Positions 1 to 64,000 of a DNA stretch of 64,000 bases are shown here, in pieces. The stretch spans positions 1 to 64,000 of the forward strand of contig WGCU01000056.1 of assembly GCA_015493635.1 (NCBI GenBank), given 5' to 3'. The translations under genes were made by a program, and so were the position numbers. Every line of letters starts with the position of its first letter. Within the stretch, counting starts at the first letter, position 1. This stretch comes from Spirochaetaceae bacterium (lineage in GTDB: Bacteria > Spirochaetota > Spirochaetia > B11-G9). Under the pieces are notes generated by a model that had not been told where the DNA came from, did no database searches, and saw only the letters and a program-made list of their open reading frames with translations.

Positions 1-201
1 ATTGAGTAGTATTATTTTGGGTAAGCCGGGAATAAGCAGAGCTCTAACTCGTACCTTTTTCCCGGTTTATCCTCCCTTTTCAAATTCTTCTACAAGAATT
101 CTTTTCGGGAAATTATCTCTCTTTATTTAATTTGGGCGCGGGAATCAACAGATCATGGGGGTTCGTTAAGATTCTCAGAGGCTCTTCCCTACACAGACAA
201 A

Positions 202-996
202 ATGCTGGCAACAATTACAAACACAGATATCGATATTGTTTCCGGTGCCTTAGAGATTTTAAAAGAGTTCTCAATGGTTGAAATGGCTGAAGACGGGACA
301 ATTATCATGAGCCAGGCAGGCAAAATGTTAGGTTCGGAAACAGAGTGGAGCAGAAAAAAAAGGGAATATAGAGAAAACAAAGGACAGTCTCAGGTCAACA
401 CAGAGACAAATAAAGGACAAAACGAGGACAAAACGAGGACAGCAGAAGGACAAAGCGAGGACAAAAAAGGACAATGTCCGATAAGAGATAGAGATAGAGA
501 TAGAGATAGAGATATTAATAATAGCGCACAAGAATCGGAAATCAACCAGGAAATAATAACGGAACCTGTAGAAACGCCTACGGCGGAGGCAAAGCCTCAA
601 AAGCAAGAAGCAGCAATTATTGAGTTTAAACCAAAACCCCCTGCAAGAAAGAAAAGGCAAAAGCAACCGGTCCACCCGCTTTACCAGCCAATACAGGAAT
701 CATTCCTGTCGAAGAACGGCGGAGTGTTTACGGACTACGGCAAGGAGGGTAAAGCTATCAATGGGCTCATCCAGAAGGCTGAAAAGAGATTCAGAGAGGA
801 TCCGGGAGGATTCATTCAGCGGGTAATTGAGGGCTTTTACGAGATGACTTGCAGTAATGAGAAGTTCTGGAAAGATCAACCCTTCCTGCCTTCTGCTCTC
901 AATGCTTCCGGTATTTTTGACCGAGTGCTTAAACGGCTGCAGGATTCAGAGGTTCATGAAGATGAATTTCATATTATCGAGGGGATGATGTTTTGA
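202..996 (+). CDS. Phage replisome organizer / DnaD-like replication protein, N-terminus probably damaged
   Basis: The first 60 residues (MLATITNTDIDIVSGALEIL, then a stretch ending in GSETEWSRKKREYRENKG) resemble the second half of the phage replisome-organizer N-terminal domain, a winged helix used in origin binding and helicase loading. A charged low-complexity linker follows, including six RD dipeptides, then a folded C-terminal region from about residue 155 (HPLYQPIQESFLSKNGG onward). Family members normally have about 60 more residues before this methionine. Reading the same frame upstream gives RFSEALPYTDKM directly before it, which also fits the family, but that stretch has no ATG, GTG or TTG start after the in-frame stop at 22-24. 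The gene may therefore be frameshifted or truncated. It overlaps the next gene by 4 bp. Confidence 0.6.
   Translation: MLATITNTDIDIVSGALEILKEFSMVEMAEDGTIIMSQAGKMLGSETEWSRKKREYRENKGQSQVNTETNKGQNEDKTRTAEGQSEDKKGQCPIRDRDRDRDRDINNSAQESEINQEIITEPVETPTAEAKPQKQEAAIIEFKPKPPARKKRQKQPVHPLYQPIQESFLSKNGGVFTDYGKEGKAINGLIQKAEKRFREDPGGFIQRVIEGFYEMTCSNEKFWKDQPFLPSALNASGIFDRVLKRLQDSEVHEDEFHIIEGMMF
484..513 (+). repeat. AGAGAT hexanucleotide tandem repeat, five copies, inside the replisome organizer gene
   Basis: Five perfect copies of AGAGAT lie head to tail and encode alternating Arg-Asp in the linker of the replication protein. The unit is a multiple of three, so copy-number change would lengthen or shorten the linker without shifting the frame. 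Such Asp/Arg or Asp/Lys linkers are common in this protein family. Confidence 0.9.
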
Positions 997-1367
997 CAGC
1001 AAAAAAATTTATTATAGACATTCAAGAGTATTATGGGCTCAAATATCGAAAGGGAAGACAGGCAAACATGGTTTTTACTTACCTGTCAAAGAGATCAGAT
1101 CGGTTTCTGGATTTCCTGTTCGAGACAACAGTGAGTGGGTTTTCTGGGCAGTACAAGACATTGCCGGATATAGCAATTTTTGAAGAGTTGAAGAATGATG
1201 CTTATGAAGACATGCAGGCCCATGAGCTTGAGGTACAGCAGGATTTAGAACGGAAGGCAATTGCCTCGGAGACGGAAGAGATTGCTCCTCCTGAAGAAGC
1301 GCAGAAATTCCTTAGAGATTTGTTCAAAAGGCTTAAATCAAGGCATAAGAAGGGCGTTATTGCGTGA
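993..1367 (+). CDS. Phage protein of unknown function, early/late boundary
   Basis: A 124-residue protein that begins with TTG overlapping the stop of the replication gene (TTGA). The N-terminal half (IQEYYGLKYRKGRQANMVFT) is compact and mixed. The C-terminal half is strongly charged, rich in Glu and Lys, and probably helical. No catalytic motif, membrane segment or signal peptide is visible. Its place directly after a replisome organizer suggests a helicase-loader or replication accessory role, by position only. The function is not recognised. Confidence 0.6.
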   Translation: MTAKKFIIDIQEYYGLKYRKGRQANMVFTYLSKRSDRFLDFLFETTVSGFSGQYKTLPDIAIFEELKNDAYEDMQAHELEVQQDLERKAIASETEEIAPPEEAQKFLRDLFKRLKSRHKKGVIA

Positions 1368-1492
1368 AATATGTCAATTATCTCCAAAAAAGTAAAAGGT
1401 ACTGTGACAGGGGGGCGCCGGTTAATGGGTATTTTCCGACACCTCGGAAGTCACCACCACACTGGATTTTTTTTAACGAGGTTGGTAAGTGA
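1364..1492 (+). CDS. Small phage protein, 42 residues, translationally coupled
   Basis: A GTG start at 1364 overlaps the stop of the upstream gene (GTGA), and its own stop at 1490-1492 overlaps the GTG start of the terminase small subunit in the same way. The peptide begins MKYVNYLQKSKRYC and contains the aromatic/proline stretch PPHWIFFNEVGK. It fills what would otherwise be a 121-bp gap in a densely overlapping operon, and this double coupling is the main evidence that it is real. Function unknown. It might alternatively be non-coding sequence around a packaging site. Confidence 0.5.
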   Translation: MKYVNYLQKSKRYCDRGAPVNGYFPTPRKSPPHWIFFNEVGK

Positions 1493-2106
1493 TACTTGAA
1501 TCAATGGCCGAATTAGCAAGACATATGAATCTATCTACATCGGCAATCTATAAGGCAAAGCGGGAGGGTAAAATCCGTTTAACCGATGGCGGGAAAATTG
1601 ATACTACCGATCCGGTTAACTGGGAATATATTCAAGGGTCGAAACAAAGCCAGGTGCAAAGGGGTATCTACCATGACGAATATGATTACCTTGGTAAGAG
1701 CACAATTGAAAGCCTTGAAGCTGAAAAGCTAAAAGCGGATATAAAATATAAAAACAAACAGTCCAGAAAGCTTGATCTTCAATTTGAGATTGATAAGAAA
1801 CATTTGATTCCTTCAGACGTTGTCGGTATATGGGTTGGCGCTTTCTCTAACGGGATAAGAAATAATTTTTTACAGATTGGAAACCGGGTTGCAAGGGGCG
1901 ATATCAAGTTAAGAAACCGGATTGAAAAAGAAATTTCAAAAGCGATTAAGAAAACGCTGGATACTGCAGCAGCACAACTACGACAGGAGACTGAAAAAAT
2001 AATAGAGATGATGCAAGTTGATGGTGAAGAAAAGCCGGTCCCTGAAAAGCAGCAAACCAAGAAAACCGGTAAGAAGAAAACAAAGGGTAAGGGGAATGTA
2101 AAGTGA
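1489..2106 (+). CDS. Terminase small subunit-like protein
   Basis: A 205-residue protein whose N-terminus (MAELARHMNLSTSAIYKAKR) is a helix-turn-helix of the type found in phage DNA-packaging small subunits such as lambda Nu1. The middle is helical, with a conserved-looking patch around IWVGAFSNGIRNNFLQIGNR, and the C-terminus is a basic Lys/Gly/Thr tail. It overlaps the large terminase gene by 4 bp. The GTG start at 1489 has GAGG 7 nt upstream; an ATG at 1504 is the alternative. The expected role is recognition of the packaging site and recruitment of the ATPase subunit. The assignment rests on the helix-turn-helix plus position. Confidence 0.7.
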   Translation: MILESMAELARHMNLSTSAIYKAKREGKIRLTDGGKIDTTDPVNWEYIQGSKQSQVQRGIYHDEYDYLGKSTIESLEAEKLKADIKYKNKQSRKLDLQFEIDKKHLIPSDVVGIWVGAFSNGIRNNFLQIGNRVARGDIKLRNRIEKEISKAIKKTLDTAAAQLRQETEKIIEMMQVDGEEKPVPEKQQTKKTGKKKTKGKGNVK

Positions 2107-4013
2107 CAACTGATCTTTTAACGCCGTCTGACTATTTAACCGCGACCGAAGAGCTTGTAGAAAAATCTTATGAAATTATTCCGATTGAGATAAACAGGAT
2201 TCTTGTTTCTCAGTGGGCGGAAAGCAACAGAGTTATTCCAGAGGGTTTATCTCCTTATCCGGGTTCGTATTCTTTTGATGTAAACCCGTATATGCGTGAA
2301 ATTGTAGATTGTCTCTCAGAGAGTTCTCCTGTCCATGAGGTCGCCGTCATGAAAGGTACACAGGTCATGGCTACAGTAGGGCTTGGTGAAAACTGGATCG
2401 GGTATGTCATTGATTCAGCTCCGGCTCCAATGCTCTATGTTTCCGGCGATGCGACCATGGCAGAAACTCAAATGGAACTCCGCATTGATGCGATGATAAA
2501 TTCTGCCGGGATTGCTCACAAAATTGCGAGTCAGCATAAAAGAAAAACTCAAAGGAAATCAGGGGATATTAAAACCCGGAAAGAATTTCCCGGTGGGTTT
2601 CTTGTCGCAGCCGGTCCTAATTCTGGAGCAAAACTCAGGAGTATGAGTTTTCAGGATATCTATGTAGATGAAATAGATTCATTCCCCGACTCGACTGGTA
2701 AAGAAGGTGATCCGATATATTTAATACGGCGTCGCGTTGACGCGTTCTCAGAAACTTATAAAATACTCTGGACAAGTACTCCGCTCTTTGAACACAATTC
2801 AAAGATTCTTGCACTTTTTCGAGAAGGTGATCAGAGAAAATATTTTGTTCCCTGTAAGCATTGCGGACATATGCAGTATTTAAAATGGTCCCAGCTGAAA
2901 TTCAAGTATTTAGAAGATGGAAGGCTTGATTGTAAAATAGGGAAAGATGGAAAGATAAAATCTTCAACAGTTCATTATGAGTGCGAGGTGTGCGGTGGCG
3001 AGTGGAAGAATTCTGACAAGGACTGGTTCCTTCCCCGTGGAGAATGGAGACCGACTGCAGAACCCAGACGCCCAGGAATGCGTAGTTATCATGTTCCCGG
3101 ACTATTATCTCCGGTAGGTTTTCGTTCATGGGACGATGCTGTTATTGATTTTTTGCAGATAAAACACGAGGGGTTTCCTAGACTGAAATATCAGAACTTT
3201 ATAAATACTTTCCTCGGTGAAACTTTTGAGGATAGAGGAGAAAGTCCAAAGATAGAAACATTATTAACACGCGAAAGGACATATCATACAAATAGCCTGC
3301 CGGAAGATGCAAGCCCGCTATTTGTCACTATTGGAGCAGATATTCAAAAGGATCGTATTGAATGTGAAGTTGTTGCCTGGGGTAAAAATGCTGAAAGTTG
3401 GTCGATAAATTATTATGTTTTCCATGGTAATACTTCGGTACTTGAATCAGAAGCATGGGAGGCAATGAAAACAATTATTCAGCGTGAACATGCAGGGATG
3501 AAAGCCATTCTTACAGGAATTGATTCCGGATATCAAACAGATGTTGTTTATTCTTTCTGTGATCAATTTGACGGAGGGGTACATCCTGTTATGGGTGTTG
3601 AGAAGTTGAAAAATGCCTACATAAAATTGTTTAATGTTCCAGGACACTTCCATGCCCGGATCGATATAAACACAGATTTATTAAAACAGGAAATCTATCG
3701 TTACCTATCCAAAGGACGTTATGAGTCGGGAGAATATCCACGCGGATATTGTCACTTTCCTATTGAATATTCAAGAGAACACTTTAACAGACTTACTGCA
3801 GAGAGAAGAATTGTTGAGGTTAATCATAGTGGTAAGGAAGTTTATAAGTGGGACGCTGGCAAGAGAAGAAATGAACAGTTAGACTGTCGCGTGTATGCTT
3901 TGGCGATGGTTTATGGATATAGATTATCTATTGAAACCGAACTCAAAAATGATCAGCAAATCGATGAAGATTATAATCTCACTTGGGAAGATTTCTGGAA
4001 TTATTTGTCTTGA
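2103..4013 (+). CDS. Terminase large subunit, GpA family
   Basis: A 636-residue DNA-packaging motor subunit. The N-terminal ATPase domain has the GpA-type phosphate loop region around residues 80-100 (VAVMKGTQVMATVGLGENW) and an acidic Walker B stretch DIYVDEIDSFPD near residue 190. Four cysteines (CKHCG and CEVCGG) suggest an inserted zinc-binding site near residues 250-300. The C-terminal nuclease half shows IGADIQKDRIECEVVAWG and GIDSGYQTD, which supply acidic metal ligands. It ends with NEQLDCRVYALA, typical of GpA proteins. Length fits the family (about 600-650). The GTG start overlaps the small-subunit stop. A 66-bp AT-rich gap follows. Confidence 0.93.
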   Translation: MTTDLLTPSDYLTATEELVEKSYEIIPIEINRILVSQWAESNRVIPEGLSPYPGSYSFDVNPYMREIVDCLSESSPVHEVAVMKGTQVMATVGLGENWIGYVIDSAPAPMLYVSGDATMAETQMELRIDAMINSAGIAHKIASQHKRKTQRKSGDIKTRKEFPGGFLVAAGPNSGAKLRSMSFQDIYVDEIDSFPDSTGKEGDPIYLIRRRVDAFSETYKILWTSTPLFEHNSKILALFREGDQRKYFVPCKHCGHMQYLKWSQLKFKYLEDGRLDCKIGKDGKIKSSTVHYECEVCGGEWKNSDKDWFLPRGEWRPTAEPRRPGMRSYHVPGLLSPVGFRSWDDAVIDFLQIKHEGFPRLKYQNFINTFLGETFEDRGESPKIETLLTRERTYHTNSLPEDASPLFVTIGADIQKDRIECEVVAWGKNAESWSINYYVFHGNTSVLESEAWEAMKTIIQREHAGMKAILTGIDSGYQTDVVYSFCDQFDGGVHPVMGVEKLKNAYIKLFNVPGHFHARIDINTDLLKQEIYRYLSKGRYESGEYPRGYCHFPIEYSREHFNRLTAERRIVEVNHSGKEVYKWDAGKRRNEQLDCRVYALAMVYGYRLSIETELKNDQQIDEDYNLTWEDFWNYLS

Positions 4014-4079
4014 TGAAAAAAAATTATTTTTTTTCTCAAAACGAGTAGCTTTTTTTTAAAAAGTATGATTTAAATTTAT

Positions 4080-4313
4080 GTGGGATACTTTACTGAAGAA
4101 CAGATAAAACAAAAAATAGAAACTATTTCATCCGCCATCGACGTTGTCTTGTCTGGCGGTAAATCATATCGATTAAACGATACACAGGGTGATGTTCAGG
4201 TTACCCGGGAATCTTTGCCGAATTTACAAAATGCTCTTAATTATTGGGTCTCAAAATATAACGAAATATCGGATAGCAATTCTGGAATCATTTCTCTGGG
4301 GAGTAGCCGCTGA
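4080..4313 (+). CDS. Head-tail joining protein, gpW-like
   Basis: A 77-residue protein of the size and pattern of lambda gpW: an N-terminal helix (FTEEQIKQKIETISSAIDVV), a short beta turn (KSYRLNDTQGDVQVTRE), then a second helix. gpW sits at the connector and is needed for tail attachment. The position between terminase and portal is the same as in lambda. The start is GTG at 4080; no good ribosome site is visible, and an overlapping ATG at 4078 is in another frame. The stop overlaps the portal start by one base (TGATG). Confidence 0.75.
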   Translation: MGYFTEEQIKQKIETISSAIDVVLSGGKSYRLNDTQGDVQVTRESLPNLQNALNYWVSKYNEISDSNSGIISLGSSR

Positions 4314-5878
4314 TGGGTTTATTGAACTATTTCCGGAGAAAAGAAACGGTAATAATAAGAGAGCGTGTTCATGATTCAGATAATAAATCAGGGTCAAGAA
4401 AACTTTCTTTCCGTGGTAAAACGAAATACGGCAATATAAAATATCACGATTCCGGATATACCGATTATGCTCAACAGAGAGAAAATGCAAGGGGAATATA
4501 TTATGATTCCCTTATAGCCAGAGGGATTGTAAACCGGCTTATTGATAATGTTATAAATACCGGTTTAACGTGGGAATCCTCTCCGCTTTGGTCCATGATA
4601 CCTGAATGGAAGAAGAAGTCCGAGGAAGAGAAATATATATGGACTGAACAGGTTGAGAATTATTTTACTCTGTATGCGGAGAGCAAAGAAGCAGATATCA
4701 AGGGAAGATTAACGTTCAAGCAAATACAGCGGCTTCTTTATCTTTTGCGTGTTAAAGAGGGCGAATACTTTTGTGTATTAAGATATTTGAACAGCACAAA
4801 AAGAACCTCCCCTGTTGCAATTCAGATTTTGAATAATGATCAGATACAACAGCCAACTGACGCAAAAACTTTACAGGATATTAAAGCCAGAGGCGCAACT
4901 GTCAATGAAGGTGTTGAATATGATTCTACCGGAAAGATGATTGCCATTCATGTTGTAGAGGATCTTGAAAGCTTCAGGGGGAAAAACAAACGTATTCCTG
5001 TTTTTGGTCCAAGATCCGGGCGTCGGTTTATTATCCATGATGCAAATTTTGAGACTGCTGAGCAATATAGGGGATTTCCCGAACTTGCAGCGTTTATTTA
5101 TGAACTCGACAGGCTTACAGAATACGATATCAATGAACTTGAAGCTACTGTAACAGGTGCAATGTTCTTCGCTGCAATTGAAACAGAAAGAGGAGCCCAG
5201 TCAAAAGGGCCAATAATTAAAGTAGCTGACAGCTCTTCTCAGCAGGCGAATACTGATGCAAATTCCGGAGTCAAGGAAGTAAATATAAAAAATAAAGCAT
5301 TGCTTATCCAGAATCTTGCGCCCGGACAAAAGTTAAAAGGATTTCAACCAAACAGGCCCAATTCTAATTTTGCCGCTTTTGAAGAAGTTTTTGAGAACCG
5401 GATTGCCGGTTCACTTGGTATGCCATTATCTGTCTTCAGGCAGAAGTTTCAAACTTCATATTCTGCTGCACGGGCGGAAATACTCTTCTTCTGGAATAGC
5501 ATCTTTCGACGGAGGGATGATTTTATTTCAGGGTTTCTGAATCCCTTCTATGAAGCATGGTTCACAGAGCATGTTAATGCCGGAAATATTGAGGCCCCGG
5601 GATTCAAACAATTACCCGTTGTCCAGCGTGCATGGTTATATGGCACTTGGAATGGAATTTCTAGACCTGTTGTTGACCCTGTTAAAGAGGTAAATGCTGT
5701 TGAAAAAAGGCAGCGCCTCGGTCATACAACAGGAGAGCGGGAAGCAAAAGCGTATAACGGATCTGATTTCAGGGAGAATATAAAGCGATTAAAGACAGAA
5801 AACGAATTATTGGCAGAAACAAATAAAGTACTTGATCCCGCTCAATATATTGATCCAGGGAGAAAAGAAGATGATTGA
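4313..5878 (+). CDS. Phage portal protein, lambda gpB family
   Basis: A 521-residue portal that should form the dodecameric channel at the packaging vertex. Recognisable features are the N-terminal YAQQRENARGIYYDSLIARG segment, the ATVTGAMFFAAIETERG region near residue 285, and the FQTSYSAARAEILFFWNSIF stretch near residue 385, all typical of lambda-family portals. Length is normal for this family. It starts one base inside the gpW stop and ends 8 bp past the start of a small membrane-protein gene. Confidence 0.92.
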   Translation: MGLLNYFRRKETVIIRERVHDSDNKSGSRKLSFRGKTKYGNIKYHDSGYTDYAQQRENARGIYYDSLIARGIVNRLIDNVINTGLTWESSPLWSMIPEWKKKSEEEKYIWTEQVENYFTLYAESKEADIKGRLTFKQIQRLLYLLRVKEGEYFCVLRYLNSTKRTSPVAIQILNNDQIQQPTDAKTLQDIKARGATVNEGVEYDSTGKMIAIHVVEDLESFRGKNKRIPVFGPRSGRRFIIHDANFETAEQYRGFPELAAFIYELDRLTEYDINELEATVTGAMFFAAIETERGAQSKGPIIKVADSSSQQANTDANSGVKEVNIKNKALLIQNLAPGQKLKGFQPNRPNSNFAAFEEVFENRIAGSLGMPLSVFRQKFQTSYSAARAEILFFWNSIFRRRDDFISGFLNPFYEAWFTEHVNAGNIEAPGFKQLPVVQRAWLYGTWNGISRPVVDPVKEVNAVEKRQRLGHTTGEREAKAYNGSDFRENIKRLKTENELLAETNKVLDPAQYIDPGRKEDD

Positions 5879-6134
5879 TCTAAGGACGGTAATAGCTTTA
5901 ACCGTTGGAGTCATGACAGTAGGGGGCGCAATTATTGCTTTCTTTCAGATGCAGACGAGGCAAAATATGAAAATTGAGATACTGCAGGCAGCTATAAAGA
6001 AACTGGAGCAACAGCATGATGAGCAGACTCATTCACAGATAGAAACGGAAAAGGCAATTACAGAGATCAATACAAAGCTGGATCATATTGTCAAGACTCT
6101 TGATGAAATCAGGTTGCCACGGAGTTCAAGATGA
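5871..6134 (+). CDS. Small membrane protein with coiled coil (possible holin/antiholin)
   Basis: ATG at 5871 with an upstream GGGAGAAAAGAAG purine run gives an 87-residue protein; an upstream in-frame ATG at 5832 lies deep inside the portal gene and is less likely. Residues 5-25 (RTVIALTVGVMTVGGAIIAF) form one membrane segment, followed by a long coiled-coil helix to the end (KIEILQAAIKKLEQQHDEQ). The topology suits a type of small phage holin or antiholin, or an inner-membrane spanin. It is followed immediately by a peptidase gene and another membrane protein, which favours a lysis role; that role is inferred. Confidence 0.6.
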   Translation: MIDLRTVIALTVGVMTVGGAIIAFFQMQTRQNMKIEILQAAIKKLEQQHDEQTHSQIETEKAITEINTKLDHIVKTLDEIRLPRSSR

Positions 6135-6733
6135 TAAAAGGGGTAAAGCACTGGAATAGTAGATCCAAATATTATTCGCAGGTGAATAACTCAACAGAAG
6201 CCATACTCAGGAAAGTCGGCGTCAAAAAATGGCTGGAGACGTGCGGATCCACCGCAGCAGTTAACTGTCTTGCTGCAATGGGTCATGATGTTGCCGTTTT
6301 TTGCCCAGGGCAATACCGGCCTCAACCGGAAGATGTGCTTACAAATTATTTCAACGATCCCAGGAACTACAGGAAGCTGAAGGATATCCGCAGAAATCTG
6401 GATCCGGATAAATATCCCGGGAACAGAGTTCCGCAGTATTACCCGCTTGCCGTCCATGAGGTTTTTAATGTTGAGGCTGAATTCAAATTTCTAAAAGATT
6501 TTGAAAGCGTTGCAGAGCTTATCTGTGAAGGATTTGCTGTGCAGCTTTGTCTTGTGTCTCCCGGTCATTATATAGCAGCGGTGGCATACGATGAAGATAC
6601 AGAAGAGATAATCTTTAACGATCCATGGCCGGAAAGATTTTCAGATAACAACGGATTTAACCGTCGTATGACGAGGGCTGAATATGAAGAAAATACAAAA
6701 CCATTTGTAATCATTTACAGGGGGGAATCATGA
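6131..6733 (+). CDS. C39-like cysteine peptidase, putative endolysin
   Basis: A 200-residue protein with a papain-fold C39_2-type signature: Cys38 in WLETCGSTAAVNCLAAMG, His146 in SPGHYIAAVAYDED, and an Asn/Asp ligand at 163-164 in IIFNDPW. There is no signal peptide, so release to the periplasm would need a holin. It lies between two small membrane-protein genes with 4-bp overlaps on both sides, which suggests a peptidoglycan-cleaving endolysin. A role in processing a virion protein is the alternative, since the head-maturation protease follows soon after. The peptidase call is firm; the endolysin call is inferred. Confidence 0.75.
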   Translation: MIKGVKHWNSRSKYYSQVNNSTEAILRKVGVKKWLETCGSTAAVNCLAAMGHDVAVFCPGQYRPQPEDVLTNYFNDPRNYRKLKDIRRNLDPDKYPGNRVPQYYPLAVHEVFNVEAEFKFLKDFESVAELICEGFAVQLCLVSPGHYIAAVAYDEDTEEIIFNDPWPERFSDNNGFNRRMTRAEYEENTKPFVIIYRGES

Positions 6734-6993
6734 GTGATGAGATTAAAGGTGAGGTTTTGACTGCTCCTAATGGATATCTACAGGATTCTCAGGGGAATAA
6801 GTCCAGCAAGAGGCTCTTGGGAGTTATCTTTATGGCTGTCGGAGGTTTGTTCCTGCTGATTACCGGAATATTTGCACTATACAAAACAGTATCGGACCCT
6901 ACAACAGCAATTTCGGTGGGGAAAACCATGCTCTACGCCGGAGCAGGGTTGCTTGGTATTGGTGTAGTTGAAAAATTCGGAGGCAGTAAATGA
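6730..6993 (+). CDS. Two-helix membrane protein, putative holin
   Basis: An 87-residue protein with a soluble N-terminus of about 27 residues, then two hydrophobic segments (LLGVIFMAVGGLFLLITGIF at about 29-49 and MLYAGAGLLGIGVV at about 66-80) and a short basic tail. Size and topology match class II phage holins. It overlaps the peptidase gene by 4 bp and the head-protease gene by 4 bp. No family is recognised with confidence. The holin call depends on topology and on the neighbouring peptidase. Confidence 0.55.
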   Translation: MSDEIKGEVLTAPNGYLQDSQGNKSSKRLLGVIFMAVGGLFLLITGIFALYKTVSDPTTAISVGKTMLYAGAGLLGIGVVEKFGGSK

Positions 6994-8060
6994 AGACTAT
7001 CGCAATCTCTGGTGTTATTGGATGGGATGTTATCCCTGATGATATTAGAGCCAAGCTGGAAGAGGCGGGAGGTGAAGATATAACCGTTGAGGTTTCATCC
7101 CCTGGTGGATTCGTAACCGACGGTTTAGAAATATTTAACCTGATAAAAAATTATAAAGGTAATAAAACAACTCTCCTGATGGGGATGGCTGCATCAATGG
7201 CGTCTTACATTGTGCTTGCTGGAGACAAGGTTGTTGCAGAGGATAATGCCATTTTTATGGTCCATAATGTGTGGGGGTTTGCTGTTGGAGATCATCGGGA
7301 ATTAAGAAAGTCCGCAGATGTTCAAGAGGGAATGACACGGCTTTTATCAAAAGCTTATATCAGAAAAACCGGGAAAACCGAAGAAGAGATTCGGAACATG
7401 ATGGATGAAGAAACATATCTTTTTGGAGACGAGATTCTCGATGCCGGATTCGTTGACGAGGTTGTTCCTGCAGGAGACGGAGCAGAGGATAAAGATTCTG
7501 CTATAACCATGGCACAGATTGCAATGAATAAATGCAAGAAAACCATGGAAGAAAAACAGGAAAAGAATCAGCTTGAGAAAGCCGCAGCGATGCTCGGCGA
7601 AATAATGAAAAAGAACTCTATCGTTGATAGAGGGAAGTCCGGCGTTGCCGGGGATAATACCGCCGCTATGGCGGAACCAAAAAAAGAGGAGGTCAAGACA
7701 ATGACTCTTGATGAACTCAAACAGGAATTCTCCGGTGTATATGCCGAGGCGGTAAACATCGGAGTAGAGCAGGAACGCAAAAGAGTAATGGCATTGCGTT
7801 CATATATCGAGGCCGATCCCGACAACATGAAACTTGCCGAGGTCGTTAATACTGCAATTGCAGGAGGACAGACCGTAGAGGAGGTAAATGCAAAACTGCA
7901 GGTAGCCATACGGGATGGAGGGAAGACGTCGGGTGAGAATCCCCCGGATGTTCAGACTGCGGCAGCCGTTGAAGATCTTTCACAGGAAGATATAGAGGCA
8001 GCAAAACTGGCAGGAATGACTCTTGAGGAATATCGCAAAGCGATGAAGGAGAGTGAATAA
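6990..8060 (+). CDS. ClpP-like prohead protease with C-terminal scaffold region
   Basis: A 356-residue head-maturation protease. The N-terminal 170 residues have the ClpP fold: VSSPGG at 35-40, nucleophile Ser69 in MGMAASMASYI, and His92 in FMVHNVWG. A long hydrophilic linker follows, then a C-terminal helical region from about residue 238 (MTLDELKQEFSGVYAEAV) that resembles a capsid scaffold. This is the arrangement of lambda gpC, whose C-terminal part is also made separately as Nu3. It cleaves scaffold and capsid parts during head assembly. The start overlaps the upstream membrane-protein gene and the stop overlaps the decoration gene. Confidence 0.9.
   Translation: MKTIAISGVIGWDVIPDDIRAKLEEAGGEDITVEVSSPGGFVTDGLEIFNLIKNYKGNKTTLLMGMAASMASYIVLAGDKVVAEDNAIFMVHNVWGFAVGDHRELRKSADVQEGMTRLLSKAYIRKTGKTEEEIRNMMDEETYLFGDEILDAGFVDEVVPAGDGAEDKDSAITMAQIAMNKCKKTMEEKQEKNQLEKAAAMLGEIMKKNSIVDRGKSGVAGDNTAAMAEPKKEEVKTMTLDELKQEFSGVYAEAVNIGVEQERKRVMALRSYIEADPDNMKLAEVVNTAIAGGQTVEEVNAKLQVAIRDGGKTSGENPPDVQTAAAVEDLSQEDIEAAKLAGMTLEEYRKAMKESE
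7701..8060 (+). CDS. Nested scaffold protein inside the protease gene (Nu3-like)
   Basis: An in-frame ATG at 7701 (codon 238 of the protease) is preceded by GAGGAGGT at 7686-7693, a near-perfect Shine-Dalgarno with a 7-nt spacer. Translation from here yields 119 residues corresponding exactly to the scaffold-like C-terminal domain. In lambda, the scaffold Nu3 is made in the same way from inside gene C. A strong ribosome site inside a coding region, placed just before a domain boundary, is unlikely to be chance. The free product would act as an internal scaffold of the procapsid. Confidence 0.75.
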   Translation: MTLDELKQEFSGVYAEAVNIGVEQERKRVMALRSYIEADPDNMKLAEVVNTAIAGGQTVEEVNAKLQVAIRDGGKTSGENPPDVQTAAAVEDLSQEDIEAAKLAGMTLEEYRKAMKESE

Positions 8061-8479
8061 TGGCAGCACTAACAGACGCAAGGTATCTGGAGTTTGTCGG
8101 ACATCAGGAAGAGCTATCTCCCAGGGTAGCAAGTGGGGCAAGTTATTTCAAAGGAGCTTTGCTTGTTTATGATGCAAATGGACTTGCAGCTCAGCCTACA
8201 GATGCACCTGATTTATATCCTGCTGGAATAATAACCGGTCAGTATGAAGACGGTGACAGGGTTGATGAAAAAGCTGCAACAACAACCGTAAGGGCAAGGA
8301 TTTTCCGGGGTAAAGTATGGCTTCCTTTTGCAGGGGCGGCACAGACGGATGTCGGTAAAAAGTTTTATATCGCAGATGATCAGACATTAACGAAGACTGC
8401 TGGTACAAAAACAGTTGCCATTGTGGCACTCGATTTCAAGCCGGGGTATTTGCTGTTTGATCTTAGAGTAACAGCATAA
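8060..8479 (+). CDS. Head decoration protein, gpD-like
   Basis: A 139-residue protein between protease and major capsid genes, the same place as lambda gene D. It is a small beta-rich protein with alternating hydrophobics (TTTVRARIFRGKVWLPFAGA and KTVAIVALDFKPGYLLFDLR), consistent with capsid-stabilising proteins that bind trimer axes after expansion. It overlaps the protease stop by one base. A 12-bp gap with a strong AAGGAGGAGG ribosome site follows. The assignment rests on size, composition and gene order. Confidence 0.7.
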   Translation: MAALTDARYLEFVGHQEELSPRVASGASYFKGALLVYDANGLAAQPTDAPDLYPAGIITGQYEDGDRVDEKAATTTVRARIFRGKVWLPFAGAAQTDVGKKFYIADDQTLTKTAGTKTVAIVALDFKPGYLLFDLRVTA

Positions 8480-8491
8480 GGAGGAGGAAAC

Positions 8492-9391
8492 ATGTTTAAT
8501 CCTGTTGTAATAGAAAAAGGCCTGCAGGCAAGGTTTGCGCAGGCTATGCAGCAGTTCTATGCTGCAAGGGAGATAGCGCCCGGATTGATGCAGACTGCAT
8601 TAGAGGTCCCGTCAACCGGAGCTTATGAGAAGCTCGGATGGTTGGGGTCTCTACCCGGGGTTCAGCAGTGGCTTGGTGAAAGAAACGCCAAAGAGTTAAA
8701 GGATTATGATTACACGATAAAGAACAAGGACTGGGAGGCGTCTGTAATCATAAATGAAAACGATTGGGACGATGATCAGACTGGTTCTTTCAGTGTGGTT
8801 CCGGCGATGCTGGCAAAGAGAATAATGTCGCACCCTGAAAAGCTTGTTTCAGAACTCGTGATCAATGGCGATTCTGAACTTGCTTATGATGGCGTACCGT
8901 TTTTTTCCGCGGCAACCGGGGTAAGAACAATTACAAACCTTCTTACCGGTACCGGAACTGCTCTTGCCAATCTAAAAGCTGATCTTATTTCGGCACTCGG
9001 GGCAATGGCAAAGTTCACTGACGACAATGGCGAGATAATGAATATACAGGGTAATGTTATTTATTGCCCGATCAACCTTAAGCCTGACTTTGAGAGTCTT
9101 GTTTTCAGTACTGCAGATCCAACAGCTTCCGGAGGGGTTAATACCTACAATCCGTTTAACGGAAAGTTTGTAGTAATTGGCGATGCTCGTCTTGATGCTG
9201 ATGACATAAACGATTGGTATCTGTTTGCAACAAACGAAATAGTAAAACCTTTTGTTTATCAGCTCAGACAGAAAGCACGTCCAAGTATGGAAAAAGCCAA
9301 TCTTACAAAACAGTGGGTGTTCGGCGCGGACTATCGCGGTAATGGTGGTTACGGGATTCCACATCTTGGAATCAAGGTAACCAATACATAG
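8492..9391 (+). CDS. Major capsid protein, Mu gpT family
   Basis: A 299-residue major head subunit. Diagnostic segments near residues 45-95 (YEKLGWLGSLPGVQQWLGER, then YDYTIKNKDWEASVIINEND) match the Mu gpT pattern. The C-terminus (YGIPHLGIKVTN) is also typical. It is preceded by an exceptionally strong ribosome site (AAGGAGGAGGAAAC then ATG), as expected for the most abundant virion protein. The combination with lambda-type packaging genes is a mosaic. A GC-rich hairpin follows the stop. Confidence 0.92.
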   Translation: MFNPVVIEKGLQARFAQAMQQFYAAREIAPGLMQTALEVPSTGAYEKLGWLGSLPGVQQWLGERNAKELKDYDYTIKNKDWEASVIINENDWDDDQTGSFSVVPAMLAKRIMSHPEKLVSELVINGDSELAYDGVPFFSAATGVRTITNLLTGTGTALANLKADLISALGAMAKFTDDNGEIMNIQGNVIYCPINLKPDFESLVFSTADPTASGGVNTYNPFNGKFVVIGDARLDADDINDWYLFATNEIVKPFVYQLRQKARPSMEKANLTKQWVFGADYRGNGGYGIPHLGIKVTNT

Positions 9392-9400
9392 AGCTTTTAA

Positions 9401-9421
9401 CCCGGGGAATCTTTCCCCGGG
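9401..9421 (+). other. Strong GC-rich hairpin after the capsid gene
   Basis: CCCGGGGAA at 9401-9409 and TTCCCCGGG at 9413-9421 form a 9-bp stem with a 3-nt loop, nine bases past the capsid stop codon. No U-run follows, so it is not a classical terminator. It may protect the capsid transcript from 3' decay or partly attenuate transcription into the next genes. Confidence 0.75.
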
Positions 9422-9442
9422 AATTGTAAGGAGTTGAAGAAT

Positions 9443-9586
9443 ATGAAAAGAGTAAAGTTCTTGAGAAACGGATGTGAAACCGTAATGGACGACAAGGTCG
9501 CCGTAATCTACGAGAAGAAAAAAAAGGTCAAGATCCTCGGGGATGGTAAGGAAAGCGAGAAAAAGAAAAGTTCCGGGGGTAAATAA
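9443..9586 (+). CDS. Small basic phage protein between capsid and neck genes
   Basis: ATG at 9443 with AAGGAG at 9428-9433 opens a 47-residue frame (begins MKRVKFLRNGCETVMDDKVA) that ends exactly at the start of the next small gene (TAATG). The N-terminal half looks like a small beta domain and the C-terminal half is a Lys/Ser/Gly tail. The good ribosome site and one-base overlap support translation. Small proteins occupy this place in Mu-like phages between gpT and the neck proteins. Function not known. Confidence 0.65.
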   Translation: MKRVKFLRNGCETVMDDKVAVIYEKKKKVKILGDGKESEKKKSSGGK

Positions 9587-9729
9587 TGAAACTCGCAAAA
9601 GGGGTAACCGTATACAGCGGTAGAAATAAATTTACCGAAGATATCCCGGATAAACTTGCCGAGAAGATTGGGCTGAAAACAAAATCAAAGTCTACTCCGG
9701 TAAATAAAAAGGCAGATAGCAATAAATGA
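9586..9729 (+). CDS. Small phage protein, neck region
   Basis: A 47-residue protein (begins MKLAKGVTVYSGRNKFTEDI) coupled to its neighbours at both ends: its ATG shares a base with the previous stop and its TGA overlaps the next ATG. The segment GVTVYSGRNKFTEDIPDKLA suggests a small folded unit, followed by a Lys/Ser/Asn tail. It may be a Mu gp38-like small protein, but sequence alone does not prove this. Confidence 0.6.
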   Translation: MKLAKGVTVYSGRNKFTEDIPDKLAEKIGLKTKSKSTPVNKKADSNK

Positions 9730-10061
9730 GCTTAAGAGATCAGGCGGCGAAAGATATCCAGACAAATCTTAATAACGATTTTGAGGATATTGTTTTAACA
9801 GATAGTACCGGTACAGAACATTCAGTCAAAGGAAAGGTTGTTCGTACGGACATCACTGTTGATCCTGATACTGGAGTCCAGATTCAGGAACCAGAGACAA
9901 TGATTACTGTCAGCTTGCTTGATCTATCAGAAGAAATATCTGAGGACTGGAGTGTTACTGTTACAGATGGAATGGGTAATGTTTTATCCGGGCAGGTAAG
10001 TATGCCATTGTTTGACAGGACCCTCAACTTTGTAACATTCAGGCTGGAGGCGGTAGAGTAA
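9726..10061 (+). CDS. Head-tail connector/neck protein, putative
   Basis: A 111-residue, acidic, beta-rich protein (DFEDIVLTDSTGTEHSVKGK, then VVRTDITVDPDTG) with the size and alternating pattern of small beta-barrel head-tail completion proteins such as lambda gpFII. It sits between the capsid gene and the tail-terminator candidate, where Mu-like phages carry neck proteins. It overlaps both neighbours by 1-4 bp. The exact family is not recognised, so the call is by fold impression and position. Confidence 0.5.
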   Translation: MSLRDQAAKDIQTNLNNDFEDIVLTDSTGTEHSVKGKVVRTDITVDPDTGVQIQEPETMITVSLLDLSEEISEDWSVTVTDGMGNVLSGQVSMPLFDRTLNFVTFRLEAVE

Positions 10062-10627
10062 TGGGTGTACGTGGCGGTTTTGATATTGCTTTTGATAATA
10101 TCATTTCAATCCTGGAAACATACTCCGCTGCACAGCCGGAAGCTGAACGATTTACTGTCTATCCGGACTATTACCGGAATTTCCCGGCTAATAAAACAGG
10201 GGCATTCGTGTTTCTGTATATGGGGACTATTTCTCCCACATCGCAGGTGGGGCAAGCTTATTTTGCCTATGACGTGGATTTCAACCTTGATCTTGTTGCT
10301 CTGGGGAAAGGGACCCAAGGAGTCTCATATTCCAGGGCAGATAAAGCCGCAGGAATACGTCTCAGGTATCTAATACAGCAGGTTCTTGTTGCTCTCTTTC
10401 AAGCTGATAACAGGAACTTGAATCTGCCTGCAGGAACAGTGAGCAAAAAACCAATGCTGAGGATTGACCCCTTGCCTCCTGAGATGCAAATGGGTGAGCG
10501 TCCTATTGTCGGTGCACGGCTTACTCTTTCTCTCGGACTGGCATGGGAGCCTGATGCGCTTACCGGTGAAGATCTAACTGATATTTATGTAACGGCTGAC
10601 AAATGGTCAGCTCTTATCAATCCATAA
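10061..10627 (+). CDS. Tail terminator/completion protein, Mu gp37-like
   Basis: A 188-residue protein immediately upstream of the tail sheath, the position of Mu gp37. The N-terminal helix (FDIAFDNIISILETYSAAQP) followed by beta strands and a helix (IRLRYLIQQVLVALFQADNR) resembles tail-terminator folds that cap the tail tube and join it to the neck. It overlaps the upstream gene by one base. The gap to the sheath gene is 12 bp with AAGGAGG. Confidence 0.55.
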   Translation: MGVRGGFDIAFDNIISILETYSAAQPEAERFTVYPDYYRNFPANKTGAFVFLYMGTISPTSQVGQAYFAYDVDFNLDLVALGKGTQGVSYSRADKAAGIRLRYLIQQVLVALFQADNRNLNLPAGTVSKKPMLRIDPLPPEMQMGERPIVGARLTLSLGLAWEPDALTGEDLTDIYVTADKWSALINP

Positions 10628-10639
10628 GGAGGATATGAT

Positions 10640-12118
10640 ATGTCAATAACTTTCAACCTTGTTCCGACAACTGCAGCAGCATCGCAGGTGTTCGTTGAAC
10701 AGGAAGCGGTATCTCGAGGGAACAGCTCTCCGGTAATTCCGCATAAAATTTTAGTAATAGGACAGTATGACTCGGGGAAAAGCCCTGTTGTGGATACACC
10801 ACAGCTTGTTCTTGACCTTGACGATGCTTGGACCCGATACGGGAGAGGCTCTCTTCTTTCAAGGCTTCTGGAGTCTGTCTTTAAAGGTCGTGGATCCGTT
10901 CCTGTATATGCGCTTCCAGTCGCTGACGATGCGGCAGGAGTACAGGCAGCCGGAACAATTACGGTAACCGGAACAGCTACGGCAGATGGGACATTGGCAA
11001 TATATATCGGAGGGAAACGGGTAACTGTAGCAGTATCAAACGGCGATGTTCAAAATGATATTGCAACAGCAATAGCGGCAGCAATTACGGCCGATCTTGA
11101 CGTACCTGTTACCGCAGTGGTCAACGGGGCTACCCTCAACGAGGTAGATGTCACTGTCAGATGGAAAGGGGAATCTGGAAATCAGATCAAGCTTGAAGTA
11201 AATATGCTTGAAACAGACGAGACCCCGGCAGGATTGACCATTGCCATTGTTGATCTGGCCGGTGGTGCAACTAACCCGGTACTCGACACTGCACTCGGTA
11301 ATCTCGGCGACACATGGTATACAGAAATTGTTTGTCCGTATCTCGATGCAACTTCTCTGGCGGCAATCAAAACCGCAGGTGTAGCAAGAGTTGATCCGGG
11401 AGTAAAAAGACCGTTTGTTGGACTTGTCGGATACACCGATACAAAAGCAAATCTCATTTCCAAACTCGGAAGCCTTAACACCGAATGGATAACAATTGTT
11501 CCGGTACATGGAAGTTCTATCCCCGGATTCGAAATTGCGGCTGCAACAGCCGGTATATTTGCAAAAGTTCAGGAGGCAACTCCCGGAAGACCGGTCAAGA
11601 ATCAGACCATACCCGGTGTGCTTGCAGGATCCGGTAATATTCTGACTTATACCGACCGAGACACTATTGTTAAAGCCGGTGGCTCCCATACATACAATCA
11701 GGAAGACGGGAGTGTTACTATCGGAGACCTGGTAACAACCAGGACTCAGACAGATGCCGGAGCAGATACAGATGATTGGCGGTTCACAATTATTATCCCG
11801 AACCTGCAGTTCAAAATCTATGCTCTGGAAAACACATTTCTTGCATCACCTTTTGACAAAGCAGTTGTTCTTGCAGATGGCGGAGGGGTGGGCCCCACAT
11901 ACGCAGTAAGACCATCAACCGTCAAAGCATATGCTATCAGTCTTGTAAACGACTGGGTAGAACGTGGGCTCTCAACAAGCAGAAAAACAATTGTTGATGG
12001 AATCGTTTCAGAAATCGACGCCAGTAATCCCGGCAGGATCAATTTATTGATTCCTGATGTTCCAAGCGCAGGATTAAGAATCCTTGCTGCAAAGCTCGAA
12101 TGGGCTTTTCTGGTATAA
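10640..12118 (+). CDS. Contractile tail sheath protein, Mu gpL family
   Basis: A 492-residue sheath protein. It has the Mu-type N-terminus (ITFNLVPTTAAASQVFVEQE), HKILVIGQYDSGK near residue 35, an inserted Ala/Thr-rich domain between about 100 and 200, and a C-terminal sheath core ending SAGLRILAAKLEWAFLV. Length fits Mu gpL (495). Sheath subunits stack around the tube and contract at infection. It has a strong ribosome site (AAGGAGGATATGAT). The next gene is the tube protein, as in Mu. Confidence 0.92.
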   Translation: MSITFNLVPTTAAASQVFVEQEAVSRGNSSPVIPHKILVIGQYDSGKSPVVDTPQLVLDLDDAWTRYGRGSLLSRLLESVFKGRGSVPVYALPVADDAAGVQAAGTITVTGTATADGTLAIYIGGKRVTVAVSNGDVQNDIATAIAAAITADLDVPVTAVVNGATLNEVDVTVRWKGESGNQIKLEVNMLETDETPAGLTIAIVDLAGGATNPVLDTALGNLGDTWYTEIVCPYLDATSLAAIKTAGVARVDPGVKRPFVGLVGYTDTKANLISKLGSLNTEWITIVPVHGSSIPGFEIAAATAGIFAKVQEATPGRPVKNQTIPGVLAGSGNILTYTDRDTIVKAGGSHTYNQEDGSVTIGDLVTTRTQTDAGADTDDWRFTIIIPNLQFKIYALENTFLASPFDKAVVLADGGGVGPTYAVRPSTVKAYAISLVNDWVERGLSTSRKTIVDGIVSEIDASNPGRINLLIPDVPSAGLRILAAKLEWAFLV

Positions 12119-12132
12119 GGAGGTAGAAAACT

Positions 12133-12516
12133 ATGGCAACAGTTAGAGGCGGCGACATATTACAGGTGATGCTCTTTGGTCGGGAATTCGAACCGGTTAC
12201 AGAGGCAAATGTTACATACCGTTTATCAGGACGGACAAACGAAAGTAAACCGACCGGTAACGGCGGGGTGCATACGATCCAGAAACTCAAACTTGGCGGG
12301 TTCGAATCTCTCCCAATCTCCGTCGACCCCTCCCGGGGTGATGTAGAATTTCTCCAGGAGAAAGCGGATGCAGGAGAACCCGGGCCGTGTTCAATGACAT
12401 TGATTAGCGGGACAGCTTATGCGGGTAATCTGACAATCCAGAATGAGATCGACCCGAACACCGGAGACGGTCAGGTCGAGATAACAGCCTACGGCGCTAA
12501 GTTCGAAAAGATATAA
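12133..12516 (+). CDS. Tail tube protein, Mu gpM-like
   Basis: A 127-residue beta-rich protein directly after the sheath. Features include ILQVMLFGREFEPVTEANVT, RLSGRTNESKPTGNGG and a C-terminal EITAYGAKFEKI. Size and place match Mu gpM, whose hexamers form the inner tube. The ribosome site AAGGAGGTAG is near perfect, as for the other abundant structural genes. Confidence 0.85.
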   Translation: MATVRGGDILQVMLFGREFEPVTEANVTYRLSGRTNESKPTGNGGVHTIQKLKLGGFESLPISVDPSRGDVEFLQEKADAGEPGPCSMTLISGTAYAGNLTIQNEIDPNTGDGQVEITAYGAKFEKI

Positions 12517-12526
12517 GGAGTACCCT

Positions 12527-13071
12527 ATGGATCATGTTGTTTCGGCGGAAGATGCAGAAATAAAACTCATGGAAATTGAGGAGTATTTTGAAACGAAACT
12601 CGATAAAGAAAACAGAAGCCGAATCTTAAAAGCTATTATTGCCGGACGATTAAGCTTTGATGAAGATACAGAGATTTTTTACATCATTTTGAAAAGCTCG
12701 ATAAAGCTCGATAATGGCGATGAGATAAGCTCCCTCAAGCTCGAACAGGCCACTGTTGCGCAGATTGAAAGAGCATCCCGTAAAGGTGGTGAATTCGAAC
12801 AGATGATCTCAATTGTTTCGAGTATCTCAGGGCAACCTATCAGTGTTATAGGCAGAATAAAGCAACGGGATATTTTGATAATTGCAGCGGTGCTTTCTTT
12901 TTTCGGATAATCGGGCGGGAGGATTTACAGCATATCCTCTGGTCTGTCGCCGCCCGGTTCCATTTTAGCCAGGAATCACTTTGGGGGATGTCAATAAAGG
13001 AGTTGATGTTTTGGTTTGATGGGCATAGCAAAATCCTTAAAGAAGAAAAAAAAGCGATAGAAGGAAAATAA
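12527..13071 (+). CDS. Tail assembly chaperone, short form (to 12910) and -1 frameshift long form (to 13071)
   Basis: The zero-frame product is 127 residues (12527-12910), helical and acidic, resembling Mu gp41. A slippery heptamer TTTTTTC at 12898-12904 allows a -1 shift just before the stop. The new frame is open for 55 codons from 12904 to the TAA at 13069-13071 and ends one base before the tape-measure ATG. It encodes IIGREDLQHILWSVAARFHF and then a Lys/Glu-rich tail. The 181-residue fusion matches the gpG/gpGT scheme of long-tailed phages, in which both forms bind the tape measure during tail assembly. The shifted frame has no good start of its own that would give the whole domain. Confidence 0.88.
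12898..12956 (+). promoter_or_regulatory. Programmed -1 ribosomal frameshift signal: slippery site plus downstream hairpin
   Basis: Slippery heptamer T TTT TTC at 12898-12904 (zero frame TCT TTT TTC). After a 7-nt spacer, CGGGCGG at 12912-12918 pairs with CCGCCCG at 12950-12956, and directly inside it GAGGAT at 12919-12924 pairs with ATCCTC at 12934-12939 around a 9-nt loop; ten unpaired bases lie on the 3' side. A structure 5-9 nt downstream of the heptamer is the usual geometry for stimulated -1 frameshifting. Confidence 0.85.
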
Positions 13072-14616
13072 ATGGCAAAACCAGCAATTTATACATCATT
13101 TAATGTTGTTGACAAAATGACCGGTGTAATAAAAAGAATGAATAAAAGTGTTTCCGGGTTTTCTAGGAATACAAAGAAATCATTCAGGGGTGTTGGTGCT
13201 TCAATCGGTAATATGCGTGGATTATTAACGGGGGCGCTGACAATTTTTACTTCAGGTGCAATAGCAAAAGGTATAACCTCTTTTGCGAAATCTGGTGATG
13301 AGATTGCAAAAACAGCCAGGCAGATTGGTCTCTCCGCAGAAGCTTTACAGGAATTAAGATTTGCAGCAGATCGTTCTGGTGTATCATCGGAAAAATTCAG
13401 CGATGCAATGAAAAAGCTCAATAAAAATGTTGGTGATCTCAGGGCTGGAACAGGTATGCTAACAACATATCTTAACAAATCAAACCCTAAACTCAAAGAA
13501 CAGCTTAAAAATGCAAAATCAAACGAGGAGGCTTTTAACCTTTTAACTGATGCGCTCTCAAAAATAAAGAATCCCATGGATAGGGCTGCACTTGCCCAGG
13601 CGGCGTTCGGACGATCAGGACAAGATCTTATTATTATGACCGAAAATGGAGTCGATGGGATCGAAGCCCTTAGAAAAGAAGCTCGGGCATATGGTGGTGT
13701 TATCTCTAACGATGCTGCTAAGAAGAGTGAAAAATTTGTTGATTCACTTACAAATATGAAAGCTAGTTTAAATGGGCTGAAAAATAATGCTCTCATCCCG
13801 TTGATGAATCAATTACAACCATTGATTGACAGAACAACAAAATGGATCAGTAAGAATAAAGAATTGATCGGGTTGAAAATAAATAATGTTTTTTCAGCCA
13901 TAAATAAAACAATTGGAATAACTGTTTCTCTCTGGGAAAGCGGACTGCTTCCTGCAGTTCTGGGAGGACTTGCAGCATATAAAACGATTACATTGGCGAT
14001 AATAACTTATAAAGGAATTCAAACTGCTTTGACTGCAGCTACGGAAGGAACAACAGTTGCAACATGGTCACTGAATGCGGCATTCAAAGCAAACCCTATC
14101 GGCCTAATCATTACCGGTGTAACACTCTTGATTGCGGGGATAGTTCTCCTTGTAAAGCATTGGGATACAGTCAAGCGTGTTGCGGTAGATACTTTCAAAA
14201 CGGTTAGAGACTGGATATTCAAAGCATTTGATAATCCTATAGTTCAGGGTATAGGTATGCTCTTTGCTCCATTTATAACTATTCCGATTCTCATTGCTAA
14301 GAATTGGGGAAAAGTTAAAGATACGATCTTAAATGTTTGGGAAAAAATAAAGGCTCCTTTCAATGCAATTAAAGGCTTTTTCACGAAGGAAAACAAAGCT
14401 AATATAGATGTAAATTCAGGGCAGGTTCAAGCAAATGCAGCCCTCGGTATACCAATGTCTCCAAATGCTAATGTCATTCAATCCAACAGCACGGTTACTC
14501 ATAACTGGCAAGGGAATTTAAATATCAAAGGAGTACCTGCAGGGAGTACATTTAAACAGAGCGGAACCGGGATTGTTGCCACTATGGAAACAGGCTATGC
14601 AGCGAGGGGATTTTAA
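13072..14616 (+). CDS. Tail tape measure protein
   Basis: A 514-residue protein with the features of a tape measure. It has a helical N-terminus rich in Ser/Lys, the segment GDEIAKTARQIGLSAEALQE (residues about 81-100) that opens the conserved tape-measure domain, and two or three hydrophobic stretches in the middle (LPAVLGGLAAYKTITLAIIT, ANPIGLIITGVTLLIAGIVL). A lysozyme-like module is absent. Length sets tail length, and 514 residues implies a short tail of roughly 75-80 nm by the usual 0.15 nm per residue rule. It begins directly after the shifted chaperone frame. Confidence 0.88.
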   Translation: MAKPAIYTSFNVVDKMTGVIKRMNKSVSGFSRNTKKSFRGVGASIGNMRGLLTGALTIFTSGAIAKGITSFAKSGDEIAKTARQIGLSAEALQELRFAADRSGVSSEKFSDAMKKLNKNVGDLRAGTGMLTTYLNKSNPKLKEQLKNAKSNEEAFNLLTDALSKIKNPMDRAALAQAAFGRSGQDLIIMTENGVDGIEALRKEARAYGGVISNDAAKKSEKFVDSLTNMKASLNGLKNNALIPLMNQLQPLIDRTTKWISKNKELIGLKINNVFSAINKTIGITVSLWESGLLPAVLGGLAAYKTITLAIITYKGIQTALTAATEGTTVATWSLNAAFKANPIGLIITGVTLLIAGIVLLVKHWDTVKRVAVDTFKTVRDWIFKAFDNPIVQGIGMLFAPFITIPILIAKNWGKVKDTILNVWEKIKAPFNAIKGFFTKENKANIDVNSGQVQANAALGIPMSPNANVIQSNSTVTHNWQGNLNIKGVPAGSTFKQSGTGIVATMETGYAARGF

Positions 14617-15842
14617 TGTACACCGAACGCCTCAGAGAACTTAAATATACTTCCCCCTCTGGAAAGAAGTTTACCTTACTGTTTGACGAACTCTCCCGAA
14701 CCGGTGGGAAAAAAGCTCCGGTATCGGAATTCCCCGGCCAGAATCAGGGAGCAGTTCAAGACCTCGGCGAATTGACAGGAACCTTCCCGATCACATGTTA
14801 TATTGCCGGGCTCGATTACGACACCGAAGCAGATCGTTTCTGGAATGCTCTTGCGGAATCAGGTGCAGGAAAACTTGATCATCCACGGTGGGGAACAATC
14901 AATGTTCTTCCCTCAACCCGGGAACAGTCAGAACAATTTGTTGATGGCGCAGGCCGGGCAGTATTTACAATTACCTTTATTAGGACAGATGACACAGTTT
15001 TCGACTATCCAAAATCCTCCATTGTTGCAGATGATCAGATTACAGCCGACGCAGATGCAGCAGCGGACGGAATAACCTCGGCTCTTGAGGGTGAAACAAT
15101 TACAGATGTGCGAGAGAAAGCGGGTTTGAAAGAGAACGTACTTTCTACTCTCGCCACGGTTACAGGCATAATCGGAACAGTAACCGCTTTTTCGGATGAC
15201 CTCAGAGAAACTGTTGATGGAACAGTTAATGAGATCACCAGAGAAATTGATACACTTATAGCATCCCCGGCATTACTCATGGAATCACTGTTGAAATTAT
15301 ATAGGATTCCTGCACGAATCGTTACCGATGTAACGGAAAAAGTTAAAGCCTACAAAACAATCTATACAGGGCTTGCAACCGGATTCGTGGAAACGACAAA
15401 AGAGTACGGAGAGATGTTCGGTATTATAGCCTCGGCGCAATTACAGGGGATTGCAATAGCATCAGCGGAAAGCACCTTAACTGGTCGTATCCCGACTCGG
15501 ACACAGGCAGGGGAGGTTGTTGACGGCCTGACTGGTCTATATTCGGATGTTGTAGCAACGATTGAAGAGATTGAAACAGCAGGGGATTTCACAGTCGATT
15601 ATGAAACAACAAGGCTTACATTGCAGACAGTTTTCCGATCAGTTGGGAACCTGATAGACAGAGCATTATCACTCCCGACAGAGAGGATTTTAACCCTTGA
15701 TCGGAACATAACCCCGATACAGCTCGCATGGGAGCTCTATGGGGACCTTGAACGACTTGATGAGTTGATTGAATACAATAATTTACAGGGAGAAAACATC
15801 CTGCTAATTCCACGGGAGACGGAGGTGCGCTGGTATGCCTGA
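14616..15842 (+). CDS. Tail/DNA circularisation protein, Mu gpN-like
   Basis: A 408-residue protein. The N-terminal domain (SPSGKKFTLLFDELSRTGGK, DLGELTGTFPITCYIAGLDY and DHPRWGTINVLPS) matches the DNA circulation/gpN N-terminal family. A long helical middle follows. The C-terminal about 45 residues (ITPIQLAWELYGDLERLDEL, then NNLQGENILLIPRET) look like a LysM-like module. In Mu, gpN is a baseplate hub-associated tail protein. It starts at the tape-measure stop and overlaps the next gene by 8 bp. Confidence 0.85.
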   Translation: MYTERLRELKYTSPSGKKFTLLFDELSRTGGKKAPVSEFPGQNQGAVQDLGELTGTFPITCYIAGLDYDTEADRFWNALAESGAGKLDHPRWGTINVLPSTREQSEQFVDGAGRAVFTITFIRTDDTVFDYPKSSIVADDQITADADAAADGITSALEGETITDVREKAGLKENVLSTLATVTGIIGTVTAFSDDLRETVDGTVNEITREIDTLIASPALLMESLLKLYRIPARIVTDVTEKVKAYKTIYTGLATGFVETTKEYGEMFGIIASAQLQGIAIASAESTLTGRIPTRTQAGEVVDGLTGLYSDVVATIEEIETAGDFTVDYETTRLTLQTVFRSVGNLIDRALSLPTERILTLDRNITPIQLAWELYGDLERLDELIEYNNLQGENILLIPRETEVRWYA

Positions 15843-16938
15843 TGCTCCGGTCTCGATAAACAAAGCTCCTGAAATTACGATTCATATTAACAATACAAAT
15901 GAGAAGTTGACCGGATGGACAGGTTTCCAGGTAGTCAGGGCAATAGATGCTTGCGCGGATGCGTTCGCCTTTTCTTTGCCCTGGGACCCGACCCCCGAAA
16001 ATAGAAAACGCTTTTTACCCTATAGCCCCGGGGTGATAAAAATATTCGGGGGCTCAGAACAGTTTTTACTCGGATATATTGAGGTTGTATCTGTCTCATC
16101 CGCATCCGGACAGCGAGTTATCAATCTGCAAGGACGCTCTGCATCCGGAGGACTACTCGACTGGTCAGCCGGTAGTATTTGGGATAGAAGCGCACAGGCT
16201 TTTTCCTCAGAAACAGTTTTTGAATTACAGGGACTTACTTTCAATAAGATAGCACGAAAGTTGGCAGCTGCCCACGTTGTTAAAGCAGTTCCTGATACGG
16301 CGCCTATCAACGAGGTTTCAATCGAACCTGGGCAAACGCTTTTTGATTTCCTCTCGAAACTTGCTGCAGCAAACGGCTATTTCGGACGGGCATTGACAAC
16401 AGGTGGTCTTGAATATCGTAACGATTTAGGCAAGACACCGCCGGTATGTGATCTTGTTGAAGGGGAATCACCGGTACTATCAATCAACACAAATCACGAT
16501 GTTACAAAGCGATTCTGGAAATACAAGATTGTTGCAAGTTCAACTGGTCAGCCGAATGTTGAAGCGGAGGCGAAGGACACAAAACTTTCTCCTGCAATCC
16601 GGGGGATAAAGATTATTCAGCCGTCTCAGCAGTCAGTAGATTATCAGAAAGCTGCGAACCTTGCACGGTCCAGAGCGTTGATTGATTCTTACAGCGCAAC
16701 GGTTACTGTTTCGGGATTCACATACAAGACACACGGCAGTACTGGTAAATTCTGGCAGGCCGGCGATGTTGTCAGAATATATGCTCCTGGAGCGTTCATC
16801 CTTAAATTTACAAAGCTGATAATCAAACGAGTAACATTCTCGCTAGATGAAAACGGCGGGCAGATATCAACTCTTGAATTGGGATTACCAGAAGCATACT
16901 CAGGCGGATATCCGGAGGAGTTTCCATGGGAAGATTAG
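15835..16938 (+). CDS. Baseplate hub protein, Mu gpP-like
   Basis: A 367-residue hub protein of the gp27/gpP kind. Beta-rich segments include WTGFQVVRAIDACADAFAFS, RVINLQGRSASGGLLDWSA and ISTLELGLPEAY. A central domain begins at LFDFLSKLAAANGYFGRA, typical of these hubs. It forms the trimeric hub between the tube and the spike. Gene order (N, P, 45) is that of Mu. It overlaps the upstream gene by 8 bp and the spike gene by 13 bp. Confidence 0.87.
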   Translation: MPDAPVSINKAPEITIHINNTNEKLTGWTGFQVVRAIDACADAFAFSLPWDPTPENRKRFLPYSPGVIKIFGGSEQFLLGYIEVVSVSSASGQRVINLQGRSASGGLLDWSAGSIWDRSAQAFSSETVFELQGLTFNKIARKLAAAHVVKAVPDTAPINEVSIEPGQTLFDFLSKLAAANGYFGRALTTGGLEYRNDLGKTPPVCDLVEGESPVLSINTNHDVTKRFWKYKIVASSTGQPNVEAEAKDTKLSPAIRGIKIIQPSQQSVDYQKAANLARSRALIDSYSATVTVSGFTYKTHGSTGKFWQAGDVVRIYAPGAFILKFTKLIIKRVTFSLDENGGQISTLELGLPEAYSGGYPEEFPWED

Positions 16939-17426
16939 TTGAAGCTGTAAAATCATTATTTGATAAACGAACGACCGCGCCCGGTAAATGTGTAATTATC
17001 CAGACGAAGGCAGGGGATATTGACCGAACAACAGAGTTGTATCATCCCCCGGGAATATCATCCGCCCCGACCAAGGGCGACAGGGTAATTGAAATACCAC
17101 TCGGTGCCGGTGTGCGGGTCGCTGTTGCAACACATAATTATAAAATCGAAGTTGAACCGCTCTCCGGAGAGACAATTATCTACTCGACCGACTCAGACGG
17201 GAATACCGTCAAAGCTCAGATCAAACTTGACGGATCCGGGAATATCGATCTGAATGGCAACAATAAAAAACTTGTTACCCATGCAGAGTTGAACACGGCT
17301 CTACAATCTCTTGTTGCAGCAATCAATGCAAATTTTGCTACAAAACAAGATGCTGCTGGGGCTCCCGGAACATTGAGTATTGATATCTCAGCAGCAGAAA
17401 CACAGACAGTAAGGACGGGCGGATGA
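16926..17426 (+). CDS. Baseplate spike protein, Mu gp45-like
   Basis: A 166-residue tail spike. The N-terminus is a small OB-like region (GKCVIIQTKAGDIDRTTELY, then HPPGISSAPTKGDRVIEIPL). The repeating beta pattern KIEVEPLSGETIIYSTDSDG, then KLDGSGNIDLNGN, fits the trimeric beta-helix that pierces the membrane. The C-terminal helix and Gly/Ala tail are less typical. The position after gpP matches Mu. Confidence 0.85.
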   Translation: MGRLVEAVKSLFDKRTTAPGKCVIIQTKAGDIDRTTELYHPPGISSAPTKGDRVIEIPLGAGVRVAVATHNYKIEVEPLSGETIIYSTDSDGNTVKAQIKLDGSGNIDLNGNNKKLVTHAELNTALQSLVAAINANFATKQDAAGAPGTLSIDISAAETQTVRTGG

Positions 17427-17836
17427 GTGATTTATATCTTAACCCCACAAAGGATGGAGGGAACCTGATAATTGAGAACGGAAAACCTCAGATGATATCG
17501 GGACTGGAAAACGCCGTATATCTATCACTTTTTACGGCTCCATGGTGGGGGAATGCAGTATCAGAACAGAGCGAAAAATACATCTCGTCAATACCCGAAA
17601 TTATGAACGCGGGAATACTCACGTTACAGGTAAAACTCGATGTTATTGAAGCTGTAAAAAACGCCCTTGCATGGATGATAGACGACGGTATAGCCGACCG
17701 GATAGAAGTAAGAGCAGAGATCCCCCAGGCAGGAACACTGTATCTTGCCGTTACGATCTATGAACCGGAATCGGCGGATGGAGTTGATTATAGATATGCT
17801 CTCAATTGGGCAGCTCAGGAGGTATCATTGAGATGA
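17423..17836 (+). CDS. Baseplate wedge protein, Mu gp46 / T4 gp25-like
   Basis: A 137-residue wedge component. It has GLENAVYLSLFTAPWWGNAV at residues 28-47 and a following helix (LDVIEAVKNALAWMIDDGIA) plus beta strands, as in the gp25/gpW-like family that initiates sheath assembly at the baseplate. It overlaps the spike gene by 4 bp and the gp47-like gene by 4 bp. Confidence 0.87.
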   Translation: MSDLYLNPTKDGGNLIIENGKPQMISGLENAVYLSLFTAPWWGNAVSEQSEKYISSIPEIMNAGILTLQVKLDVIEAVKNALAWMIDDGIADRIEVRAEIPQAGTLYLAVTIYEPESADGVDYRYALNWAAQEVSLR

Positions 17837-18924
17837 TAACAATACCAACATTAACAGAGATTAGAGATCAGATTCTTTCTGACATAGAATCAGCTACCGG
17901 ACAGACAGCGCCACTTTTACCTAAAGCAGTTTGGCGTGTACTCGCAACAGCTCTTGCAGGAGCACTGGTTCTACTCTATCGTTTCGGCGCATGGGCGTAT
18001 CGGCAGATATTCACGCTCACAGCAGATGACGAGGGGCTATACAACAAAGCCGTTGAATACGGAATGACACGGACTCCAGCAGTACAGTGGATTGGAACTG
18101 CAACAGCAACCGGTGACGACGATACAGTTATCACGGCAGGCACACTCTGGTCGTATAATAATTATGTTTATGAAGTGCAGACAGCTGTCACTGTCTCCGG
18201 CGGCCAGGCAGCAATGACGCTGAAATCCCTTGAATCCGGGGACGCTCTCAATCTCGACAATGCTACAATAATAAATCTCGTATCTCCACAGGCGGGTCTC
18301 GACAGTACAGCGACCGTTACAAGTACAACTCAGGCAGGAGAAGATCAGGAATCTATTGCTGATTTCCGAACCCGGATTTTAGCCCGGCAGCAGAATAAAC
18401 CCCAGGGCGGCGCAGCTCCTGATTATGTAAGCTGGTCCCTCGAGATTGCAGGGATTAAAGAGGCGTTCGCTTTCCGTCCCATCCCCGGATTTGTAAACGT
18501 GTATCCTCTGACAGACGATCCCGATCCGGTAAACAGGATACCTGATGCAGCGAAACTGACAGAAGTACAGGACTATCTACAGGATACGAAACGCCGACCG
18601 TTGAATGCAACAGTATCCGCACTCGCATTCAAGGAGCTTGATTTCGATATTGATATTGCAAACCTCTCACCGAATGATGCGACAACGAAATCCAATATTG
18701 AGACGGCAATAAAAGACTATCTATATGAGAGACGACCGCAGCAGTATGACGATGAGGCGAATCCGAAAAATATTATATCAGCCGGAGAAATTACAGCCCG
18801 TGCAATTACGGCCGGAGCTGATATATGTACAGTCACGCTGAAAAACGCAGGGGGAACAGCGATAACATTCTATACGCTCCAAGATAGCGAACTCTCAGTA
18901 TTAAGGACGTTGACATGGGTATAA
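17833..18924 (+). CDS. Baseplate protein J-like, Mu gp47
   Basis: ATG at 17833 overlaps the previous stop (ATGA) and has AGGAGGT at 17817-17823, so it is preferred to an in-frame start at 17806; the product is 363 residues. The sequence begins MITIPTLTEIRDQILSDIES, has the J-type segments LTADDEGLYNKAVEYGMTR and QAGEDQESIADFRTRILARQ, and FRPIPGFVNVYPLTDD. It forms the wedge with gp46 and gp48. Confidence 0.9.
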   Translation: MITIPTLTEIRDQILSDIESATGQTAPLLPKAVWRVLATALAGALVLLYRFGAWAYRQIFTLTADDEGLYNKAVEYGMTRTPAVQWIGTATATGDDDTVITAGTLWSYNNYVYEVQTAVTVSGGQAAMTLKSLESGDALNLDNATIINLVSPQAGLDSTATVTSTTQAGEDQESIADFRTRILARQQNKPQGGAAPDYVSWSLEIAGIKEAFAFRPIPGFVNVYPLTDDPDPVNRIPDAAKLTEVQDYLQDTKRRPLNATVSALAFKELDFDIDIANLSPNDATTKSNIETAIKDYLYERRPQQYDDEANPKNIISAGEITARAITAGADICTVTLKNAGGTAITFYTLQDSELSVLRTLTWV

Positions 18925-19550
18925 TGAAATCGGTCTTGCTTGGATTATTCCCGAAGGGACACCCGTGGCAATTCCCGGAAAAATTCAAGTCTGTAATTGA
19001 AGCGCTCTCTTTATCTCTCGACAGAGTAAAAATATTCTTGCGAGGTATTCTGCTCGAAGCAAACCCGGGGACAGCAACGGACTTACTCCCAGAATGGTAT
19101 GCTGAACTCGGCTTGAGTTACGACGAAACAAAAACACTTACAACCCGGCAGAGCAGAGCAAAACAGGTATATAGTTCCACCGGCGGACAGAATAAAAATT
19201 ATATACAGGATCAGATACAAATATCATATCCAGATGTTGTCATTGAAGAATATTTTACGAATCCTGAAAACATGGTCGGTCTCGCAATGGTCGGAGATAT
19301 GCAGGTACAGGGTTATCCGTCATGGCTACCGGTAACACCAACGGATGGGAGTTTTCCTGTCCATTATTACCGAGTAATCGGAGAGGTGGATGACATAAGC
19401 GATTTGTACGGATTGAAAAACCTACTCAATAGAATCGCTCCATTAACGCACGAACCAGTCTATGAAATCACAATTAGAAATCAAACAGCTACTAGTGAAG
19501 TCGGTCTCGCAATGGTCGGACTTGCACAAGTAGGAAGGGGTAGAACATGA
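18915..19550 (+). CDS. Baseplate protein, Mu gp48-like
   Basis: A 211-residue protein with the gp48 start (LGLFPKGHPWQFPEKFKSVI) and the TDLLPEWYAELGLSYDETKT segment typical of the family. It bridges the baseplate wedge to the tail fibre. An internal duplication is visible: VGLAMVGDMQV near residue 120 and VGLAMVGLAQV at the C-terminus, encoded by an identical 21-bp stretch at 19275-19295 and 19500-19520. It overlaps the previous gene by 10 bp. A second ATG at 18924 is a possible start. Confidence 0.85.
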   Translation: MGIMKSVLLGLFPKGHPWQFPEKFKSVIEALSLSLDRVKIFLRGILLEANPGTATDLLPEWYAELGLSYDETKTLTTRQSRAKQVYSSTGGQNKNYIQDQIQISYPDVVIEEYFTNPENMVGLAMVGDMQVQGYPSWLPVTPTDGSFPVHYYRVIGEVDDISDLYGLKNLLNRIAPLTHEPVYEITIRNQTATSEVGLAMVGLAQVGRGRT

Positions 19551-20590
19551 GAAAAATAGCAGGACCCGGAAGTGTCTCGGGGGAATTCAAGGATTATGAT
19601 CCCGTTACTAATCCAACGGGAACATATATCATGGCTGACTGGGCGAATGATGTCCAGAGAGAATTAATCGGAATTCAGGATGAACTCTCAATAGCAGAAG
19701 CTGACGGATCGAACAAATATATTCTCTCGGCGATCAAAGGAGTTGCAATCCAGCACTCAAAACAGATCGGAGAATTGTTTTTCTTGCATAAACACAAAGC
19801 TCCAGCAGCGTTTGACAAGGATAATCCAGATGATTTTTTTCCGGCAGTTTGTCTCGATATCGGAGACCAAGATTTAGATGTTGCAAACTGGCCTGATCTT
19901 GTACCGGAACTCAGGGCTATCAGAGCAGAATACAACGAGGGGAAAACGGGAGCGAAAAATGAGTTCGATGTAACAGATTGGGCGATTGCTTCCAATGTTG
20001 CTACGTTAACTTTTGCTAATACGACAGCGGAACTTGCAATCCTTGCGGCATTGGCAGAGGATAATCTTGTACATGGCTCATATACCGGATGGAGAACAAT
20101 TACCCTACCAACAGCCATCGGTGACATTGCTGCTGGTGATTATGCAATTACAGCAATTGATTCTCTTGCCAGGACTGTCAGCTTTGCATTTACCGCAGCT
20201 GATAACTCGGGTGCGGTCAACTCGGTTGCCAGTTTTTACACTCACAGAATTGAAGGATCAACAACAACGGCCCGTATTTTCGAAGCATCCGCAAGAACGC
20301 TTGTCTCTGCCAATGATGCAGATGGAGCACATATTGCAGGTTTAAGGATGAGAGATACATTTCAGGGACACAGATTCAAAATACAGGCAACCACTAATAA
20401 TACTGTAGGACCTAATGCTACAGATTATACTAATAGAGTTAATGTTTCTGGAAATACTGTAAATATAGGTGCTCCAGGTCTGTCGATAGGTTCAGATGGT
20501 GTAAATGGTACACCTCGAACATCCAACGAAACGCGTCCAAAATCTCTTGGTGGACACATGTACATGTGGGGAAGAAATTACGTAGCATAA
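19547..20590 (+). CDS. Tail fibre / receptor-binding protein
   Basis: A 347-residue fibre. The N-terminal part (YDPVTNPTGTYIMADWANDV, then QRELIGIQDELSIAEADGS) resembles fibre bases that attach to Mu-type baseplates. The middle is beta-rich. The C-terminus (IGSDGVNGTPRTSNETRPKS) has the SNETRPKS turn of short tail-collar proteins and ends YMWGRNYVA. The C-terminal tip should determine host receptor choice. It occupies the place of Mu gene 49/S. No invertible cassette or second fibre tip is seen next to it. Confidence 0.8.
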   Translation: MRKIAGPGSVSGEFKDYDPVTNPTGTYIMADWANDVQRELIGIQDELSIAEADGSNKYILSAIKGVAIQHSKQIGELFFLHKHKAPAAFDKDNPDDFFPAVCLDIGDQDLDVANWPDLVPELRAIRAEYNEGKTGAKNEFDVTDWAIASNVATLTFANTTAELAILAALAEDNLVHGSYTGWRTITLPTAIGDIAAGDYAITAIDSLARTVSFAFTAADNSGAVNSVASFYTHRIEGSTTTARIFEASARTLVSANDADGAHIAGLRMRDTFQGHRFKIQATTNNTVGPNATDYTNRVNVSGNTVNIGAPGLSIGSDGVNGTPRTSNETRPKSLGGHMYMWGRNYVA

Positions 20591-20600
20591 AGGAGGCTAT

Positions 20601-20804
20601 ATGAAAACGTTAAAAATCGTACATCCAACGGGTGAATTTGTAGACGAGGTTGGAGTTCTTGACGATGTGAAAGTCGTCGAGTGTGAAGATGCGGAATATG
20701 CCGACACAATGAAACGTGCAAGGCTGACAGTTGAATTGCATAATAGAGATTTTCCAGATGACGAATGGCAGATACAGGACGTTTCCAAGGTAGATGAGAC
20801 ATGA
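20601..20804 (+). CDS. Small acidic phage protein after the fibre gene
   Basis: A 67-residue protein with a good ribosome site (AAGGAGG) ten bases past the fibre stop. The N-terminus (MKTLKIVHPTGEFVDEVGVL) may form beta strands and the rest is acidic. Fibre-assembly chaperones often occupy this place, but no chaperone family is recognised. It overlaps the spanin gene by 4 bp. Confidence 0.6.
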   Translation: MKTLKIVHPTGEFVDEVGVLDDVKVVECEDAEYADTMKRARLTVELHNRDFPDDEWQIQDVSKVDET

Positions 20805-21100
20805 CAATGTTGTTAATTCTCATCATTCTGGTTTTTCTTGCAGGCGGACTCGGTTATCTATATAAACAAGCCCGGAAGGCCCCCAAGAAAGAAAAAGATC
20901 TTGTTAGCGAATATAAACAGTCTATTAAGGAGCGAGACCGTGCGATAAAAGCACTGGAGGAGGTATATCGTGAGGAAGGAGAAAAGAAAAAAAAGATTCA
21001 CACTGGCAGTGATTCTGATAAGTTTAGCGCTTCTCTTGATATCATGTCAGACCTATCAAAAACCGGAGCCAAAGCCAGAGCCGATAAAGATAAACCTTGA
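20801..21100 (+). CDS. Inner-membrane spanin-like protein (Rz-like)
   Basis: A 99-residue protein with a single N-terminal membrane segment (MLLILIILVFLAGGLGYLYK) and a charged coiled-coil body (DLVSEYKQSIKERDRAIKAL). This is the topology of an i-spanin, which spans from the inner membrane toward an outer-membrane partner. The last 131 bp overlap, in another frame, a gene for a small lipoprotein. That overlapping pair is the hallmark of Rz/Rz1 spanins. The family is assigned by architecture, not by sequence identity. Confidence 0.7.
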   Translation: MTMLLILIILVFLAGGLGYLYKQARKAPKKEKDLVSEYKQSIKERDRAIKALEEVYREEGEKKKKIHTGSDSDKFSASLDIMSDLSKTGAKARADKDKP

Positions 21101-21245
21101 ATTTCCGGTATTCCCGGACCCGAAAGGGCAGGTCTCAATGACCAATGGTATTGTCTCCATGCCTTTGGATTACTGGCTCCTGATTACAGATTATGCGATT
21201 GAAGTTGATGCGGTCCGGCAGAAGTATGAGGCATTAAATGAGTAA
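20970..21245 (+). CDS. Outer-membrane spanin lipoprotein (Rz1-like)
   Basis: A GTG start at 20970 with GGAGGAGGT at 20956-20964 opens a 91-residue frame overlapping the Rz-like gene in a different frame. It has a lipoprotein signal (RFTLAVILISLALLLISCQ, Cys about residue 26), then a Pro-rich stretch (QKPEPKPEPIKINLEFP) typical of o-spanins. The mature part is longer than lambda Rz1. Together with the upstream protein it would fuse the inner and outer membranes at lysis. Confidence 0.72.
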   Translation: MRKEKRKKRFTLAVILISLALLLISCQTYQKPEPKPEPIKINLEFPVFPDPKGQVSMTNGIVSMPLDYWLLITDYAIEVDAVRQKYEALNE

Positions 21246-21882
21246 GAGCTGGTCGGCAAACGTTGATACAAGATCATATATGACAGCCATGCGGATACTT
21301 GGTAAACGAGTCCTGCCGTCTGTCATGGCTGATACACTCAACGGAGTCGCTGCGGCAAATGCAAAGCAGATGAAAAAGAACGTTGAAAAACGTATGATTG
21401 TCCGGACAAAATTTACAACAAACAGTATCCGGCAAGACCGCCATGCACGGGGTACAGATATTTCCCGGATGTTCTCCCGTGTGGGTTCTGCCTCACCATA
21501 TCTCGCTATTCATGACGAGGGTGGAACAATCAAAGCGAAAAGTAAGAAAATCCCGATCCCAACTTTACAAGCAAGGACATCACGAAGTAAACAGCGGAGG
21601 ATCGCTCGCAGGTATGCAATGAATCGAATAGACATAGGGGAGAGTCAATCATATGGAAAGTTTTTCATGGGGAAACCGCGTGGTGGAAATCGTAGAGCAG
21701 GAATCTATGAGAGACACCATAATAATAAAAGATTGACCATGATCAGGAATATTGAATCAGGAAAAGTCAAAATAAAACCAAATCACTGGTTTTCAGATTC
21801 ACTCAAGAAATATGGGACATCTCAGTTCCTCCAGGTGCAGTTTAAGAAACATGCAAAGAAACGGCTCAAGCAGTTTCAGTAA
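21238..21882 (+). CDS. Tail completion protein, lambda gpZ-like
   Basis: A 214-residue, very basic protein. The N-terminal region (VMADTLNGVAAANAKQMKKN, then a basic stretch with RMIVRTKFTTNSIRQDRHAR) resembles the gpZ/minor-tail-Z pattern. It ends with a basic helix (KKHAKKRLKQFQ). The usual place is between capsid and tail genes, so its position after the spanins, as the last rightward gene, is unusual. It overlaps the lipoprotein gene by 8 bp. A 33-bp gap separates it from the convergent integrase. An HK97 gp10-like neck protein is the alternative. Confidence 0.55.
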   Translation: MSKSWSANVDTRSYMTAMRILGKRVLPSVMADTLNGVAAANAKQMKKNVEKRMIVRTKFTTNSIRQDRHARGTDISRMFSRVGSASPYLAIHDEGGTIKAKSKKIPIPTLQARTSRSKQRRIARRYAMNRIDIGESQSYGKFFMGKPRGGNRRAGIYERHHNNKRLTMIRNIESGKVKIKPNHWFSDSLKKYGTSQFLQVQFKKHAKKRLKQFQ

Positions 21883-21915
21883 CATTATACAACCTTATAC
21901 ATTTCTCAAATTACT

Positions 21916-23103
21916 CTAAAACAATTCCTCTGCCAACTTGCCGACATCTTTAATTTGGTCGTCGGTTATCTCGGTATATCTATCAGACATTTTTTCTGAT
22001 TTATGCCCCGTTAATTTCCGGAGTGCGTGATCCGGTATTCTCCCTCGGAGCATAGTATTGTAAAAGTGTCGCCATGCATGGAAACTTAAATTCCTTTCTT
22101 TCCGGGTATTGTTATCTATTCCGATTATTTCAAGAGTTCTTCTGAAGTGGTTCTCAATGGAACGTTTTCCTATTGGTCGGCTTCTATCATGACCGTAGAA
22201 TACAAAATTGTTCCCCCACGGGTTTATGTTGATCACCTCTTGCAGCACTTCCGCTGTTCTCGATGGTACTGGAACCGCTCTGGCAGATCCCCACTTTGGA
22301 GACTTTAACCCTTCTTCATCCTGCCAGTTCCATTTTATATCAATCCAGTCATTATGGAAGTCTTTAGTCTGCAGCCCTCTGCATTCTCCGAGTCTCATAC
22401 CGGTAGTAGCGGCAAGAAGGTTAATTCCATATAGCCGGAGATCATCCGGGGGAACAGAGAAGAATTTCCGCACTTCATCGGGTGTGAGAATCTTTCTTTC
22501 TGGTTTCTTCTCGGCAAGTTTACGGACGCTATTTGCGGGGTTAATTGCTATTTTACCGAGACGCTTTGCTTCTGATAGCGGGACAGTGACAGCCTGGTAT
22601 ATTGAATTAATCCGACGATTTGATAAAGATGTATTATCACTCAGGTACATAAGGAGGTTTTCGAGGAGAGCTGATGTAACTTGAGATAACGAAATTTTGT
22701 CCTGTTTCGTCTTTTCGAGATATGGGATAACGTGTTTTAAAATAGCACCATGATTATTGCTGCGATAAAGCTCCGATAGCTTTTGGCCCCTTAATTCTTT
22801 TGCTTTGGTATATGCAGAGTCCTTTTCCCAGAACGAGGAGAGATAGGAGACAAAGGTATCTTTAGATCTATTGATAGGCCTCCCTTCCTTTAGCCAAAGC
22901 TTTACAATCGTATTTGCTCCGGCTTTCGATGTGGGGCTCAAATGCCGTGCCTTGTCTCCGAGTTGTGACTGTAAAGATTTAACTGAATATGGTGTGTATT
23001 TTTTGAGATTAAAATCCCAGAACTTAACGTAATAGATCTTACCTTTATGGGCGCCTGTACTTCGTTTGAATAATAGATATTCGGATCTCATTAAGATACA
23101 CAC
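21916..23103 (-). CDS. int: Tyrosine recombinase (phage integrase)
   Basis: A 395-residue integrase. The N-terminal arm-binding region is followed by a core-binding SAM-like domain (about 80-180) and the catalytic domain with Arg237 (TTGMRLGECRGL), His342 and Arg345 (HAWRHFYNTM), His367 (LTGHKSEKMSDRY) and nucleophile Tyr376. It should integrate and, with an excisionase not seen here, excise the prophage. The GTG at 23103 or the ATG at 23091 can start it; neither has a clear ribosome site. It is convergent with the late operon and lies next to tRNA-Leu, the probable target. Confidence 0.93.
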   Translation of the reverse strand: MCILMRSEYLLFKRSTGAHKGKIYYVKFWDFNLKKYTPYSVKSLQSQLGDKARHLSPTSKAGANTIVKLWLKEGRPINRSKDTFVSYLSSFWEKDSAYTKAKELRGQKLSELYRSNNHGAILKHVIPYLEKTKQDKISLSQVTSALLENLLMYLSDNTSLSNRRINSIYQAVTVPLSEAKRLGKIAINPANSVRKLAEKKPERKILTPDEVRKFFSVPPDDLRLYGINLLAATTGMRLGECRGLQTKDFHNDWIDIKWNWQDEEGLKSPKWGSARAVPVPSRTAEVLQEVININPWGNNFVFYGHDRSRPIGKRSIENHFRRTLEIIGIDNNTRKERNLSFHAWRHFYNTMLRGRIPDHALRKLTGHKSEKMSDRYTEITDDQIKDVGKLAEELF

Positions 23104-23133
23104 TATACCTAAAATGGTTCAAAATCAAGATTT

Positions 23134-23157
23134 TTTTGGTGTAAGTTTTGGTGTAAG
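23134..23157. repeat. Two tandem 12-bp repeats upstream of int (possible arm-type integrase sites)
   Basis: TTTTGGTGTAAG occurs twice in direct succession (23134-23145 and 23146-23157) between the integrase start and tRNA-Leu. Tyrosine integrases with an N-terminal arm-binding domain bind short direct repeats flanking the core site, so this is a candidate P-arm. No proof from sequence alone. Confidence 0.5.
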
Positions 23158-23187
23158 TAGGACAGAAATAAACTTTTCGAAGTAGGT

Positions 23188-23223
23188 AGAAAAAAACCGT
23201 AAGAACGTAAATCCTTACGGTTT
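23188..23223 (-). terminator. Intrinsic terminator after tRNA-Leu (minus strand)
   Basis: On the minus strand AAACCGTAAG pairs with CTTACGGTTT (arms 23214-23223 and 23194-23203, 10-nt loop), followed by a T-run (23196-23190). It lies 14 bp past the tRNA 3' end, and would stop tRNA read-through into the integrase. Confidence 0.8.
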
Positions 23224-23237
23224 AACACTTTAGAGTG

Positions 23238-23321
23238 TGCTGCAGAGAAGACTTGAACTTCCACGGTCTAACGACCACTAGCCCCTCAAGCTAGCGTGTC
23301 TACCAATTCCACCACTGCAGC
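23238..23321 (-). tRNA. tRNA-Leu (GAG)
   Basis: A complete cloverleaf. Acceptor arms GCTGCAG and CTGCAGC, D-arm sequence TGGTGGAATTGGTAGACACG, anticodon stem CTAGC/GCTAG around loop TTGAGGG (anticodon GAG), a long variable arm typical of leucine, and T-arm GGAAGTTCAAGTCTTC. CCA is not encoded. The 3' end faces the integrase, so it is the likely attachment site of the prophage. Confidence 0.93.
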
Positions 23322-23461
23322 AGTAGATACAGAGGTAAATTACATGAAAGTTGCAGTTTAGTCAACAGATTTCATGGCTTTTCCTTAAGAATATGCATGG
23401 AAGGCATGGCGGAACCATTGGCCGGTTTCGGGCAAAAACCAAAAAAGGTAACCTTGGCAAA

Positions 23462-24448
23462 TTACAAGCTTATTCCGGCCAAAAGGGCTGTTAAAATAAA
23501 GGCAAAGAGTAAAAGTACTGACGCTCCGTAGAGAAGCCGTATGGTCAGCCGTATATGTCCGGGACATGTTGGAACAAGGTCTTCCCCAAGGGTTGGTTTT
23601 ATTTTTACTTTCCCAAAATACTTTCCGTTTCCCGCAAGTTTTATCCCCAGTACTCCCGCAGCGGCTGCCTCAGGATAACCGGCATTGGGGCTTTCTGTTT
23701 TGCCGTGGTCACGGAGCATGGTGTACCAGCCCCTTTTTATACTGCCTCCGGCAGCAGGTGCAGAAAGACAGATAAGAAGGCCGGTAATTCTTGCAGGGAT
23801 CCATCCAGCGATGTCATCCAGAAGAGCTGCAGTTCTTCCAAAATAAAGGTAGCTCTCATTTTTATATCCCCACATGGCATCTAATGTGTTTATCACCCGG
23901 TAGAGAAGAGAACCGGCAGGGCCGAAGATAAAAGCCCAGAAAAGGGGTGCCAGGACGGAATCCGAGGCGTTTTCACTGATGCTCTCAATAGTACAGCGGA
24001 TAAGGGCTGTCTCATCAAGATCATCAGTGTCTCTGGTGACAAGATAGGATGTCCGGATTCGGGCTTCTGTTATTGTGCCGCTGTCGAGAGCTTTTTCCAC
24101 TTTTCTACCATGGGTACTCAGATCCTTCAGAGCAATGGTTATATAGATCGTGAAAACTCCCAGAATCTCCTTTCCCCCTGAAAAAAGACTTGCAGCTGTC
24201 TGCAGCCCAAAAAAAACAGCCGTTGGAACAGCAGTTAGTATCAAAACTCCAAGAAATCCTGTCCGTTCCAGGGGGAGGGTTTTGAAAGGAGGGGAGTTCC
24301 TCAGGACTTTTTCGGTTCTGCGAATAAAACGGCCGAGAATCCTAACCGGGTGAAACGGGACAGACGGATCTCCGATAATGAGGTCCAAAAGAAATGCTGC
24401 GGTAATAAGAGCAAGATTGTATATCAGATACTGCTGCACTATTGTCAT
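23462..24448 (-). CDS. cbiB: Adenosylcobinamide-phosphate synthase CbiB
   Basis: A 328-residue integral membrane protein of the CbiB/CobD family that attaches aminopropanol phosphate to adenosylcobyric acid. The N-terminus has LDLIIGDPSVPFHPVRILGR, the family signature. Several membrane helices follow, with TRDTDDLDETALIRCTIESI and ENASDSVLAPLFWAFIFGPA in the middle. Its start codon directly abuts the stop of the CobD-CobQ fusion, which makes the two preceding substrates of this reaction. It is the last gene of a minus-strand operon. A 140-bp stretch to tRNA-Leu holds no gene. Confidence 0.93.
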   Translation of the reverse strand: MTIVQQYLIYNLALITAAFLLDLIIGDPSVPFHPVRILGRFIRRTEKVLRNSPPFKTLPLERTGFLGVLILTAVPTAVFFGLQTAASLFSGGKEILGVFTIYITIALKDLSTHGRKVEKALDSGTITEARIRTSYLVTRDTDDLDETALIRCTIESISENASDSVLAPLFWAFIFGPAGSLLYRVINTLDAMWGYKNESYLYFGRTAALLDDIAGWIPARITGLLICLSAPAAGGSIKRGWYTMLRDHGKTESPNAGYPEAAAAGVLGIKLAGNGKYFGKVKIKPTLGEDLVPTCPGHIRLTIRLLYGASVLLLFAFILTALLAGISL

Positions 24449-27085
24449 CTAGAGTCTCATGACACCAAGGATATAATCGATGTCAATGCTTTCCTCCAGA
24501 ATATCTGCAAAACGGTCAAGTTCCCTGCTAATATTATAGCGGTGCTGTATTGATTTCTCTTCTGCAATCCCCTTCCTCCGGCGGAGAGTATTCAAAAACC
24601 ATAACCGGAAAGAATCAGAATCAAAAATACCATGAAGGTATGTTCCCCATACTGACCCGTCATGGCTGGATGCTCCAAGAAGGTTATCTGCTGACCCCAT
24701 AATAATATTTTCATTTCCAGGGGTGGTAATACCATGATGGATCTCATAACCCTTTACGTTGATTCCGGAAGGAAGATGCATGGTGGTAACCTCTTTAAGG
24801 TGCTTTGAGGGTAGGAAGGATGTCCTGCAATCCAGTAGATCTATCCCCCGGGCCAGGGGAATATCGGACTCAACGTGATGAGGATCAAGAATCTCTTTCC
24901 CTATCATTTGAAACCCGCCGCAAATCCCTATAATCATGGTTTTCTTTGTTTCCCGGAGATTTCTGATTGCATCGGTAATACCCTTTTCTTTCAGGAAGAG
25001 GAGATCACTGATCACATTTTTACTTCCTGGAAGAATAACGGCATCGAGAGAAGCGGTGACCTCTTCCCGTTTCCTTACTTTGATAAGGGTAACTCCGGCA
25101 TCTCTCAGGAAGGGATCGTAATCGGTAAAGTTTGAGATAGAGGGAAGATCAACGATACCGATTACCAGTCCTTTTTCCACTGGTTCCCGGGGGCCGAGAA
25201 AATCCTGTTTCTTAAAGGATACCGAATCTTCTTCCGGCAGATCAAGATCCGGCATATACGGAATAACACCAATGACCGGTTTCCCTGTTCTCTGCAGCAG
25301 ATAATTATGAGCGTTATGTAAAAGAGCAGCATCTCCGCGAAACTTGTTAACAAGATACCCCTGTATCATGTCACGTTCCCACTCTTCGAAAAGCTCCATG
25401 GTTCCGACAAATGATGCATACACCCCACCCAGGTCTATATCACCGACAAGAATGGCCGATGCCCCGGCGTACCGTGCCATGGCAGTGTTTACAATATCCC
25501 CGGCTTTCAGGTTGATTTCTGCTGGACTGCCTGCTCCCTCCAGAATGACTGCATCGTACTCTGCAGCAAGAGAGTCATAGCTCCTTTCTATTACTGATCG
25601 TGTCCTTTCTTTCACAGAAAGCCAGTTTTTGGAATTGATAAACCCTGCGGGTTTTCCCATGAGAATGATCTCTGATCCTCTGTCCGATGTAGGTTTCAGC
25701 AGCAGCGGATTCATTCGTACATCCGGCTTAATACCTGCCGCAGCAGCCTGCAGAGCCTGCGCCCTGCCGATCTCAAGCCCCTCCTGTGTAACTGCAGAAT
25801 TAAGAGCCATGTTCTGCGCTTTGAAAGGTGCGGTATGAATCCCTCTCCGGGAAAGAATCCTGCAGAGCCCTGCGGTAATAAGGCTTTTTCCGGCGTTGGA
25901 AGCGGTACCAAGGATCATCAGAGCAGGTGTCCTGGATCTTTGCCCCCTCTGCGGGAGTACAGGTATTTGGTCCCCTTTCTGCAGGTTATGCTTCTGACTA
26001 AAAACAGTCAAAGCCTCAAGAAGCCTACTGTTTTCCGCCTCAGTACGTACCGCAAGTCTGAAAAACTGATCATCAAGTCCTTCAAAACTGGCGCAGTTGC
26101 GGATAAGGATCCCCTCCTTTGCCATAAATCTGTCAAGGTCCCGGGCAGTTATAGATGGATGAACAATCTTTATCAGGAGAAAATTGGCTTTTCCGGGAAA
26201 AACGGAAAGCCAGGAAAAGAACATAAGACTTTTAATGAGTGAAGTCCGCAGCTGTGTAACAAGCGTACGGGAAAAAGCCTGAAAGTCAGTATCCTGCAAA
26301 GCCCGCTTTCCTGCCTCAAGGGCAAGGGAGTTTACCGGCCATGGCTGGAGCCGGGTTTTCAGTTTCTGAATAAACCGGGGAGCAGCGGTGATGTATCCTA
26401 TGCGCAGCCCCGGGACAGCATAGAACTTTGTCATTGACCGGAGGACAACAAGATTATCCAAGGGGTTTTCCCCTGCAAAAGACAGGGGAGAAACGTACCC
26501 CTCTACAAATGCTGCAAACGATTCATCAATGCAGAATACGGTATCCTTGTGCCTTTTGGTAAGTTTGTAGAGTTCTAAAGAATCGGTGAGGGTACCGGTA
26601 GGATTATTAGGCTGCCCCAGGAAGACAAGTTTCCTTCCTTTCAGGGAGCGTATTGTGTTATTGAGTATACCGAGGTCAAGGGAAAAGTTTTTTTCTTCTG
26701 GAAGTTTGATTAAAGTTACAGGGAAATCCCGGGAACTTTCCATATATTCCCCGTAAGATGGGACAGGGATGATTATATGGTCAGGCTGTATGATTTGCGG
26801 GATAATGTTTATGGTCTCTCCTGCACCGTTGGTCCCCCATACTGTTTTCTCCTCTGTTCCGGTACAGGCCGCTGCTGCCGCTCTGAATTCTTTCTGTCTG
26901 ATATCGGGATAGTGTACCAGGGACCCTATATTCCTGCTAATTTCTTCCCGGAGCCAGGGGGGGAATCCTGCAGGATTTATGTTTGCACTAAAGTCGATGA
27001 TGCTGTCTTTACTTCGGGAGAGCCGCTCGGCTGCCTCCCTGATGTTACCGCCGTGGGACCTTACCTGGAAGTCCTGACGTATCAT
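24449..27085 (-). CDS. Fusion of threonine-phosphate decarboxylase (CobD) and adenosylcobyric acid synthase (CobQ)
   Basis: An 878-residue two-enzyme protein. Residues 1-365 are a class I PLP aminotransferase-fold decarboxylase of the CobD type: FSANINPAGFP at 32-42, GQPNNPTGT at 157-165, and PLP lysine Lys220 in RSMTKFYAVPGLRIGY. Residues about 387-878 are CobQ: P-loop-like LGTASNAGKS at 392-401, QNMALNSAVTQEG, and a glutamine amidotransferase domain with IIGICGGFQMIG (nucleophile Cys) and GTYLHGIFDSDSF. CobD makes aminopropanol phosphate and CobQ amidates cobyric acid; both products go to CbiB, the next gene. The start overlaps the pepF stop by 4 bp, so no separate promoter or cobalamin riboswitch fits here. 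Confidence 0.92.
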   Translation of the reverse strand: MIRQDFQVRSHGGNIREAAERLSRSKDSIIDFSANINPAGFPPWLREEISRNIGSLVHYPDIRQKEFRAAAAACTGTEEKTVWGTNGAGETINIIPQIIQPDHIIIPVPSYGEYMESSRDFPVTLIKLPEEKNFSLDLGILNNTIRSLKGRKLVFLGQPNNPTGTLTDSLELYKLTKRHKDTVFCIDESFAAFVEGYVSPLSFAGENPLDNLVVLRSMTKFYAVPGLRIGYITAAPRFIQKLKTRLQPWPVNSLALEAGKRALQDTDFQAFSRTLVTQLRTSLIKSLMFFSWLSVFPGKANFLLIKIVHPSITARDLDRFMAKEGILIRNCASFEGLDDQFFRLAVRTEAENSRLLEALTVFSQKHNLQKGDQIPVLPQRGQRSRTPALMILGTASNAGKSLITAGLCRILSRRGIHTAPFKAQNMALNSAVTQEGLEIGRAQALQAAAAGIKPDVRMNPLLLKPTSDRGSEIILMGKPAGFINSKNWLSVKERTRSVIERSYDSLAAEYDAVILEGAGSPAEINLKAGDIVNTAMARYAGASAILVGDIDLGGVYASFVGTMELFEEWERDMIQGYLVNKFRGDAALLHNAHNYLLQRTGKPVIGVIPYMPDLDLPEEDSVSFKKQDFLGPREPVEKGLVIGIVDLPSISNFTDYDPFLRDAGVTLIKVRKREEVTASLDAVILPGSKNVISDLLFLKEKGITDAIRNLRETKKTMIIGICGGFQMIGKEILDPHHVESDIPLARGIDLLDCRTSFLPSKHLKEVTTMHLPSGINVKGYEIHHGITTPGNENIIMGSADNLLGASSHDGSVWGTYLHGIFDSDSFRLWFLNTLRRRKGIAEEKSIQHRYNISRELDRFADILEESIDIDYILGVMRL

Positions 27086-28899
27086 CCTGCGGAGGAATGC
27101 AGGGCTTTGAATTCCGTCAGCAGGTTTTTAAATACATCGATTGCATCCTGTACGGGCTCCGGGGAACTCATGTCAACACCTGCTGTTTTGAGAGATTCAA
27201 GAGGGTATTTTGAACCGCCTGATTTCAGAAATCCAAGGTAGTCATCCCGTTCTTTTTCTCCTCCATCCAGAACTCTTTTCGAAAGAGCTATTGCTGCGGA
27301 CAGGCCGGTAGCGTACTTATACACGTAGTACGAGCGGTAGAAATGGGGTATCCGGAGCCCCTCAAGATCACTTTCCTTTTCGAGACTCAGTTCTTTCCCA
27401 AAATATTCTTCAAGAAGCTGTCTGTAGAGTGTGCGTATGGAATCTACGGTGAGGGGAGTCCCTGTCTCCACCATACGGTGGGCTTTGTGCTCGAACTCGG
27501 CGAACATTGTCTGTCTGAAGATGGTTGCAATAATATCATCAAGCTGTTTGCCTATTATATAGGCTTTTACTTTATTATTGTCGGCGTTTTTAAGGAGGTA
27601 TCTGGCCACAAGCTGCTCATTAAACGTGGAGGCAACCTCCGCCTCAAAAATGGTATAGTTATAATGCTGGAAAGGATTGTTCCGGACAGAGTACCAGCTG
27701 TGCATGGAATGTCCCCCCTCATGGGCAAGGGTAAAAAGATCGCGGAGAACAGTTTCCTTGTAGTTCATGAGTATGTACGGATCTCCTCTGTATCCTCCGG
27801 AGGAGAATGCGCCTGAACGTTTCCCTTTGTTTTCATATCTGTCAACCCATCTGCCAAGAAGTCCTTTTTCAAGGGTTTCCGTATACTCATTACCAAGCGG
27901 TTTAAGTGCTTTAATTACAATGGAAACAGCTTCTTCATAACGGTATCTGGTATTAACGGAGGATACAAGGGGTACGTATACATCCCAGTGTTTCAGCTGG
28001 TCAATACCTAGGGCCTCTTTCCTGTACGTATAGTAGGAATGAAGGGCTGGAAGATTTTTATGAATGGTGTTAACAAGATTATCGTATACTGATTCCGGCA
28101 CGTTATCCGGAAACAAGCGCATTTCTCTCGTTGAATTATATTTACGGGCTCTGACCTTATACACATCAAGCTGTACACTGCCGGCATAGAGAGCAGCAAG
28201 AGTATTTTTGTGGTTTTCAAAAACAGAGTAGAATTGTTTGTATGCTTTTTCCCGTACTGTCCGGTCCTGATTAATGAGCAGCATTCCAAAGGTAGACTGG
28301 CTTAAAGGGACGGTTCCCTCCGGAGTTTTGATATACCCGAATTCAAGGTCGACATCAGTAAGAGCTGAAAATGCCTTATGGGGTGTTTCATTGGATTCTG
28401 TCTGCATTGCAAGGAGATTTTCCTCATTTGCAGAGAGGACATGGGGCTTAAAACGAAGTATTTTTGCAAGTACTATTCTGTAGGGTTTGAGAATTTCACT
28501 CTGGATGAAGGTATTCATCTTTTGCGGGTCAATAGTGAGAATTTCAGGATTGAAAAAACTTAAACGGGAATTAAGCAGAGAAGCAACCCGCATGTACCGG
28601 GCCATTCGATCCTGATTTTTACTGTTTCCCGCGTCTTCAGCTGTCCTTAGAAATGCATAGTTCCCAAGACTTTCACTTTGCATTTCCAGTCCGTTTGTTA
28701 ATTCAAGGAATTCTTTTAAGTGTTCCGGTGACGTATGAAGTGTTCCCTTGTATTCTTCTATTTTATCTATGTCCTTTTCGAGCTGTGCAAGGGTTTTGTC
28801 CCATTCTTCTTCCGATGTAAAAAGTTTGCTGAGATCCCACGTATAATCCGGATTAACATCTTTTCTCTCAGGTATTGTTGTTTTATCATTTTTGTTCAC
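27082..28899 (-). CDS. pepF: Oligoendopeptidase F
   Basis: A 605-residue M3-family zinc metallopeptidase. The zinc motif HEGGH is in DLFTLAHEGGHSMHSWYS, followed about 25 residues later by the Glu ligand in IFEAEVASTFNEQL. The N-terminal PepF domain (PDYTWDLSKLFTSEEEWDKT) is typical, as is the C-terminal FYRSYYVYKYATGLSAAIAL. It hydrolyses short peptides in the cytoplasm. The start is GTG with GGAGG upstream, overlapping the rdgB stop by one base. It has no obvious link to the cobalamin genes that follow. Confidence 0.95.
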   Translation of the reverse strand: MNKNDKTTIPERKDVNPDYTWDLSKLFTSEEEWDKTLAQLEKDIDKIEEYKGTLHTSPEHLKEFLELTNGLEMQSESLGNYAFLRTAEDAGNSKNQDRMARYMRVASLLNSRLSFFNPEILTIDPQKMNTFIQSEILKPYRIVLAKILRFKPHVLSANEENLLAMQTESNETPHKAFSALTDVDLEFGYIKTPEGTVPLSQSTFGMLLINQDRTVREKAYKQFYSVFENHKNTLAALYAGSVQLDVYKVRARKYNSTREMRLFPDNVPESVYDNLVNTIHKNLPALHSYYTYRKEALGIDQLKHWDVYVPLVSSVNTRYRYEEAVSIVIKALKPLGNEYTETLEKGLLGRWVDRYENKGKRSGAFSSGGYRGDPYILMNYKETVLRDLFTLAHEGGHSMHSWYSVRNNPFQHYNYTIFEAEVASTFNEQLVARYLLKNADNNKVKAYIIGKQLDDIIATIFRQTMFAEFEHKAHRMVETGTPLTVDSIRTLYRQLLEEYFGKELSLEKESDLEGLRIPHFYRSYYVYKYATGLSAAIALSKRVLDGGEKERDDYLGFLKSGGSKYPLESLKTAGVDMSSPEPVQDAIDVFKNLLTEFKALHSSAG

Positions 28900-29495
28900 T
28901 ACTTTTCCTCCAGGCTTTTGATAAGTGCCGCCATTCGTTTTCCGGCCATTCCCCTATGCGAGATCTTGTTCTTTTCACTTTCGGATAATTCAGACGCCGT
29001 TTTCCCGTATTTTCCCAGGTAAAATAACGGATCATATCCGAACCCATGTTCTCCAACAGGTTTGTATGTAATGGATCCTTCCATAATTTCCTGAACTGTA
29101 AAAAAGCGGTTTGTATGTAAAACGAGTGTCATACAGCAGGTGAAGAAAGCCTGCCTATCAGATATCCCTTCCATTTTTTTTAAGAGATACGCGTTTCTAT
29201 CCTCTGCCTCCAGAATTTTACCGCCCGGTGCTGATCCGTATCGGGCAGAGTAGATCCCCGGTTCACCATGAAGTGCCGGAATACTTAGTCCTGAATCATC
29301 TGCCAGTACAGGCTGTCCTGTAAGCTTGTAAAGGGCGAAGGCTTTGCCCATGGAGTTTTCAAGGAAAGTGGATCCTGTTTCTTCAAAATCAAAATCAATA
29401 TTCAAATCAGCAGGCGAAAGAATGCGGTGTTCCGGTAATATCTGCTGAAGTTCTTCAAGTTTATGTTTATTTTGTGTTGCTGCGAGTATTTCCAT
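28899..29495 (-). CDS. rdgB: XTP/dITP pyrophosphatase (RdgB/HAM1)
   Basis: A 198-residue house-cleaning nucleotide pyrophosphatase that removes deaminated purine nucleotides. Motifs are ILAATQNKHKLEELQQIL at the N-terminus, the metal-binding LADDSGLSIPALHGEPGIYS, the GEHGFGYDPLF loop, and SEKNKISHRGMAGKRM at the C-terminus. Length is normal. It follows the sigma-like gene by 42 bp and is coupled to pepF. Confidence 0.95.
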   Translation of the reverse strand: MEILAATQNKHKLEELQQILPEHRILSPADLNIDFDFEETGSTFLENSMGKAFALYKLTGQPVLADDSGLSIPALHGEPGIYSARYGSAPGGKILEAEDRNAYLLKKMEGISDRQAFFTCCMTLVLHTNRFFTVQEIMEGSITYKPVGEHGFGYDPLFYLGKYGKTASELSESEKNKISHRGMAGKRMAALIKSLEEK

Positions 29496-29537
29496 AGATC
29501 TGAAGATACCGCATTCATTGTAATAAGTCCATATCTT

Positions 29538-30395
29538 CTATGCAGCTTTTCCATACCTATCACTGGTATCATGGAGCAGCTTTCGTAAATAAAACATACC
29601 GGAATCAATCGTCCCTTTTGGGATACCGGTTACCATGGAGATTTCACGGTTTGTTGGATGAAATGACACTCTGGACAATTCCTTGTTTGTTAGGCGGAGC
29701 CTGTTGTTCAGTGTGGTTATCTCAGATGTATAGATGCTGATATCTTCCGCGGTGTACGCTTCTGATAGTTTTTTTTCTGTAAGGTAGAGCTTGAAGAATG
29801 TCCGGTTCCTTTTTTCTGAAAGGGTTCTGTACCGTCTGATTCTTCTGTACACCATTCTTTTAAGCATCTCGGCTCTTACTTCGATCCACTTCTCAGGGAA
29901 GCCTGTTATAAGTGCTACGTGTGGAAGATATTCCGGATCGGAAATGACATACTCCTTCATAAAAAGAATAAGGATTCTTTTTTTATCGGTTATGCTCTGC
30001 ACCATACCTGCTGTTTCAGGGTCAACTTTGATCATTTCTTTTTCCAGAACAGGGTATTCCTGCTGAATAATATTTATAAACCTTGCATCATTAACGATAC
30101 TAACGGTCTCCTTCTTTCTGGATGTTCTGGAAAGGAACGATTTTAATCTCCATTTCAAAATTATGTTTAAATATGCCTCAAAAGGCTTCCCCTGGTAAGA
30201 AAAACGGTTGATGAGGTGATCCATATCACGATAAAAAAAACAGAGGAATTCTCCTGTTTGATCTTCTGATAGAGATGTTTTTAGAAGAAATGAAGAGTAC
30301 ACCAACAGTGCAATTTCATGGATAAGTAATTCTCTTCCTCTTCCGGATTGCTGAAAAGACAGTACTTTTTCTGTTAATTTACTTTTTGTCATCAT
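29538..30395 (-). CDS. Sigma-70-like protein of unknown specificity
   Basis: A 285-residue protein. Residues about 45-95 (FYRDMDHLINRFSYQGKPFE, then AYLNIILKWRLKSFLSRTSR) resemble sigma region 2, where an acidic/aromatic helix is followed by F-E-A-Y-L and a basic helix. The last 40 residues (REISMVTGIPKGTIDSGMFY, then LRKLL) look like a region 4 helix-turn-helix. The middle is helical and basic. No canonical region 1 or 3 is seen. It starts the rdgB operon with a strong ribosome site (GGGAGGTAGT). It may be a divergent alternative sigma factor or a regulator derived from one. The family is not recognised with certainty. Confidence 0.5.
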   Translation of the reverse strand: MMTKSKLTEKVLSFQQSGRGRELLIHEIALLVYSSFLLKTSLSEDQTGEFLCFFYRDMDHLINRFSYQGKPFEAYLNIILKWRLKSFLSRTSRKKETVSIVNDARFINIIQQEYPVLEKEMIKVDPETAGMVQSITDKKRILILFMKEYVISDPEYLPHVALITGFPEKWIEVRAEMLKRMVYRRIRRYRTLSEKRNRTFFKLYLTEKKLSEAYTAEDISIYTSEITTLNNRLRLTNKELSRVSFHPTNREISMVTGIPKGTIDSGMFYLRKLLHDTSDRYGKAA

Positions 30396-30542
30396 ACTAC
30401 CTCCCTTAGTGATTATAAGAAGATAAGCAAAAAGTATACCGGGAAAGTCAGTCTTTTTTTCATATTTTAAAGAAATATTTACAATTATTTACAAAAAGGA
30501 TAATTCACAACGCTTCAGATCTTCGTGTATCGCGGATTAATG

Positions 30543-33191
30543 TTAGCAGAAAAGCTTTTCTATTGCTGTTTTGAGCTCATTAAGTAGATAAGGTTTTTCG
30601 AGAGCGGCGGAAAACCCGTATGCACCAAAATCTGATAGTATGGGGCTGTTGGCATAACCGCTTGAGACAAGTGCTTTAACATGAGGATCAAGTGTCTTTA
30701 GTGCTTTCACTGTTTCAATACCGCCCATACCTCCAGGAATGGTTACATCCAGAATAACAAGATCAAACTTTTCTTTCCTGTAAGCTGCAATTGCCTGTTC
30801 GCCATTTTCCACCAGGGTAGCGGTGTGTCCTATCTTTTTCAGCATATTTTTTAAGAGCATCCGAATCGCTTCTTCATCATCCATAACAAGGATTGAAAGA
30901 TTCTTTATTCCTTTTGCCGGGTTCGTCTGCTTTGGTTGAGTATTAATGCTTTTTTGTATATCAAATACAGGGAGGAAGATTGTAAAAATTGTTCCTTCTC
31001 CTTCCCGGGAGCGGACATCAATAAACCCACCGTGTTTGTGAATGATGGAATGAGTTACCGCAAGACCAAGACCGCTGCCGGTTTTTTTAGTTGAAAAATA
31101 GGGATCAAAAATTTTCTCAAGGTTTTTCTCACTGATACCTGTCCCCGTATCCTCTATGGTAATTTGAACATAGTTACCGTGTCTCGGATGCGTTTTCTCA
31201 AATGTTTTATTTATACATGCAACAGAAATAATTCCACCTTGGGGCATGGATTCCACACTGTTCAGAATGAGATTCTGAATAACCTGGCTTATCTGATTTC
31301 TGTCCACTTCAGGAGTCCATAATCCATCCTGAATAAAGGTATCCGTTTTAATTTGACTTCCGTGAAGAATGAACTCGATGGATTCTGTTACGATTTCATC
31401 GATTGAAGCATTTTCCTTAACCGGTGATCCTCCCTTTGAAAAGGTAAGCAGTTTGTTGGTAAGGGATGCCGCGCGTTCGCATCCTTTCAATGATTTTACA
31501 AGATAATTGTGTTCTTCATCACTGCCTTCCCGGCTCATAATGGCAAGATTTATATTGCCCATAATACCGGTAAGAATATTGTTGAAGTCATGCGCAATGC
31601 CTCCTGCAAGTATTCCTATACTTTCCAGTTTCTTTAATTTTAAAATATCAGCTTCACGTTCACTTTCCATCGTGATATCCCGAAAAACAAGAACAACTCC
31701 GATGATGCTGCCTTTAGAATCCTTGATTGGAGCTCCGCTGTCGGCAATTACTCTACGGATGCCTTTTTTGTCGATTAAAAGCGTGTGATTGGCAAGGTTT
31801 ACAACTGATTCTGTTTTCAGTACTTTTTCAACCGGAGAGGGTCGTTCCTTTCCTGTGTTTTCATCAATAATATGGAAAATCTTATCAATAGGCTGCCCCT
31901 TTGCTTCTTTAAGAGGCCAGCCGGTAAGTTCTTCCGCCGCGGTGTTTAGGAGGGTTATTTTTCCCGAGGTATCGGTTGTAATAACACCGTCACCGATACT
32001 TTTTAAAGTTACGGCCAGACGTTCCCGTTCCTCTTCAAGAATCCCTTCGGTTTTCTCCCGGAGCAGAGCATTTGCGAATACCTGTGATATGATCCAGAAA
32101 CGCTGAACGAGATCTTCGGTAAGGTGAAACTGCGGCTGGGTGCTGGAAAAAGCGATGGCTCCGGCTATAGTATCTTTTAAGAAGAGGGGAAGAACAAGGA
32201 CGGAAAGAGCTCCGATAATGCTCATGCTGTTTCTGTCTTTCGCGCCTTCTTCCGGGAAAGCGGACAGATACGGTATAATAACCGGCTTGTTGTTTCGTAA
32301 CTGTGTACTCATCCAGGGAAACAGTTCTTCGGGATCGTACGGCATAATTGCTTTTCCCTCTTTGGACCGCCAGGCAGTTGTCAAAGAAAGTTTGTTGTTG
32401 TTGTCGACTTTGAATATGAGAGCGCGGTCAGCACCGAGGATAGCAGCGGATTCATGAAGCCAGTAGGTTATTTTATCTCCTATACTGTTCACCCTGGCTG
32501 TGGCAAAGTCTCTGGACAGATCAGAGAGGAGCCTTTCATACCTTATTCTCTCTTTCAGGTTTTCAAGGTCATACTCCCTGCGAATAACCGCTGAGAAGAT
32601 ATGAACAACAAATCCGAGTTTGTTAACAAAAGCACTTTTCCACGAGACGCTTCTTGTTTTGTACGCAAAGAGAAACGCTCCTAATATATTGGTTCCCATT
32701 CCAAGAGGGAAAAAGAGAAAAGATTTTGTACCGAATTTTTTAAGATTTTCTTTGTCTGTTTCAGCTTCCGCGGGAAGGTCATCAATTGAAGAAACGGAAA
32801 TAATCTGTCCTTTGAGCACCATTGAAGTAAGATATGGGAAAACTCTGGTGGGATCGTAAAGTTTCGGTGTCGTCGTATCGTTTTTTCTCCAGTAATCACT
32901 GATGTAGAGGCTGCCGGGAGTATCCCGCCGGAAAATGACTGATATTTCCGCTTCCAGGGTCTGCCCTATCTGTACCATCCAGCGGTGAATTACCTTTTCC
33001 TGATTTTCAGACTCAACCGTACCCATATCAGCGGCCAGATCAGAAGCCAGATCAGAAGCCAGATCAGAAGATAGAGAAGCAATAAGCTTTTCAAACTTCT
33101 GATTTTCATCGTATTCACGTTTATAGTCTTCTAAAGTTGAAGGGTAGGAATCTGATAACTTTTTCTTACTCATGATAAAATAGTATGACAC
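30543..33191 (-). CDS. Hybrid sensor histidine kinase (GAF-GAF-PAS-HisKA-HATPase-REC)
   Basis: An 882-residue soluble kinase. Two GAF-like domains occupy roughly 65-205 and 225-380, a PAS domain about 390-510 (LKSIGDGVITTDTSGKITLL), the phosphoacceptor His534 is in GGIAHDFNNILTGIMGN, and the ATPase domain has the N box QVIQNLILNSVESMP, DTGTGISEKNLEKIFDPYFS and GSGLGLAVTHSI. The C-terminal receiver starts near 755 (LSILVMDDEEAIRMLLKNML) with the phosphorylated Asp in DLVILDVTIPGGMGG. No membrane segment is seen, so it senses a cytoplasmic signal. The N-terminus has SDLASDLASDLA repeats. A GTG at 33191 or an ATG at 33173 could start it. No separate response-regulator gene is adjacent. Confidence 0.93.
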   Translation of the reverse strand: MSYYFIMSKKKLSDSYPSTLEDYKREYDENQKFEKLIASLSSDLASDLASDLAADMGTVESENQEKVIHRWMVQIGQTLEAEISVIFRRDTPGSLYISDYWRKNDTTTPKLYDPTRVFPYLTSMVLKGQIISVSSIDDLPAEAETDKENLKKFGTKSFLFFPLGMGTNILGAFLFAYKTRSVSWKSAFVNKLGFVVHIFSAVIRREYDLENLKERIRYERLLSDLSRDFATARVNSIGDKITYWLHESAAILGADRALIFKVDNNNKLSLTTAWRSKEGKAIMPYDPEELFPWMSTQLRNNKPVIIPYLSAFPEEGAKDRNSMSIIGALSVLVLPLFLKDTIAGAIAFSSTQPQFHLTEDLVQRFWIISQVFANALLREKTEGILEEERERLAVTLKSIGDGVITTDTSGKITLLNTAAEELTGWPLKEAKGQPIDKIFHIIDENTGKERPSPVEKVLKTESVVNLANHTLLIDKKGIRRVIADSGAPIKDSKGSIIGVVLVFRDITMESEREADILKLKKLESIGILAGGIAHDFNNILTGIMGNINLAIMSREGSDEEHNYLVKSLKGCERAASLTNKLLTFSKGGSPVKENASIDEIVTESIEFILHGSQIKTDTFIQDGLWTPEVDRNQISQVIQNLILNSVESMPQGGIISVACINKTFEKTHPRHGNYVQITIEDTGTGISEKNLEKIFDPYFSTKKTGSGLGLAVTHSIIHKHGGFIDVRSREGEGTIFTIFLPVFDIQKSINTQPKQTNPAKGIKNLSILVMDDEEAIRMLLKNMLKKIGHTATLVENGEQAIAAYRKEKFDLVILDVTIPGGMGGIETVKALKTLDPHVKALVSSGYANSPILSDFGAYGFSAALEKPYLLNELKTAIEKLFC
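33034..33069 (-). repeat. Three 12-bp tandem repeats in the kinase N-terminus
   Basis: GCCAGATCAGAA (plus strand) is repeated three times without interruption, encoding repeated Ser-Asp-Leu-Ala in the linker before the first GAF domain. The unit keeps the frame, so slippage would change linker length only. Confidence 0.9.
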
Positions 33192-33204
33192 CGTGTTTCA
33201 GTTG

Positions 33205-34194
33205 TCAATGCTTCTCCCCGGGTTGATTCAGCATAGTACAGAATATATGAATAAGTGAGTCCTCAACCGCATGAAAAGACTGATTCCACGTAAAACCGGC
33301 AGCTTTTGCATGGCCGCCGCCTCCGAACTCTTTTGCTACAGCACCAACATCAATATCTCTGATAGACCGCAGCCCTACAGAAATTTCATTTTCAGTTTCA
33401 AATCTGAGAAGCAGAATAATTTCAACTCTCCTGACAGAAAAAAGAAGCTGATAGAGCATATCGGAATCCCGGTTATTTTTACCAAAAAAGGCAACATCTT
33501 CTTTCGTCTCTTTGATAATGATAAGTCTGCCTCCGCAGAAAGATTCAGCTCTAGAGAGAAGCTTTCCCAGGAGGATCCTTGATTCCATCGTCCTGTCGCC
33601 GTACATACGGTAGTGTGCTTCTTTCGGGGATGCACCTGCGTCTACTAATCTTCCCGCTGCCTTACATACTCTGCCGGAATCAGATTCAAGATGCCGGAAA
33701 AATCCGGTATCGGTAACCAGACCGAAAAAGAGAAGTTTTGCTTCTTCAGGTGTTGGGGTTTCACCTGATGCTTCTATAATGAGCTGGATCAAAAAGGTAA
33801 CTGAGGGTGCTTTACTGTCAATAAATGTAATATCGCCGAAACTTTTCCCTGAAGCGTGATGATCAATAACGGCTGTTGTAAAGCCCTGTATTTCATCTGC
33901 CAGGTATCCTATGCGGTCCAGGGTAGAACAATCAAGTATGACGGCAAGGGTCGAACTTTTCGGTAGATGAGCCGGAACGTGTTTTAAAAACTTTTTCTCC
34001 AGATGATTAATTTCAGGTCGTACAAAGGGACCTGTTGATACAAGAGAGATCTGTTTCCCCTTCCGTTTTAAAAAGCTCCCCAGTGCAAGCTGGGAGTTAA
34101 GAGCATCCCCATCCGGTTCTTCATGGCCAATGATTATAAAGAATTCATACTGATCCAAAGAGGAAAGAAGCCTGTTCAATGAAGTGTTTTTCAT
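33205..34194 (-). CDS. nrnA: Bifunctional oligoribonuclease / PAP phosphatase NrnA (DHH family)
   Basis: A 329-residue DHH/DHHA1 phosphoesterase. Motif I is IGHEEPDGDALNSQLALG, the DHH motif is in VIDHHASGKSFGD, motif II-like VILDCSTLDRIGYL, and the DHHA1 domain ends with GGGGHAKAAGF, which binds substrate. NrnA degrades nano-RNAs and dephosphorylates pAp. Length is typical. It sits between a secreted-protein gene (25-bp gap) and the hybrid kinase (13-bp gap), probably one transcript. Confidence 0.9.
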   Translation of the reverse strand: MKNTSLNRLLSSLDQYEFFIIIGHEEPDGDALNSQLALGSFLKRKGKQISLVSTGPFVRPEINHLEKKFLKHVPAHLPKSSTLAVILDCSTLDRIGYLADEIQGFTTAVIDHHASGKSFGDITFIDSKAPSVTFLIQLIIEASGETPTPEEAKLLFFGLVTDTGFFRHLESDSGRVCKAAGRLVDAGASPKEAHYRMYGDRTMESRILLGKLLSRAESFCGGRLIIIKETKEDVAFFGKNNRDSDMLYQLLFSVRRVEIILLLRFETENEISVGLRSIRDIDVGAVAKEFGGGGHAKAAGFTWNQSFHAVEDSLIHIFCTMLNQPGEKH

Positions 34195-34219
34195 GATTCC
34201 CTTTTAAGAGGACGCAGTA

Positions 34220-34639
34220 TTAGAATTCCAGTTTTAGGGTATCCACTTTGAATTTGTCATCAATATTACCCCAGGCAGGGTTGTTTTCTCCCCAGCTTGG
34301 GTCGTTCAGGTCACTTTTAACATAGAGCCGTATATGATCAAACTTGCCGTTTACCCAGAATATTGAAAAATACGGATACGCGCTTTCCTGTCCGTACAGT
34401 ATTTCGGCCTTGGGAGCTGAACCGGTTACTGCAGCAGTTTCAAACCACGTATTCGGTATATAAAACACCTGCATCTGTGAATTTGCCTTCATATACACAA
34501 TCCGGTAACCAAGCTTAAGATTATATATCTTACTAATGGATACCGATTTAACATAAATATCGGGTGTATTGGTGCCTTCAGAAAATGTTGCTCCAGCAGT
34601 GAAAATAAGAACAGCAAAAAATAATAGTATCTTTTTCAA
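34220..34639 (-). CDS. Secreted protein of unknown function
   Basis: TTG at 34639 with GAGGAGGAA just upstream gives a 139-residue protein; longer frames to 34666 run through the ribosome site and promoter and are rejected. The N-terminus (MKKILLFFAVLIFTAGATFS) is a signal peptide. The mature part is beta-rich and aromatic (YRIVYMKANSQMQVFYIPNT). No lipobox. Probably periplasmic or cell-surface; family not recognised. It has its own good promoter. Confidence 0.75.
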   Translation of the reverse strand: MKKILLFFAVLIFTAGATFSEGTNTPDIYVKSVSISKIYNLKLGYRIVYMKANSQMQVFYIPNTWFETAAVTGSAPKAEILYGQESAYPYFSIFWVNGKFDHIRLYVKSDLNDPSWGENNPAWGNIDDKFKVDTLKLEF

Positions 34640-34665
34640 GGTATTCCTCCTCAACCGTGTACTCA

Positions 34666-34694
34666 ATTATAGAGTTTCCCTTATTCAAAATCAA
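34666..34694 (-). promoter_or_regulatory. Sigma-70 promoter for the secreted protein-nrnA-kinase unit
   Basis: On the minus strand TTGATT (34694-34689), a 17-bp spacer, then TATAAT (34671-34666). It lies just past the end of lon and 27 bp upstream of the TTG start. Confidence 0.75.
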
Positions 34695-34705
34695 GTAAAA
34701 AAATC

Positions 34706-37081
34706 TTAATCTTCTGATTCAAAGAGAATATCTAGGGCGTTCTGAACTGAATCGGTAAAATAGAAGGAAAGGTTGTTCAAAACTTCTTTAGGCAGTTCTT
34801 CCGTGTCTCTCCTGTTATCTTCAGGAAGAAGGACCGCAGTCATCTTGTTTCTGTACGCTGCAAGAACTTTCTCTTTTACACCGCCGATGGGAAGTACCCG
34901 TCCTGTCAGGGTGATTTCTCCAGTCATTGCTATCTGGCTGCGTACCAATTTTCCCGTTAAAGCAGAAATAAGAGCGGCTGTCAGGGTAATCCCTGCTGAA
35001 GGGCCGTCTTTTGGGATTGCTCCCTGGGGAACATGGAGGTGGATATCAATTGTTTCATGGAAATCGGGTTCCAGATCAAAGGTTTGAAAATGCTCCCGGA
35101 TAAAAGAAAGTGCAATCTGAGCGCTCTCTTTCATGACATCCCCAAGAGATCCTGTTAAAATAAGATCTCCCTTTCCTTTAAGAAGGGATACTTCAACAGG
35201 AAGCAGTCTCCCCCCCATTTCAGTCCAGGCCAGGCCGTAAGCGAGCCCTTTGCGTGGTTTCTTATAGATAATATCATCATCAACTTTACGGTTACCAAGA
35301 TACTTTTTTAAACTTTTGGATCCGACGGTTACTCTGAAAGCCTTTTCACCATTTTCCGGTAAGGTGACCTTTCCTGTAAAACCTTCAGAAACAGCCTTTC
35401 GCGCGATTTTACGGACAATGGCAGCGATTTCACGTTCCAGATTACGGACTCCGGATTCCATCGTATAGTGGCGGATAATATTCAGTACTGCTGACTTCTG
35501 GAATGTAATATCTGCCCAGTCTAGCCCGTTTTCCTTTAACTGTTTTGGTATGATAAACTCAGAAGCTATTCTTTCTTTTTCAAAATCGGTATATCCGGGG
35601 ATTTCAATAATTTCCATTCTGTCACGGAGAGGTGGAGGAATGGTATGAATTGAATTGGCTGTTGTTATAAACATGACTTTGGAAAGATCGTAAGGTACTT
35701 CAAGATAATGATCAACAAAGGTATTATTCTGTTCCGGATCAAGGACTTCAAGCAGTGCTGATGAGGGATCTCCTCTGAAGTCAGAATTCATTTTATCAAT
35801 TTCATCCAGCAGAAATACAGGGTTAAGTGTTCCTGCCTTTTTCATGGATTGAATTATTTTACCCGGAAGTGCTCCTACGTAGGTTTTCCTGTGACCTCTG
35901 ATCTCTGCTTCATCCTTAATACCGCCTAGCGAGATTCTGATAAACTCACGGTTAAGGGCCCGGGCAACTGACCGTCCAAGAGAAGTCTTCCCGGTACCGG
36001 GAGGTCCTGCCAGGCAGAGAATAGGACCCTTCATTGAATCCTTAAGCTGTCTGACAGCAATAAAATCAAGAATCCGTTCTTTCGGCTTTTTCATATTGTA
36101 ATGATCTTCATCAAGAATTTCAGCAGCCTTGTCTATATCTTTGTTATCAATGCTCTTTTTACTCCATGGAAGATCCGCAATCCATTCCAGATAAGTCCTC
36201 AGTACTCCTGATTCCGGAGACATAGGTTGAAGACGGGAAAGACGTTTTAACTCTTTTAAAGCCTTTTCCTTTACTTCCTCAGGCGGATTGGATTCAGTGA
36301 TCCGCTTTTCCAGGTCCTTTGAGCCGGTGGGATCGTTGTCATCATTTCCCAATTCCTTATTAATCTGGCGGATCTGTTCATTCAGGAAATATTCTTTCTG
36401 GTTTTTTTCGAGTTTTTTCTGGACTTTCGTATGTATTCTGTTCTGCAGCTCCAAAACCTCATTTTCCGATTCTATTATGATGGTCAGGGATTCAAGCCGG
36501 TCGAGAATGGTAGTTTTTTCAAGAATTTCTATCTTTTTACTGACAGAAACAGCTATATTTGCAGCTATTAAATCTACAAGTTTGTCAGGGTACTCCGCTT
36601 TTTCTATAGATTCCAGAATATCCTGAGCTACCTTTTTCTGAAAGCCGGCATACCGTTTGTATGCTTTCCTTGCAGCTGCCATTAAAGCGGTAGTGCGGGG
36701 ATTCAAACTATGATCTTCTTCTATAACTGAAAAAACAATACGGGTTGAGTCTTTTTTATGAACGAATTTTTGAACAATTCCCCGCTGTTCTCCTTCCACA
36801 AGAACACGTAATGTTCCATCGGGAAGTTTGAGCATCTGTACAATTTTTCCGATAGTACCGGCGCGGTAAAAATCCTGTTCCAGCGGTATGTCGGTGTTGT
36901 TCTTCTGGCAGACGAGAAAGATATATCTGTCATCGGCCATTGCTTCTTCAATTGCCTTTATCGTCGCCGGCCTGCCGGCGAAAAAAGGAGCAAGCATATG
37001 GGGGAAAACAACAAGCTCCCTCAATGGTACGAGAGGGAGCTCTTTTTTACCATTTCCGGTAAGTATGTGCTTCAGTTTCAT
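34706..37081 (-). CDS. lon: ATP-dependent protease Lon
   Basis: A 791-residue cytoplasmic AAA+ protease. It has the N-terminal substrate-binding domain ([20 protein letters not shown]), a helical linker, an AAA+ module with Walker A GPPGTGKT and Walker [11 protein letters not shown], and a C-terminal protease domain with the catalytic Ser in [10 protein letters not shown] and Lys in [14 protein letters not shown]. Length is normal. It overlaps the clpX stop by 4 bp and closes the tig-clpP-clpX-lon operon. No CIRCE or other heat-shock operator was seen between the genes. Confidence 0.97.
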
Positions 37082-38319
37082 GCAGATATCTTTTTATACA
37101 CTATTTCCGATTTCTTTGTTCCTTCAACAACTTCCTTGGTTATCCGTACCTCTTTTGCCCCTTTGAGAGACGGAATTTCATACATAACATCGAGCATTAT
37201 CTTTTCAACGATGGAACGAAGACCCCGTGCTCCTGTTTTCCTGTCAATTGCCTCCTGGGCAATGGCATCAATAGCATCTTCATCAAAGATTAAATCAACA
37301 TCATCAATCTGCAGTGAGCTTTTATACTGCTTGATAATTGAGTTTTTCGGTTCAGTAATAATCCGCCTAAGATCTTCTATTGTCAGTTCTGATAGCGTAA
37401 CATTGATAGGAAGCCGTCCGATAAATTCGGGAATTAACCCGAAATGAATAAGATCATCGGGATGCATGTGCGAATAAAGTTCTACTATATCTTTTTCTTC
37501 AATTGAGCGGATATCAGCACCGAAACCCATGGGATGAGAACTGATCCGTTCTTCAATTACTTTGTCAAGGCCGACGAAGGCACCGCCGCAGATAAAAAGT
37601 ATGTTGCTTGTATCAATTTTCAGCATTTCCTGATTGGGATGTTTCCGTCCTCCCTGAGGAGGAACAGAAGCTATTGTCCCTTCAATGATTTTAAGGAGCG
37701 CCTGCTGTACTCCTTCACCGGACACATCTCGTGTTATGGAAACATTTTCAGTTTTCCGTGATATTTTATCAATCTCGTCTATATAAATAATCCCTTTTTC
37801 GGCAGCAGAAATATTGTTTCCGGCATCCTGTATAAGTTTTAAGAGAATATTTTCAACATCTTCTCCTACATATCCTGCTTCTGTCAGGGTTGTGGCATCC
37901 GCAATTGCAAAGGGTACGTTTAGCTTCTTGGCCAGGGTTTTTGCAAGGAGAGTTTTTCCCGTTCCTGTCGGTCCGGTCATGAGAACATTTGCCTTTTCGA
38001 TTTCAACATCATCAGTAATCATGTTCCGCTGACTTATACGCTTGTAATGGTTGTATACTGCTACGGAAAGAACCTTCTTTGCTTGACTTTGCCCAATGAC
38101 ATACTGATCAAGAAACTCTTTAATTTCTTTCGGAGTTGGAAGTTCTTCGGTAAGATCAGCGGTAATCATGCGGTCTTCATCGTCAAGTATACGTTTACAA
38201 ACATCAATACATTCATCACATATAAAGACCCCCGGTCCTGCTATAAGTCTGCGTGCAGTGTCCGCGCTTTTACCACAAAATGAACATACTTTCGCTTTTT
38301 CACCTTTATTCTTTGCCAT
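37078..38319 (-). CDS. clpX: ATP-dependent Clp protease ATPase subunit ClpX
   Basis: A 413-residue AAA+ unfoldase. The N-terminal zinc domain has [18 protein letters not shown], then [10 protein letters not shown]. Walker A is [16 protein letters not shown], Walker [11 protein letters not shown], and an IGF-type ClpP-binding loop is expected near residue 265 ([11 protein letters not shown] precedes it). The C-terminal sensor-2 stretch [11 protein letters not shown] is present. It delivers substrates to ClpP, whose gene overlaps it by 14 bp. Confidence 0.97.
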
Positions 38320-38917
38320 TTTTATCCCTTGTTAATACCTCATCAATAAGGCCGTAAACCGCTCCCTCGGAAGCGGACATATAATAGTCTCTTTCCATAT
38401 CATCAGTTATCTGCTCCGCCGGTTTTCCGGTATGCTCAGCAAAATAGGTGATGATAAGTTTTTTCATCCTGACGATCTCTTTGGCCTGAATACCTATATC
38501 AACTGCCTGCCCCTGGGCCCCACCCCATGGCTGATGTATAAGTATTCGGGAAGAGGGGAGTGCAAAACGCTTTTTAGGAGTTCCGCCGGTAAGAAGGAGT
38601 GCTGCCATGGACGCGGCCTGCCCCATACAGATTGTCTGGACGTCAGGTTTTATGTATTGCATTGTATCGTATATTGCCAATCCCGCGGTAACACTGCCGC
38701 CAGGAGAGTTTATATAGATGCTGATATCTCTTTCGGGGTCCTGGGATTCAAGAAAGAGCAGCTGTGCAACCACAAGATCAGCGGTAACATCAATAATTTC
38801 ACCGTCAATAAAAACGATTCTGTCTTTCAGTAACCGGGAATATATATCATAGGACCGCTCGCCGGAGCCGGTCCTTTCAACTACAATGGGAACGAGAGTA
38901 TTCATCTGTTCATTCAT
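38306..38917 (-). CDS. clpP: ATP-dependent Clp protease proteolytic subunit ClpP
   Basis: A 203-residue serine peptidase from the ATG at 38917; a longer frame to 38962 would overlap the end of tig and lacks support. The nucleophile Ser is in [16 protein letters not shown], the His in [10 protein letters not shown], and the Asp in the region after [19 protein letters not shown]. It starts [20 protein letters not shown], as usual. It forms the double-heptamer chamber fed by ClpX. Confidence 0.96.
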
Positions 38918-38936
38918 GCCCTTGCCTCGTGCTACC

Positions 38937-40265
38937 TTAAAATTTATTCTGTACCAGGTCAATAAAATCTACTTTATCGCCCTTTGTAAATTTATTCTTT
39001 GAAAGAAGAAAATCAACAAGCTTCCTGTTTTTAACATCGGCAGCAATATGATCGGAATAGTTGTTTTTTTCAATTATTTCCTTAAAATCTTCATATTTCT
39101 GACTTGAAGATTCCGCCTGGTGTTTTATTTCATCGTCGATCTCTTTTTCAGAAGCTTCAATTTTTTCTTCTTCTATAATTTTGTTCATTATAAGCTGGTA
39201 ACGCAGTGTCTTTTTTGCACTTTCTCTCCATTCTTCAAGAAGTGCTTCCTTGGTTTTTCCCTGCATTGCCAGAATCTGAAGGAGCTGATCTTCCTGCATC
39301 TGTGACTGCATGATAAAATTGTGCCAGGAATTCTCAAGTTCTGCTTTAATCATGGATTCAGGAAGCGGAATCTCGGATGTTTCTGCAATTTTGGAAAGCA
39401 GCCTGTCCGTTTTAATCTCCTTCATCTTTTCATCAAGTTCTTTTTTCAGGGTCTTTTTAAGATCCGCCCGGAGATCTTTTATGGTTTCATACTTGTCTGA
39501 AATATCCTGGGCAAGCTCATCATCAAGTTCCGGAAGCTGTTTTTCCTTGATGGCTGTCACGGTAACTTTAACCTTTACCTTCTTTCCATCAAGTTCCTTT
39601 TCAAGAATTTTTTCTTCTCCCTTTCCCATTCCAATGATGTCATCATCAAGTTTATAGATGTTATATCCGGTGCCGATAGTGAAGACATAATCTTCCCGTG
39701 CGGTCCCCTCTTTTTCGTTTCCTTCTTCATCAAGTTCCACGTAGTTGATGGTTACGATATCTTCTTTGGCTGCTTTTCCATTCTCTTTTTCAATAACGGT
39801 TGAATTCTGATCCCGGAGTTTTTCTAGTTCCCTGTCTTCGTCCTTTTTTAGAACTTTTGCGTCCGGTACTTCAATTTCAAGGTCGGTGTATGTACCTACT
39901 TTAATCTCAGGGAAAACATCATACACAACGGAGTACGTGTAATCGTTGTTAAAATCCAGTTTTGTATCATTTTCCTGAAGCTCCGGAATAGAGTAGGGAA
40001 GAGGTTTTTTTTCTACCTCTTCAAGTGCCAGTTTCAGGCTCTCTTCTATCATGTTCATTCCCGCTTCTTCTTTTATTCCGTCTCCATACTTCTTTTCCAG
40101 AATGGCGGAAGGGACTTTCCCTTTCCGAAAGCCTTTTATCTGAACTTTTTTTGCGTAATCCTTCAGTAACTTCTCATACTCTTTCTTCGTTGCTTCTTTT
40201 GATATGGTAACGGTGAGTTTTGCCGAAGAGTTGTCTCTGGATTCCAATTCCTTTTTGATTATCAT
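38937..40265 (-). CDS. tig: Trigger factor
   Basis: A 442-residue ribosome-associated chaperone and peptidyl-prolyl isomerase. The ribosome-binding signature is in [19 protein letters not shown] (residues about 43-61), the FKBP-like domain spans about 160-245 with [20 protein letters not shown], and the helical C-terminal arms follow. It leads the tig-clpP-clpX-lon operon and has its own promoter directly after the tRNA terminator. Confidence 0.95.
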
Positions 40266-40294
40266 GAAAAACCTCTTTCTTGAATTATTTAGTT

Positions 40295-40323
40295 AATATA
40301 TAAAATATATAACGTCTAATCAA
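40295..40323 (-). promoter_or_regulatory. Sigma-70 promoter for tig
   Basis: On the minus strand TTGATT (40323-40318), 17-bp AT-rich spacer, TATATT (40300-40295), about 30 bp upstream of the tig ATG. Confidence 0.7.
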
Positions 40324-40324
40324 C

Positions 40325-40355
40325 AAAAAAGCGATCTGTGTCAACAGATCGCTTT
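40325..40355 (-). terminator. Intrinsic terminator of the tRNA operon
   Basis: On the minus strand a 12-bp perfect stem (AAAGCGATCTGT with ACAGATCGCTTT; arms 40355-40344 and 40339-40328) with a 4-nt loop runs into a T-tract (40330-40325), just past tRNA-Gly. Confidence 0.9.
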
Positions 40356-40363
40356 AAATAAAG

Positions 40364-40435
40364 AGCGAGAGACGGGATTTGAACCCGCGACATCCACCTT
40401 GGCAAGGTGGAGCTCTACCACTGAGCTACTCTCGC
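40364..40435 (-). tRNA. tRNA-Gly (GCC)
   Basis: Acceptor arms GCGAGAG/CTCTCGC, D-arm TAGCTCAGTGGTAGAGC, anticodon loop TTGCCAA (GCC) on stem CCACC/GGTGG, T-arm GCGGGTTCAAATCCCGT. CCA not encoded. Last of five tRNAs. Confidence 0.95.
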
Positions 40436-40474
40436 AAGAAATAAAGGTCCAGCCTTTTTCCCCTGCTCTTTAAA

Positions 40475-40556
40475 TGCGAGAGAAGGGACTTGAACCCTTA
40501 CGCCGTATGGCACTAGATCCTAAATCTAGCGTGTCTGCCAATTTCACCACTCTCGC
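40475..40556 (-). tRNA. tRNA-Leu (UAG)
   Basis: Acceptor arms GCGAGAG/CTCTCGC, long variable arm, anticodon stem CTAGA/TCTAG around TTTAGGA (anticodon TAG), T-arm AAGGGTTCAAGTCCCTT. CCA not encoded. Confidence 0.94.
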
Positions 40557-40572
40557 AGTGAGTTTATGTGAA

Positions 40573-40645
40573 TGAGCCGTGAAGGGATCGAACCTTCGAC
40601 CCGCAGATTAAGAGTCTGCTGCTCTCCCAGCTGAGCTAACGGCCC
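40573..40645 (-). tRNA. tRNA-Lys (CUU)
   Basis: Acceptor arms GGGCCGT/ACGGCTC with one G-T pair, D-arm TAGCTCAGCTGGGAGAGC, anticodon stem GCAGA/TCTGC around CTCTTAA (anticodon CTT), T-arm GAAGGTTCGATCCCTTC. Confidence 0.95.
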
Positions 40646-40669
40646 AAGATGAAGCATAAAACTTTTCTC

Positions 40670-40806
40670 TACGCCTGGCAGGATTCGTCTTCCGGTCGTA
40701 TTCATCGTGAATACTCCCTGCAGACGCTTCGCTCGCTGCCGCGGACATCCTGTCCGCTTGTCCTCGCTTAACGCTCGGCGCTCGCTTGATTCGAATCCTT
40801 CCAATT

Positions 40807-40824
<18 letters not shown>
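40670..40824. repeat. 18-bp direct repeat of the tRNA-Arg 3' end flanking about 119 bp of palindrome-rich sequence
   Basis: TACGCCTGGCAGGATTCG at 40670-40687 is an exact copy of 40807-40824, which is the 3' end of tRNA-Arg (discriminator, acceptor and T-arm half). The sequence between is GC-rich and holds the hairpin GCGGACA-TCC-TGTCCGC. It could be a remnant of an element that used the tRNA 3' end, or a degraded second tRNA. Confidence 0.7.
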
Positions 40825-40880
<56 letters not shown>

Positions 40881-40908
40881 AAAACTTAAAACGTCTTCAT
40901 GCGTTCAG

Positions 40909-40982
40909 GGTGGATAACGGGACTTGAACCCGCAACATCCAGAACCACAATCTGGCGCTCTACCAATTGAACTATATCCACC
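40909..40982 (-). tRNA. tRNA-His (GUG)
   Basis: Acceptor GTGGATA/TATCCAC with an encoded extra 5' G (position -1) facing C73, the histidine identity pair. Anticodon stem CCAGA/TCTGG around TTGTGGT (anticodon GTG). First tRNA of the operon. Confidence 0.95.
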
Positions 40983-41024
40983 ATCTTTTCAATTGTCACT
41001 TTTGACTGGCAAAAGCGTGTTCGT

Positions 41025-41053
41025 AATATGTCCATTATTTTATGTTTTGTCAA
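41025..41053 (-). promoter_or_regulatory. Promoter of the five-tRNA operon
   Basis: On the minus strand consensus TTGACA (41053-41048), 17-bp spacer, CATATT (41030-41025), 42 bp upstream of tRNA-His. Confidence 0.72.
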
Positions 41054-41091
41054 GATCCATGCAGTGTAAAAGGATTCAAAACCGGTTCTTT

Positions 41092-43299
41092 CTATTGAGC
41101 TGTCAGTGTGCAGACTGATGACTCCCATTTCACTTCCGCCCCGCCCAGTTCTGTCAGAACGGTGTGTGTTATTCTTTGCAGGGTTTCTTTATCCACTAAC
41201 TGCATCATTGCCTTTCCGTATCCGTAAGGGGCTTTCGCGGGATTAAACCATCTTTTTATATCTTCAGTTCTGATGGTCCGGGTTTCAGTATACACTCTCG
41301 TATCCATTGACACTTTTGTAAACCCCGCTTCCTTTATTTCAAGGGTTAGTGTATGTTCATCCCATCCGGTAACTGGATTGTCCTTTGACCCGTATATCCT
41401 GTCTTCCGCGTGTATGAGTATTTCGTAATCTTCTGCGGAAAACTGCTCCCTGTGTACAAAGGATGAGAGCCGGGGAGCATGGGCAGGTATTATCTCTGAT
41501 AGTACAGCGAGACCTTCCGGGTTCAGATTTTTTTTAATATTTTCAAGATGTTTGACCCGGGGTATATCGCAGCGGGTCAGGGTATTTCTTCCGATGATAC
41601 ACTCAAAGGTGATGGTTTCTGGAAAAGAGTACTGATTCAGCGGCGTGTTGATGATCCGCGGCCGTTCAACGGGGTCGAAACCATCAGCATAGCCCCGGAG
41701 GGTATCATATTCATGTTCCGGAAAGGGTTTACCAACGGGAAGCGCGTACACTATACCTTCCGGAGTTTGTCTGCATGCTTCCCAGAGAAGGAATCCTGAT
41801 CCGGCAGTAAGCACAAGAACCCGATGGTGAGGACTGAGCAGTGCTTTTTTAAAAATATCCTCCTTGATGCTGCTTAAGATAGCGTTCCGTTGTTCCGCCA
41901 GTTTCTGCAGCCACCGCTCTTTAGCGCTGTTCCGGGGTGCAGTTGTGAGGATTTCAGGGAAAAGAGGTGCCGAGGCTTCCATATTAAGTTCCCGCTTTTC
42001 CAGTACTTCCGTTTTAACGGATCCTTCATACCCGAGATTTCCCGGATGATAGAATACTTCTCCTTTCAGTGTATCGGGAAGGTACTGCTGAGCAACCCAA
42101 TGGTCATGGTACGCATGGGGGTAGAGGTATCCCTTTCCGTGGCCGAATCCCTCCTTGTCCCTTCCGCCGTCTTTTAGATGATTTGGTATTTCGCCTGATT
42201 CTTCCGCTTCTACAGCCTTAAGCGCATCAAAAAATCCGAGGGAAGAGTTTGATTTCGGAGCAGTGGAGAGATATAAGGCTGCCTGGGTAAGATGGAATCT
42301 CCCTTCCGGCATGCCGACTCTGTCAAATGCCGCCGCCGCTGCTGTTACAATGCCGAGGGCAGCGGGATCAGCAAGTCCGATATCCTCGGATGCACTGATA
42401 AGCATCCTCCGGAAAATAAACCGGGGATCTTCCCCCGCCCGTACCATTTTCGCAAGCCAGTAAAGAGACGCGTCGGGATCGCTTCCCCGAATCGATTTGA
42501 TAAAAGCGCTTATAATGTCAAAATGATAATCCCCTTCCTTGTCGTACAGGACTACTTTCTTCTGAATGCTTTCTTCCGCCGTTTCAAGAGAGATGGTTAT
42601 CTGCTCCCCTGCCGGGGGCGGGAAACGGCCGGGGGTAGTTTCCACTGCCAGCTGTATGGCATTCAGGAGAGATCTGGCGTCACCGTTGGCAATATCCACA
42701 AGATGTTCCAGTGCCCCCGCTTCAAAGGAAAGGGAAAATCTGCCGTATCCTCTTACCGGGTCAGTAAGGGCGGCACGCGCTATCTTCATCAGATCGGTCT
42801 TTGAAAGTGTTTTTAACTGAAATATTCTGCTGCGGCTTACAAGGGCTGAGTTTACTTCAAAATAGGGATTTTCCGTTGTTGCACCTATAAGAATTATCGT
42901 ACCGTTTTCTACCCATGGGAGCAGTGCGTCCTGCTGGGCTTTGTTCCACCGGTGTATTTCATCCACAAAAAGTATGGTTCTCTTCTGATGAAGAACAGAG
43001 CGCTCTTTTGCCTTTTCTATTTCTTCACGCAGGGTTTTTACTCCCGAGAGGACGGCGTTCACCGTTGTAAAGATACTCTTTGTTGTATGGGCGATGACCC
43101 GGGCAAGGGTGGTTTTGCCCGTTCCCGGCGGACCGTAAAAGATAAGCGAAGATAATTGATCCGCCTGGATCATCCGTCTCAGCAGTCTGCCTTCGCCGAC
43201 TATATGGTCCTGACCCGCGTATTCATCCAGGGTACGGGGTCGCATGCGGTAAGCCAGAGGCTGCTGTCCGCTGTCCTTGGAAGATTCGAAAAGGTCCAT
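41092..43299 (-). CDS. rarA: RarA/MgsA recombination ATPase fused to a methyltransferase-like C-terminal domain
   Basis: A 735-residue protein. Residues 1-430 are a complete RarA: Walker [12 protein letters not shown] with Lys62, Walker [12 protein letters not shown], sensor 1 [17 protein letters not shown], and the C-terminal tetramerisation region ending [20 protein letters not shown]. RarA acts at stalled replication forks. The remaining about 300 residues are absent from ordinary RarA (about 440). They show a class I SAM-binding pattern: [20 protein letters not shown] as motif I, a later [13 protein letters not shown], and [13 protein letters not shown]. Motif I lacks the usual third Gly, so activity is uncertain. 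No ribosome site precedes the ATG and a promoter lies right against it. Confidence 0.9.
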
Positions 43300-43305
43300 C
43301 TGTGA

Positions 43306-43334
43306 ATCATAGGGATTATTTGCCCTATAATCAA
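43306..43334 (-). promoter_or_regulatory. Promoter of rarA, close against the start codon
   Basis: On the minus strand TTGATT (43334-43329), 17-bp spacer, TATGAT (43311-43306). Only six bases lie between the -10 box and the ATG, so the transcript would be leaderless, which agrees with the lack of a Shine-Dalgarno. Confidence 0.6.
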
Positions 43335-43350
43335 GGCTGGGCGGGATCTC

Positions 43351-43379
43351 TTGACATTACATTTCACTTTCCCTACCAT
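43351..43379 (+). promoter_or_regulatory. Promoter of icd
   Basis: Consensus TTGACA (43351-43356), 17-bp spacer, TACCAT (43374-43379), about 30 bp upstream of the icd ATG and divergent from the rarA promoter. Confidence 0.72.
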
Positions 43380-43408
43380 TGGTTCCTGTTAATCGGAGGA
43401 AATATAGT

Positions 43409-44620
43409 ATGAAAATTACCATGACAGACAAAGGACTCCGTGTCCCGGATCATCCTGTGATCCCCTTTATTGAAGGAGACGGTGTCGGCTGTGATATATG
43501 GCCTGTGGCCGTTGATATTTTTGATCATGCTGTAGAAAAGGCGTACGGCAGTAAACGATCTGTAGAATGGAAAGAAGTCTATGCGGGAGGGAAAGCCCAT
43601 GAAAAAACGGGAGAGTGGCTTCCTTCTGAAACGTTTGATGCGATACGTGAGTATCTGGTTGCCATAAAAGGACCCCTGACAACTCCTGTGGGCGAGGGTT
43701 TTAGGAGTATAAATGTTACGCTGCGGCAGGGGCTGGACCTGTTTGTCTGTCTTCGGCCGGTGAAGTATTATCCGGGAGTACCGTCACCTGTCCGGCATCC
43801 TGAACGGGTGGATATGGTTATTTTCCGTGAGAATACGGAGGACCTGTACGCCGGGCTGGAACTTCCGGCGGAAGACGGTAAAACAGGGATGGTTATTGAT
43901 TATTTTAAAAAGGAATTCGGCTGGGTAATTAAACCTGATTCCGCCCTGGGACTTAAACCGATCAGTATTTCAGGTTCCGAACGTCTTGTCCGGGAAGCAA
44001 TACGGTACGCCATAAAACACGGAAGGCGGAGTGTTACTCTTGTTCATAAAGGTAATATCATGAAGCATACGGAGGGCGGATTTCTCAGGTGGGGGTATGA
44101 ACTTGCCCGGAGAGAATTCGGAGATCAGGTTGTTGCAGAGTCAGAAATCTCCGGAGAAGTCCCGGAAGGAAAGATTGTAATGAAGAATGTCATTGTCGAT
44201 GCGTTTCTTCAGCAGATTATACTTACGCCGGACCAGTTTGATGTTGTAGCTACCATGAACTTAAACGGTGATTACATCTCCGATGCTCTTGCGGCTCAGG
44301 TAGGCGGGATTGGTATAGCGCCCGGCGGAAATATCAATTTTAATACCGGCCATGCCATTTTTGAAGCAACTCACGGTACTGCCCCCCAGATTGCGGGGAA
44401 GGGGATTGCGAATCCCGGCAGCCTTGTCCTTTCAGGAAAGCTGATGTTTGAATATCTCGGATGGAATGAAGCAGCCGAAGTAATAGAGAAGGGATTCAGC
44501 GCTGCTGTACTGAAAGGGAGGGAGGAAAAACGTGTTACGTCTGATATGGTTCCTTTTCTAGAAAATGCCCGGGCGGTATCTACGAAAGACTTCGGCCGGA
44601 GTATTATCGATTGCATGTAG
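43409..44620 (+). CDS. icd: Isocitrate dehydrogenase (NADP-dependent)
   Basis: ATG at 43409 with CGGAGGAAAT upstream; an in-frame TTG at 43379 lies in the promoter and is rejected. A 403-residue enzyme that converts isocitrate to 2-oxoglutarate. Substrate site [20 protein letters not shown] with the regulatory-type Ser, [12 protein letters not shown], the Lys of [13 protein letters not shown], the metal site [20 protein letters not shown] and [17 protein letters not shown]. The pattern fits the bacterial NADP type, but cofactor choice was not tested. A small P-loop gene overlaps its end by 10 bp. Confidence 0.93.
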
Positions 44621-45282
44621 ATAGCCTGAAGCATCCCCTTACCGGAAGACCGTTCACCCTTCCGGTAAGACCACTTCCTGATATCCGCTGGATTGCCGGC
44701 GGCTCCTGCGGCGGGAAAACGGTCAGCAGCCGCCATATTTCAAAAACCACGGGAATACCGCTGTACGGCTGTGATGAGAACAGACAGCTTCATTACGAAC
44801 GGGCAGATCCTGAACTTCATCCAGTGTTAAGCCGCAAAATTGTATGGGCGGATTTTTTTGCTTCTACAGAGGAGGAGATTTTTATATTCTGGGAAGCTCT
44901 GTGTTTTGAACGTATGGAGATGATTTTTGAAGATCTTTCTCTGCTCCCGTTAAAGGGACCGGTTATTGTGGAGGGCGTATATGCTGTTCCGGAAATGATA
45001 AGAACAGTAACTCCGGATGCTCCCGCTCTTTTCCTCTTTGCTGATGAAGAATTCCTTCGTTCCTGTTACTACGGCAGAGAATCTACAATCTGGATGGAGG
45101 ATGCTTTCGCCGTGTGTGACAATCCGGAGAAGACGAAAGAAGAATGGATGAGAAAATGGCTCCCCATCGATGCTGACCGCAGAAAACGTGCTTTGGCCTG
45201 CGGATATTCCTGTCTTGAAGCAAAGAGTACAACCGGCTGGAAGATCTATGAGAAATCAATACAGAGAATACTGTCTCTGTAG
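44611..45282 (+). CDS. P-loop kinase-like protein coupled to icd, function unknown
   Basis: A 223-residue protein with phosphate-binding loop [12 protein letters not shown] (residues 30-41) and a later beta strand [15 protein letters not shown] that could be a Walker B/VEG segment like those of uridine or shikimate kinases. [20 protein letters not shown] may hold substrate. The start TTG overlaps icd by 10 bp, so it is translated with it. A role in regulating isocitrate dehydrogenase or phosphorylating a small molecule is speculation. No family name can be given. Confidence 0.65.
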
Positions 45283-45383
45283 CTTAAGATTACAAAACTG
45301 TAATGTTTAAAAAAGCTTTTTGTCTTGACGATGAAAGATTATAATGCGAAATTATCTATAGAAACTGATAAAAGGAGATGTAT

Positions 45384-46088
45384 ATGGGTTTTACAAATGA
45401 ATATGCGTACAACTCTTCTGCTGTCCGTGACCGGAGTATTATAAAAAATGTCTATCTCTGGATGACTGCGGGTCTTTTGCTGACTGGTGTTGTAGCATAC
45501 GGTCTGTCCAGTAATCCTTCTTTGATGCGCAGCATCATCACAAACCCGATTCTTTTCTTTGGTGCAATGATTGCTGAACTCGGTCTTGTTATGTACCTTT
45601 CCGCCCGGATTATGCAGATGAGCGTTCAGGGTGCAACCTTTGCTTTTGCCCTTTACTCAGCTCTTAACGGAGTTACCATGTCTGTTATCTTTCTGGCTTA
45701 TACAGGAGCAACTATTTCCCTTGCGTTTTTTACAACCGCGGCAACCTTCGGAGCCATGAGTTTGTATGCCATGACAACGAAGCGTGATCTTTCCGGGTTT
45801 GGACACTACCTTATGATGGGTGTTATTGGTATTATCATTGTTTCAGTGATAAATATCTTTCTAAAGAGTCCGGCGGTGTACTATCTTATTTCGTATATCG
45901 GTGTTGCTGTTTTTATGGGGTTGACAGCCTTTGATACTCAGCGGATCCTGCAGATGAGCAACCAGATGAGCGGTTCCGTCGGAGAAGCTGACTATGTCAG
46001 GCTTTCCATCATGGGAGCTTTAAAATTGTATCTTGATTTTATAAACATATTTCTCTTTCTCTTAAGGATATTCGGTAGAAGAAGATAA
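45384..46088 (+). CDS. Bax inhibitor-1/YccA family membrane protein
   Basis: ATG at 45384 has GGAG six bases upstream; an ATG at 45378 overlaps the ribosome site. A 234-residue protein with about seven hydrophobic helices, beginning with NVYLWMTAGLLLTGVVAYGL and ending FDTQRILQMSNQMSG then FLFLLRIFGRRR. The AFDTQRI segment is the family signature, with acidic residues linked to ion leak in relatives. Followed by an intrinsic terminator. Confidence 0.92.
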   Translation: MGFTNEYAYNSSAVRDRSIIKNVYLWMTAGLLLTGVVAYGLSSNPSLMRSIITNPILFFGAMIAELGLVMYLSARIMQMSVQGATFAFALYSALNGVTMSVIFLAYTGATISLAFFTTAATFGAMSLYAMTTKRDLSGFGHYLMMGVIGIIIVSVINIFLKSPAVYYLISYIGVAVFMGLTAFDTQRILQMSNQMSGSVGEADYVRLSIMGALKLYLDFINIFLFLLRIFGRRR

Positions 46089-46140
46089 TTCCTTTTTAGA
46101 ACATCACTCGGTATTTATACCGGTGAATGACAATATATGA

Positions 46141-46176
46141 ACCGTCTGTTTTTTTTAAGAGCAGGCGGTTTTTTTA
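46141..46176 (+). terminator. Intrinsic terminator after the Bax inhibitor-1 gene
   Basis: AACCGTCTG (46141-46149) pairs with CAGGCGGTT (46163-46171, one G-T pair), with a T-rich loop, followed by a run of T to 46176. Confidence 0.85.
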
Positions 46177-46291
46177 TGCAGGAAAGTGCTATCTCTACAA
46201 GCTGCTGCAGATATGAAGCGATCTCCGGTATGTCTTAAAACGTATCTAGAATTTTTTTTACGTTAAATTTTTAGCCTATGCGTTAATGATT

Positions 46292-46363
46292 GGAGGGGCG
46301 CGAAGCGGTCCGGTTTACCGGACGGAACCCCCGGAAAGCATGACCCGAAGGGGAACGCCCAGG
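46292..46363. other. GC-rich structured element, three nested hairpins (repeat or small RNA candidate)
   Basis: In the 249-bp gap between the terminator and the next gene. GGGCG (46296-46300) pairs with CGCCC (46356-46360) and encloses GTCCGG-TTTA-CCGGAC (46308-46323) and CCCC/GGGG (46329-46332 with 46350-46353; an inner CCC-GAA-GGG is also possible). GC content is far above the AT-rich flanks. It looks like a three-way junction, either a dispersed extragenic repeat or a structured RNA. The rest of the gap shows nothing recognisable. Confidence 0.45.
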
Positions 46364-46425
46364 GTTTTAGAAGTTGATTTTCTTGTTATTTCACCATAGT
46401 ATGTCAGGACGGGAGGAAACAAACG

Positions 46426-47985
46426 GTGACACTGCAAGAATTATTCCTGAAAAATCGGCCTGAAGGGGAGTCCGGGAAGATAGAAATAGCCCTGCCGGTA
46501 AGAATAAAGAAATTACACAAGGTGCTTCAAAAGGCCATGGCCTCGTTTCAAGATAAAACTTTTGTTTTACCGCCTGAACAGGTTAAGGAGCTATCAGTTA
46601 TTTTGATAGAATTTGCAGAGGATCTTTACTGTGGTTTAGGGTTTTGGCAAGCATTTGAGAAGTACAACAGTGAATTTTTTAATACACCCCTGCCTGTTGT
46701 TCTGGAGCCGGGAGAAACGATTGAAACTATGTTCAGCAGCAAAAGAATCCAGTTCCTCCTTCAGCATGTTTATGAAAAGATGGAACCGGAAATACTAATA
46801 GGATATTGTCATAGTGAACTTATTGAGCTGGCAGAGAAGGTATCAGAATTTCTTACCGGTTCATTTAACAGAATTCCTGAAACTTCCGGTATAGCTGCAT
46901 TACTTGCAGGAGCAAATGCAGAGGCCGGGGATGTTAAAAGAAAGCTTCTTTGGCTTGGAGTGCATTCCTATTTGTTTCGGTTGAGTTTTGCTGAATATTC
47001 GGAAGGAATTCCTTATGACGACATAGAGATCAATACCATTGACGACTTTCTCTGTGCCCGGAGTACAACTTTGTCAGGTCTTGGGGTGGTAGATATTCTG
47101 GCTGACTGTATTGATATTACAGCAGAAGAGAGGGGGGAGCTGAAAAGCTGGTATGAAAGGCACCTATCCGCATACAAAATAATAAAATCCGGGGAGAGAG
47201 ATATTACAGCGTTAAATATTGTTACTGATCAGGAATACAGTATACATACCGGTGCGTTTACAAGCCAGTTTAAGGAATCCAATGTGGTCCTGGGAAGCTT
47301 GATCCCCTGGAGAGGGGATTGGTATTGGTCAGGATCCCAACAGATATATAGAGATCTCCCTGATGAAGAAATTGAAGATATAAAAAGGATCTATTTAGAT
47401 AAACCCACAATACTGTATCGGTACCGCAAGGACCTTCTTCAAAAAGCAGTAGCGGTAAACAGAATTCAATATGAGAGATTTATAGATTATTATGGTGATG
47501 ATATTGCTGTGTTTCCGAATGGCCGGGAACTGGCTGCCTCTGAGAAGAAAAGGAGCCGGTATATTTTCGAGAAATATTTGTCAAAGAAAGAACAAAAGGC
47601 TTTTATCCAGAAGCATAATCCGGAAGACGGGTTTCCTTATTACAGGTATCCGGAAAAATTACTTAATGAAGATAAGGGAGTAGCTCTCTTTTACGATGTG
47701 GATGAAGGGATAGAGATAGCAGTCTTCTTTGATTATATTTTAAGTGCCTTTAAGAAAAAAGGTAACAATTTGACTGAGGATGAAACTGAAAGTATTGCCG
47801 GTTTTGTAAAAGCATACAATCTTAGTCCCAAATTTGTAAAAAGAATGATTAAAGACTATGGCAGTGAATCTATAGTAAAAGCGTTTATGATTGAGAAAGA
47901 AGATGAGCTTGTTATAGATTATTTGCTGCGGAAATACAAAGGACAGTTTTACAGGAATCGATATCCCACTTTGACCGTTCATTAA
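46426..47985 (+). CDS. Orphan 519-residue protein of unknown function
   Basis: A GTG start with GGGAGG upstream. The first 200 residues are helical (LHKVLQKAMASFQDKTFVLP and others). Residues about 268-308 form a beta-rich stretch (TDQEYSIHTGAFTSQFKESN, then VVLGSLIPWRGDWYWSGSQQ) that recalls a segment preceding SEC-C modules in some proteins, but no SEC-C cysteines follow. The C-terminal 150 residues are helical and basic. No signal peptide or membrane segment. Base composition is more AT-rich than the neighbours and the gene stands alone between a structured element and a convergent operon, which suggests acquisition by transfer. Confidence 0.7.
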   Translation: MTLQELFLKNRPEGESGKIEIALPVRIKKLHKVLQKAMASFQDKTFVLPPEQVKELSVILIEFAEDLYCGLGFWQAFEKYNSEFFNTPLPVVLEPGETIETMFSSKRIQFLLQHVYEKMEPEILIGYCHSELIELAEKVSEFLTGSFNRIPETSGIAALLAGANAEAGDVKRKLLWLGVHSYLFRLSFAEYSEGIPYDDIEINTIDDFLCARSTTLSGLGVVDILADCIDITAEERGELKSWYERHLSAYKIIKSGERDITALNIVTDQEYSIHTGAFTSQFKESNVVLGSLIPWRGDWYWSGSQQIYRDLPDEEIEDIKRIYLDKPTILYRYRKDLLQKAVAVNRIQYERFIDYYGDDIAVFPNGRELAASEKKRSRYIFEKYLSKKEQKAFIQKHNPEDGFPYYRYPEKLLNEDKGVALFYDVDEGIEIAVFFDYILSAFKKKGNNLTEDETESIAGFVKAYNLSPKFVKRMIKDYGSESIVKAFMIEKEDELVIDYLLRKYKGQFYRNRYPTLTVH

Positions 47986-48038
47986 AGAGGCCGGTTGTTA
48001 ACACTATGCAGCGGACTCTTACTGTAATCTGGTCAAGA

Positions 48039-48779
48039 TTAGATTCGAAAGTTGCTTCTTTGATCCCTCGTTACTTTGCTTTTCAGGTCGGGGTCGGTAC
48101 TCCGGACAAGCTCGGGAATATCTCCCGCCAGCCCCATCTTGTCGTTTTTCAGTATCATAAGACCGGAAATACCCGGTATCTTCATTATACGGTCAAGGGC
48201 CGGGTTGATATCGCTTTCTTTCTTTACAAGATTGCAGGCAAGGGTTGCCGCTGCATCGGCCAGGGCCCCGGAGAGAGAAAAAACGGTAGTTAAACTGCAT
48301 TTTCCGAAGCTTAGCGAATGACCCATGGTGCTGGAGGAGGAGCATACCGCCATGGGTGTCTGGTCCGGCTTGATTCTAAAGGCCAGGGTGTCCTTGAATG
48401 GGGTTCCGCCGGCGTATATCCCGAGGGTCAATTCCTTTGAAAGCCGTAAAAAGAGATCCCCGCCGTTTTCCACAATGGCTTCTTCGCAGCCGGACTGTAC
48501 AGCCGCCGCGGCTGCTCTTTCGGCAAAGGTTCCCGCTACTGCTGCCATGGGGCCGACTCCTACAGTACAAGATGCTGTGTGCATTTCCCTGGCTGTACCG
48601 GGTGCATCCTCTGCCAGGCTGTCGAGGGGTTCCAGTGCTGCAGCAAACTGTCTGCTGCTGTCAATAAACCGTTCCAGTTCATTCCTCATGGCGGTAATTT
48701 CCCGGACAGCGTCATCGAATCCGCAGGAAAGTATCCGGTAGTGAGCCTGTTTGTAGGAAAACCTGCGGAATTCCCTCAT
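48039..48779 (-). CDS. UPF0280/COG2122 ApbE-like protein, homocysteine biosynthesis candidate
   Basis: About 246 residues from the ATG at 48779 (an in-frame TTG at 48812 is possible). The body has the COG2122 pattern: TASCTVGVGPMAAVAGTFAE, AIVENGGDLFLRLSKELTLG and MAVCSSSSTMGHSLSFGKCS. These proteins are distant relatives of the flavin transferase ApbE. In methanogens a COG2122 protein works with COG1900 and NIL-ferredoxin proteins in making homocysteine from aspartate semialdehyde. Those two partners are the next genes upstream here. A 91-bp cloverleaf repeat separates it from them. Confidence 0.82.
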   Translation of the reverse strand: MREFRRFSYKQAHYRILSCGFDDAVREITAMRNELERFIDSSRQFAAALEPLDSLAEDAPGTAREMHTASCTVGVGPMAAVAGTFAERAAAAAVQSGCEEAIVENGGDLFLRLSKELTLGIYAGGTPFKDTLAFRIKPDQTPMAVCSSSSTMGHSLSFGKCSLTTVFSLSGALADAAATLACNLVKKESDINPALDRIMKIPGISGLMILKNDKMGLAGDIPELVRSTDPDLKSKVTRDQRSNFRI

Positions 48780-48849
48780 GTTATTCTCAAACGAGTGAGT
48801 GGAGCGGGACAACTTGGTGGTTCCGTTTCTTGAAGCGGGTGCAGAGAAC

Positions 48850-48940
48850 GAAAGGTGTCAATACCCCGCGGCTCTGCCGCGGAATAGTCCGCCATAGCGG
48901 CCTGGGTCCAGGGCTCTGCCCTGGGGTATTGATACCTTTC
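48850..48940. repeat. Cloverleaf-like inverted-repeat element (91 bp)
   Basis: Terminal arms of 18 bp (48850-48867 with 48923-48940, one G-T pair) enclose three hairpins: CCGCGGC-TCT-GCCGCGG (48866-48882), CCGC-CATA-GCGG (48889-48900) and CCAGGGC-TCT-GCCCTGG (48908-48924). The outer hairpins share the core GCTCTGCC. The element lies between two operon genes, and its edge supplies the stop codon of the ferredoxin gene. The shape suggests a REP/MITE-like mobile repeat or a transcript-processing structure. Confidence 0.85.
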
Positions 48941-49355
48941 ATTCCTGGAAGATGGACTGGCATGCGCCGTAGGGGCAGTTGTCGATGCAGCCGAGGCAGT
49001 CGATACAGAGCTCGGAATCGAAGATTACCTTCATGGTTGCAGTATCCTGAATATGGAGGGCATTTACCGGGCAGTGGGTCAGGCAGTTTCCGCAGGAAGT
49101 ACAGACTGCTTCATCCCAGCGGAAAGATTTCTGTGCATCATCAACGGTTACACCCTGCTCTTTTATAAAGGCAATTCCTTTGTCTATATTTTCTTCACTG
49201 CCTGTTATATCAAGAATAAGTGATCCCTTCTCTTCAGCTGTTATCCGTGCGCGGTAGATGTTGGTGATGAGGTCGAAATCCTTTACCAGATGGTATACGA
49301 TAGGTTTGTCAACACTGTCTTTGAGAAATGTCAGCAGCAGTTTTTGTGTTTTCAT
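48939..49355 (-). CDS. NIL-domain 2[4Fe-4S] ferredoxin, homocysteine biosynthesis partner
   Basis: A 138-residue protein: N-terminal NIL domain (KLLLTFLKDSVDKPIVYHLV, residues about 5-75) and a C-terminal ferredoxin with CTSCGNCLTHCP and CIDCLGCIDNCP, two full cluster sets. NIL-ferredoxins coupled to COG1900 proteins are required for homocysteine formation in methanogens, where the clusters may handle electrons or sulfide. It overlaps the COG1900 gene by 4 bp. The stop codon falls on the edge of the downstream cloverleaf repeat. Confidence 0.9.
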   Translation of the reverse strand: MKTQKLLLTFLKDSVDKPIVYHLVKDFDLITNIYRARITAEEKGSLILDITGSEENIDKGIAFIKEQGVTVDDAQKSFRWDEAVCTSCGNCLTHCPVNALHIQDTATMKVIFDSELCIDCLGCIDNCPYGACQSIFQE

Positions 49356-50542
49356 GAACGGCCGTCCTTAACAAAAAGAGATTTCATTTTCTGATTTACA
49401 GGGAGTTTTTTAAAGGGTTCGGTGAGGAGAAAGGTCCCGTCCTCAATCTCGCCTTTAAGTAAATTTGCTATTTTCAGGGCTTTTTCATAGGAGGACATGG
49501 ATGATGTTTCCCGTTCTTTTCCCATGAGGGAAATCTTGCCGGATTTTAACGCTTCATAGGTTACTGACCCGAGAGTTTTTCCTGTTTTGTTGGGATAATC
49601 GTAGGAGTAATCTATAATCTGCGCTTTAATATCCCTGTCCCGTATTGTTGTATACTTTAATATCTCCTCATTTAATACAGGGATGGGTATCCCTACTCCC
49701 ACCGCCATGGAAACGCCGTACCCTTTCAGGCTGACCCCTCGGATAAACTCGGCATCCATTTCTTTCATGTCACCTGTGAGGGCAAGGGTTCCCGCCCCCT
49801 CTTCCGGAACACCGTTGATGCTTCTCAGGACATCAGATGTATGCTGTGTCCCTTCGGCATACACATGACCCCTGGCACCGGCAAGCCACACGGATGTACC
49901 AATACCGATTGTTTTATAGAGAGGATCGTTCAACAGCGGAGACAGCTGCCCCGCGGAAGAATATGACACATTCCCCATATTTGGTTTAAGCATCCCCATG
50001 TAGGTGTACAGCGGTCTGTTTGATCTATTTACTGCAACGTTGTAGTTCTGATAACAGTTCCTCGGATTTACCATGATAGCCTGGTTGAGATCATGTATGG
50101 TAAAGGTGGTCCGTATCTCTCTTCTCGGGTACTCATCGGTACCGTAGGAGAGGGCAAAAAGTTGCAGTTCTTTACCGGCTATCAGTTTTTCAATAACGTG
50201 TCCTCCCCCAAACCTGAACTCTCCTGGATAATCAAGGTTGGCGGGATCGTTATGCCTGAGCTGGGTTGCTCCCATAAAAAGGTCAACAGCGGCAATACCC
50301 GAATAGGCGAGGACATCGTCTATCCATGCCTCGGTTATCCGGATTTTGGGAGTGCTGTGGCCGAAGTTGATAAAACAGCCGGAAGAACACATGGGGCCGA
50401 ATGTTGCGGTTGTTACAACATCAACCTCCTTTGCAGCTTTTTCAAGGCCCTTTTTGTCTACGTAATCGATAATTTCCGCCGCTGTAAGAACCACTGCCTT
50501 TTTTGAGGCTATTTTTTCGTTTATTTCCGTGTATGTTTTCAT
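49352..50542 (-). CDS. Homocysteine biosynthesis protein, COG1900/DUF39
   Basis: A 396-residue protein of the DUF39 family. Landmarks are TATFGPMCSSGCFINFGHST with Cys52 and Cys56, VDLFMGATQLRHNDPANLDY, GGGHVIEKLIAGKELQLFA, MVNPRNCYQNYNVAVNRSNR with Cys163, and YAEGTQHTSD. Family members work with a NIL-ferredoxin to put sulfide into an activated aspartate semialdehyde, giving homocysteine without a classical sulfhydrylase. Conserved cysteines would carry the sulfur. It is the first gene of the set and has a promoter close against the ATG. Confidence 0.9.
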   Translation of the reverse strand: MKTYTEINEKIASKKAVVLTAAEIIDYVDKKGLEKAAKEVDVVTTATFGPMCSSGCFINFGHSTPKIRITEAWIDDVLAYSGIAAVDLFMGATQLRHNDPANLDYPGEFRFGGGHVIEKLIAGKELQLFALSYGTDEYPRREIRTTFTIHDLNQAIMVNPRNCYQNYNVAVNRSNRPLYTYMGMLKPNMGNVSYSSAGQLSPLLNDPLYKTIGIGTSVWLAGARGHVYAEGTQHTSDVLRSINGVPEEGAGTLALTGDMKEMDAEFIRGVSLKGYGVSMAVGVGIPIPVLNEEILKYTTIRDRDIKAQIIDYSYDYPNKTGKTLGSVTYEALKSGKISLMGKERETSSMSSYEKALKIANLLKGEIEDGTFLLTEPFKKLPVNQKMKSLFVKDGRS

Positions 50543-50552
50543 GATAAGCGGT

Positions 50553-50581
50553 ATGGTATCAGCATGAAAATATTTTTACAA
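50553..50581 (-). promoter_or_regulatory. Promoter of the homocysteine operon
   Basis: On the minus strand TTGTAA (50581-50576), 17-bp spacer, TACCAT (50558-50553). The leader before the ATG at 50542 would be only about three bases and no Shine-Dalgarno is present, so it may be nearly leaderless. Confidence 0.5.
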
Positions 50582-50587
50582 TATGTG

Positions 50588-50615
50588 TTGCATTTATTCA
50601 GGTTCCTATTAGAAT
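50588..50615 (+). promoter_or_regulatory. Promoter of the cheY-like gene
   Basis: TTGCAT (50588-50593), 16-bp spacer, TAGAAT (50610-50615), 31 bp upstream of the TTG start. Confidence 0.55.
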
Positions 50616-50646
50616 AGAGTAAACAGTTTCTAAAGTGGAGGATAGA

Positions 50647-51084
50647 TTGAAAGCGAACAGTGATTTCCCTGCCATAAACAACCGGCAGCCTATCGGGATA
50701 AAGGCGGATGGGACACCGTACGGTGTTCTTATTGTTGATGACTCGATGTTTGTTAAGAAACAGCTCACGCAGATACTCAACTCAGAGGGATTTGAAGTTG
50801 TTGAAACGGCATCTCACGGTGCTGACGGCGTAGAGAAATATAAAGCTCTTAAGGACAAGATTGATCTTGTAACGATGGACATAACCATGCCGGGAATGGA
50901 CGGTGTGACGGCTCTTGAGCGGATTATTGCGTTTGATCCTGAAGCAAAGGTCATTATGGTAAGTGCTCTGGGGAAGCAGGACCTTGTGAAAAAGTCATTT
51001 GTCATAGGCGCTAAAAATTATATTGTAAAACCATTGAACCGTCAAAAAGTTATAGAACGTCTGCAATCTGTTTTAGTACAGTAG
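50647..51084 (+). CDS. cheY: CheY-like response regulator with N-terminal extension
   Basis: TTG at 50647 with GGAGG five bases upstream is preferred to GTG at 50635, giving 145 residues. A 25-residue extension (MKANSDFPAINNRQPIGIKA) precedes the receiver. Phosphorylation pocket: VDDSMF, Asp in DLVTMDITMPGMDG, Thr/Ser in IMVSALG and Lys in NYIVKPLNR. The extension and the KADGTPYGVLIVDDS junction resemble the CheY of Treponema. No kinase is adjacent. It may be followed in the same transcript by a lipoprotein and FecR genes (44-bp gap). Confidence 0.85.
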   Translation: MKANSDFPAINNRQPIGIKADGTPYGVLIVDDSMFVKKQLTQILNSEGFEVVETASHGADGVEKYKALKDKIDLVTMDITMPGMDGVTALERIIAFDPEAKVIMVSALGKQDLVKKSFVIGAKNYIVKPLNRQKVIERLQSVLVQ

Positions 51085-51128
51085 TATCTGAAAAAAACGT
51101 TAAGGGATGAACGTAGAAGGGGTGGATA

Positions 51129-51602
51129 ATGAAAAATAAGCAGATCTTGATTATATTCGGAGTACTTGTTTTCTACGCAGTATTTCTGTTTTCCGGCTGT
51201 GCTACGACAAGAGGTGTCCCGCGGGAGGGTGCTGTGGAAAATCTTATGGAACTGATAAACAGCGGGAATACGGAGATGATAGTAAATATCACTAATACCC
51301 CCATGCTGGTGGATGGAGAGATGGTAAACAGAGACCAGGAAGTAACTTCTTTCTGGGCACAGGTAAACAAAGCGGGTTTCCGTATTCAAACCGGGAAAGA
51401 TATCCGGATACAGCCGGTAGATTCAGATACCTACCTTCTTTTTGGAGATACCATGGAAGTAAAAACATTTTTCTCAAAGTACGTACCAAAAACTGCGGTA
51501 ACCGCTGAAATAGAGGGAACAGGCGGGAAGTACGTATTTCTTCTTTCAGGCAGAAACGGAAAGTATCCTTATCTGTTCGGATTTACGGGGCCTGTACAAT
51601 GA
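51129..51602 (+). CDS. Lipoprotein of unknown function
   Basis: A 157-residue protein with a lipoprotein signal (ILIIFGVLVFYAVFLFSGCA, lipobox Cys about residue 24). The mature part is a single mixed alpha/beta domain (ENLMELINSGNTEMIVNITN). It overlaps the FecR gene by 4 bp. Probably anchored to a membrane facing the periplasm. Role unknown. Confidence 0.75.
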   Translation: MKNKQILIIFGVLVFYAVFLFSGCATTRGVPREGAVENLMELINSGNTEMIVNITNTPMLVDGEMVNRDQEVTSFWAQVNKAGFRIQTGKDIRIQPVDSDTYLLFGDTMEVKTFFSKYVPKTAVTAEIEGTGGKYVFLLSGRNGKYPYLFGFTGPVQ

Positions 51603-52615
51603 TGAAAAAATTATGTGCACTGATAGTATTTACCGGTTTGGTTGTTGGATTATACGCGCAAAGTGCGGATATAACCTATATCGATGGATGGGTTGATGTA
51701 ATATCTAAGGGTGCCCTGACAGAAGCACAGGAAGGGGATGTCCTCCACAGCGGCGATTCTGTTATTACCCGGGATGACAGTTTTGCTGAACTGGAACAGC
51801 AGAACCTCAGTACCATTACCGTGCAGCCCAATTCTATTTTCATGATCCAGGAGAAGGAAGGTGCAGGCGGCAGGGAGACGGTCCTTTCGACCACAGTAGG
51901 GGAAGTTTCTTTCAAGTTCGGTAAGCTCCTGGGAAAAGAGCCCGCCATAGCTACGCCGAGTATGGTTGCCGGTATCCGGGGGACTGAGTTTACCGTTTAC
52001 GCGGGAGAAGACGGATCTTCTCTCGTTGCTGTTACCAGCGGCCTTGTAACGGTAAGTGCAGAGGGTAAATCGGTGGATCTGCATCAGGATGAAGGGGTTG
52101 AAGTTAAATCCGGAGAAGCTCCCGGAGAAAAGTTTAAACTGAAAGGCAGAGAGCTTGATTTTTCCACCTGGAACAAAAAGAAATATGACGCATTGATGGC
52201 CAATCCCGTGACAGGGCTCCGGCAGCTGGGGAAACAGCTTGACGGATTCATTGCTGATATACAGGAATATGATACGGTGCTTAAAAAAATGAAGGCTGAT
52301 AAAGTGAAACTCAAAGCGTCGTGGCAGAGTATGCTGGATAAGGGGGAAAAGGACAAGGCCCGGGAGTTTTACAACAAGAACATTATGCCGATTGATCAAA
52401 AGCTGGGTCCGGTTTTCCTTAATATCCGCTACTACAGCCTTTCGGCCCTCTCTTTCCGCAGATTTATACTGGGAAAGGTGTATGTTGATATGAAAGCCCG
52501 TTACATTATTGACCGGAAAAATGAGCAGTACAGGAAGTTTATTGACAATTACCGGCTATTAATTGGAAAGTTTGAGAAAGATGTGGTACCTTTTTTGGAT
52601 AGGAATGATTTTTAA
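51599..52615 (+). CDS. Secreted FecR-domain protein
   Basis: A 338-residue protein with a signal peptide (MMKKLCALIVFTGLVVGLYA), a FecR domain at about 30-180 (DVLHSGDSVITRDDSFAELE, then VAGIRGTEFTVYAGEDGSSL) and a helical C-terminal half. In this family the FecR fold is often used as a periplasmic or surface scaffold and not as an anti-sigma factor. No sigma factor is adjacent. It is followed by another lipoprotein and a second FecR-like protein. Confidence 0.85.
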   Translation: MMKKLCALIVFTGLVVGLYAQSADITYIDGWVDVISKGALTEAQEGDVLHSGDSVITRDDSFAELEQQNLSTITVQPNSIFMIQEKEGAGGRETVLSTTVGEVSFKFGKLLGKEPAIATPSMVAGIRGTEFTVYAGEDGSSLVAVTSGLVTVSAEGKSVDLHQDEGVEVKSGEAPGEKFKLKGRELDFSTWNKKKYDALMANPVTGLRQLGKQLDGFIADIQEYDTVLKKMKADKVKLKASWQSMLDKGEKDKAREFYNKNIMPIDQKLGPVFLNIRYYSLSALSFRRFILGKVYVDMKARYIIDRKNEQYRKFIDNYRLLIGKFEKDVVPFLDRNDF

Positions 52616-52630
52616 GGGGAGAAAGTATTG

Positions 52631-53059
52631 ATGAATAAGAAGATGAAGATAGTTTTACTGGCCGGGATTGTGCTGGCTGTTCTTGTGCTTGGATCATGCA
52701 GTCTCATTGCAGGGATGTCCATTGAAATGAGGGTTGCCCAGTTTCAAACAGATTTGAATACTACTGAAAGGACGGATATCATTGACAATTTTTCATCGAA
52801 ATGTGAAGACTATAATCAGATAAATACTTCAAGTTATTGGAATGATAACTCTACTTGGGCAGTAGGTAATAAACCCTTTGCTATTGTTATTTCGTCCACA
52901 GACAGTCCAAATGCCTATGGAACCATGAAATACTCAGGAACTTCTACTCCTATTCATTTTGAAATGGTAAATGAGGGAATTCTCGGCGGCTGGAAGATTT
53001 TAAAAATATGGACTGGTGATAATGATGCAAATCCGCAGATAAAGGTCCTCGTCCACTAG
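52631..53059 (+). CDS. Lipoprotein of unknown function
   Basis: About 142 residues from the ATG at 52631 (TTG at 52628 is possible). Signal MKIVLLAGIVLAVLVLGSCS with lipobox Cys about residue 23. The mature part is small and beta-rich (WAVGNKPFAIVISSTDSPNA). It probably localises with the FecR proteins on either side. Function unknown. Confidence 0.75.
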   Translation: MNKKMKIVLLAGIVLAVLVLGSCSLIAGMSIEMRVAQFQTDLNTTERTDIIDNFSSKCEDYNQINTSSYWNDNSTWAVGNKPFAIVISSTDSPNAYGTMKYSGTSTPIHFEMVNEGILGGWKILKIWTGDNDANPQIKVLVH

Positions 53060-53080
53060 AACTATTTACGGAGGAATAGT

Positions 53081-53959
53081 ATGAAAAAGACCGTTGTATT
53101 GGTTATTTTGCTGGTGATGATTTTTATTCCTGTTTTCGGTCAGGACATAACGGTAACCTATGTGGATGGTGATATGACTGTCCAGGAAAATAACTCCTGG
53201 TATGATGTTTTTTCAGGTGATGTACTGGAAGGAAACAGCACGGTAAAGGTTGGACCGGGCAGTGTGGCAGAATTTGAGATAGCAGGGAGCAAGATTATTC
53301 TCAATAAACCCGGGACTTATAAAATGGCGGAGCTTGTTTCAGCTTCCCGGAAAGCAGCTTCCTTCGGGAATCCTGTAAATTTAAAGAAATTTATTACGGG
53401 TCCTGACCGTGGGGTCACAAAGACTGCTGTAATGGGTGTCCGGGGAGCTCAGGCTGACAGCGGCAGCAGTGTAGAATGGCTTACGGAAGATAACATGGCC
53501 TTGTCCGACGCGAAGGATCTTATCGGTTCAGGTAAGTATGAAAAGGCTATTGATATCCTTAACGATAGTATTGATGATGCCTTTGATGAAGAACTTCCTG
53601 AATATGATTTCTACATTGGGAAAAGCTACTATCTCCTTGGAGAACCGGGTAAGGCCCTTTCGTATCTGTCAAAGGTAGCGGGAGATCCCTCCGCGGATTA
53701 CTATCCAGATCTTGTTGTTCTTAAAGGAAATCTTTTCCTCGATTCCTTTGCCTATAATGACGCGTTAATACTTTTTGACAGGTACTTGAAGCAGGATAAC
53801 ACTTCTGAAACTGCACAGCTTGTAGCGTTTCTTTCCGCGAAAGCCTACAGTGCTCTCGGTAAGAAAGATGAAGCACGGAACAAGCTGAAAATGGCAGTTT
53901 CTCTCGGTGTATCAAATGAAGTGGGAAAAACTGCCACGTCAATACTTGCGTCGTTTTAG
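53081..53959 (+). CDS. Secreted FecR-like protein with TPR-type repeats
   Basis: A 292-residue protein. Signal peptide TVVLVILLVMIFIPVFGQ, then a FecR-like domain (VTYVDGDMTVQENNSWYDVF and TKTAVMGVRGAQAD) and from about residue 150 TPR-like helices (AIDILNDSIDDAFDEELPEY; AYNDALILFDRYLKQDNTSE). The combination suggests a scaffold for envelope complexes. Ribosome site GGAGG nearby. Last gene of the plus-strand group, convergent with the oxidoreductase pair. Confidence 0.82.
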   Translation: MKKTVVLVILLVMIFIPVFGQDITVTYVDGDMTVQENNSWYDVFSGDVLEGNSTVKVGPGSVAEFEIAGSKIILNKPGTYKMAELVSASRKAASFGNPVNLKKFITGPDRGVTKTAVMGVRGAQADSGSSVEWLTEDNMALSDAKDLIGSGKYEKAIDILNDSIDDAFDEELPEYDFYIGKSYYLLGEPGKALSYLSKVAGDPSADYYPDLVVLKGNLFLDSFAYNDALILFDRYLKQDNTSETAQLVAFLSAKAYSALGKKDEARNKLKMAVSLGVSNEVGKTATSILASF

Positions 53960-53964
53960 GGCGT

Positions 53965-55380
53965 CTATTTAGGGCTGTCTTTAATCTGCCACGATCCTGA
54001 ATGGCGGTACAGAATATCGTTTGTGTTTACTCCCTTTTCTTTAACCCATTGAATGAGTGCGTTTTGAAAGGTACTGGAAAGATCCATACCAAGACCGAGG
54101 TCGGTAAAACAGGTATAGTTGTACAGCTGATCCTGCACCCCGAAGTTCCATGCAGCATCAAGAAGCGGCAGAGGAGGTGAGTCAAGCTGGGGAGTAAGTG
54201 TTTTCCCCCAGGCTGGATCATCTTTGGCAAGCTCAAGCGAATGAAACTGCACCCGCTTTGTAGTGTTGTACTGTTCCTTTTTAACAAGCGTTCCTGTTTT
54301 CTTCTCAATGATAGCAAGAACATACTCGGCCACAGCAGGAGCTGAAGTTAATCCCGGAGAGCGGATACCGATGGCATTGATGAAATTGGAAGGATCACTG
54401 TAGTCTTCAATAATAAAGTCGTTGGTATCAGGCTGGGCACGGACACCGGCAAAGGTTTTGACCGTAAGATCGGTCCGTAATGTTGGAACAAGAATCTTTG
54501 TTTTTTCAATTATTTCCTGTAGCCCTTCGGGAGTGGTAAAAATATTGTCCCGTTCAGTATCAGCCATGTTGACAGCGGTAGGGCCAAGGAGTATATCTCC
54601 GGTTATGGTTTTGGAAACAAGAACACCCTTGGATGTTTTCGTCGGAGTGGGGAAAATAACCCGGTTGACATTGTACAATTTATTCGGTTCGAGGAGGATA
54701 TATTCTCCCTTCCTCGGTGTAATGTGGTAGGTATCAATACCGGCCTTCCTGGAAATAACATCACCGAAAACCCCTGCCGCATTGACAATGAGCTTGGCGG
54801 AAATTTTCTCTTTCGTTGTTACAATGGTGGTAATCTCGGAACCGGTTTTTTCAAAATCCGTAACTTCCTGATCCAGAAAGGGGGTTACACCGTTCATAAC
54901 TGCATTTCGGAAAAGAAAGTTTGAAACCTCCATGGGGCAGACAACGCCGGCTGTCGGTGCAAAGAGTGCTGCAACAGCGTCTTTACTGAGATTCGGTTCG
55001 TTTTTCCGCAGCTCATCCTGACCCCATATCACCAGGCCGGGAATGCCCCGTTTATCACCACGGGCTTTCTCTTCCTTAATTGTTTTTACCTGCTCTTCAT
55101 TAAACGCAACAACGAGAGAACCCTCACGTTTCATCCGGAACCCTATTTCTTCATGCCACCGGTCGTAAAGCTTGTTACCCCGTACAACCAGTTTTCCTCT
55201 GAGCTGATCCTCTCTGTCGTCGTATCCGGCATGTAGAATACCGGAGTTTGCCTTGGTAGCACCCTGGGAAGGGGCATTGTATTTATCTATAAGCGCAACG
55301 CTCAGATTATATTTGCTGAGTTCATAGGCTATACCTGCACCGGTAATACCGGCTCCAATTACCGCAATATCATAGTTCAT
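53965..55380 (-). CDS. FAD-dependent oxidoreductase, GlpA/GlpO-like (glycerol-3-phosphate dehydrogenase family)
   Basis: A 471-residue flavoprotein. FAD-binding IAVIGAGITGAGIAYELSKY at the N-terminus, KANSGILHAGYDD, and NAAGVFGDVISRKAGID are typical of the GlpA/L-2-hydroxyglutarate oxidase group. FAGVRAQPDTNDFIIED follows. The usual BFD [2Fe-2S] tail of GlpA is missing; the C-terminus instead carries about 70 uncommon residues. It overlaps its partner by 4 bp. Exact substrate is unclear: glycerol 3-phosphate or a hydroxyacid. Confidence 0.8.
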   Translation of the reverse strand: MNYDIAVIGAGITGAGIAYELSKYNLSVALIDKYNAPSQGATKANSGILHAGYDDREDQLRGKLVVRGNKLYDRWHEEIGFRMKREGSLVVAFNEEQVKTIKEEKARGDKRGIPGLVIWGQDELRKNEPNLSKDAVAALFAPTAGVVCPMEVSNFLFRNAVMNGVTPFLDQEVTDFEKTGSEITTIVTTKEKISAKLIVNAAGVFGDVISRKAGIDTYHITPRKGEYILLEPNKLYNVNRVIFPTPTKTSKGVLVSKTITGDILLGPTAVNMADTERDNIFTTPEGLQEIIEKTKILVPTLRTDLTVKTFAGVRAQPDTNDFIIEDYSDPSNFINAIGIRSPGLTSAPAVAEYVLAIIEKKTGTLVKKEQYNTTKRVQFHSLELAKDDPAWGKTLTPQLDSPPLPLLDAAWNFGVQDQLYNYTCFTDLGLGMDLSSTFQNALIQWVKEKGVNTNDILYRHSGSWQIKDSPK

Positions 55381-56264
55381 AGAATCCTCCCTGCCAGGTT
55401 ATAACCGTTTTCATACTGGTTAAGAAAATTAAAATTGGGTTTCCACGCATCCCCGGCAATATATACATCTGTAAAATCAGGATGCCGCTGGGTGGTATCA
55501 GTTCCAGCCTGCCATCTATCTATATCCCATTCAATACCAAGGAGCTCCCTCATCTTGTGTTCCATAATAAACTCACCATCCGTTGCAAGTGAATCTATGG
55601 CAAAGTACTGATTTTTGTTTTCCGGAGTACGGATTCTTATACCGCTTATGTGCTCGTCCCCTTCAAGACCGGTAACTTCAGCATAGGGAACAGCAGATTC
55701 AAAGCTGCTGTTGGAAAAGAGGATTGTTTCTATCCCTTTTTCCTGTGCAATGCGGCGGGTTTCTTCAGCATAGCTGGACTCTCCAATAATTGCGAGCTTC
55801 TCTCCCGGTATAAAATCATATCTGGTAAGCATCTCCGCTGTCTGATAGGTGGAAAATGTTCCCGCACCCCTGAAACCCGGAAGCAGCCGGCGGCCGTAAA
55901 CGGCTTGTACTCCTCCGGTAGCTATAACCAGGTTACGATATGAGACGGTAAGATTTTCTCTACCGTTATCATTAATAATGATTCGGTGATTTTCGAAATC
56001 GGTTCCTATAAGGCGGCTGCCTAAAGAGATAACAGACTCAGGGCGTTTAGTCTCAAGAAGATGCGTTTTAAACCCGGTTCCGCTGACAGCGGAACGGAAC
56101 ATGGCTGACGTCTGTTTTATAAAAGGCATAAACGATACTGTGTAGAGCAGCTCGTCTCTCCCCTCAAACAGCATGACATTCTTTTGCCCCTCATGTAAAA
56201 GCCTGTCAAGAACGCCAATCCCTGCGGGCCCTCCCCCGATAATACAATAGTCATATGATTTCAT
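55377..56264 (-). CDS. FAD/NAD-binding oxidoreductase, partner subunit
   Basis: A 295-residue protein with FAD motif CIIGGGPAGIGVLDRLLHEG, a central NLVIATGGVQAVYGRRLLPG and a C-terminal FTDVYIAGDAWKPNFNFLNQ typical of flavin disulfide reductase-like proteins. A second nucleotide site (LAIIGESSYAEETRR) is degenerate. It is shorter than usual partners (about 400). Together with the next gene it should form a membrane-associated dehydrogenase that passes electrons to NAD or quinone. The gene is preceded by a strong promoter with an inverted repeat. Confidence 0.8.
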   Translation of the reverse strand: MKSYDYCIIGGGPAGIGVLDRLLHEGQKNVMLFEGRDELLYTVSFMPFIKQTSAMFRSAVSGTGFKTHLLETKRPESVISLGSRLIGTDFENHRIIINDNGRENLTVSYRNLVIATGGVQAVYGRRLLPGFRGAGTFSTYQTAEMLTRYDFIPGEKLAIIGESSYAEETRRIAQEKGIETILFSNSSFESAVPYAEVTGLEGDEHISGIRIRTPENKNQYFAIDSLATDGEFIMEHKMRELLGIEWDIDRWQAGTDTTQRHPDFTDVYIAGDAWKPNFNFLNQYENGYNLAGRIL

Positions 56265-56320
56265 TTGTCTACCTCAACATATAATATACTAAAAAGATCA
56301 AAAAGAAACAATTTAGATCA

Positions 56321-56349
56321 ATTATATACCTGTCCTGGTATATAGTCAA
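56321..56349 (-). promoter_or_regulatory. Strong promoter with palindromic operator for the oxidoreductase pair
   Basis: On the minus strand TTGACT (56349-56344), 17-bp spacer, TATAAT (56326-56321). The spacer holds a perfect inverted repeat: ATATACC (56324-56330) and GGTATAT (56337-56343) with a 6-bp centre. A repressor bound here would cover both promoter boxes. The regulator is not encoded nearby. Confidence 0.8.
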
Positions 56350-56378
56350 CAGAGCATTTTGAGCTTTTCTTGGTCTAC

Positions 56379-56407
56379 TTGAAAAAAATGGTGTAACACT
56401 CTACTAT
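56379..56407 (+). promoter_or_regulatory. Promoter of the 95-residue protein gene
   Basis: TTGAAA (56379-56384), 17-bp spacer, TACTAT (56402-56407), divergent from the oxidoreductase promoter; the ribosome site CAGGAGG follows. Confidence 0.65.
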
Positions 56408-56427
56408 ACCGGCAGGAGGATCTACTT

Positions 56428-56715
56428 ATGATTACACAGGTTGCTCATTTCTATGTGAAAGTTAAAAATGATCTCGGAAAGGCGTTCCGTGATTTTTTCC
56501 CACATATGTCGTCAAACTATATAAAAATGGCAAAGCTTTTTGATAAGGACAAGCGGTATCCCGTTCTTGCTATCGAAAAGGTCACGGTCTTTACAAAGGA
56601 TGGGGCAGAGGTTGAATCGGCACGGTTTCTGGTTCCTTCAGAAAACAAAAACTTTATATGGATTCAGTCGGAACTCTTTGAATATGACGGGTTTTCTGAA
56701 GATCTAAAAAAATAG
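56428..56715 (+). CDS. Small conserved-looking protein, unknown function
   Basis: A 95-residue soluble protein with CAGGAGG upstream of the ATG. It starts MITQVAHFYVKVKNDLGKAF and has two alpha and several beta stretches (YPVLAIEKVTVFTKDGAEVE, RFLVPSENKNFIWIQSELFE). No motif is recognised. It stands alone between divergent and convergent genes and has its own promoter, which argues that it is real. Confidence 0.7.
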   Translation: MITQVAHFYVKVKNDLGKAFRDFFPHMSSNYIKMAKLFDKDKRYPVLAIEKVTVFTKDGAEVESARFLVPSENKNFIWIQSELFEYDGFSEDLKK

Positions 56716-56723
56716 TATTTATG

Positions 56724-57146
56724 CTATGTTTTCGTTTGCCGCTGCTTTTTTCTCCGGTTTTTTCTACGGGGAGGAATAAATAGAAAAGACAGGATGACGA
56801 GCAGGGCAAATCCCGCATAGAGAAGTGTAAAGAAGATAGGCGGAAAATCGTAGAAGATAATTTTACGTATCAGTTGTCCGATAAACGATATCTGTGTGTT
56901 TACGTACTGGCCTGCTTCTGTACGCAGGGTGTACTCCAGGGATGTTAAGGGACATATCATGCCGATGAATACCTCAAAAGCAACGAAAAAAGAGGCTGCC
57001 AGGTGAACTATCCTGAAGGGCATATTACGTATCCACTGCCACTTGAAGACACCCCCTAGAAGTATGAGTAATTCACCTCCAACGGTGAAGAGTACGTACA
57101 AGAGGTGAATAAAAACAACAATATCAGCAAGATTACCCGGTTTCAT
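56724..57146 (-). CDS. DUF2784-like membrane protein
   Basis: A 140-residue protein with four hydrophobic helices (ADIVVFIHLLYVLFTVGGEL, LLILLGGVF, AASFFVAFEVFIGMICPLTS, FFTLLYAGFALLVILSFLFI) and a basic tail. The N-terminal His-Leu-Leu-Tyr helix and CPLTSLEYTLR are typical of DUF2784. Its start overlaps the hflX stop by 4 bp, so it is co-translated with it. Function unknown. Confidence 0.82.
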   Translation of the reverse strand: MKPGNLADIVVFIHLLYVLFTVGGELLILLGGVFKWQWIRNMPFRIVHLAASFFVAFEVFIGMICPLTSLEYTLRTEAGQYVNTQISFIGQLIRKIIFYDFPPIFFTLLYAGFALLVILSFLFIPPRRKNRRKKQRQTKT

Positions 57147-58438
57147 ATCATACCCCCTTCGAGAATTTTATGAAGTCTGCTGCTTGTCTGCAGAGAGACG
57201 TGGGCACGTATCTCTATGGAAGATTCCACCCATTTTTGTTCAATAATCTGCCCTTTCCGGTGCAGGAGAGCGACAAGATCGTATCTGTCATGGGGAATGG
57301 TGAAGATTTCCGTTATTCCTGATTCATTGAAGACCTTTTCAACGGCTCTGTACAGTTCTTCGGTCCCTTCTCCGGTTCTGGATGAGATAAAAACAGCACC
57401 GTGATATTCCTCTTTTAACCCCTCCACAAGAAAAGTATCCGAGACAAGATCAATTTTATTAAAAACAAAAATAACCGGTTTCCCTGATGCTTCAAGCTCG
57501 TTCAGGACGGACCGGGTTGTTTTTATCTGCTGTCTGAACTCCGGATCGGATGTATCAACAACATGAAGAAGAAAATTTGCAAGAACCGCTTCTTCAAGGG
57601 TCGATTTGAACGCATCAATAAGATTGTGAGGCAGTTTCCGGATGAACCCGACAGTATCGGTCAGCAGTACTTCTTTCCCTCCTGGAAGGATGACTTTCCG
57701 GGTCGTGGGGTCAAGGGTCGCAAAAAGTTTATCTTCCACGTATGTCTCTGCCCGGGTAAGGATGTTCAGCAACGAGGATTTACCGGCGTTGGTATAACCC
57801 ACAAGGGCTCCGGTAGGGAGAGGGATCTCTCTTCTCTTTTTACGCATGGTATCCCGATGGCTTTTAACCTTTTTAAGCTCTTTTTTCAAGCGGGTAATTT
57901 TTTGGAGGACAAGCCTCCTGTCTACCTCAAGCTGGGTTTCCCCCTCTCCTCTTGTTCCTTTTGCTCCCCCTTTCTGCCGGGAAAGATGGGTCCATGCTCT
58001 CGTTAATCGGGGCAGGGAATACACCATCCGTGCCAGGGCTACCTGAAGAACCGCTTCCCGGGTGGATGCCCGCTTTGCAAATATTTCCAGAATAACCTCT
58101 CTGCGGTCTATAACGCACAATTTGGTCATGCGCTCCCAGTTACGCTGCTGTGCGGGGGTAAGATCATCATCAAAAATAATAATATCCGCCTCTTTATTTT
58201 CAGCAAGAATACGTATTTCCTGTGCTTTCCCTTCCCCTGTCAGATACTTCTGTTTTGGAGCCTTTAAAGGGACGATGAGGGATGCAACGGTTTCCACTTC
58301 CATGGTATCAGCAAGCCGTCCAAGTTCTTCAAGATGAGAGGCAGCTTCCTTATCCCGGATGTCAGGGTATTTGATTGTTACGAGTAATGCTTTATCAGGA
58401 TGTATACTATCCTCATCATATTGAAAAAAATTATTCAT
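57143..58438 (-). CDS. hflX: GTPase HflX
   Basis: A 431-residue ribosome-associated GTPase. The N-terminal HflX domain has KQKYLTGEGKAQEI and IIFDDDLTPAQQRNWER. The G domain has G1 VGYTNAGKSSLLN, G2/G3 LFATLDPTTRKV and DTVGFIRKLPH, and G4 VFNKIDL. A GKGEGE-type loop (GTRGEGETQLEVDRR) is present. HflX rescues or splits stalled ribosomes under stress. Confidence 0.95.
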   Translation of the reverse strand: MNNFFQYDEDSIHPDKALLVTIKYPDIRDKEAASHLEELGRLADTMEVETVASLIVPLKAPKQKYLTGEGKAQEIRILAENKEADIIIFDDDLTPAQQRNWERMTKLCVIDRREVILEIFAKRASTREAVLQVALARMVYSLPRLTRAWTHLSRQKGGAKGTRGEGETQLEVDRRLVLQKITRLKKELKKVKSHRDTMRKKRREIPLPTGALVGYTNAGKSSLLNILTRAETYVEDKLFATLDPTTRKVILPGGKEVLLTDTVGFIRKLPHNLIDAFKSTLEEAVLANFLLHVVDTSDPEFRQQIKTTRSVLNELEASGKPVIFVFNKIDLVSDTFLVEGLKEEYHGAVFISSRTGEGTEELYRAVEKVFNESGITEIFTIPHDRYDLVALLHRKGQIIEQKWVESSIEIRAHVSLQTSSRLHKILEGGMI

Positions 58439-58497
58439 ACCCTTAAAATACTCCTCATGATGATCCTGTGTCCACCTTTTTACACAGAAGAGCCGGT

Positions 58498-58686
58498 ATG
58501 AACAATCCTGCCCGTGCTCCTGATTGTTTAAAATGTATTCACTTTTCCGTTACCTGGGATGCCCGTTTCCCGAGAAGCTGCAAACTGTTCGGTGTAAAAT
58601 CAAGAACCCTGCCGTCAATTGCCGTTTTCCAGGCTACCGGCAGCCATTGCCCCTCGTTTAAAAGGTCTCCCCGAATCAGGGATTGA
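58498..58686 (+). CDS. Small four-cysteine protein, putative metal-binding
   Basis: From ATG 58498, 62 residues with CLKCIHFSVTWDARFPRSCK then a last Cys in GSHCPSFKRS, a CxxC plus two single Cys arrangement that could bind zinc or an iron-sulfur cluster. Similar short proteins seem common in spirochaetes, from memory. The end overlaps the convergent exonuclease gene by 11 bp. Function unknown. Confidence 0.55.
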   Translation: MNNPARAPDCLKCIHFSVTWDARFPRSCKLFGVKSRTLPSIAVFQATGSHCPSFKRSPRIRD

Positions 58687-60151
58687 TTGTTTCTTTTCCA
58701 TCAAAGCTTAAAATTTCTTTCTGAAGAAAATCAGCATACACGTCCAGCTGTTTTAAAAGTACCTTCTCCCTGCTCCCAATGTCACGGTTTGTCATATTTT
58801 CCCGTATTTTCCGCCTGAAGAAGTCAAAATCATTTATCATATTGCCCGGAGGGAAAAGAATTCTCCCGGCACAGAAACTTTTCCACTGTTTTTCTGTTTC
58901 TTTGTCCATCTGTTCGGGGAAATTCCTGCACCTGAATCGCCAGAACATCTCCGGTATTCTCTGGTCCTGAAATGAAAGGTTAAGGGAAAAGAGTTTATCG
59001 GGAGGGGTGGTGTGAATTACTGCAAAGGATTTTTTATCTTTGTCACTGAAAAACCCTCCAGAGTAAATTTGAAGCTCCGGATCTGTTTCAGCTGTCCTCC
59101 GGTTTTCATCTCTCTGAAAAACTTTGAGAATCTTCTGGGTTAAGAGAGGTTCTTTATTCAGAATGCTGCTGTGATGCAGGCATTCTTTTCTGTCAATTCC
59201 CAGCCTGTCTGCAGTCCGGTCATCCAGGGTAGGCAGAGGTGAAAGAACCGGACATTTATTGGTGTGAAGCTTTACTATGGGGATTTGATCTTCCGGTGTT
59301 AATTCGGCCCTCGGTGTAAAAACTCTTTTCCGTATCTCCTCCGGTGAAAGCGTAAGGATATTTTCCGGATTTTTCCGCAGATCGAAGCAATAGACCAAAT
59401 TGGGGTTTCCCGGATCTGTTGCAAGGGGAGCCACGATGGAGGTACATCCTTTTTTAGAGGTAAAAACAGCTGATGTGTAAAGTACAGGATCCTTCGTGTG
59501 GAGACTAATGAGGGATCTGACACTTGATTTTGACCGGTGGTGAAAAATGTAACTGAAAAGCCGCGGCTGTTTTTCATGAACAAGACGGGCCATATCTATG
59601 GTTGCGTATACGTCTGACAGTGCATCATGTGCATGTGTATGACTGATGTTGTTCGCTTTTGTCAGCTCTTCAAGTTTGAAAGAGGGGGTACCGTTCTCTT
59701 TTGTGACCCACGTGATCCCTTCCGGCCGGAGGTCATGGGCAGCCCGTACAAGATCTATAATATCCCACCGTGACCCTCCGTTGGCCCATTCCCGTTCATA
59801 GGGATCGATAAAGTTGCGGTAAAAAAGATTGCGGATAAACTCATCATCAAAATTAAGGTTGTTGTACCCCGTTACACACGTCCCGGGAACCGAAAACTCC
59901 TTCTGTATTTTTTTAGCGAATTCGTATTCACTTATTCCCTTTTTAAGGGTATCTTCCGGAGTGATACCTGTTACAAGACATGCCTTGGGATCCGGAACAT
60001 AATCAGCTGTTATTCTGTTGTATATAACGAGAGGTTCTCCGATTACTTCAAATTTATCGTTTGTCCGAATCCCCGCAAACTGAGCTATCCGGTCAAGCTG
60101 CGGGTTCAAGCCGAAGGTTTCCAGGTCATACCAGTAGATTGTCTGTGTCAT
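58676..60151 (-). CDS. sbcB: Exodeoxyribonuclease I
   Basis: From the ATG at 60151, 491 residues; a longer frame to 60295 runs through the promoter region and the opposite ychF gene and is rejected. DEDDh exonuclease motifs: IYWYDLETFGLNPQLDRIAQ, TGYNNLNFDDEFIRNLFYRN, and HDALSDVYATIDMARLVHEK. The SH3-like and C-terminal domains follow, ending QLDVYADFLQKEILSFDGKE. It degrades single-stranded DNA 3' to 5'. Slightly longer than the E. coli enzyme (475). Confidence 0.92.
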   Translation of the reverse strand: MTQTIYWYDLETFGLNPQLDRIAQFAGIRTNDKFEVIGEPLVIYNRITADYVPDPKACLVTGITPEDTLKKGISEYEFAKKIQKEFSVPGTCVTGYNNLNFDDEFIRNLFYRNFIDPYEREWANGGSRWDIIDLVRAAHDLRPEGITWVTKENGTPSFKLEELTKANNISHTHAHDALSDVYATIDMARLVHEKQPRLFSYIFHHRSKSSVRSLISLHTKDPVLYTSAVFTSKKGCTSIVAPLATDPGNPNLVYCFDLRKNPENILTLSPEEIRKRVFTPRAELTPEDQIPIVKLHTNKCPVLSPLPTLDDRTADRLGIDRKECLHHSSILNKEPLLTQKILKVFQRDENRRTAETDPELQIYSGGFFSDKDKKSFAVIHTTPPDKLFSLNLSFQDQRIPEMFWRFRCRNFPEQMDKETEKQWKSFCAGRILFPPGNMINDFDFFRRKIRENMTNRDIGSREKVLLKQLDVYADFLQKEILSFDGKETINP

Positions 60152-60204
60152 GGTTCTATGATATACTAAAACGTGAAAAAAAAGAAACATAAAAGGTACA
60201 TAAA

Positions 60205-61314
60205 ATGGGATTGAATTGCGGAATAGTAGGACTCCCCAATGTAGGTAAGTCAACAATTTTCTCTGCCATGACAGCAGCACCGGCTGAAGCGGCAAATTAT
60301 CCGTTCTGTACGATAGAGCCGAATGTCGGAATCGTAAGTGTGCCGGATGAACGGCTTAAAAAAATAACGGAAATCATTCCAACGAAGAAAGTAATACCTG
60401 CTGTTGTTGAGTTTGTTGATATTGCGGGACTCGTTGAAGGTGCGTCAAAGGGGGAAGGGCTTGGAAACAAGTTCCTTTCCCATATTCGGAATGTCGGTGT
60501 TATTGTCCATGTGGTCCGGTGTTTTGATGACGATGATGTTGTCCATGTAGCCAACACGGTAAATCCGGCCTCTGATATTGAAACAATCAATATAGAGCTC
60601 GCTCTTGCGGATTTGGAGACTGTTGAAAAACGCAGGGAAAAAACTCTGAAAAACCTCCGTGCCGGCAACAAGGAGGCGGTTAAAAAACTTAATGCTGTTC
60701 TCCCGCTGCTGGAAACCCTCAGCAGTACGCTTTCCGAAGGGAAACCGGCCCGTTCGGTGGATTTTACCCCTGAACAACTGAATCTTATCTACGATCTTCA
60801 GCTTATTACCCTGAAAAAACAGCTGTACGTGTGTAATATTGATGAAGATTCCATTGAAGCCGGGAACCCGTATGTGGATACAGTACAGCGTATCGCCGGT
60901 GAAGAAGGAGCTGAAGTTGTTGTTATCTGCGGGAAACTTGAATCGGAAATTGCAGCTCTGGAAACCCCCGAAGAAAAACAGGAGTTTATGGAAGCTTCTG
61001 GTCTGAAGGTATCCGGAATGGATACCCTTGTCCACGCGGGATACAGGATGCTGGGTTTACGGACCTTTTTTACCGCCGGTGCCGATGAAAACAGAGCATG
61101 GACGTTCCATGAAGGGGACAAAGCGCCCCAGGCGGCGGGGGTAATTCATACAGATTTTGAAAAGGGTTTTATAAAGGCGGAGGTGTATCACTGCTCTGAT
61201 CTTTTTGCCCTTGGTTCGGAACAGAAGGTAAAAGAATCGGGCAAACTGCGAATAGAGGGCAAAGAATACCTCGTCCAGGATGGCGATGTCATGCACTTCC
61301 GGTTTAACGTATAG
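60205..61314 (+). CDS. ychF: Ribosome-binding ATPase YchF
   Basis: A 369-residue Obg-family protein. It has P-loop GIVGLPNVGKSTIFSAMT, the G2/G3 region NYPFCTIEPNVGIV and DIAGLVEGASKGEGLGNKF, a coiled-coil insert (ADLETVEKRREKTLKNLRAG) and the C-terminal TGS domain (FFTAGADENRAWTFHEGDKA). Instead of the NKxD motif it has CNIDED, the change that favours ATP. Length is normal. Confidence 0.96.
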   Translation: MGLNCGIVGLPNVGKSTIFSAMTAAPAEAANYPFCTIEPNVGIVSVPDERLKKITEIIPTKKVIPAVVEFVDIAGLVEGASKGEGLGNKFLSHIRNVGVIVHVVRCFDDDDVVHVANTVNPASDIETINIELALADLETVEKRREKTLKNLRAGNKEAVKKLNAVLPLLETLSSTLSEGKPARSVDFTPEQLNLIYDLQLITLKKQLYVCNIDEDSIEAGNPYVDTVQRIAGEEGAEVVVICGKLESEIAALETPEEKQEFMEASGLKVSGMDTLVHAGYRMLGLRTFFTAGADENRAWTFHEGDKAPQAAGVIHTDFEKGFIKAEVYHCSDLFALGSEQKVKESGKLRIEGKEYLVQDGDVMHFRFNV

Positions 61315-61339
61315 TATGTAAGATAAGGAGCACTGTGCA

Positions 61340-62443
61340 ATGGTTTATAGAGAGTATGGAAATACAGGACTGAAGGTCTCTGTGCTGGGTTTCGGCGGTA
61401 TGAGGTTTGGTGATCCTGAGGATCATGACACATCTGCGGAAATGCTGCTTCACGCCTTAAAGAAAGGCATTACCTATTTTGATACTGCTCCCGGATACTG
61501 CGGCGATAATTCTGAAATTATATTCGGAAAAGCTATAAAGGAAATGAAAAAAACAGGGATCCCTTTTTATGTTTCCACAAAATCGAACAAGCCGAAGGGA
61601 TCTGATCTGCGCCGGGATCTGGAAAACTCCCTTAAACGGCTTAATCTGGAAAGAATAGATTTTTACAACTGCTGGTATGTTCTTACTCTGGATGACTGGG
61701 AGGGAAGAAAGAGGGGAGGGGCAGTCGCGGAAATACTGAAGGCACAGGAAGAAGGACTTATACGGTTCCCTGTCTTTTCAACCCACCTGCCGGGAAATGA
61801 AATACGGAATGTTATAGAAGAGGGGTATTTCCGCGGGGTTACCCTGGGATACTCGGCAATAAATTCTCCCTACCGTGAAGACGGAATAAAGGCTGCGGCA
61901 GAACATAATATGGGAGTCGTTGTTATGAATCCTCTCGGCGGAGGGACGATTATCCAGAATGAGGAGACGTTCAGTTTTTTAAAGGTTAAAGAGAATCAAA
62001 CCATTCTCGAAGGGGCCCTTCATTTCCTTCTCCTTGACCCCCGGATAACAGTCCGTCTTGTCGGGTTCCGGAACTTGAACGATATCGATACCGCCGTTAG
62101 TGCTGTTGATTCTTTTGTGCCCTACAGTGAGGCCGAGTTAGCCGGTATCCGGGGACATGTTGAAAGTGATTTTAACAGTCTGTGCACAACCTGCATGTAC
62201 TGCAATGTCTGCCCTGTTGATATACCGGTATGGAAGTTTGTTGAAACGGCAAACGGACTCTTCTTCAATACTGATGAAAAGCTTTCCGACCGGTTGAAGT
62301 GGCACTGGGGTACTGATATTTCAGTTCTTGACCGGTGCACCGAGTGCCGGAAATGTGAGGCGGCATGTACCCAGCATCTTCCCATTCTCCAGCGGTTTGA
62401 ACAGCTGAAAACACATATAAAAATGGAAAATCAGGGTGGATAG
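61340..62443 (+). CDS. Iron-sulfur aldo/keto reductase
   Basis: A 367-residue protein. The TIM-barrel AKR part has VLGFGGMRFG, FDTAPGYCGDNSEI and VSTKSNKPKG (catalytic Asp/Tyr/Lys positions). The C-terminal 90 residues hold two ferredoxin-like sets, CTTCMYCNVCP and CTECRKCEAACT, as in the Fe-S oxidoreductase branch of this family. Its substrate is unknown. It overlaps the next gene by 8 bp. Confidence 0.9.
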   Translation: MVYREYGNTGLKVSVLGFGGMRFGDPEDHDTSAEMLLHALKKGITYFDTAPGYCGDNSEIIFGKAIKEMKKTGIPFYVSTKSNKPKGSDLRRDLENSLKRLNLERIDFYNCWYVLTLDDWEGRKRGGAVAEILKAQEEGLIRFPVFSTHLPGNEIRNVIEEGYFRGVTLGYSAINSPYREDGIKAAAEHNMGVVVMNPLGGGTIIQNEETFSFLKVKENQTILEGALHFLLLDPRITVRLVGFRNLNDIDTAVSAVDSFVPYSEAELAGIRGHVESDFNSLCTTCMYCNVCPVDIPVWKFVETANGLFFNTDEKLSDRLKWHWGTDISVLDRCTECRKCEAACTQHLPILQRFEQLKTHIKMENQGG

Positions 62444-63005
62444 GGAAGAACTTTTTTCTGTTGTCAATGCCATACTGAATGATGCAACTGATGCTGATGT
62501 TGAGGTGATAATTGAAGCCCTGAAACGGCGTGCAAAAGGGCGGAATACCGGAACTTTCCGGGGAATAAATCCTGAAAAGCTGGCAAAAGAGTCCGCGGGA
62601 ATGATCAGTAAACAGATGAGTTATTCCATCGGCAATATCCGTAAGATGATTCAGGATTTCGCTGTTGATATTATAAGAAAGGAAGCTCCCGAATTAAATG
62701 AGGAACAGATAGCAGAGCTTACCGATGCCTGGATCCCTGATGGAGGCAGACAGCAAAAAAGGGAACAGCAGGAACTCCCTCCAGAGGTACTGCTTACCAT
62801 GATTAAACAATTCCTATCCTACAGTTCGGGTTCAATGTCACCTTCAGAACAGATGGAGCTTGAAAATCAGATTCCGGACTGGCAGAGAACCTACTGGCAG
62901 CGGATGCCTGATGGAATACGGTCTGTTATTACCCTCTATCTGAAAGGATCCATTGACAGCGACGAGTGCTGGGATCAGATATACGCGGATCTTGATCTAC
63001 AGTGA
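62436..63005 (+). CDS. Cytoplasmic protein of unknown function
   Basis: A 189-residue, mostly helical acidic protein with GTG start inside the AKR gene. Two helical segments (VNAILNDATDADVEVIIEAL and MSYSIGNIRKMIQDFAVDII) flank a low-complexity middle, and the C-terminus (IPDWQRTYWQRMPDGIRSVI) is aromatic. No membrane or signal segment. It converges with relA, overlapping its stop by 9 bp. Not recognised. Confidence 0.7.
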   Translation: MDREELFSVVNAILNDATDADVEVIIEALKRRAKGRNTGTFRGINPEKLAKESAGMISKQMSYSIGNIRKMIQDFAVDIIRKEAPELNEEQIAELTDAWIPDGGRQQKREQQELPPEVLLTMIKQFLSYSSGSMSPSEQMELENQIPDWQRTYWQRMPDGIRSVITLYLKGSIDSDECWDQIYADLDLQ

Positions 63006-64000
63006 CTGAATGGTAAGAATTGACGGGATGGTTTTTATCGATTTTATTACTTTATTGAAATCATCACCATGTTCGAGTTCCATGGTAAAACGTCCGGTCA
63101 ATTTTCCCCGTTCATCTTCTTCAAGTTTCCCTTCAATAAGGTGCCCTTTGTATTTTCTTACCGCACCCTCAATTTCGGAAAAAAGGTCGTAAGTCATGCG
63201 GGACGTAATTTTAAATTGTCTTGTTGAACGGGGAGAAACCGCCTCCCACTCAACATCGATACATCTGTTTTCTATATCATTGATATGGGCAAGATTGGGG
63301 CAGTCCCGTTTATGCACAATTATACCGCGGCCACGGGAAATATAACCGACAATATCGTCACTTGTTGTCGGTTTGCAGCAGTTGGCGATACTGATAAGCA
63401 TATTTTTTTCATTACCGATTTTAAAAGCAATTTTAGCCCGGTCGAGGACCTGTTTTACAAAAGTCCCTTCCTCTTCTTCCTTTTCTTTATCCGCTGCAGG
63501 GGGAGGCTGATTCCCGGAAGTTTCATTTTGTGCATTTTTCTTCTTCGCAATAATATTTTTATCTATAATAATGCTGTCATCGTGTTTGTTGAGCCAGTGC
63601 CGTATTTTATTTCTGGCTTTTGTCGTCTGCACAAATCTCAGCCAGTTTACATGGGGGCTGGCTGTCCGGGATGTCCGTATTTCCACAACCTGGGTATTTT
63701 TTAAAGGACGGTTAAGGGGGATGATGCTGCCGTCAGCGAGAGCTCCGAGACAATGGTCTCCTATCTCTGTATGAATTTGATAGGCAAAATCGATCGCTGT
63801 AGATTTCTTGGGAAGTTCAACAATGTGTCCTTCAGGGGTAAATACGTAGATGGAATCCTTTAAGAACTCTTTTCGGATATCGGCAATAAAATCATCAGCA
63901 CTGGAGCGTACACCGTCCCAGTTTTTCAGCCTGCTTACAATAGGCAGGTCCTTGTTTTTTATCTTTCGTCCGTCAAAACCGCTGTTCTTGTACAGCCAGT
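62997..64000 (-). CDS. RelA/SpoT (p)ppGpp synthetase/hydrolase, C-terminal part (cut by window edge)
   Basis: About 334 codons of the C-terminal regulatory half; the 5' part lies beyond base 64,000. It reads through a TGS domain (IYVFTPEGHIVELPKKSTAI, then DFAYQIHTEIG), a helical region, a Lys/Glu/Pro linker, a zinc-finger/RIS-type segment (SIANCCKPTTSDDIVGYISR) and a C-terminal ACT domain (FTMELEHGDDFNKVIKSIKT). The TGS-helical-CC-ACT order is that of long RSH proteins. The linker (residues about 50-80 from the first visible Met at 63686) is unusually rich in Glu/Lys/Gln and may be an insertion. Confidence 0.92.
   Translation of the reverse strand, partial: WLYKNSGFDGRKIKNKDLPIVSRLKNWDGVRSSADDFIADIRKEFLKDSIYVFTPEGHIVELPKKSTAIDFAYQIHTEIGDHCLGALADGSIIPLNRPLKNTQVVEIRTSRTASPHVNWLRFVQTTKARNKIRHWLNKHDDSIIIDKNIIAKKKNAQNETSGNQPPPAADKEKEEEEGTFVKQVLDRAKIAFKIGNEKNMLISIANCCKPTTSDDIVGYISRGRGIIVHKRDCPNLAHINDIENRCIDVEWEAVSPRSTRQFKITSRMTYDLFSEIEGAVRKYKGHLIEGKLEEDERGKLTGRFTMELEHGDDFNKVIKSIKTIPSILTIQSL

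Follow-up and report, generated by a model that had tools for sequence, protein, structure and literature searches.

Introduction

The Peptidase_C39_2 domain is a recognised catalytic domain of endolysins, which a survey of lysin domains encountered in phages of Gram-positive hosts alone (PMC8223927). The methanogen provirus phi-mru lyses its host with PeiR, an enzyme of the C39 type (PMC6189367). Mycobacteriophage lysis is controlled by a pair of proteins, LysF1a/LysF1b, one of 88 aa with two transmembrane (TM) segments and one with a single N-terminal TM segment (PMC13056207). The lysis systems of spirochaete phages are little known, and the locus described here provides a concrete candidate for a lysis enzyme. 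Judging from sequence and gene context, it is probable that three genes at positions 5871-6993 of a spirochaete prophage constitute the endolysin-holin part of a lysis system situated inside the head operon, with the spanins behind the tail fibre.

Results

The prophage and its late operon

The window (the whole stretch of DNA analysed) comprises the initial 64 kb of a contig of 90.8 kb, and those relatives of its genome that have named records are spirochaetes. A prophage spans approximately 1-23 kb of the window. Its genes run from terminase, gpW-like, and portal through the three-gene module to a ClpP-type prohead protease; then come the decoration and major capsid proteins, the contractile tail, the fibre and the spanins, and last an integrase-family gene. 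As the contig begins within the prophage, the left end is cut off at base 1 and early genes are not visible. Contig C54, reached via a RecT search in the same genome, was considered as the missing left end and rejected, having neither an overlap with the window start nor matches to the early genes of related prophages. The features of interest are:

4313..5878, + strand: portal protein, upstream border of the module (Phage_portal_2, E=1.1e-54; phrog_21 portal)
5871..6134, + strand: smTM1, 87 aa, N-terminal TM helix and coiled-coil-like tail, predicted holin partner or regulator (ATG at 5871, 8-bp overlap with the portal gene)
6131..6733, + strand: C39-like cysteine peptidase, 200 aa, predicted endolysin (PF13529 match, Q17/C38/H146/D164, predicted fold)
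6730..6993, + strand: smTM2, 87 aa, hydrophobic hairpin-like membrane protein, predicted holin of the SSKR family (orthologues directly after C39)
6990..8060, + strand: ClpP/S14-type prohead protease, downstream border of the module (CLP_protease, E=9.2e-28; head maturation protease PHROGs)
19547..20590, + strand: tail fibre-like protein, preceding the spanin genes (its orthologues close the tail operons of L010 and L014)
20801..21100, + strand: Rz-like inner-membrane spanin, 99 aa (N-terminal TM; weak match to an Rz-like spanin PHROG, E=0.0016; orthologues in L010 and L014)
20970..21245, + strand: Rz1-like lipoprotein spanin in another frame, exact start uncertain (lipobox-like LLISC; homologues in L085 and L089)
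probably 21916-23103: integrase-family gene, end of the prophage gene order

A preliminary description of this DNA had reported a C39-type peptidase without a signal peptide, flanked by two 87-residue membrane proteins, joined by overlaps of 4-8 bp and placed among head genes. A recheck of the sequence returned the same coordinates and gene sizes, with overlaps along portal, smTM1, C39, smTM2, and protease of 8, 4, 4, and 4 bp, and the bordering genes are indeed a Phage_portal_2 portal and a ClpP-type prohead protease. Each of the four starts (smTM1, C39, smTM2, and protease) is preceded by a Shine-Dalgarno-like purine-rich stretch. Tight overlaps are frequent across the whole late operon and those of the module are therefore not special on their own, unlike the gene order, which is kept in independent phages (see below). 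Promoter-like sites showed no excess over shuffles and terminator-like sites only a slight one, which is compatible with separate as well as with joint transcription of the module. Elsewhere in the operon, a 334-nt gap without an assigned gene (window 9392-9725), from the major capsid gene to the next head/tail gene, exceeds the other gaps.

The C39-like peptidase

The peptidase matches Pfam PF13529 (Peptidase_C39_2) with E=1.2e-7 and 32.8 bits, against a curated cut-off of 24, and no N-terminal hydrophobic segment can be read from its sequence, both in agreement with the preliminary description. The catalytic Gln, Cys, His, and Asp of papain-like peptidases are present, and an alignment of 31 homologues shows no variation at Q17, C38, P144, H146, or D164. 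The PDB neighbours of the AlphaFold model (pLDDT 95.7) are papain-like and C39-like proteases, including 3erv, while among the viral structural neighbours (BFVD) are lysozymes of Synechococcus phages and the endolysins of S-N03 and of Gordonia phage OneUp; the eight top viral hits have TM-scores of 0.42-0.68 to the query. Other BFVD neighbours are wall hydrolases that belong to tail or morphogenesis proteins, as would suit a morphogenesis or ejection enzyme acting either on a head protein or, once packaged, on peptidoglycan at DNA entry. Such a role would explain the place of C39 beside the prohead protease, which it directly precedes in GpA/portal_2 phages, although a ClpP-type protease is already there.

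Homologues of C39 occur in seven of 98 relatives, counting the genome of the window itself, and by profile in 15 of 395 members of the class, where some matches are weak. Single-sequence scans of the viral and genome collections returned no C39 matches and it was an alignment query that recovered the homologues, which amount to 8 genome contigs and 35 viral-contig loci; no homologue was found among annotated phage genomes. Not all copies are in recognisable phages. Three of them stand in tandem on a contig that has no obvious phage genes (L016:666-2436, G076:C76), and two of these three have lost the catalytic Cys and may thus be pseudo-enzymes.

Small membrane proteins and spanins

The two flanking proteins are membrane proteins as had been claimed, smTM1 with one N-terminal TM followed by a charged coiled-coil-like tail and smTM2 with one clear TM (residues 32-50) and a weaker second hydrophobic stretch that falls under the hydropathy threshold; the smTM2 orthologue of L043 has a clear second TM. 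Orthologues of smTM1 occupy the same slot in L010, L019, and L096, and its architecture is shared by proteins in L036, L040, L043, L053, L088, L090, L100, and L116. XhlA-type proteins have a coiled coil followed by a C-terminal TM, whereas the TM of smTM1 is N-terminal; the XhlA-like order does occur in relatives (L029, L042, and L105). Orthologues of smTM2 lie immediately 3' of C39 in L010, L014, L036, L040, L043, L045, and L053, and no homologue was found among annotated phage genomes. Collectively, three or more sequence families are represented among the membrane proteins encoded after C39: SSKR (in the window), a 95-aa family (L038 and L100), and a family in L105.

The spanin pair had been placed about 14 kb away, after the fibre gene, and was found there, 13.8 kb downstream of the module, as an N-terminal TM protein and a small lipoprotein whose genes overlap by 131 bp in the manner of Rz/Rz1. 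In several phages, a 140-160-aa protein with a signal-peptide-like start, a long polar middle, and a C-terminal TM is encoded behind a holin-like gene (L108:8971-9453, L118:7567-8037, L019:15886-16365, and L026:1362-1784), and these proteins are possibly an unusual spanin type of spirochaete phages.

The portal-protease slot in related phages

A C39 peptidase between portal and protease was sought in related phages, and the complete order of portal, TM/coiled-coil protein, C39, small membrane protein, and protease was found in G042, G107, L040, L043, and L100. Counting partial versions, the order recurs in about a dozen spirochaete phages. The slots of G037 and L045 are without the first small gene, that of L038 carries an extra 328-aa gene, and those of L036, L105, and L116 are cut by contig ends and agree so far as they run, except for an insert in L036. 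Genes resembling GIY-YIG/NUMOD3 homing endonucleases interrupt the module precisely at the junction of the small TM gene with C39 at L029:9363-10004 and L036:2599-3219; these ORFs of 206-213 aa had been considered as a second enzyme between smTM1 and C39, a proposal rejected on account of this resemblance.

Several head operons of the same group have no C39 in the slot (G066, G407, G408, and L096), which tells against a morphogenetic function of the peptidase. All four retain an smTM1-type protein, which in G066 stands alone, while the slot of G408 has a phrog_5335 protein between an smTM1-like and a 2-TM protein, that of G407 has a weak phrog_5335 match in this place, and in that of L096 a DUF261-like protein is flanked by smTM1 and a 2-TM protein of 60 aa. 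The phrog_5335 protein (L090:2308-2895 in the G408 head slot) also occurs in Vibrio phage VvAW1 (JQ801337.1:23211-23732), where it sits between the terminase and a run of small genes starting with a putative endolysin.

The persistence of smTM1 in slots without C39 favours the possibility that C39 is a lysin and that smTM1 and smTM2 are structural or otherwise unrelated membrane proteins of the head slot, with the holin encoded elsewhere. The same possibility gains from the Mu-type relatives, which have no TM gene beside C39 yet encode a 144-173-aa multi-TM protein before the terminase region. In the window, however, no further convincing small TM gene besides the spanins was found on the + strand of positions 1-24000, from which the left end of the prophage is missing, and the families of membrane protein encoded behind C39 in the head slot are seen again behind the peptidase in tail-end cassettes (see below). 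A holin located elsewhere is therefore considered rather unlikely, and smTM2 is retained as the putative holin.

C39 at other sites

In L037, L108, L118, and L122, C39 is found outside the head genes, at a site that is conventional for lysis genes; a small protein with two or three TMs comes next, and after it an Rz-like or signal/TM protein. The C39 of L037 follows a fibre homologue, with a 2-TM protein next, and in L122 a TM/coiled-coil protein, C39, a 3-TM protein, and an Rz homologue are consecutive. The peptidases of L037 (tail end) and L040 (portal-protease slot) are 74% identical and are sisters on the tree with support of 100/91. The membrane protein after C39 in L105 (head slot) is homologous to that of L118 (tail end; Z=23 versus shuffles), and that of L100 (head slot) resembles that of L122 (tail end; Z=7). 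This positional exchange between the head slot and the tail end is the strongest argument that would link C39 to lysis.

In some phages, C39 is remote from small TM genes. It lies in the early region near SSB in G407 (L047) and adjoins the terminase in L041, L111, and L113, while the C39 of Mu-type phages has no TM neighbour and comes right after the MuF gene in L025, L031, and L034. C39 stands beside holin- or spanin-like genes in the window and in the late operons of relatives, but not in L047 or the Mu-type phages. On a tree of 42 peptidases, with sites assigned by hand to six groups, at least 14 changes of site were counted, compared to a minimum of 5 and a mean of 25.4 for shuffled labels. 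The number being far below that of shuffled labels and above the minimum, C39 appears to keep its site for a while and then move.

These placements bear on both of the explanations in which C39 is not a lysin. The position after MuF is what a morphogenesis or ejection enzyme might occupy, but the close relatives at the tail end are beside holin- and spanin-like genes and without head genes, and this function is judged decidedly unlikely. The range of sites (after the terminase, in the early region, in the head slot, and at the tail end) and the chromosomal contexts, including the tandem array with two Cys-less copies, could also be expected of a cargo (moron) gene, such as an exclusion, bacteriocin-like, or host-takeover peptidase, inserting at non-essential junctions. 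That C39 would be such cargo is highly improbable, given that it repeatedly stands next to small membrane proteins, which are of at least three families, that its catalytic residues are invariant in 31 of 31 aligned homologues, and that it is the sole candidate for a known lysin in some long phage records.

Among the unassigned ORFs of the 33-kb Mu-type record G397 and the 43-kb record G401, both possibly fragments, Pfam identified no other known lysin family, a search in which unknown families would not show. Other enzymes are present in some relatives, including an N-anchored M23 peptidase upstream of the terminase in the early region of the G037 prophage (L015:6384-6974, G037:C3), possibly a second or alternative lysin, which among the virus records searched turned up just in the one of this prophage itself, and one protein with an SLT domain, detected when G407 and G408, whose C39 is not in the slot, were scanned together. 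C39 is therefore likely to be the lysin of those phages in which it has no competitor, and this is less sure for phages that encode another enzyme. Records G401 and G397 carry, respectively, a major-tropism-determinant N-terminal domain (L085) and a reverse transcriptase domain (L079), possible diversity-generating elements.

The separation of a lysis cassette from the spanins, as put forward in the preliminary description, is supported by the tail-end homologues, the sister peptidases of L037 and L040, the shared holin-like family, the structural neighbours, and the absence of other known lysins from the scanned ORFs of G397 and G401. The missing left end of the prophage may nevertheless encode a separate endolysin, which the preliminary description named as a refutation.

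DUF261 in the slot and in Borrelia prophages

In the close relative L096, C39 is replaced in the portal-protease slot by DUF261 (PF03196; L096:1188-1655). Within the class, DUF261 is nearly confined to one family, and named records place it on Borrelia plasmids; to our knowledge, it is a conserved protein of Borrelia prophage plasmids without a known function. Residues C20, H105, and D117 are invariant in 24 sequences, and the best sensible PDB neighbours of its model (pLDDT 94) are the C39 peptidase domains of PCAT1, at weak E-values (0.02-0.05). DUF261 thus resembles the C39 of the window as a predicted small papain/C39-like Cys-His-Asp protein that occurs in the same slot and in lysis-like cassettes, but differs in having no sequence homology to the C39 family detectable by profile comparison.

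Two further loci, of Borrelia prophages (L158:5716-6150 and L159:7567-8106), encode DUF261 in the order coiled-coil/TM protein, 2-TM protein, DUF261, TM/charged protein, and lipoprotein, which looks like a full lysis cassette, again at head genes, the gene directly after the cassette being a Mu-type portal in L158. DUF261 has a different location in L161, a contig of 30.75 kb resembling a cp32 plasmid, where it may serve lysis or another role. The chances seem about even that the slot of spirochaete myophages is an exchangeable lysis site for non-homologous papain-like endolysins between holin-like genes and that DUF261 is the endolysin of at least some Borrelia prophages.

Discussion

The interpretation of the module as lysis genes is well supported by its context, with the peptidase as the predicted endolysin, and we infer that peptidoglycan is the substrate of C39, that smTM2 acts as holin, and that smTM1 has a role in timing. 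Counting against this interpretation are smTM1 in slots that lack C39, C39 far from small TM genes in some phages, the M23 peptidase of G037, the copies beyond recognisable phages (two of them Cys-less), the weak second TM of smTM2, and the truncation of the prophage. During late expression, C39 would accumulate with the head proteins as a cytoplasmic cysteine endopeptidase until the inner membrane is opened by smTM2, for which smTM1 is probably a helper or timer. The released enzyme could then reach the spirochaete peptidoglycan and cut its peptide cross-links, and Rz/Rz1 would disrupt the outer membrane last.

A split lysis system with an enzyme apparently co-transcribed with head genes would couple the timing of lysis to the making of heads, and one may ask what keeps such a phage from lysing its host too early. 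Because peptidase and holin types are exchanged in one slot, and the same parts occur at the tail end of sister phages, function can be tested by simple swaps in laboratory hosts, while the DUF261 lead makes the question of the Borrelia prophage endolysin directly testable.

Compared to described endolysins with PF13529, the C39 of the window shares a domain above the cut-off, a Cys-His-Asp active site, and a predicted papain-like fold, but is single-domain, without a wall-binding module, and comes from phages of diderm spirochaetes. PeiR is likewise a C39-type enzyme in a virus, one that lyses its host, but it is described as having pseudomurein-binding repeats and acting on pseudomurein. The positions of smTM2 and smTM1 on either side of C39 recall the 2-TM and single N-terminal-TM proteins by the endolysin in the LysF1a/LysF1b system, a likeness of architecture alone, as the host envelope and gene order differ and the second TM of smTM2 is weak. 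A signal-less predicted endolysin, small membrane proteins, and an overlapping Rz/Rz1 pair are in common with diderm systems of the lambda S/R/Rz/Rz1 type, from which the window departs in placing the predicted endolysin and putative holins between portal and protease, with the spanins 13.8 kb away. In the literature brought up by a full-text search, as far as its texts were covered, there was no obvious precedent for lysis genes between portal and protease. What appears to be new is this arrangement, in which a predicted C39-type endolysin and putative holins reside in the head operon, apart from the spanins, and which would be common to many spirochaete phages.
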